From a virus, in IMG/VR virus record IMGVR_UViG_3300048919_000202, positions 1 to 24,672 of that record: a stretch of 24,672 bases of DNA, one strand, 5' to 3'. Under the pieces are notes generated by a model, which was given only the letters and a program-made list of their open reading frames with translations, was not told the DNA's origin and did no database searches. Positions within the stretch are counted from its first letter, which is position 1; each line of letters begins with the position of its first letter. Below, piece after piece: positions 1 through 24,672 of this stretch. The translations under genes were made by a program, and so were the position numbers.

Positions 1-1245
1 ATCAGTGACGGTATCTCACTGGGTACGCAAATGATCGGCGCCTACCAGCAGAATCAAGCGTACAAGGATCAGCAGGAGGTCAAGAGCGTCATGTCTAAAG
101 GCATGACCGATGCCAAGCAGGCAACAAGCGATGATATTGCCGCTAACTCACAGGTGGGCAGCAAAGCCAACGCCAGCGACACCATGACTATGCCGACCTA
201 TGACGACACGCGCGGCAACAGCTATGCCAGTGCCGACGATCAAGCCAAGGCCGCCAAGAAGAACGCGCCTTTGCCGGAAGACTTCTACCTGCGCGACGTG
301 GTGCCGAAGATTAAAGAAACCTACATTTCTCAAGGCAATCAGGCTGGCGCGGATGCCTGGGACAAGTGGACGCAGGACAAGCAGGCCCAGGCCGGCATGA
401 AGAACTGGACCCAAGCGCTGCGTTCGGCGCAGGTGGGCGACTTCAAGGGCTACGCCGACCACATGGTCAAGGCCTACAACACCCCGGGTTATTACGACGA
501 CGGGTTGCATGCCGAAGGTTATGACCTGGTTAAGGACAAGGACGGCAACACCACTGGCCTGACCCTGAAGATGAAAAACAAGGAAACCGGCGAGCAGTTC
601 GCGCAGACCATTCACGGCCAGGACGACATGATTCAGGCCGGGATCGGCTTGCTCGAACCGGCCAACGCCTTCAAGGTCACCATGGCCCGGGCCGATGCCG
701 CAACCGCCGCGCAGGCCAAAGCCGGGCTGGAAGTGGCTAAGACCAACAACGGCATGATCCGCGACAACAACAAGGTGGCGGTACAGACCCAGGCCAACAG
801 TCAGTTGGAGAATCAGCGCGCCGGCAACGCCTTGAACCTGCAAGCCACCGGCAAGCAACTCGACGTGCAGAACGCTGGCGCCGCGCTGAACAACAAGGTC
901 GAGGTGCTGAAAAAGGCCGGCTATGACGAGAAGTTTATCAAGGATGCGTTGCCACAAATCCTCGGTATCGGTCAGTACAAGAAGCCCGCCGATCCGCAGG
1001 AAACCCGGCGCATGCTGTTTCAGGCGCGCTTGAGCGACTTCAACTTTACCCGCAAGACCCCGCAGCAGCAGGCGGCGCAGATCGAGCAGGACATGCAGCT
1101 GATCGGTGGCGGTAGTGGTGGAGGTAGTGCGCCAGCCAATCCAATGTCTGGTGGTTTGCCGGGCGGTCAAGCCTCGGCGGCGCCGGCCAGCAAAACCCCG
1201 ATGATCTTCGACACGAAAACCGGCCAGATGATCCCATACCAGTAA
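1..1245 (+). CDS. internal virion/ejection-type protein, 5' end missing
   Basis: The frame is open from the first base, and residues before the first Met (position 31) read plausibly, so the true start lies outside the window and about 414 C-terminal residues are seen. The protein is hydrophilic and rich in Ala, Gln, Lys and Asn. Its middle (about nt 660-900) is a long helical, probably coiled-coil stretch, and a Gly/Ser linker (about nt 1105-1130) leads to a short Pro/Ala/Gly tail ending at TAA 1243-1245. No enzyme motif or membrane segment is visible. It lies directly upstream of the giant polyvalent gene on the same strand, which is where podovirus-like phages keep internal or ejection proteins. 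The role is inferred from position and composition only; I do not recognise a named family. Confidence 0.7.
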   Translation: MSDGISLGTQMIGAYQQNQAYKDQQEVKSVMSKGMTDAKQATSDDIAANSQVGSKANASDTMTMPTYDDTRGNSYASADDQAKAAKKNAPLPEDFYLRDVVPKIKETYISQGNQAGADAWDKWTQDKQAQAGMKNWTQALRSAQVGDFKGYADHMVKAYNTPGYYDDGLHAEGYDLVKDKDGNTTGLTLKMKNKETGEQFAQTIHGQDDMIQAGIGLLEPANAFKVTMARADAATAAQAKAGLEVAKTNNGMIRDNNKVAVQTQANSQLENQRAGNALNLQATGKQLDVQNAGAALNNKVEVLKKAGYDEKFIKDALPQILGIGQYKKPADPQETRRMLFQARLSDFNFTRKTPQQQAAQIEQDMQLIGGGSGGGSAPANPMSGGLPGGQASAAPASKTPMIFDTKTGQMIPYQ

Positions 1246-1253
1246 CCCCGCTA

Positions 1254-1317
1254 CCCTCGGTCGCGCGTTGGCGCTAGAATCAGTCCATCTGTTTCGATAA
1301 TCCAACCGCGCCGAGGG
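1254..1317 (+). promoter_or_regulatory. long mRNA hairpin covering the Shine-Dalgarno of the giant gene
   Basis: In the 80-base gap before the GTG at 1326, bases 1254-1260 pair with 1311-1317, 1262-1265 with 1307-1310, and 1267-1271 with 1302-1306. This makes 16 base pairs interrupted only by single-base bulges at 1261 and 1266, with a 30-base loop (1272-1301). The 3' arm contains GAGGG (1313-1317), the Shine-Dalgarno for the GTG eight bases further on. The 5' arm begins nine bases after the upstream stop, so a terminating ribosome would disturb it. It could couple translation of the two genes, act as an RNase III site, or both. No U-tract follows, so it is not a terminator. The pairing is read directly; its function is inferred. 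Confidence 0.6.
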
Positions 1318-1325
1318 CATCACCT

Positions 1326-4300
1326 GTGGCTGAAAACCTTTTTCTCAAGTCGCCCTCCGCGATTGCCCCCACTGCCACGGCGCCCACTGCGCCGCCCATG
1401 CCCAACCTCCAGACCCTGCCACCGCGCAGCTCCAGTGCCGGTCCGCTGACCTCCAGCGCCGCGACCGTCATGAGTCAAGGCCTGTTGCCGCCACCAGACC
1501 TTCAGCCCCTGTTCGAGAAATACTCCGCTGAAACCGGCGTGCCGCTCAATGTGTTGTCGGCCCTGGCGCAGCAGGAGTCGGGCTACAACCCCAATGCCAT
1601 TGGTGAAATGACCAAATGGGGCCAGGCCAAAGGCATGCTGCAAAACCTCGACAGCAACGCCAAGAGCTTGGGGATCAACCCGTTCAATGCGGAACAGTCG
1701 ATTGCCGGCGCGGCGCGGCAGCTGCGCGAGCGACTGGACAAGGGTTACAGCATGGAAGATGCGGTGAAAGCCCACTTCGGGGGTGATAACCGTGAGCAGT
1801 GGGGCGAGAAGACCAACGCCTACGGGCAAGAGGTGCTGGCCAAGGCCGGGATCATCGGCGACCAGCTGATGGCCGGAAAGCAGAAGGCCGCACCTGTCTC
1901 GCCGGGCAATGACCTGGCCGCGATTCAAGCGGAAATGGATGCCAAGGAGCCAGGGCGTTACAAGGTGATCGACCCGGCTGATATCGCTCAGCGCGACCAG
2001 CAGCGCGCCACCCTCGCCAGCGGCAAGGACGCTTTGCAGAATGCACAGCAGGCTACGGGCGCCTATCAAGCCCCTTCGCCGCTGACCCTGACCAATCAGC
2101 AGGCCGTCGAAGACCGGGTGAACAGCGCGCCAGCGCCCTCGCCACTGACGCCGACCAACCAGGAACTGGTGCAAAAGGGCATGGCGCCGGTCGATACACG
2201 CCCGGAAGATGGCTTTGCCGCCGCCACCGGCAAACAATTGCAGAACTTCGGCCCGCACATGAAAGACGCCGTGGCTGGTCTGGTGCGCATGGGCAGCGAG
2301 AGCATCGACAACGCCACCCTGGTCGGCAACGCGGGTAGCTCCGGCATCATCCAGCGCATGCAGGATAATGGCGACATCATCATGGTGCAGAACGATCGGG
2401 GGCAGAACACCCCGACCCTGCGCAACGGCAAGCTGGCCGACGAAGCGAACATTGCCGCGTTCATTCGCGCCAATGCCGGCGAGCTGATGTCGCCTGATGA
2501 GGCTGGCGCACTGATCGGCATGAAGCCGCGCGCCGTCACCGAGTGGGCGCAGAAGACCGCCAAGCAAGCCAAGCTCGACACCATCGAGGTACGCCCGGAT
2601 GGCCCGCTGGCCAAATACGGCAGCATGATCATTGGCTCGACGGCGGAAATGATCCCGGCGCTGGCCGCTTCGGCGATCACCCGTAACCCGGCCGTGGGCA
2701 TGTCGTTAATTGGCGGCCAGGTCACCGGGCAAGGCTACAACAAGGGCCGATCCGGCGGGCTGAACGCGCAGGACGCTGGTAATTACGCCATCGCGCAGGG
2801 CATGGCCGAGGCCATCCCGGAATACCTGCCGATTCATGCCATCCTCGAACCCGGCAAGAACTTCTTCAAGGGCCTGCTCAAGGCCGGCGCTGCCGAGTCG
2901 GTGCAGGAAGGCGTGACCCAGATCATCCAGGATGGTCTGGACAAGGGTTCGATTGATCCGAACATGACGTGGGCGCAGGCGCGGCAGAACCTGGCCGATG
3001 CCATGATCACCGGTGCCGGCGCCGGTATGGCGCTAAAGGCGGGCGTGCACGGCCTTCAAAAAGCCGCCGATGCGATCCCGACGCGCGACCGTGAAGCCGA
3101 GGCGGCCGCCGCCGCTCAGGCCCAGCCCGCTCCCGCAGCCGAGCCCCAGCCACCACAGGCGCCCGAGGCTGCAACTGTCGCGCCGGCGCCAGCCCCCACC
3201 GGTCCACTGACCCGTGCCGCGCAGCACTACGTCGCGCCCGAGCCAGTAGTAGCCCCCGCAGCAGCAGAGCCAGCTGGGGAGCCGGTCACCGTGCGCAGCT
3301 CCGACGGTGAAATGGCCGGCACCCTGCAGGACTACCAAGACCACGGCCAGGGCCAGTGGACCGCGCGCGTGCTGGCCGACGACGGCAACGCCTACGACTT
3401 CACCCAAGACGATGGCGTACAGCTGGAACGCGCCAGTGCGCCGATCGCGCCAACGGCTGAGCCAGCGCAACCGGCGCAGGCCACCCCTGAGCCAGCACCA
3501 GCGGACAACATCCCGACGCTGACCGATGTAGTAGCGCCTGAAGCCTCGCCCGACTACACGTCGATGGACGTGCCGTCGTTGCGCGCCGAACTGAAAGCCA
3601 CCGCGACCGCGATCAAGGCCGACCCGAAGAACAAGGCGTTGACCAAGCGGCGCAGCGCCATTGAAAAGGCAATCAAGGCCGGCATCAACACCGCCGACAA
3701 GGCGCCGGCTGTCACCGAACTGACCGGCGACAAGATCGATAAGCAATGGTCGCGCTTCGCCGATGACTCGGGCAGCCTCAACGTGCCACGCGCCGACATG
3801 CCGCAGATCAAGGCCGAGCACCGTGGCGCGATGGTCAACTTTCTCAATGCGCGCGACATCGCCCACACGCAGGAAGAAGTCCCGGCCAGCAGCCTGAAGC
3901 CAACGCAGGAAGAGTTCAGCCCGGCCAAGGTCAAGAAAGCCTTGGGTTATGAAGGCGGCGACCGTTCGATCCTGATTTCCAGCGACAACCATGTGCTCGA
4001 CGGCCATCACCAGTGGCTGGCCAAGGTCGATGGCGATCAGCCGGTGAAGGTCATTCGCCTGGACGCACCGATCCAACAACTGCTCGACACCGTGCGCGAG
4101 TTCCCCAGTGCCGAGACGGCCAATGGTGCGACCGCCGCACCAGCGCCAACAGCTGAGCCGACTAATAGCTTGTCGCGCACTGCCAGTTGGGCGATCCGCG
4201 ATAAGGCGACCGGCGAAGTGGTCATGGAAACCTTCGATAAGAAGAAGGTCGACGCGCTGAACACCGACAAATACGAGGCGGTGCCGATTCAGCAGCACCT

Positions 4301-7300
4301 GGCCGAAGTCAATCAGTCGATCAAGGCCGGTGATGAGACGGGTAAGATCAAGCCGGCCGCTGCAACAGAACCGGCCAAACCTGCATCAAAACCGGTGGAA
4401 ACTGCATCGCCAGCGCCTAAACCTGCATCAGCAGTGACCGAACCGGCATCGAAACCGCAGACGCCGCAACAGAAGGCCAAGGCCCGCGCCGAAGCCCAGC
4501 GTCAGGCCGCGCGCGACCGTATGGGCGGAATCAAGGAGGGCGAGCAGTTCATCCCGTCCGCTGACGTGGGTTACATCAGCGGCGGTGAAACCTACACTGT
4601 CGACAGCATCGACAGCAAAGGCAACGTCTACGTTAAGCGCAGCGGCACCAACAGCGGCACCCACCTGTCGCACGCCGACTTCAACGGGGCCGAGCATAAG
4701 GGCGTGACCTTTGCCAAGGTCGAGCCAGCAGCCCCGGCAACCCGTGCAGAAACTGCACCCGTTCAACCAGCCATGGAAACACCAACAACCCCGGCCGAAA
4801 CCGCCGCTGAACTGGTGAAGTCCGCCGAGTACGGCGCTAGCAACAAGCTGGTAAGCCAAGACCGCGCGGCCGAACTGCGCGAGCGCCTGAAGAAGAAACT
4901 CAACGGCTCGCAGCTGAACAGCGGCATCGATCCGGAAATTCTCGCGCTCGGCACCGAGCTGGCGGTGTTCCACATCGAGGCCGGCGTGCGTCAGTTCGCC
5001 GCCTTCGCCAAGACCATGGCCGAAGACCTAGGCCAGCCGCTGGAGAAAGTTCGACCGTACCTGCGCAGCTGGTTTAACGGTGCGCGCGACATGATGGAAG
5101 ACGCCGGCCACTCGGTCGACGGCATGGACAACGCCGACACCGTGCGCGCCGAACTGGCAAAGCTGGATCAGGCGCCGGCCACTGAGGCAAAAAGCGCCCC
5201 CGTTCAAACCGCCCCGGCAACTACCGATAAATCCTCGGCAGTTCAAGAACCAGCCGAAGAATCACCGACCCTAGCCACTGGCGTGTACAGCCATAAGCAG
5301 CACCCGGAAGTGACAGCTACGGTCAGCCAGACGGATAAGGGCTACGCTATTGAGTGGGCGCCTGATGATGTTCAGGAGTTCAAAGGTAAACATGCGGTCG
5401 CCAAAGCACAGGCGGCGCTATCTAAAGAGGGTTACACCCTCAACGAGGAATCTGATGCAACAAGTCCCAGCGAGCGTGTGGAACCAAATCGCCCAGACCG
5501 AACCGCTGCAAAATCCGTCGATGCGCCTGCTGTTCGCAATGAGCCAGCCGCAGCTGGACGCCGCACTGGCGAGCCAGGCGCAAGCGCTGTCGACAGCGGG
5601 GCAGACGGACAGCGTAATCAACGCCTACCAGCTGATGGCGCCGCTGCTGGCCGAGAATCAGGCGATCAGCGCGTACATCAACCGGACGGGGCATTCCGAC
5701 CTACGCTCGGCGATGCCGGAAGTGTTGAACCCGCCCGAAGCGGTGGCGATAGCGACACAGGAAAACCCGTTGAGCGCGAACGAGCAGCGCACATTGTTGA
5801 CACTGCTCCGGCCACTGATGCCGACGAGTTCAGTCAACGTCTAGCCGCGCAAAAGCAAGCGACCGGCACCAAGACCGTTCGCGGCGACCAAGCCAACATC
5901 GATAAAGCCTTGCCCCTCCTGCTGGAGCCTCAGCGCGGCGACGTGCTCAAGGCCGAGCAGCGTTTCGCTGTGGGCAACGGCATGCTGCTCACCAACGGCA
6001 CCGGCACCGGCAAGACCGCCAGCGGCATGGGCCTCGTTGTGCGCTCGATCAACGCCGGCAAGCCCAACGCCCTGGTGGTGGTGCCAAGCGACAAGATCGC
6101 CTCGGACTGGATCAAGTTCGCCAAGATGCTGGGCGTGAACCTGAAGCAACTGGAAAGCACCAGCGACAACGGCACAGACGGCCAGGTCATCACCACCTAT
6201 GCCAACTTCGGCGCCAACGATAGCTTAGCCCTGCGCGACTGGGATCAGGTCGTGGCCGATGAGGCGCATTACCTGTCGAGCAACGAGAAGGGTGAAGGCA
6301 CGGGCGCGCTGGCCAAACTGCAAGGCTTGACCGGTCACCCGGATGGCTTCTATCAGTGGGTGCGTGAGCGCAACCCGAAAGAATGGGGCGCCTACAAGGA
6401 GGCAATGAACGCCAGCCGCGACGCAGCGAAAGATTCCGCCACCACCCAAACGCAGAAAGACCAGCTGGCCGAAGTTGAAGGTAAGCAAAAGGCGCTGTGG
6501 GACGCTATCGAGAAGCCGGCCAAGAAAGCCTGGCAAGACCGCTGGGCCAAGCAGCAAGACCTGCCGAAAACCCTGTTCCTCTCGGCCACCCCGTTCGCCT
6601 ACGTCAAAAGCGTGGACTACGCCGAGGGTTATCTGTTCGATTACGTTGATCCGGCCGAGCGCTTCAGCAACAAGGCGGAAATAGCCGGTTCGGCCTACAA
6701 CAGCGGCGATGCGCGTGAAAAGTTTTTCATGCAGCACTTCGGCTACCGCATGCGTTACAACAAGTTGACCGCGCCGGAAGCCGGGGTGGATTCCGAACTG
6801 ATGGAGCAAGGTTTTAACCAGCACCTGAAGGACATCGGCGCCCTATCGGGCCGACGCCTGGAAGTGCCGTATGACTACGACCGCAAGTTTGTGATGGTCG
6901 ATGACGCCGTGGGCCAGAAGATCGACCAAGGCCTGGCCTTCCTGCGCGAGCATGCTGACGGCAAGTACCGCAAGGTCTATGACGCGGTCATGGCGACCTT
7001 CGACTACCAGCGCCGCATGTACCTGCTGGAATCGATCAAGGCCAAGGCCGTGGTGCCAATGATCAAGGAGCACATGGCGCTGGGCCGCAAAGTGGTGGTG
7101 TTCCACGACTACAACAAGGGCGGCGGCTTCGATCCGTTCAACGCCGGACTGGCCAGCATTACCGAGGCGGATGTCCGCGCGCTGGCCCGCGAAGCCTTTG
7201 CCGCGCGCCCGGACATCTTCAAGAAGATGGACCTGACCGGCCTGTACTCGCCGATTGAAACCCTGTCGGCGGCCTTTCCTGACGCACTGTTCTTCAACGG

Positions 7301-10300
7301 CACCGTGCCGAAAGCCAAGCGCCGCGCCAATGCCGACACCTTCAACGACGACACCAGCGGCAAGGACTTGATTGTCTTGCAGTCGGACGCCGGCCGCGAA
7401 GGCGTGAGCTTGCACGACACCACTGGCCAGCACATGCGCGTGCTGATCAACCTCGGCATGCCAGGCAAACCGGTGGCCGCGATCCAGATCGAAGGCCGCA
7501 CCTACCGCACGGGCCAGGCCAGTGATGCCGCGTTCCGCTACCTGACCACCGGCACCGCCTGGGAAGCCAGCGCCTTTGCCAGCAAGATCGCCGAGCGCGC
7601 CTCGACCGCTGAAAACTTGGCGCTGGGCACCGAAGCCCGCGGTTTGAAACAATCCTTCATCGACGCCTACAACGGCGCCGAAGACCTGGCCCCGAGCGCC
7701 GAGGATGGCAAGGGCGGCAAGGCACTGGATCGTGAGTTGGGCGCCGCTTCGACGCTGACCCCGTTCAACCGGGCCAAGGCCTTTTACTTCGCACAGCAGA
7801 AGAACACCAAGCGCCGCGACCAGCGCGAAGGCACCGACTATTTTGCCACCCCGGAACCGGTCGGCTTCAAGATGGCCGAGTGGGCGAACATCCAGAAGGG
7901 TGACGACGCGCTGGAACCGTCGGCCGGGCATGGCGCCATCGCGCGCTTCTTCCCGCCGCAAACCAACGTCACCATGGTCGAGCCGAGCTATGACCTGTCG
8001 CAGCGGGCGGCCCTGGCCAACGGCAACGCGCGGATCATCAACGACAACTTCGAGTCGTTGCACCGGACCAACAAGTACGACGCCGTGGTGATGAACCCGC
8101 CTTACGGCAACGGCGGCAAGACCGCCATCGAGCACGTCGCCAAAGCCGCACAGCACCTGCGCGAAGGCGGCCGGATCGTCGCCTTGATTCCGCGCGGCGG
8201 CCTGACTGACAAGCGCCTGGCATCCTTCTTGGAAAGCGAAGAGGCGCAGAGCCTGCACCGAGTGGCCACCTTTGTCATGCCGGCCTCGACCTTCGAGCGC
8301 GCCGGTACGTCGGTCAACACGCAGGTCATCGTGCTGGAGAAACACAGCAACCCGGACGACGCATTGAACATCCATGCGCGCACGGTCGACCTGAGCAATG
8401 CCCAATCGACTGGCGAACTGTTCGACCGCATCGAGCACTTGGACCTGCCCGACCGCATGCCGAGCAGCAAACCCGAGCCGAAGCCGGTCATGATTGAGCA
8501 CGTCACCGGCAAGGGTAAAACCATCACCGGTATCGTGCGCACCGACCTGACCAAGGATGAAGCCAAGGAAATCGACCCGTACACCTTCCCGAAAAACGGT
8601 GGCTTCTTCATCCGATCCAAGTACCTGGGCGACGGTAATCGCCTGTCGGTGGCCACCCCGGTCGGCGAACCGGCTTCGCATGAAGAAGTACGCGACGCCA
8701 TCACCCAAGGCCCGTTCGGCCCGGTGGTCAAGAAGCTGATCGATGCCGGGCACATCGTGGTTCACGGCAACGTGCAATCGCTGCCCGACGGCGTCACCCC
8801 TGTGCGCGGCATGCAGGCGGTCACTACGCCCGACGGCACTGTGCACTTGATCGCAGCCAACCTGACCCCGGGCAATGCCAACGGCGTGCTGCTGCATGAA
8901 ATGTTTCACAGTGGTGGCGAGCAGCTGGTCGGCTCCAAGCGCTGGGCCGAGCTGATGCAGCGCCTGGACGCTTTGCACCGTCAGGCCGAGCAATCCACCG
9001 GCAAGGCCCGTGAAGTGTTTGACCGCGCCCGTGAGCGCGTCAAGCAGGCGCAGGATCAAGGCGCGGTTGCCGATGGCATGACTGCCGAAGAGTTCGGCGC
9101 CTACGCCATTGAAGAGCACGCGCAGCTGCCGGCCGCCTTCCGCAAGTGGGTCGACGACCTGGTGGGCGCCATCAAGCACTGGCTGTTCAGCCGCTACGGC
9201 AAGCAACTGGGCCAGGTCACCCCGGCGCAACTGCGTGCCATGGCCAAGGATGCGTTGGTGTCGATGGCCCTGGCCAAGCGTGGCGAGCTGTTCGGCCCGG
9301 CCGGGACCATGTTCAGCGTCAAGTTGTCGGAGCACTTCGACGACATCAAGAACAATGCCGACGCCACCAGTTTCAGCGACAAGATCGGTCCGGTGAAACT
9401 GCCGCAGCGGATGGCGGATCGCTGGCGCCAACTGACCGATAACCTCGGTCTGCGCATTCGCCAGGCAGCCGTCGACCGTTACGCGCCACTGATGCGCAAC
9501 GACCAAGCCCTGTACGGCGCCGACACCCTGGAAGGCTCGATTGCCTCCAGTTCGTGGGTGTTGGCACGCATGAGCCAGGCCGCAGGCGGCGCGGTAGATG
9601 CCTTGCTGCATCACGGCCGCATCTACCTTGATCCGGTGGAAAAGGTCATTGACCTGCACGACAACAGCAAAGGCTTGGGCGACACCCTGAATAAGCTCGG
9701 TAGCGTGGCGGAAATGACCCGTTTCATGGGTTGGATCGCGGCCAACCGATCCAAGCGCCTGCTCGGCGAAGGCCGTGAAAACCTGTTCACCCCGGCCGAA
9801 ATCGAGGCCGGTATCAAGTTCAGCGGTGGCAAACTGGCTGACGGCAAGAGCCGGAGCATTCTCTATCAGCAAGTGTGGAAAGAGTTCCAGCAGCACCGCG
9901 ACGACGTGCTGGGCATTGCCGAGCAGTCGGGCATCATCACCCCTGAGCAGCGCGCTACCTGGAGCGATGAGTTTTATGTACCGTTCTATCGGGTGATCGA
10001 CAGCGAAAACCTCGGCGGCCCATCCTCGGGCGGCGGTGGTCTGTCGCGTCAGCAGGCATTCAAAAAACTCAAGGGCGGCAAGCAGCACCTCAACGACTTG
10101 CTGGAAAACACCCTGCTCAATTTCCACCACCTGGTGCAAGCCAGCCTGAAGAATCAGGCCGCGACGCAGGCCATGGACAACGCCGAGCAGCTGGGCATTG
10201 CCGACAAGACTACCGAGGCGCACCGCGACAAGAAGGCCAGCACCTTCGTCATGGAGAACGGGATTAAGCAGTGGTACAACGTCAACGACCCGCTGACCTT

Positions 10301-11966
10301 CAAGGCGGTGTCGGCGATCACTGACGCGGGCACCAATACCCTGTCGCGGCGGGTGATGCGCGGCTTCAAACGTTTCTTTACCAACATGACCACCATCACC
10401 CCGCAATTTGTGGTGGCGAACGCCATCCGCGACACGCTGGCGGCCATGGCCACGTCGCCGACCAGCGCCATCCCGCTGAAAACCGCGTTCAAGGGCGCGC
10501 TGACTTACGGCAACAACCGCCAGCGCGCCCGCCTGATGGCCAGCGGCGGCGGTTTCCACTTTGGCCAGGTCTACGGCCATGGCGCCACCGAGTTCAAGGC
10601 CTCGCTCAATGGCACCATGCGCGCCGCGCAAGTGCTCAAAGACCCGATGCTGATCCCGAACACGCTGATGAAGGCCTGGCGCAAATACCATGACGTCACC
10701 GACTTTGCGGAGAACATGAACCGCGCCGGGATTTGGGAGCACAACCAGAGCAGAGGCAAACTCAAGGCCGCGTTTGAAGCGCGCGACCTGATGGACTTCA
10801 GCGCACACGGCGATGCCGGGATTATCCGCTTCTTCACCGATGTGGTGCCGTTCCTCAATGCGCGCATCCAAGGCCTGGACAAGCTCTATCGCTCGGGCGG
10901 CAAGCCGGCGTTGAAAACCCTGTTCGGCAAGGGCACCAAATCGGACAAGCAGGCCTTCGCCCGCTTCGCGTCGGTGGTTGGTGCGCTGACCGCCTTCAGC
11001 GTGATGCTCTATCTGCGCAACAAGGACGACGAGGATTACCGCAAGCTGGAAGACTGGCAGCGCGACACCTATTGGGTGATCAAGATCGGCGGCAACATGT
11101 TCTTCATTCCGAAGCCGTTCGAAGTGGGCTCGATCGCCACCATGGGCGAGCGCCTGATGGAGCAGTTCGTGGACCCGACCGTGGGCGGCGACAAGCTGGG
11201 CAGCCGGGCCTTGCACATTCTGCTGGACACCTTCGCGATGAACCCGACGCCACAGGCATTCAAGCCGGCATTCGAGTTGTGGGCGAACGAAAACACCTTT
11301 ACCGGGCGGCCGATTGAAGACCAGTCGATGCAGCGCCTCAGCCCCAGCCTGCGCGCGCGGCCGGACACCACGCGCCTGGCGGAAGCGTCGAGCCGCGGCA
11401 TCGAAAGTGCGCTCGACGTGATCGGTGCCGGTAACTCGGCGCTGTCACCGGTGCAGATCGATCACCTGATCCAGGGTTATATGGGTGCAGTGGGCTCGAC
11501 CGCCATCGGCATGGCCGACACGTTCTGGCGTCGGGCGCAAGGCGAAGAGTTGCCGGCGCGTAGCTGGGATGAATACCAGCCGGTGAAGCGCTTCTACAAG
11601 GATTTGACCAAGGAGGACAACTACACGCGCTACGGCACCGACTTCTACACCGCGCTGAAGAAATCCGACCAGGCCTATGCCGACCTGCAACACCTGGCCA
11701 AGTATGGCGAGGAAGAGAAGGCTGTGGCGCTGGAGCAGAAAGAGGCAGATGTGCTGGCGTTGCGCGGCACCTTGAACAAGGTCAACCGGGATATGTCGCG
11801 CATTAATGCGGAAATGAAGCGCATCCAAGTGGACAAGGACATGGACGGCAAGACCAAGCGTCTGGAACTGGACCGCCTGCGCTCGATGCGCAACCTGATG
11901 ACCGAGGAAATCGGCAAGGACCTGGAGCAGCAGAAGATGACTAAGCGGGCGTCCGAGGGGAAATAA
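1326..11966 (+). CDS. giant polyvalent protein: transglycosylase, ParB-like, helicase, DNA methyltransferase, peptidase-like, LPD38-like
   Basis: A single 3546-residue frame begins at GTG 1326 behind GAGGG. Visible parts: lytic transglycosylase (about 58-175, likely catalytic Glu84 in QQESGYNP); hydrophobic helical region (about 430-580); Pro/Ala-rich linkers; ParB-like domain (about 825-920, DGHHQ at 892-896); helical module (about 1158-1282) typical of phage helicase-methylase proteins; SF2/SNF2-type helicase (about 1505-2110) with Walker A GTGTGKT 1558-1564, DEAH 1645-1648, SAT 1753-1755 and QIEGRTYRTGQ from 2054; N6-adenine-type methyltransferase (about 2170-2340) with EPSAGHG and NPPY 2257-2260; zincin-like HEMFH 2524-2528; LPD38-like region (about 2640-3440); coiled-coil tail. 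This matches the polyvalent proteins described by Iyer and Aravind, relatives in part of P1 DarB. These are thought to enter the cell with the DNA and counter restriction. The SLT domain probably helps cross the wall. The individual activities are inferred from motifs. Confidence 0.92.
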   Translation: MAENLFLKSPSAIAPTATAPTAPPMPNLQTLPPRSSSAGPLTSSAATVMSQGLLPPPDLQPLFEKYSAETGVPLNVLSALAQQESGYNPNAIGEMTKWGQAKGMLQNLDSNAKSLGINPFNAEQSIAGAARQLRERLDKGYSMEDAVKAHFGGDNREQWGEKTNAYGQEVLAKAGIIGDQLMAGKQKAAPVSPGNDLAAIQAEMDAKEPGRYKVIDPADIAQRDQQRATLASGKDALQNAQQATGAYQAPSPLTLTNQQAVEDRVNSAPAPSPLTPTNQELVQKGMAPVDTRPEDGFAAATGKQLQNFGPHMKDAVAGLVRMGSESIDNATLVGNAGSSGIIQRMQDNGDIIMVQNDRGQNTPTLRNGKLADEANIAAFIRANAGELMSPDEAGALIGMKPRAVTEWAQKTAKQAKLDTIEVRPDGPLAKYGSMIIGSTAEMIPALAASAITRNPAVGMSLIGGQVTGQGYNKGRSGGLNAQDAGNYAIAQGMAEAIPEYLPIHAILEPGKNFFKGLLKAGAAESVQEGVTQIIQDGLDKGSIDPNMTWAQARQNLADAMITGAGAGMALKAGVHGLQKAADAIPTRDREAEAAAAAQAQPAPAAEPQPPQAPEAATVAPAPAPTGPLTRAAQHYVAPEPVVAPAAAEPAGEPVTVRSSDGEMAGTLQDYQDHGQGQWTARVLADDGNAYDFTQDDGVQLERASAPIAPTAEPAQPAQATPEPAPADNIPTLTDVVAPEASPDYTSMDVPSLRAELKATATAIKADPKNKALTKRRSAIEKAIKAGINTADKAPAVTELTGDKIDKQWSRFADDSGSLNVPRADMPQIKAEHRGAMVNFLNARDIAHTQEEVPASSLKPTQEEFSPAKVKKALGYEGGDRSILISSDNHVLDGHHQWLAKVDGDQPVKVIRLDAPIQQLLDTVREFPSAETANGATAAPAPTAEPTNSLSRTASWAIRDKATGEVVMETFDKKKVDALNTDKYEAVPIQQHLAEVNQSIKAGDETGKIKPAAATEPAKPASKPVETASPAPKPASAVTEPASKPQTPQQKAKARAEAQRQAARDRMGGIKEGEQFIPSADVGYISGGETYTVDSIDSKGNVYVKRSGTNSGTHLSHADFNGAEHKGVTFAKVEPAAPATRAETAPVQPAMETPTTPAETAAELVKSAEYGASNKLVSQDRAAELRERLKKKLNGSQLNSGIDPEILALGTELAVFHIEAGVRQFAAFAKTMAEDLGQPLEKVRPYLRSWFNGARDMMEDAGHSVDGMDNADTVRAELAKLDQAPATEAKSAPVQTAPATTDKSSAVQEPAEESPTLATGVYSHKQHPEVTATVSQTDKGYAIEWAPDDVQEFKGKHAVAKAQAALSKEGYTLNEESDATSPSERVEPNRPDRTAAKSVDAPAVRNEPAAAGRRTGEPGASAVDSGADGQRNQRLPADGAAAGRESGDQRVHQPDGAFRPTLGDAGSVEPARSGGDSDTGKPVERERAAHIVDTAPATDADEFSQRLAAQKQATGTKTVRGDQANIDKALPLLLEPQRGDVLKAEQRFAVGNGMLLTNGTGTGKTASGMGLVVRSINAGKPNALVVVPSDKIASDWIKFAKMLGVNLKQLESTSDNGTDGQVITTYANFGANDSLALRDWDQVVADEAHYLSSNEKGEGTGALAKLQGLTGHPDGFYQWVRERNPKEWGAYKEAMNASRDAAKDSATTQTQKDQLAEVEGKQKALWDAIEKPAKKAWQDRWAKQQDLPKTLFLSATPFAYVKSVDYAEGYLFDYVDPAERFSNKAEIAGSAYNSGDAREKFFMQHFGYRMRYNKLTAPEAGVDSELMEQGFNQHLKDIGALSGRRLEVPYDYDRKFVMVDDAVGQKIDQGLAFLREHADGKYRKVYDAVMATFDYQRRMYLLESIKAKAVVPMIKEHMALGRKVVVFHDYNKGGGFDPFNAGLASITEADVRALAREAFAARPDIFKKMDLTGLYSPIETLSAAFPDALFFNGTVPKAKRRANADTFNDDTSGKDLIVLQSDAGREGVSLHDTTGQHMRVLINLGMPGKPVAAIQIEGRTYRTGQASDAAFRYLTTGTAWEASAFASKIAERASTAENLALGTEARGLKQSFIDAYNGAEDLAPSAEDGKGGKALDRELGAASTLTPFNRAKAFYFAQQKNTKRRDQREGTDYFATPEPVGFKMAEWANIQKGDDALEPSAGHGAIARFFPPQTNVTMVEPSYDLSQRAALANGNARIINDNFESLHRTNKYDAVVMNPPYGNGGKTAIEHVAKAAQHLREGGRIVALIPRGGLTDKRLASFLESEEAQSLHRVATFVMPASTFERAGTSVNTQVIVLEKHSNPDDALNIHARTVDLSNAQSTGELFDRIEHLDLPDRMPSSKPEPKPVMIEHVTGKGKTITGIVRTDLTKDEAKEIDPYTFPKNGGFFIRSKYLGDGNRLSVATPVGEPASHEEVRDAITQGPFGPVVKKLIDAGHIVVHGNVQSLPDGVTPVRGMQAVTTPDGTVHLIAANLTPGNANGVLLHEMFHSGGEQLVGSKRWAELMQRLDALHRQAEQSTGKAREVFDRARERVKQAQDQGAVADGMTAEEFGAYAIEEHAQLPAAFRKWVDDLVGAIKHWLFSRYGKQLGQVTPAQLRAMAKDALVSMALAKRGELFGPAGTMFSVKLSEHFDDIKNNADATSFSDKIGPVKLPQRMADRWRQLTDNLGLRIRQAAVDRYAPLMRNDQALYGADTLEGSIASSSWVLARMSQAAGGAVDALLHHGRIYLDPVEKVIDLHDNSKGLGDTLNKLGSVAEMTRFMGWIAANRSKRLLGEGRENLFTPAEIEAGIKFSGGKLADGKSRSILYQQVWKEFQQHRDDVLGIAEQSGIITPEQRATWSDEFYVPFYRVIDSENLGGPSSGGGGLSRQQAFKKLKGGKQHLNDLLENTLLNFHHLVQASLKNQAATQAMDNAEQLGIADKTTEAHRDKKASTFVMENGIKQWYNVNDPLTFKAVSAITDAGTNTLSRRVMRGFKRFFTNMTTITPQFVVANAIRDTLAAMATSPTSAIPLKTAFKGALTYGNNRQRARLMASGGGFHFGQVYGHGATEFKASLNGTMRAAQVLKDPMLIPNTLMKAWRKYHDVTDFAENMNRAGIWEHNQSRGKLKAAFEARDLMDFSAHGDAGIIRFFTDVVPFLNARIQGLDKLYRSGGKPALKTLFGKGTKSDKQAFARFASVVGALTAFSVMLYLRNKDDEDYRKLEDWQRDTYWVIKIGGNMFFIPKPFEVGSIATMGERLMEQFVDPTVGGDKLGSRALHILLDTFAMNPTPQAFKPAFELWANENTFTGRPIEDQSMQRLSPSLRARPDTTRLAEASSRGIESALDVIGAGNSALSPVQIDHLIQGYMGAVGSTAIGMADTFWRRAQGEELPARSWDEYQPVKRFYKDLTKEDNYTRYGTDFYTALKKSDQAYADLQHLAKYGEEEKAVALEQKEADVLALRGTLNKVNRDMSRINAEMKRIQVDKDMDGKTKRLELDRLRSMRNLMTEEIGKDLEQQKMTKRASEGK
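5455..5844 (+). CDS. nested out-of-frame gene inside the polyvalent gene, 129 aa, unknown function
   Basis: ATG 5455 is preceded by GAGGA (5445-5449) with five bases between, and the frame closes at TAG 5842-5844. By hand count about 104 of its 129 codons end in G or C, against about 58 of 130 in the polyvalent frame over the same bases, so the nested frame carries the host-like codon signature. The product is a globular, helical, Gln/Ala/Leu-rich soluble protein (for example LLFAMSQPQLDAAL) with no Cys, signal peptide or membrane segment. The polyvalent frame here encodes only a low-complexity linker between a small module (ending near residue 1375) and the helicase (starting near 1505). The nested gene fills exactly that linker. 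I do not recognise a family. An alternative is a pair of compensating frameshifts, but the well-placed RBS and the stop codon argue against it. Confidence 0.78.
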   Translation: MQQVPASVWNQIAQTEPLQNPSMRLLFAMSQPQLDAALASQAQALSTAGQTDSVINAYQLMAPLLAENQAISAYINRTGHSDLRSAMPEVLNPPEAVAIATQENPLSANEQRTLLTLLRPLMPTSSVNV

Positions 11967-12165
11967 AGGCAATTGCCACCACCAGCACCGGAACCATCAC
12001 GACCGGTGCCTTGACCAGGCAGATGACCAAGAGGCCGAGCGGCAGCCAGCCAAAGACGATCAGCAGGAAGCCGCCGAGGCCTTGCCAGTGGCGCGGCACC
12101 TGCGTGTAGATAAAGGCGCCAATGATGGTCAGCAGCACGCCAAGGCCGATGAAGTCAGACAGCAT
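11941..12165 (-). CDS. small three-helix membrane protein, inverted within the late region
   Basis: A 74-residue protein starts at ATG 12165 behind GGAG (nine-base spacing) on the - strand, opposite to the surrounding late genes. Three hydrophobic stretches (about residues 4-20, 29-50 and 52-68) nearly fill it, leaving a short basic loop around residues 22-26 and a polar tail. Its 3' end overlaps the last 26 bases of the convergent polyvalent gene. It has its own extended -10 promoter and an overlapping dyad, so it is probably expressed independently of the lytic late transcript, for example in the lysogen. Such inverted, self-promoted single genes are often 'morons'; a superinfection-exclusion role is possible but not shown. 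No named family is recognised. Confidence 0.72.
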   Translation of the reverse strand: MLSDFIGLGVLLTIIGAFIYTQVPRHWQGLGGFLLIVFGWLPLGLLVICLVKAPVVMVPVLVVAIAFISPRTPA

Positions 12166-12185
12166 AAGGTCGTGCTCCGGTGATA

Positions 12186-12205
12186 AGTGCTGGTATGATA
12201 GCACT
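12186..12205. repeat. 20-bp dyad (6-bp arms) over the inverted gene's promoter
   Basis: AGTGCT (12186-12191) and AGCACT (12200-12205) are perfect inverted repeats separated by eight bases. They straddle the -10 element of the - strand gene and its probable start point, as expected for an operator. They could also form a short hairpin in a + strand transcript. Function is inferred from position. Confidence 0.45.
12195..12203 (-). promoter_or_regulatory. extended -10 promoter for the inverted membrane-protein gene
   Basis: Read on the - strand the bases are TGC-TATCAT, which is an extended -10 (TGn) with five of six matches to TATAAT. No -35 is recognisable 17 bases upstream, as is tolerated with extended -10 promoters. 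The expected start point is about 20 bases before ATG 12165, leaving room for the GGAG ribosome site. Confidence 0.5.
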
Positions 12206-12486
12206 GCCGAATGGTGGCGCCTCTGGGTGTTCATCAGATACGGCTTGGGAACTGGCGCGTGATCCGGCCCCGAGCCGTCCAAGAGGGTAGCGGCGTATCC
12301 GATTGGGCCTCTGAACAGTGATGGCCGCCACTGAATTGCGCTTAGCGGCTGATGTACCCCCTCCTGACTCCCCTGTTTTCCTCATTTCTGTCTGGCAATC
12401 AGCCATTACGTCGTCATTTGGTTCCGTAACAGCACCATAGCGACTATTATCTGACCATATTTTACTGATCTGGCCAGGGGCGCCGC
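12206..12486. other. intergenic region upstream of the lysis cassette
   Basis: I see no convincing gene here. There is an imperfect hairpin at 12316-12333 (CAGTG/CACTG arms) and a pyrimidine-rich stretch at about 12357-12400. A TATTAT at 12445-12450 could be a -10 for the lysis genes, but no good -35 accompanies it. CAGGGG just before 12481 is the Shine-Dalgarno of the first lysis gene. A late-gene activator site could lie here but cannot be named. Confidence 0.4.
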
Positions 12487-12870
12487 ATGAATGAAGAACT
12501 GAAACAGGCCGTCGAGGCGGTGGCGAAAGACCCCACCGGTTACGGCTGGATGACCTACTTGTGGGTATGTTTGATTGCCGCGTGGGGCGGGCTGGTGCGG
12601 TTCCTCAATTCGATGCGCGAGCGCAAGGAGTCCTTCAGTGCGGCGATGGTCACGCTGATGACGGGCTTGATCACCTCGGTGTTTGTCGGCGTGTTGACCT
12701 TCTACGCCTGCGAAATCGCCAATTTTGACAAGCTGTGGACGGCCATTTGCGTGGCAGTCACCGGCCACCTCGGCGCCCAGGCCATGCAAGTGTTCGAGAA
12801 GGCCATTCTCGGCCGCCTGAAGCTGGTCTTCGGCGTCACCCCTTCCGCTGACCCAGGTAATACCCCATGA
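12487..12870 (+). CDS. holin, LydA/phage_holin_3-like
   Basis: A 127-residue protein has a polar N-terminus and three hydrophobic stretches at about residues 20-40, 52-76 and 83-100, then a polar Pro-containing tail. Size, topology and the overlap with a muramidase gene identify it as a holin that would open the inner membrane for the endolysin. Its stop overlaps the next start as ATGA (12867-12870), so translation is coupled. AGGGG lies six bases before ATG. The exact holin family is a judgement from pattern, less sure than the role. Confidence 0.8.
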   Translation: MNEELKQAVEAVAKDPTGYGWMTYLWVCLIAAWGGLVRFLNSMRERKESFSAAMVTLMTGLITSVFVGVLTFYACEIANFDKLWTAICVAVTGHLGAQAMQVFEKAILGRLKLVFGVTPSADPGNTP

Positions 12871-13454
12871 ACCCCCCGTTGATTCTCGCCGACTTCGAGC
12901 TGGCCGCCGCCACCCTGCGCGTACCGGTGGCCGCCATCCGCGCCTTTGCCGAAGTGGAATCGCGCGGCGCCGGCTTCTTGCCGGACGATCGGCCGGTGAT
13001 TCTGTTCGAGCGCCATGTGTTCCGCCGCCAGCTGATCGCCCACGGCGCCAACCTGGCCACCGTCGCCGACCTGGAGCGCACCCGCCCCGACCTGTGCAAC
13101 AAAACCCCGGGCGGCTACGGCGCCAGCTCCAAGGAATGGAATCGCATGGATGACGCGGTGAAGATCAATCGCGCGGCGGCGCTGGAGTCGGCCAGCTACG
13201 GCGCCTTCCAGGTGATGGGCTTCAACTGGAAGCGCTGCGGGTATGCCAGCGTGCAGGACTTCGTCAACGCCATGTTCAAGAGTTCGGCGGCGCACCTGGA
13301 CAGCTTCGTACGCTACATCCAGTCCGACGCCAACCTGCTGAAGGCCTTGCGTGCGCAGGACTGGCCGATGGCCGCCCGACTGTATAACGGGGCGAACTTC
13401 CAGATTAACCACTACGACACCAAACTCGCCGAGGCCTTTGCCCGGTACAGCTAA
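12867..13454 (+). CDS. endolysin, N-acetylmuramidase (DUF3380 family)
   Basis: A 195-residue single-domain enzyme. The N-terminal AFAEVESRG block (Glu29 and Glu31) and the RPVILFERHVF block are characteristic of the N-acetylmuramidase family PF11860. Conserved SYGAFQVMGFN and a C-terminal YNGANF stretch follow. It would cut the glycan backbone of peptidoglycan after holin release. There is no signal peptide or added wall-binding domain, so it depends on the holin. It overlaps the holin gene by four bases and is followed after 12 bases by another lysis-cassette gene. Confidence 0.92.
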   Translation: MNPPLILADFELAAATLRVPVAAIRAFAEVESRGAGFLPDDRPVILFERHVFRRQLIAHGANLATVADLERTRPDLCNKTPGGYGASSKEWNRMDDAVKINRAAALESASYGAFQVMGFNWKRCGYASVQDFVNAMFKSSAAHLDSFVRYIQSDANLLKALRAQDWPMAARLYNGANFQINHYDTKLAEAFARYS

Positions 13455-13466
13455 GGGGATGACAGC

Positions 13467-14003
13467 ATGGCGGACTGGCAAAAGATGTTGAGCGCGGTAG
13501 CTCCATGGATTGGTGCGGCGGCTACCGGGGGCGTACCGGCGCTGGTGGGCATGGCAGCGGTGCAAGTGGGCCAGGCCTTCGGCACGGACGTGAAAGCCAC
13601 CACCGACGCCATCGCCCAGGCCATCGGTGGCGCGAGCCCTGACCAGCTGCTGGCGCTGAAGTCCGCCGACAATGACTTTGCCGCGAAGATGCAGGCGCTG
13701 GGCTTCCAGAATACCCAAGCCCTGGAGCAGATCGCCGCCAATGACCGTGACAGCGCGCGCAAGCGTCAAACAGCCATGGGTGACTGGACGCCTTCAATCA
13801 TCAGCTTCCTGATCATCGCGGCCTTCTCGGCAGTGATGTACCTGTTCATGACCCAAGAAATGCCCGAGCAGGGCGCGATGCGCGATTCCATGCTGATCAT
13901 GATCGGCACCTTGGCCGCCGCGTTCACGCAGGTGACCAATTATTATCTCGGTTCCTCGGCGGGGAGTGCGGCCAAAACCGAGATCATGGGGCGCAGGCCG
14001 TGA
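13467..14003 (+). CDS. second holin-like protein (GTA-type 3TM holin family)
   Basis: A 178-residue protein with a hydrophobic Gly/Ala-rich N-terminal segment (about residues 8-35), a polar helical middle (about 40-105) and two C-terminal membrane segments (about 109-128 and 142-162). This layout matches the 3TM holin family PF11351, often found beside phage muramidases. It may be an accessory holin or antiholin to the first holin. AAGGGG upstream is a good Shine-Dalgarno for ATG 13467. Its TGA stop overlaps the next gene's GTG start. No separate Rz/Rz1 spanin pair is recognised in the cassette. Confidence 0.75.
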   Translation: MADWQKMLSAVAPWIGAAATGGVPALVGMAAVQVGQAFGTDVKATTDAIAQAIGGASPDQLLALKSADNDFAAKMQALGFQNTQALEQIAANDRDSARKRQTAMGDWTPSIISFLIIAAFSAVMYLFMTQEMPEQGAMRDSMLIMIGTLAAAFTQVTNYYLGSSAGSAAKTEIMGRRP

Positions 14004-14467
14004 GTTCCTTCACGGCGTTCTCGGCGCCGTTGCTGATCCAATACGACCTGTCCGCCAGCCAGGCGCTGGGCGCGGATCACTGGCGGGTGGCCAAGGAATT
14101 CAAATACTTCATCGGTAGCGAAAACTCCCAGCGCTTTATCACTGTGCCGGCCGGCTACTTGACCGACGGCGCCAGCGTGCCGCGCGCCTTGTGGTCGATC
14201 ATCCCGCCCTGGGGCGCCTACGGTCAGGCCGCCGTCGTGCATGACATCCTGTGTGAATACCTGTCGATCATGGTCGCCGGCAAGCTGACGCCGATCACGC
14301 GTGAGCGCGCCGATGAAATCTTTGCAGAAGCCATGACAGTGCTACAGGTGCCGTCGCATGACGTCGCCCTGATCAGTGAGGGGGTGAAACTCTATCGCCT
14401 GGCCAGCGGCGCCAGCGCCCCCACCAATCGGCCCGAAAAGCGCGCACTCGAAGCGAGTTGGGCATGA
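14000..14467 (+). CDS. DUF1353 family protein
   Basis: A 155-residue protein. The VPAGYLTDGASVPRALWSII block (about residues 49-68) followed by AAVVHDILCEYL is the signature of DUF1353 (PF07087), a phage family of unknown biochemical function commonly found near lysis or tail genes. I chose GTG 14000 because it overlaps the preceding stop (GTGA) and gives the full family length. There is no membrane segment or signal peptide. The His-Asp pair in VVHDIL is conserved in the family, but no activity can be assigned. Confidence 0.85.
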   Translation: MSSFTAFSAPLLIQYDLSASQALGADHWRVAKEFKYFIGSENSQRFITVPAGYLTDGASVPRALWSIIPPWGAYGQAAVVHDILCEYLSIMVAGKLTPITRERADEIFAEAMTVLQVPSHDVALISEGVKLYRLASGASAPTNRPEKRALEASWA

Positions 14468-15009
14468 GCGGCTTCATCGATTACCGCGACTATCCCGAGC
14501 TGGTGCCGCTGGTGGACGGCCTGCGCACTCAATGGCAAGCCTTGCGCCAGGAAGCGCGCGCCGAGATAGGCGCCTTCATCAAGAGTCCCGAGGTCGATAT
14601 TCAGGATGCCGACGACATCCGCCTGTTCATCCTGCCGCTGAAGTGGCAAGGGCAGACGGTGAATGCCGGGCATGGTTTGGCGTATGCCGAGGAAATACTT
14701 GATCGCGTACCGGTCACCGCTGAGGCCATTGCCAACCCGCTGGTGGTATCGGTGATGTTCTCGCTGTCGGTGCCGGGCCTTGAGCTGATCCCGCACATCG
14801 ACAACGAGGAATGGATCGGCGCCGTGTGGCGCATTCATATCGGGCTCGATTGCCCGGACGGGTGCGGGCTGATGGTCGACGGCCAGGTGCAAACCTGGCA
14901 GGACGGTGAAGCGCTGATGTTCGACAGCGCGCGGGTAGAACACTCGGCGTGGAACCGAGGCGCCGCCCCGCGCTTGATACTGATCGTCGACGTTAAGCGA
15001 TTGGCGTAG
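14464..15009 (+). CDS. aspartyl/asparaginyl beta-hydroxylase-like dioxygenase
   Basis: A 181-residue protein whose C-terminal half matches the double-stranded beta-helix of the 2-oxoglutarate/Fe(II) Asp/Asn beta-hydroxylase family (PF05118). Visible features are HID (His111, Asp113), RIHIGLDCP, GLMVDGQ, WQDGEALMFD, the distal metal-type His160 in VEHSAWN, and Arg170 for 2-oxoglutarate. The family includes protein hydroxylases and the lipid A hydroxylase LpxO, so the substrate could be protein or lipid. ATG 14464 overlaps the previous stop (ATGA) and is preferred over an in-frame TTG six bases upstream. It is the last gene of the lysis cassette and overlaps the convergent gene by 17 bases. Confidence 0.82.
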   Translation: MSGFIDYRDYPELVPLVDGLRTQWQALRQEARAEIGAFIKSPEVDIQDADDIRLFILPLKWQGQTVNAGHGLAYAEEILDRVPVTAEAIANPLVVSVMFSLSVPGLELIPHIDNEEWIGAVWRIHIGLDCPDGCGLMVDGQVQTWQDGEALMFDSARVEHSAWNRGAAPRLILIVDVKRLA

Positions 15010-15685
15010 CGGCGCACGGCCCGCTGTGACCGGCCCGGCGTGAGCAGGTCCAGCCTCGTGGTGGTAACAGGCACTTGTGCGGTTCGGCGATGCTGTAAAA
15101 GAATACCTCGTCTTGCTCTAGCGAGTGCTCCCCGTTCATTTGCACGGCCGCGAACCACTTACCGTCCTTGAACAGCATGTACTGGCTCGCTTCGCCCTGC
15201 GCTTCCCAGGTTAGGCCGGGCACGGTTTGCGGTATAGGCTGAGCCATCATTTCCCGTACCTCGGCGCTGATCGCGGTCAGGATTTCAGCGGCCATCGGGT
15301 TCTTGAACACCATGGTTGCGCCGTCGGTGGCGCGCTTTATTGGCGGCGGATCGATCAAGCCCAGGATGTGCATCAGCTGCTTGGTCGGCACGGCACGGTA
15401 TTTCGGCAAGCTGCTACGGCAGTCCATAGGGAATGGCTGGCAGTCCGGGCACGGCGCCTCGCCCTGCTCGAAAGATTCCGGCGTCTGCCCGGTCGTATAG
15501 CTGATGACGCCGTGATCTTCGCAGGTGGCGCAGGTCGGAGGCTTGACCGGATGATCAACGAAGTAGCATTGCACCGCTGTGCGCATCTGCGTGAACACGG
15601 CGTCGCGCGCCATCGTGTTGCCCATGATGGCGCGCTCTATCTCGTCGAAGCGGTCGCGCAGGTCTTGCGGTATTGGATGGGTCAT
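14993..15685 (-). CDS. hypothetical zinc-binding phage protein
   Basis: A 230-residue protein starting at ATG 15685 behind a strong AGAGGTGA. It has a CxxC-x23-CxxC zinc site (Cys52, Cys55, Cys79, Cys82) and a second Cys/His cluster at the C-terminus (HKC...WTC...GHSGPC, about residues 203-225). The region between is mixed alpha/beta without known catalytic motifs. It is the last gene of the leftward early operon and its end overlaps the convergent hydroxylase gene. Function is unknown; nucleic-acid or protein binding through zinc is a guess. Confidence 0.72.
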   Translation of the reverse strand: MTHPIPQDLRDRFDEIERAIMGNTMARDAVFTQMRTAVQCYFVDHPVKPPTCATCEDHGVISYTTGQTPESFEQGEAPCPDCQPFPMDCRSSLPKYRAVPTKQLMHILGLIDPPPIKRATDGATMVFKNPMAAEILTAISAEVREMMAQPIPQTVPGLTWEAQGEASQYMLFKDGKWFAAVQMNGEHSLEQDEVFFYSIAEPHKCLLPPRGWTCSRRAGHSGPCAATPIA

Positions 15686-15700
15686 AGATCACCTCTGAAT

Positions 15701-15838
15701 TTAAAAGACTTCGATTTCACCGCGCGGCCAGATCAGTCGGGCATCACGCAGCGCCTCGGCATGGTCGATGCTTTCACCACCGCCCATTTGAAACACGCCG
15801 TAGCCTGGCACGCGTACGAACCATGATTTCTTTTTCAT
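15701..15838 (-). CDS. 45-residue hypothetical protein
   Basis: The start is ATG 15838, which overlaps the stop of the upstream zinc-finger gene (ATGA). The small basic N-terminus (MKKKSWFVRVPGYG) is followed by an acidic helix. The PGYGVF...IDHAEALRDARL pattern recalls short phage proteins that hold a single beta-hairpin and helix. No family is named. Support comes from translational coupling on both sides and a coherent sequence; a longer frame back to 15976 is out-of-phase readthrough of the zinc-finger gene. Confidence 0.55.
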   Translation of the reverse strand: MKKKSWFVRVPGYGVFQMGGGESIDHAEALRDARLIWPRGEIEVF

Positions 15839-16011
15839 GGCGCGCGGGTGTCGCGGTTGCTGCTGTGCAACGGTTTCTGCCCGGGCTTCAGTTCCCAGGC
15901 CCACACCGACTGGCACTGGCCGTTGGTACACAGCCGGACGAACTGCGTGGCGATGTCGCTCAGTGGCTCGCCGCAACCGGGGCAGGGCTTACCTTGTGGG
16001 GCTTCAAACAT
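15835..16011 (-). CDS. 58-residue zinc-finger protein, Ogr/Delta-like
   Basis: The frame runs from ATG 16011 to TGA 15837-15835. Four cysteines form CPGC (Cys10, Cys13) and CTNGQC (Cys28, Cys33), spaced as in the small Ogr/Delta-type phage zinc fingers, followed by an aromatic VWAWEL strand. Ogr/Delta proteins activate late transcription in P2 and P4, but the match here is short and only suggestive. AAGG about 11 bases upstream is a modest ribosome site. The stop overlaps the next start as ATGA, which supports both genes. Confidence 0.6.
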   Translation of the reverse strand: MFEAPQGKPCPGCGEPLSDIATQFVRLCTNGQCQSVWAWELKPGQKPLHSSNRDTRAP

Positions 16012-16029
16012 GGATGGGCCTTGTGGGTT

Positions 16030-16045
16030 GGGCGCCGTAGCGCCC
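16030..16045 (-). other. intercistronic GC-rich hairpin
   Basis: GGGCGC and GCGCCC form a perfect six-base-pair stem with a four-base loop, placed between the coiled-coil gene (ends 16058) and the zinc-finger gene (starts 16011). No U-tract follows on the - strand, so it more likely affects mRNA stability or lowers downstream expression than terminates transcription. Confidence 0.4.
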
Positions 16046-16057
16046 GGTTATGGTGGA

Positions 16058-17212
16058 TTAGTAAGTGATGGTGACGGCTGGGATTTGCTGCTTGATGATC
16101 GCGGTGATGATCGCCTTGGCTTCATCCGGCATAAGGAATGCTTCAGGCTGCCCGTCGCCGGACAGGTTGATCTTTAGGAGGGCTTCGAGTGCAGCCTTGT
16201 TGATCGCCCCGCAATGCGCGCGGTTGGCGGCGCGGGCTTCATCGTCGCGGCGCTGCTGGTCCGCCTCGGCCTGTTGCTGGCGATCCTTGGCGGCCTGATC
16301 GTCCAGCACCTTCTGCCGGGCATCGGCGGCGGCCTTCTCTTCGCGCTGCTGTGACTGGCGGCGCTCGTCCGCAAGTTTCTGCTCGGCATCGGCTAAGGCC
16401 TGCTTATTTCGGCGCGCAGTGTCCTCGGCATCCCGCACACGCTTGGCGTCGGCGTCGCGCTGCTCCTGCTGCTGTTTCTCGTTGCGCTCGCGTTCTTCCT
16501 TCACGGCCAGTTCGGCGGCGTCCTTGATCTTCTTTTCTTCTTCGAGGGCGGCGATCTTGCGGCGGTTCTCGACCAGCTCGGCCTGTTCGTTTTCGTACTG
16601 CTGACGCTTGGCCAGCGCCTCGGTCAGCACGGTGATGCCATAGGCGCGCTTTTGTTCAGCTTCTTCCAGGCGGTGGCCGAAGTCCTCAACGGTCAACGGC
16701 TCTTGCTCCAGGCCGAACAAGGCGCCTTGAATCTCGTCAGCGGTGGCGTCAGCGGCCAGGGTGAAGCGCGCCACCACCTGGTCAATGCCTGCTTGCAAGC
16801 GATCCTCTTCGGCGTCGCGCGCGGCTTGCCATTCGTTCAGCGGCTTGCGCACCTCATCGCGCAGGGCGTTCATATCCGTCTCGAACTTGCGCAGCTCGGC
16901 CTCGATCACTTTCGGCTGCTCTTTGAGCTTCTTCAGGTACAGCCGGCCCGCATCGTCAACCGCCGTCTTGGAGCGCGCCACGGTGGCCGCCAGCGAGGCT
17001 ATGCGCTTGCGGCCCTTGTCGGTGCTCAGGTCCGGCACTTCATTGATCACCGCGGCGCGAGCAGCGTCGACGAATTGCTTCAGGCTGTTGTGACCGAAGA
17101 TCGTCGGCGCCTTCTCGGCGGAAATCTCCGGCAGTTTAATCAGGTCGGTGACCGGGGTTTCGGTGGTGGCTTCAGCGGCGGCGTCCGCTGCTTTGGTTTT
17201 TCTGGCTGCCAT
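16058..17212 (-). CDS. long coiled-coil protein of the recombination operon (DUF1351-like)
   Basis: A 384-residue, highly charged protein. An N-terminal globular part (about 25-150: FGHNSLKQF..., ending in PLNEWQAARDAEEDRL) resembles DUF1351-type phage proteins that accompany RecT or nuclease genes. A very long coiled coil rich in Lys, Glu, Gln and Ala (about 185-335) precedes a conserved tail ending PAVTITY. There is no membrane segment. GAGG nine bases before ATG 17212 fits. Position between RecT/HTH and the small genes suggests a recombination or replication accessory role, but no enzymatic motif is seen and the family assignment is tentative. Confidence 0.7.
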   Translation of the reverse strand: MAARKTKAADAAAEATTETPVTDLIKLPEISAEKAPTIFGHNSLKQFVDAARAAVINEVPDLSTDKGRKRIASLAATVARSKTAVDDAGRLYLKKLKEQPKVIEAELRKFETDMNALRDEVRKPLNEWQAARDAEEDRLQAGIDQVVARFTLAADATADEIQGALFGLEQEPLTVEDFGHRLEEAEQKRAYGITVLTEALAKRQQYENEQAELVENRRKIAALEEEKKIKDAAELAVKEERERNEKQQQEQRDADAKRVRDAEDTARRNKQALADAEQKLADERRQSQQREEKAAADARQKVLDDQAAKDRQQQAEADQQRRDDEARAANRAHCGAINKAALEALLKINLSGDGQPEAFLMPDEAKAIITAIIKQQIPAVTITY

Positions 17213-17241
17213 GTCGTGATGCCTCTGTGTGTTGTGGTGGG

Positions 17242-17517
17242 TTAGGCGGTTTTGGGTTTGCGGGCTTTAACACCGGCCTGACGCTGCGTGTCGGTCAGCG
17301 TGCCTTTCGCCGGCTGGCTGCGTGTGCCAGGCTCTTCGGCGTGGTCTTCCTCGTACTGCGCCACGTCGCTCAGGCGGTAACCGATCTTGTTGCCGAGGCT
17401 TACCCGCTTCGGACCTTTGCCGTCGTTGAACCAGTTTTGCAGGGTGCGCGGCGTCATGTTCCAACGCGCAGCCAGCTCCTTTTGCGTCAAAACGCGGTCT
17501 TCAGTGTTAGCGGTCAT
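17242..17517 (-). CDS. small HTH DNA-binding protein (MerR/excisionase-like)
   Basis: Starting at ATG 17517, the 91-residue product has LTQKELAARWNMTPRTLQNW (about residues 10-29), a winged helix-turn-helix of the excisionase/MerR-like type, followed by GPKRVSLGNKIGYRLSDVAQYEE that completes the wing. The tail is basic and disordered. The start overlaps the end of recT by 11 bases, showing operon coupling; an in-frame ATG at 17568 lies further inside recT and is less likely. It could be an excisionase or an operon regulator. No integrase is in the window to decide. Confidence 0.78.
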   Translation of the reverse strand: MTANTEDRVLTQKELAARWNMTPRTLQNWFNDGKGPKRVSLGNKIGYRLSDVAQYEEDHAEEPGTRSQPAKGTLTDTQRQAGVKARKPKTA

Positions 17518-18436
17518 ACTCGGGGCACTCGTCAAGGTTAGGGGTGTCGTCGCCAAAATACGGCTCATCGACGGGTTGTTGTTGGGTTTGTGGTTCCGGC
17601 GTCACGTCGTCGGCTGGTTTTTCTTTGTTGATGATCGCCTGCAAGCGCGACGGCTGGCCGGGCTTGTGCTCGACCTTCGGCGGCTGCGTATCCTGCTCCA
17701 GGTCGAAGTTCATGGCCTGGTTATCGTGCTCGATCACGCGCGACAGGTCTTCGCTGTCCGTTGGCAGCTGCTTAAAGGCGCGCTTGATCACAGCCTTGAT
17801 TGCAAACTGATCCTCCCAGTTGTTCCAGCCTGGGCCATTCTTGGATTTGGACATGGAACGCACAGCAGCGATGTCGCGGGCGTTCATCACCTCGCGTTTC
17901 ACCTCGCCGTTGTTCAGCTTGATGATGCAGTAGGCAGCGATCACCGGACCGGCATCGTCGGCGCCCATGTACGGCTTGTGCACAATGCGCGGCTGATCAC
18001 CTCGCTCGTACTCAAACACGTCCTTCTGACGCACAGCCACACCGTCGACCATGGCCACGTCGCCGGTGCGGTAGAGGATGTTGATCAGGCCGCGGACCAT
18101 CGGCATGTACTGGGCTTGCTTCTCCCAAATGGCCGGGCAATTCTTTTTGGCGACGTTGCAGTTGTAGACCTGAATCACCGCCTCTTTGCCATCCGGCAGT
18201 AAGCCGTCCTTGGCCGCCAGCATGATCGAGCCCATCAGCGACGTCGAGGTGCAGGTCAGCAGCTCCGGGTTCATGCTCACCACGGTTAGCGCGGTGCGAA
18301 TGAAGCGGTCGACATCGATGCCTTGCGGCAGCTGCGCGGCGATCTGCTCGCGCTGGCCACCGGTTAACATCTTCTTGAAGCCTTGGGCCGGGCTTAGCGG
18401 CTTTTTGTCGTCGGTGGTGGTTACGGTGGTGCTCAT
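17507..18436 (-). CDS. recT: RecT-family single-strand annealing protein
   Basis: A 309-residue protein with clear RecT features: the PQGIDVDRFIRTALTVV block with downstream CTSTSLMGSIMLAAKDGLLPDG (about residues 38-82), YMPMVRGLINILYRTG, and the WNNWEDQFAIKAVIKRAFK segment (about 205-223). The C-terminus from about 240 is disordered and acidic. RecT anneals complementary single strands exposed by its partner exonuclease, here the YqaJ protein encoded just upstream in the same operon (30-base gap, GAGG ribosome site). An SSB in the divergent operon could complete the set. Confidence 0.95.
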   Translation of the reverse strand: MSTTVTTTDDKKPLSPAQGFKKMLTGGQREQIAAQLPQGIDVDRFIRTALTVVSMNPELLTCTSTSLMGSIMLAAKDGLLPDGKEAVIQVYNCNVAKKNCPAIWEKQAQYMPMVRGLINILYRTGDVAMVDGVAVRQKDVFEYERGDQPRIVHKPYMGADDAGPVIAAYCIIKLNNGEVKREVMNARDIAAVRSMSKSKNGPGWNNWEDQFAIKAVIKRAFKQLPTDSEDLSRVIEHDNQAMNFDLEQDTQPPKVEHKPGQPSRLQAIINKEKPADDVTPEPQTQQQPVDEPYFGDDTPNLDECPEYDR

Positions 18437-18466
18437 GCTGAAAGCCTCGGAACGGTTAAAGGGTGG

Positions 18467-19456
18467 TTACTTCTTCGGGTAAATCCGCATCATGCGGTGG
18501 CCAGAACGGGCGCCCAGGCGCTGGCCAATGTGCGCAGGGGTGATCAAGGTGCCGGCGCTGTCCTTGGTGGTGCCGGCGCTGATGCTGTAACCCGGGACCA
18601 GCACCTTGGCGTTGTGGCCGATGACGGTCAGGATTTCCGCCTTGAGCGCGCTTTTCTTATCGTCGGCAGCCTTGTATTCCTTGCCGGCCGCTTCGTGCAA
18701 AGCAATCAACTCTTTCAAGCGCGCGTTGTCGCCCATGTCGACGGTCTTGCCGTTGTCCTGGTACAGCAGCTGCGCGATGGTGTCGCCGTCGGCGCTGAAG
18801 TCCGGGGCCGGGGCCTTGCCGATGTCGACGCTGTGCCAGAACTCGCCGACCTTGTCGATGATGGCGCGGCCAATCGAGCGGTCCCGCTGGCGCATGAACG
18901 GCATCGGGGCGTTACCACCCACCAGCGGCGCGATCAAGGTCCACTCCATGTCCGCCGTCTCTTGCTGGTGTTGCACCTGCAATTCGATGTGCGGCGGCGC
19001 TTCCATGATGTGATCGTCGGCGATCCACGCACGCTTGAATTGCAGGCCGTCGACGTTCTTCACTTCCATGATGCCCGGGCCGTTTTCACGGAAGGCATCG
19101 CGGTAGGTTTCGTCGGTGCCGGTGTAGTCCTCGGCCAGGCCGACGATCTTGAAGTCGAACGACGAGCCCATGCGCAACTCAGGAATGCGGGCATAAATTT
19201 TGAACGGCTCAACGAGCAGGCCGGTGTCTTCGGCGATACCGTAGGCAATCGCGGCTTCCAGACGGTTGCCCCAGCGGATGCGATCGTTGAGCTCAAAGTC
19301 AGCCTCAAGCTGGCCGGTCTTGGCGTGAAAAAGGCTGTACGGCGTGGCATACGGCGAGCAGCCAAACAGGGCCGACACCTCGGTGGACGTCAGATCTTGT
19401 TGGCGCATGCCCAGCCATTCGGCTTCGGTGGTAAAGGTCAGGAAATCGCGTTTCAT
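18467..19456 (-). CDS. YqaJ-family phage exonuclease
   Basis: A 329-residue nuclease of the lambda-exonuclease/YqaJ fold (PF09588). Core residues visible are the LTSTEVSALFG start motif (about 22-32), RWGNRLEAAIA with Glu67, SSFDF with Asp101, MEVKNVDG with Glu131 and Lys133, and the ELQVQHQ motif near 158-164. These are the metal-binding D-(E)xK set and bridging Gln/Glu. It would resect double-strand ends to give single strands for RecT. It is the first gene after the leftward promoter, with AGAGG six bases before ATG 19456. The C-terminal 90 residues are helical and probably mediate interaction. Confidence 0.93.
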   Translation of the reverse strand: MKRDFLTFTTEAEWLGMRQQDLTSTEVSALFGCSPYATPYSLFHAKTGQLEADFELNDRIRWGNRLEAAIAYGIAEDTGLLVEPFKIYARIPELRMGSSFDFKIVGLAEDYTGTDETYRDAFRENGPGIMEVKNVDGLQFKRAWIADDHIMEAPPHIELQVQHQQETADMEWTLIAPLVGGNAPMPFMRQRDRSIGRAIIDKVGEFWHSVDIGKAPAPDFSADGDTIAQLLYQDNGKTVDMGDNARLKELIALHEAAGKEYKAADDKKSALKAEILTVIGHNAKVLVPGYSISAGTTKDSAGTLITPAHIGQRLGARSGHRMMRIYPKK

Positions 19457-19489
19457 GGATGCCTCTAAGGTGGTGATAGGTGAGTCGCT

Positions 19490-19518
19490 ATAATGGCGAA
19501 TCTGTTTCGCCTTGGCAA
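19490..19518 (-). promoter_or_regulatory. leftward early promoter of the recombination operon
   Basis: On the - strand, TTGCCA (five of six to TTGACA) and CATTAT (four of six to TATAAT) are separated by exactly 17 bases. The start point would fall about 25 bases before ATG 19456. It lies only about 30 bases after the repressor stop on the same strand, so the operon may also receive readthrough from the repressor transcript. Confidence 0.7.
19495..19511. promoter_or_regulatory. 17-bp dyad operator in the leftward promoter spacer
   Basis: GGCGAA and TTCGCC are perfect inverted repeats around five bases, making a 17-bp odd-centred dyad that sits precisely between the -35 and -10. This is the size and position of lambdoid repressor operators. 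The adjacent CI-like protein is the natural candidate to bind it, by inference. Confidence 0.6.
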
Positions 19519-19524
19519 CAGCAA

Positions 19525-19543
19525 TTTTCGCTTAAAGCGTGAA
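19525..19543. promoter_or_regulatory. imperfect 19-bp dyad upstream of the leftward -35
   Basis: TTTTCGCTT (19525-19533) and AAGCGTGAA (19535-19543) are inverted repeats with seven of nine positions paired around a central A. It lies just upstream of the -35 and just after the repressor stop. It might be a second regulator site; it is too weak a hairpin, and lacks a U-run, to be a convincing terminator for the repressor gene. Confidence 0.35.
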
Positions 19544-19551
19544 GATATTCG

Positions 19552-20127
19552 TTACATGCGCGACAGCAGCACCGGCGATGCCCATTCCAGCGCCACCGAT
19601 TCGGCTGTGTACGGCCCTGACAGGTTGAAGGTGCCAAGCTGATAGCCGCGCCGCACCGTGGCCAGCACCATGGCGCCGCCTTCGATCTTGACGTAACAGA
19701 AGCGCCCCACCGCATCGCCCGCGACTTCCGTTGGGCGCACGCAAAAGAACGACCATCCATCGAGCCAGGCATTTACCGAGTCGGCAGTGTGCGCTTGCAA
19801 CGCGATCACCCCTTCCGGCAATCCATCGGGTGACGGCGTGCGCGCGGGCTTGGCCAGCAGCTCGACGGTGCCGTCACCGCGCATCACCCCCACCATCGGC
19901 AAGCGCGTATCACGCACCCCGGCAATTCCAGCCGCCTCGGCGATCCTGGCCAATGGCACGCCGAAGATTTTCCCCAGTTGATTGGCTTCCTCTAACTGCA
20001 TGCGCCGCTTGCCGGAAAAGGTCAGCGACAACTGTGAGTGCCCCATGCCCATTTTGGTGGCGACGGCGCGCAAGGAGAGTTTTTGTTGCGCCATCAATGC
20101 TTTGAAAAAACGTTTATCGACGATCAT
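19552..20127 (-). CDS. CI-like phage repressor
   Basis: The 191-residue product starts at ATG 20127 behind GAGG; a longer frame exists upstream but lacks a ribosome site. An N-terminal helix-turn-helix (about residues 16-60: LSLRAVATKMGMGHSQLSLTFSGKRR) resembles XRE/lambda repressors. The C-terminal half (about 115-191) has beta-strand patterns reminiscent of the LexA/S24 fold, but I cannot find the Ser and Lys catalytic dyad, so RecA-stimulated self-cleavage is doubtful. It diverges from the AlpA-type gene and shares a control region holding a 17-bp dyad. It is the likely master of lysogeny, repressing both early operons. Confidence 0.85.
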   Translation of the reverse strand: MIVDKRFFKALMAQQKLSLRAVATKMGMGHSQLSLTFSGKRRMQLEEANQLGKIFGVPLARIAEAAGIAGVRDTRLPMVGVMRGDGTVELLAKPARTPSPDGLPEGVIALQAHTADSVNAWLDGWSFFCVRPTEVAGDAVGRFCYVKIEGGAMVLATVRRGYQLGTFNLSGPYTAESVALEWASPVLLSRM

Positions 20128-20142
20128 GGGATGCCTCACATG

Positions 20143-20189
20143 CTTATAAGTGCGCAAAGGTGTTGCGCTGGCCATCGCCCGGTTATAAG
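20143..20189. promoter_or_regulatory. divergent promoter region between repressor and alpA-type gene
   Basis: Two near-identical TATAAG -10 elements face away from each other: one on the - strand within 20143-20150 for the repressor, one on the + strand at 20184-20189 for the rightward operon. Neither has a good -35 at 17 bases. The repressor start would give a very short leader, comparable to lambda PRM. The assignment of strand and start is inferred from the -10 match only. Confidence 0.5.
20152..20168. promoter_or_regulatory. 17-bp dyad operator between the divergent -10 elements
   Basis: GCGCAA and TTGCGC are perfect inverted repeats around five bases. The dyad has the same length and geometry as the one in the leftward promoter, and shares the outer G...C and inner AA...TT positions, but differs in the middle of each arm. 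It would cover the spacer of the repressor promoter and the -35 area of the rightward promoter. Confidence 0.55.
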
Positions 20190-20234
20190 ATGGAACCACA
20201 CCAAACCATAGCGAACCAACAAGAGGCTAGCAGC

Positions 20235-20429
20235 ATGATTGAAAGGCTGCTGAAAAAATCGGAAGTTGAACAGCTCACCAGCTTGTCAGCCTCTGAAATT
20301 GTTCGGCAAGAGAAGGCGGGGACATTCCCCAAACGGATCAAGATCGGGGCGCAGCGTAGCGCCTGGGTTGGTTCTGAAATCGACGCCTGGATTCAGGCGA
20401 AAATCAAGACAGCAAGGAGTGAGGGTTAG
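20235..20429 (+). CDS. AlpA-family transcriptional regulator
   Basis: A 64-residue protein starting at ATG 20235 with AAGAGG eight bases upstream. The sequence KKSEVEQLTSLSASEIVRQE followed by GTFPKRIKIGAQRSAWVGSEIDAWIQ is the full AlpA domain (PF05930), a small MerR-like winged helix. As the first gene of the rightward early operon it holds the place of Cro or an excisionase/activator. AlpA proteins activate integrase or excision genes in some prophages, but no target is in the window. It is followed immediately by ssb with no gap. Confidence 0.88.
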   Translation: MIERLLKKSEVEQLTSLSASEIVRQEKAGTFPKRIKIGAQRSAWVGSEIDAWIQAKIKTARSEG

Positions 20430-20951
20430 ATGGCAGATTTGAACGAATGGCAAGGCATAGGCCGGCTTGGTAAAGAAATTGAGCTGCGTTTCTTGGGTAA
20501 CGGTGATGCCGTGGCCAGCTTCAGCATCGCCTGCGATGACAGCTACAAGGACAAGCAAACCGGGGCCAAGGTCGAGCGCACCGAGTGGGTTCGTTGTGTG
20601 GCGTTCCGCCAATCCGCCGAGTTCCTGGCTGAATGGCTGCGCAAAGGCAACCGCGTGTTGATCAAGGGCAAGCTGAAAACCCGTGAGTATGACAAGGATG
20701 GCGTGAAGCATTACGTCACCGAGATTCATGCGGATCGCGGCACGCAGATTATTGACTGGCCCGAGCGCGACCAGAACCAAACGCAGCAACAGCAGCGCCC
20801 GGTTAATCAGCAGCAACAACGCCCGGCGCAGAACAGCCAGCAACAACAGTCGCGCCCGGCCGGTAACGGTCAGCAGCAACAACGCAATCAGCAGGCCGCA
20901 CCACAACCGCAACCCGACTTCGACAGCTTTGATGACGATATACCGTTCTAA
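20430..20951 (+). CDS. ssb: single-stranded DNA-binding protein
   Basis: A 173-residue SSB. The OB-fold spans about residues 1-112, with GRLGKEIELRFLGNGDAVASF and the typical WVRCVAFRQSAEFLAEWLRKG block. A long Gln-rich linker (about 113-160) follows, then the acidic interaction tip ending DDDIPF. It would coat phage single strands and recruit host repair and replication proteins through the tip. ATG directly follows the alpA-type stop. The many CAG/CAA/CAACAA codons make a simple repeat tract in DNA at about 20780-20910. Confidence 0.96.
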   Translation: MADLNEWQGIGRLGKEIELRFLGNGDAVASFSIACDDSYKDKQTGAKVERTEWVRCVAFRQSAEFLAEWLRKGNRVLIKGKLKTREYDKDGVKHYVTEIHADRGTQIIDWPERDQNQTQQQQRPVNQQQQRPAQNSQQQQSRPAGNGQQQQRNQQAAPQPQPDFDSFDDDIPF

Positions 20952-21004
20952 GTGTTTGATTTATAACAACTTTCCGTCATAACTAGTATTCAGAGGCATC
21001 ATCC

Positions 21005-22144
21005 ATGTTCTTCAAAAACGTTATCGCTTACCGCCTTACCCAAACCATCGCTTTCGACGTCGCCGAACTGGAAGAGTTGTTGGCCGGTAAGGCGCACCGC
21101 GAGCCGGCATCGCAGGAACTGTCTACCTACGGTTTCGTTTCTCCATTCAAAAACGCCTTGGTGGAAACAGCGCTGGCACCGTCCGGCGAGTACCTGCTGA
21201 TTGCCGCGAAGAAGACCGAGCGCATCCTGCCCGGCAACGTGATCCGCGACGAGCTGAAAAAGAAGGTTGACGCGATCGAGTTTGAACAGCAGCGCAAGAT
21301 CTACAAAAAGGAACGTGACCAGATCAAGGATGAAATCATTCAGGAATTCCTACCGCGGGCTTTCCTTCGCTCGAAAGTAACCCATGCCCTGATCATGCCG
21401 GCCGCTGGCTTAGTCTTGGTTGATGCCAGTTCGCCGAAGGTCGCAGAGGATATTCTGTCTACCCTGCGTGAAGTGCTCGGCAGCCTTCCGGTTCGACCGC
21501 TGTCCGTGAAGATCGCTCCCGTCGCAACCATGACTGATTGGGTCAAGGTCCAGAAGGCTGCCGATGACTTTTTCGTGCTCGATGAGTGCGAAATGCGCGA
21601 CACCCACGAAGACGGCGGCACGGTAAAGTGCAAAGGCCAAGACCTGACCAGTAACGAAATCGAGGGGCACATCGCCACCGGGAAACTGGTCACCAAGCTG
21701 TCGTTGGCATGGAAAGATAAGTTCTCGTTCATGCTCGACGACAAGCTGGTTATCAAGCGCCTGCGCTTTGAAGATTTGTTGCAGGACCAGGCCGAAGCCG
21801 ATGGCGGTGATGACGCGCACGGCCAGCTGGTTGCATCGCTGATCATCATGGCCGGAGCCTTCGTTGAATTTTTCCCGGCCCTGCTCGATGCCTTGGGTGG
21901 CGAAGAGCTTCCGCAAGGGATTGATGTTGGTTCCGCCGACTTCGACGAACTCGCCGATCAGGAAAAGCTCGACCTGACCGAAGCCATAAAGTTTGTCCGT
22001 GAGAGTGGTAAGGCTTCGATCAGTGCGATTCAGCGCAAATTCACATGGGGTTATAACCGCGCGGCCCGGATGATCGAAGCACTTGAAAATGCCGGGGTGG
22101 TGACGCAGATGAACACCAACGGCTCGCGCGAAGTGATTCAATAA
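21005..22144 (+). CDS. rdgC: RdgC-like recombination protein fused to an FtsK-gamma DNA-binding domain
   Basis: A 379-residue protein. Residues about 1-300 match RdgC, a ring-forming DNA-binding protein that restrains Rec[13 protein letters not shown] at the start, [22 protein letters not shown], and LPRAFLRSK followed by the [12 protein letters not shown] block. Residues 324-379 are a separate winged helix with [31 protein letters not shown] and MNTNGSREV, which is the FtsK gamma domain that reads KOPS sequences in host chromosomes. Ordinary RdgC is about 300 residues and lacks this tail. AGAGG eight bases before ATG 21005 fits. The fusion suggests DNA-sequence-directed loading; that is inference. 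Confidence 0.92.
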
Positions 22145-22416
22145 TGACCTACCGGGTTGACTGGAAACTGCATTACCAGTCGCCCCGGATTCGCGGCAAG
22201 CGCTTCGCACCGAAGCGCCCCGTATCCTGGCGCGGCAGTGTTTCAATGGTGTACATCGAGGGTGACAAACGGGTGACCGATGAACGTCAATGGGTGTCGC
22301 CGTTTCCGCTGAAGCGGGATCAGGCCTTGGACGTGATGCGGGCCATGCTGCAAGACATCATCGAGGAAAGCGGCCAGGGCGCCGTCGACGCGGCGTTTTG
22401 GATGGAGGTGACGTGA
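22144..22416 (+). CDS. 90-residue hypothetical protein
   Basis: The start overlaps the rdgC stop by one base (TAATG), and the stop overlaps the next GTG start, so it is part of the coupled operon. The product is basic at the N-terminus (YRVDWKLHYQSPRIRGKRF), with a beta-rich first half and an amphipathic helix at about residues 57-76. No cysteines or membrane segment are present. I do not recognise the family. Nucleic-acid binding is possible but unsupported beyond charge. Confidence 0.68.
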   Translation: MTYRVDWKLHYQSPRIRGKRFAPKRPVSWRGSVSMVYIEGDKRVTDERQWVSPFPLKRDQALDVMRAMLQDIIEESGQGAVDAAFWMEVT

Positions 22417-22889
22417 GTAAATATTACTTCCGAAAAATGCCAGGCGGCACGCTGGTGCCGGACAACGACGAAACCGTCGAGCGCCTGCAAAAGATCAAGA
22501 CCGGCGCGGTGGTCAGTTGCGAGATTGCCCAGCCGCGCAACTACAAGTTTTTGCAGAAGACGATTTGTTTGTACCGCTACTGTTTTGACGTGTTCGCCGA
22601 GCAGATGGAAGACAGCCATTTGGAATACCTGGGCATGAAGGCGGCGCCGTCCTTCGACCGCTTCCGGCATGACCTGACGATTCTGGCCGGGCACTACACG
22701 GCTACTTTTGACATCCAGGGCAAACTGAAGCTGGAAGCCAAGAGCCTGAGCTACGGCAAGTGTTCGGAAGAAGAGGCCGAACGCATCTACAACGACGTGA
22801 TTAACGCCGCACTGAAGCAAGTCTTCAAGCTGAGCATGACCGAAGATGAGTTGAAAAAGATCGTCGATCAGATATTGGGGTACGCATGA
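22413..22889 (+). CDS. DUF1367 family phage protein
   Basis: GTG 22413, behind a strong GGAGGT, gives a 158-residue product. The YYFRKMPGGTLVPDNDE start followed by QPRNYKFLQKTICLY (about residues 34-48) is the DUF1367 signature (PF07105), a family found among early genes of lambdoid phages near recombination genes. The C-terminal half is helical and ends in an amphipathic helix ([17 protein letters not shown]). Biochemical function is unknown. Both ends overlap neighbours (GTGA and ATGA). Confidence 0.88.
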   Translation: MSKYYFRKMPGGTLVPDNDETVERLQKIKTGAVVSCEIAQPRNYKFLQKTICLYRYCFDVFAEQMEDSHLEYLGMKAAPSFDRFRHDLTILAGHYTATFDIQGKLKLEAKSLSYGKCSEEEAERIYNDVINAALKQVFKLSMTEDELKKIVDQILGYA

Positions 22890-23653
22890 CCGCCTACTAC
22901 AACGAATTTGATCCGTATGCAGCCAAATGGCTGCGCAACCTAATCGAGGCTGGCCACATTGCACCAGGAGTTGTTGATGAGCGAAGCATTGAAGACGTCC
23001 TGCCAAGTGACCTCAAAGGGTTCACTCAATGCCATTTCTTCGCTGGGATTGGCGTTTGGTCCCTCGCTCTGCGTCGCGCAGGATGGCCGGATAATCGACC
23101 AGTCTGGACAGGAAGTTGCCCATGCCAGCCTTTCAGCCCGGCAGGCAAAGGCGATGGGTTTGCTGATGAACGCCACCTATGGCCCTCATTCGCTTGGCTC
23201 GTCCAGCAGCGCAGACCTTCAGTCGTGCTTGGAGAACAAGTTGCGAGTGCGGCTGAATGGCTCTCATGTGTGCAGCGTGATCTGGAAGCCATGGATTACG
23301 CATTCGGGGCAATGCCTATCCAGGCCGCGAGCGCAGGTGCGTTCCACCTTAGGGACAGGATTTACTTTGTGGCCGACTCCGGCAGCCAGGGACTGGCGCA
23401 GCGAATCAGCCAGTCCAGAGTTCTACGCGAAGTGGCTTGCGCACCCGAAGGGCAAGACGCTGCCGATGTTGCTGGCTCTGGCCAGGCATGGTTCAACGGA
23501 CCCGATGGCAAAAAGCGGCCAATTGAACCCGGCGTTCACCCGCTGGTTGATGAATCTTCCGCCAGAGTGGGACGATTGCGCGCCTACGGAAATGGGCTCG
23601 ACGCTAAAGCAGCGCGCAGCTTTGTTGAGTCAGTAATGGAAACTAGAATATGA
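22886..23653 (+). CDS. compact C5-cytosine DNA methyltransferase
   Basis: A 255-residue enzyme with most C5 methylase motifs: motif [18 protein letters not shown] (about 51-67), motif IV with the nucleophile in CPCQPFS (about 78-84), motif VI as GEQV instead of the usual ENV (about 115-118), motif [14 protein letters not shown], and motif [16 protein letters not shown] near the end. A canonical target-recognition domain is almost absent, so specificity is unclear. It probably modifies phage DNA against restriction. Almost its whole length is also open, and protein-like, in a second frame. The start overlaps the previous stop (ATGA) and the stop overlaps the next ATG. Confidence 0.88.
22977..23636 (+). 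CDS. second-frame protein overlapping the C5 methylase gene
   Basis: ATG 22977 follows AGGAG with seven bases between and opens a 219-residue frame wholly inside the methylase gene. The product looks like a recurrent phage protein: the [19 protein letters not shown] block (about 51-69), [15 protein letters not shown], the WPTPAARDW motif (about 135-143) and a C-terminal [20 protein letters not shown] block. From memory, similar sequences are annotated opposite phage cytosine methylases in many Proteobacteria. In the first 40 codons of the overlap it ends slightly more codons in G/C (26) than the methylase frame (21). Function unknown; it may assist the methylase, or be a widely annotated shadow. 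Confidence 0.6.
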
Positions 23654-23937
23654 ATACTGCCGAAAGAAAACACTTAGGTAAGGTGGCGGCCTTCGGCTGT
23701 ATCGCCTGCTACAAGCAAGATACGCCAGGTACGCCCGGAGAAATCCACCATCCTCGGGCCGGTGGTGCGGGCATGGGCAAGAAGGCCTCGCACTATGACG
23801 CCATCTGTTTGTGCCCGCCGCATCATCGCGGCACTGCGGGCCTGAGCATTCCCAGCATCCACGCCAGCAAGAACGCTTTCATCGAGGCCTTTGGCACCGA
23901 GGCGGAATTGCTGGAACTGTCGAAAACATTGATCTAG
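23650..23937 (+). CDS. Ref-like HNH-type nuclease (RecA-dependent nuclease family)
   Basis: A 95-residue protein with CIAC (Cys17, Cys20), EIHHPRAGGAGMGKKASHYD (His33, His34), CLCPPHH (Cys53, Cys55, His58, His59) and IPSIHASKNAFIEAFGTE (His71). This arrangement matches the core of phage P1 Ref, a RecA-directed endonuclease, and related small phage proteins. P1 Ref is longer because of an N-terminal DNA-binding extension that is missing here. The start overlaps the methylase stop as ATGA. It may cut recombination intermediates together with the RuvC-like protein encoded next. Confidence 0.85.
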   Translation: MNTAERKHLGKVAAFGCIACYKQDTPGTPGEIHHPRAGGAGMGKKASHYDAICLCPPHHRGTAGLSIPSIHASKNAFIEAFGTEAELLELSKTLI

Positions 23938-23945
23938 GGGGATTT

Positions 23946-24476
23946 ATGATTATTGGGGTTGATCCAGGCGGTACGGGCGCGCTGGTGGCGCTGGACGCTA
24001 ACGGCGAGCTGATTGATACGCTGCTGATGCCGACACTCAAGGTTGGCACCAAGACCGGTATCAACGGTGCGGCTATTCAGGCTTGGCTAGTTAAACTGAA
24101 AGCGCTGGCCGCGTGTGCGCCATTCAATGACGTGAAGTGCCATGCCTTCATTGAACTGGTGAACGCCATGCCCAGCGGTCCACCGGGTGCCAAGCGCGCC
24201 ATGGGTGTCGGTTCGGCCTTCAGCTTCGGCAAGGCTGCGGGCCTGGTTGAAGGGGTGATACAAGGCGCCTGCATTCCGCATACGCTGGTCACGCCGCAGG
24301 CCTGGAAGAAACACGCCGGGCTGATTGGTTCCGACAAAGATGCGGCCCGGTCCAGGGCAATACAACTTTATCCTTCCTGTCGAATCTTGGACCTGAAGGG
24401 CAAGGGTCAGGCCGTGGCTGATGCGATTCTAATCGCACGCTACGGGCTTTTCCGCGAGTCGCCCGGTTCGATTTAA
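23946..24476 (+). CDS. RuvC-like Holliday junction resolvase
   Basis: ATG 23946 is preceded by AGGGGG, giving 176 residues. The RNase H-fold acidic residues are visible: Asp6 in IIGVDPGGTGA, Glu70 in AFIELVNAM, and Asp159 in GKGQAVADAILIARYG. AMGVGSAFSFGKAAGLVEG and the TPQAWKKHAGL block are typical of phage RuvC-type resolvases. It would cut four-way or branched phage DNA formed during recombination or replication, before packaging. The frame upstream of 23946 overlaps the Ref-like gene and is not used. It is the last recognisable gene in the window. Confidence 0.92.
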   Translation: MIIGVDPGGTGALVALDANGELIDTLLMPTLKVGTKTGINGAAIQAWLVKLKALAACAPFNDVKCHAFIELVNAMPSGPPGAKRAMGVGSAFSFGKAAGLVEGVIQGACIPHTLVTPQAWKKHAGLIGSDKDAARSRAIQLYPSCRILDLKGKGQAVADAILIARYGLFRESPGSI

Positions 24477-24490
24477 TCACCGTTCGGTGA
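24477..24490 (+). terminator. short hairpin directly after the resolvase stop
   Basis: TCACCG and CGGTGA pair around TT, giving a five- to six-base-pair stem beginning right after the TAA. The following bases are purine-rich, with no U-tract, so intrinsic termination is weak at best. Confidence 0.3.
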
Positions 24491-24672
24491 TGTCAAGAAA
24501 AATAACTGCTATATCTGGTTGGAGTGCCGCGAGTTTTAAGCGGTACACTCCCGCCGCGTTCAAAAAAACGTAAACGCCCACCTTGGCGGGTGGTATTATT
24601 TCATCAGGCCTCCCCAAGGTCAGTGCAGGTCCGTTGAAGCCTGTCCGCCAACGCCGTTTCGGTGACTGATCT
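24491..24672. other. non-coding right end with possible promoter and hairpin
   Basis: No gene is recognised. TTGGAG (24519-24524) and TACACT (24544-24549) are promoter-like but 19 bases apart. A hairpin with CCACC (24578-24582) and GGTGG (24589-24593) is followed by TATTATTT on the + strand. On the - strand its other side leads, after a short gap, into a run of seven T (24562-24568), so it could act as a weak terminator in either direction. The last 70 bases may lead into a gene beyond the window. Confidence 0.3.

Follow-up and report, generated by a model that had tools for sequence, protein, structure and literature searches.

Giant injected proteins and embedded genes in phages

Among the systems described so far, the Dar system of phage P1 (DarB, Ulx, DdrA, DdrB, DarA and Hdf) resembles the locus reported here in combining a giant helicase-methylase, delivered with the DNA, with smaller co-packaged helpers. 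The P1 Dar proteins are packaged together, and Ulx, a protein of 146 aa whose gene adjoins darB (PMC9024508), has been described as aiding the localisation of DarB (PMC9024508, PMC12810830). The Bcep22-related Erwinia phage PEp14 encodes a DarB-like protein that shares the virion-module context and the giant size (4,914 aa). A further known class is that of the SNF2/strawberry-notch polyvalent proteins (Iyer et al. 2017, PMC5512222), which combine a helicase and a methylase with SLT and LPD modules. In a term search of PMC5512222, no mention of an overlapping gene was found, the word "nested" referring there to the nested-hairpin structure of ArdC-N. Embedded genes as a kind are already known in phages. 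In lambda, Rz1 is a complete phage gene lying in another frame of Rz, both are translated, and their products cooperate (cf. PMC6139136).

A polyvalent gene with a second gene in its linker

The window analysed here is a stretch of 24,672 nucleotides (IMG/VR virus record IMGVR_UViG_3300048919_000202). Its polyvalent gene belongs to the same class as the SNF2/strawberry-notch proteins and very probably carries, out of frame, a complete gene of 129 codons. The features of this locus are the following:

1326..11966, + strand: polyvalent (DarB-like) protein, 3,546 aa, GTG start (ORF; Pfam and PHROG matches)
1509..1823, + strand: SLT lytic transglycosylase module (Pfam PF01464, E 2.4e-10)
5445..5449, + strand: Shine-Dalgarno GAGGA of the nested gene (sequence and anti-SD pairing across loci)
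5454..5846, + strand: polyvalent-frame stretch overlapping the nested gene, a low-complexity, order-poor linker, near-neutral and stop-free
5455..5844, + strand: very probable nested gene, 129 aa, no named family (ORF, homologues, dN/dS, giant-frame synonymous-divergence trough)
5976..6287, + strand: N-terminal lobe of the SNF2/strawberry-notch-type helicase (ResIII match), directly 3' of the nested gene (Pfam PF04851)
5997-6017, + strand: Walker A motif GTGTGKT, within the helicase N-terminal lobe
7353..7679, + strand: Helicase_C_4 (strawberry-notch C-terminal) module (Pfam PF13871, E 3.1e-9)
7953..8195, + strand: methyltransferase (MTS) module (Pfam PF05175, E 1.4e-6)
11028..11579, + strand: LPD38, large polyvalent protein associated domain (Pfam PF18857, E 2.6e-41)

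With its great length and its helicase, methylase and LPD modules (Pfam, PHROG), the host gene meets the criterion for a polyvalent, DarB-like gene, and the PHROG matches of its product are DarB-like and DNA methyltransferase. The giant protein is likely to be packaged in the virion and injected with the DNA, an inference that rests on its protein class and not on virion proteomics.

Several differences set this locus apart from the systems above. In P1 DarB, the helicase comes after the methylase, and the protein matches the helicase profile of the window only marginally (E 0.006); the helpers of DarB are encoded by separate genes, with no nested homologue. When profiles of the nested product were compared with the six frames of P1 positions 1-30000, a region including darB, ulx and ddrA, no significant match was found, and the darB region of PEp14 revealed no member of this helicase family and no nested ORF. 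As the arrangement of DarB differs and no nested match occurs in the darB regions of P1 or PEp14, the comparison with Ulx is a functional analogy only; membership of the nested product in the Ulx or DdrA family was rejected for want of sequence homology. The pair Rz1/Rz shares with the window the presence of a complete phage gene within another frame of a longer gene. Rz1 is however a lipoprotein of a spanin pair, whereas the nested product is an unrelated helical protein, and here the overlap falls in an interdomain linker of a host gene of several thousand codons.

Start and translation signal of the nested gene

The initial annotation, made without database searches, had proposed a complete gene with its own Shine-Dalgarno, start, 129 codons and stop, and this claim held on both sequence and comparative evidence. 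As read from the sequence, the nested ORF runs from an ATG at 5455 to a TAG stop at 5842-5844 (129 codons), with a spacing of 6 nt between GAGG and the ATG, and is fully embedded in the polyvalent gene (1326-11966) in the +1 frame relative to it. Length by itself is weak evidence, since spurious antisense ORFs in the same gene region reach 1,457 aa. What decides the matter is comparison among relatives, namely the synonymous divergence of the giant frame, the selection on the nested frame and the recurrence of the ORF together with its start and ribosome site. Over 42 distinct loci, the median anti-SD pairing at the nested ATG is -6.9 kcal/mol, as compared with -2.2 kcal/mol at out-of-frame ATGs elsewhere in the same giant genes (n=3,591; P = 3.5e-18); the signal is weak or absent at a few nested starts (L065, L077 and L079). 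With a conserved ATG and this pairing, the locus meets the embedded-gene criterion of an own start and ribosome-binding signal. A stop in the nested frame lies immediately 5' of the ATG in many loci, and read-in from upstream is therefore excluded at those loci.

These observations bear on an alternative in which programmed +1 frameshifting, with no separate initiation, yields a shortened polyvalent protein ending in the nested domain. The two frames are indeed related by +1, such a product would end at the nested stop, and no experiment excludes it. Against this, conservation of the N-terminus sets in precisely at the ATG, other out-of-frame ATGs have a far weaker Shine-Dalgarno, and, with a nested-frame stop directly 5' of the ATG, the shift would need to fall at the start codon itself. 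Because of the strength of the Shine-Dalgarno and the stops immediately 5' of the ATG, separate initiation is much likelier, and frameshifting is considered very unlikely. We conclude that 5455-5844 is very likely a genuine overlapping gene that has a start and a ribosome site of its own; this is inferred from sequence alone, in the absence of transcript, ribosome-profiling, peptide or knockout data.

Homologues and their frame

A protein search of isolate phages matched the nested product in Serratia phage Parlo, Pseudomonas phage Skulduggery, Klebsiella phage ZX1 and two Vibrio phages, in each of which it lies, unannotated, in the +1 frame of an annotated giant gene. Further nested loci were obtained from scans of IMG/VR and GTDB. 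Two nested loci came from Methylomonas/Methylococcaceae MAGs; a Methylomonas example is named in PMC5512222. Altogether, the homologues come from phages of Pseudomonas, Serratia, Klebsiella, Vibrio and Ruegeria, from Acinetobacter plasmids and from many IMG/VR contigs, with profile E-values of about 1e-5 to 1e-58 and identities reaching down to about 20-30%. Each lies within an open frame that encodes a helicase, shifted by +1 relative to it. Most share the start MxQVPxxVWN, and the ATG is conserved in all IMG/VR and GTDB loci except one group with a divergent N-terminus (L033/L070). In the IMG/VR and GTDB loci, the giant frame runs stop-free through the nested region and the nested frame is open; homologues with stops or frameshifts in the nested frame, the case that would have refuted the initial annotation, were not met among loci reaching far enough upstream.

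Its place within the giant protein varies across loci, the nested gene starting as early as residue 182 and as late as residue 2081 (for cut giant genes, residues are numbered from the contig edge). In the Acinetobacter plasmid records, the helicase-methylase gene is shorter and the nested gene stands close to its beginning. The distance from the nested end to the Walker A motif is 51 codons in the window and 42-58 codons in all but one tabulated relative, the single exception being a contig that shows no Walker A.

The nested gene was annotated in none of the annotated records examined. No free-standing homologue was found in phages, plasmids, IMG/VR, one GTDB scan and 369 genomes of one class, and the one new match among these 369 genomes (L090) was again nested. 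Searches of the open-access literature revealed no report of the nested gene, most subscription papers being outside that scope.

According to the artefact explanation, the frame would be a chance ORF or the result of paired compensating frameshifts (assembly error) in this record, and GC-rich phage genes do hold many long spurious ORFs. Yet the same +1 relation, with an open giant frame, recurs in isolate phages, plasmids, MAGs and dozens of metagenome contigs. A chance ORF or an assembly error was rejected on these grounds, as were compensating frameshifts in the giant gene, since the frame relation recurs across unrelated records; an artefact is all but excluded.

Selection on the two frames

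Among nine close relatives, the synonymous divergence of the giant frame (pS) has a median of 0.40 and drops to a minimum of 0.039 within 5455-5844. A scan of the whole 10.6-kb giant gene found no second trough of this kind, and further same-strand nested genes in it are thus not indicated. Over the same bases and relatives, substitutions at nested codon positions 1, 2 and 3 amount to 29, 20 and 51%, and the dN/dS is 0.27 (0.17-0.36) for the nested frame, compared with 1.22 (0.83-1.92) for the giant frame. A wider set of 15 sequences gave 0.37 and 1.52, respectively. These ratios come from an overlap-aware count, our own simplified version of published methods. Two further embedded-gene criteria are thereby met, the second frame being under purifying selection and synonymous change in the host frame being suppressed only over the overlap.

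The giant frame was without a stop over the nested gene in 37/37 distinct sequences, while synonymous shuffles of the nested genes introduced about 0.4-3.3 giant-frame stops each; the 37 sequences are not independent trials because they share ancestry. Since dN/dS is low in the nested frame, and the giant frame is near-neutral and yet stop-free, both frames appear to be kept, only the nested one clearly for its residues. Very likely, then, the nested protein is what selection preserves, and the giant frame is there a sequence-tolerant linker that needs only to stay open, a conclusion again inferred from sequence alone. The comparison of rates per frame that the initial annotation had called for thus found nested residues conserved and the giant frame near-neutral, and its claim of protein-level selection on a nested frame through which the giant frame is merely kept open was upheld (dN/dS 0.27 vs about 1.2; 37/37 stop-free). 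Its description of the giant-frame stretch as a disordered linker is consistent with the composition, order-promoting residues making up 13% of that stretch vs 33% of the nested protein. Disorder of the overlap stretch is regarded as likely, from this order-poor composition and without a disorder prediction.

Base composition is less informative. The GC3 values counted by hand in the initial annotation (about 81% and 45%) were confirmed, with 0.81 for the nested and 0.45 for the giant frame over 5455-5844, and in AT-rich relatives the nested GC3 is 0.47-0.68 vs 0.24-0.39 in the rest of the giant gene. As position 3 of the nested frame is position 1 of the giant frame, the contrast is partly a matter of frame coupling. 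Its use as a stand-alone indication of the selected frame therefore failed, and the contrast was not taken to prove which of the two is under selection or came first.

It could also be argued that nested translation is a regulatory device, acting on ribosome traffic or coupling in the giant mRNA, and that the protein itself is irrelevant. Nested starts within long genes can alter ribosome flow. This reading is very unlikely, as the amino-acid sequence is conserved (dN/dS 0.27), and P, W, N, E and L positions are common to distant relatives, a degree of conservation that regulation by translation only does not require.

Searches led by the helicase

Other searches did not use the nested gene as a query. 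With the helicase segment as query, phage proteins yielded one more phage, Ruegeria phage 45A6, and seven further loci (L074-L080) came from a scan of IMG/VR with a helicase profile. All of them hold the nested ORF in the +1 frame, with nested-profile E-values below 1e-10. A DNA pattern for the helicase P-loop was found in at least 120 stretches, 80 of which were taken as loci. The nested ORF was present in 78 of these 80, always in +1, with a weak match (E 1e-5 to 1e-7) in a few. In the remaining two (L105 and L135), the sequence breaks off too soon on the upstream side, and the contig of L135 had already yielded the nested gene as L056, so that 78/78 testable P-loop loci hold the nested ORF. 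These loci cannot be taken as independent observations: among them are many near-identical elements of the Acinetobacter type and some contigs that had been found earlier.

As every testable helicase locus has the overlap, it can be dated to the ancestor of the family or before. Neither GC3 nor this distribution decides which of the two frames arose first.

Several of these loci have features of their own. In L117 and L145, the nested gene and the helicase are separated by an extra domain (LNxRQMEVLPRLxxAGAKVGYAxIKKG), and the order of modules differs; both belong to the weak-match subgroup (E 1e-5 to 1e-7), together with L096, L103 and L134. In L118 (6287-8002), the helicase-bearing open frame is only 572 codons long and the nested gene is intact, and it is possible that the giant gene was truncated or frameshifted there while the nested gene was kept. 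The Acinetobacter-type elements with a helicase-methylase gene and a nested ORF include L074 (an 81-kb contig), L085 and L086, a set comprising an 82-kb plasmid and a large A. baumannii record. Genes 5' of the helicase-methylase gene of L074 encode DarA_N and DdrB-ParB domains, a gene order that may point to a P1-like Dar operon.

The nested product and its possible role

Full-length homologues of the nested product have about 116-151 aa and a mean pI of 5.1. In the AlphaFold model, the nested protein folds into seven helices at a mean pLDDT of 76-77 and a pTM of 0.69, the N-terminus being the weaker part, and the product is thus predicted to be a small all-helical protein. No match was found in Pfam, PHROGs, NCBIfam or PADLOC, and Foldseek searches of PDB and BFVD with the model returned none with E below 1. 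A sequence match in PDB to a designed TPR protein was dropped, its E-value having weakened from 2e-4 to 0.02 with a broader profile. The near-invariant residues (M1, P5, W9, N10, P63, I71, E95, L106, L114 and L118) are unlike a catalytic set, for which reason we favour, by inference only, an adaptor or regulator over an enzyme.

In the explanation that we prefer, the nested protein would be translated from the same mRNA as the giant protein and would act as a dedicated partner of the SNF2-type helicase encoded 3' of its gene. By analogy with P1 Ulx, it may aid the folding of the giant protein, its loading into the virion or its control before injection. Across loci, the distances of the nested gene follow those of the helicase most closely (Spearman 0.75), and less so those of the methylase (0.61) or of the N-terminus (0.46). 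This tracking, together with retention beside the helicase across very different giant proteins, suggests a helicase-linked role. Linkage is possible without interaction, however, because a gene situated in a linker is physically passed on together with the module beside it, and the additional domain between nested gene and helicase in L117 and L145 speaks against partnership. Granted that the gene is real, a role as partner of the helicase or polyvalent protein, in assembly, localisation or control, is inferred without interaction data and could as easily prove wrong as right. The suggestion in the initial annotation of a late-made partner, immunity or assembly factor thus remains merely plausible, and the part that has been shown is the linkage to the helicase module.

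The main rival to this explanation accepts the gene as real but gives its product an independent job, such as host takeover, lysis timing or another virion function, in a linker that is merely tolerant. The same gene-level evidence applies to it, and no domain match ties the nested protein to DNA work or to Dar proteins. On the other hand, none of the searches made turned up the nested gene apart from this helicase family or as a gene standing alone, every one of the testable P-loop loci holds it, and its distances track the helicase best. An independent job is accordingly rated less likely than not.

A bolder form of the partner explanation would hold that every such SNF2-type helicase gene in phages and phage-plasmids is a two-product locus, whose linker encodes out of frame an obligate small partner, made and perhaps packaged or injected with the helicase, the overlap having arisen once in an ancestor and never been resolved since. 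This proposal is less probable than not.

Other genes of the window

Elsewhere in the window, positions 21005-22144 encode an RdgC protein with an FtsK gamma (DNA-sequence-reading) domain fused at its C-terminus; full-length matches with 54% identity occur in Pseudomonas aeruginosa phages, where they are annotated as DNA recombination-dependent growth factor. A gene of the aspartyl/asparaginyl beta-hydroxylase family (14458-15009; PF05118, E 8e-26) lies directly after holin, endolysin and tail-assembly-chaperone-like genes.

Significance

What is likely to be new here is the protein family, its wide conservation in one type of linker, and a giant frame that stays open with little or no constraint on its residues. 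Because the hidden gene occurs in every checkable related virus or plasmid sequence, gene-finding software has missed a whole protein family. An unannotated family, present in every testable relative of this helicase-bearing polyvalent class, is thus added, and gene callers are seen to hide conserved genes within very long phage genes. The locus also offers a clear case of a giant reading frame that serves only as an open linker across another gene. Since the nested start could be abolished with the giant protein left intact, the locus lends itself to asking whether injected anti-restriction proteins of this kind need a hidden second component.
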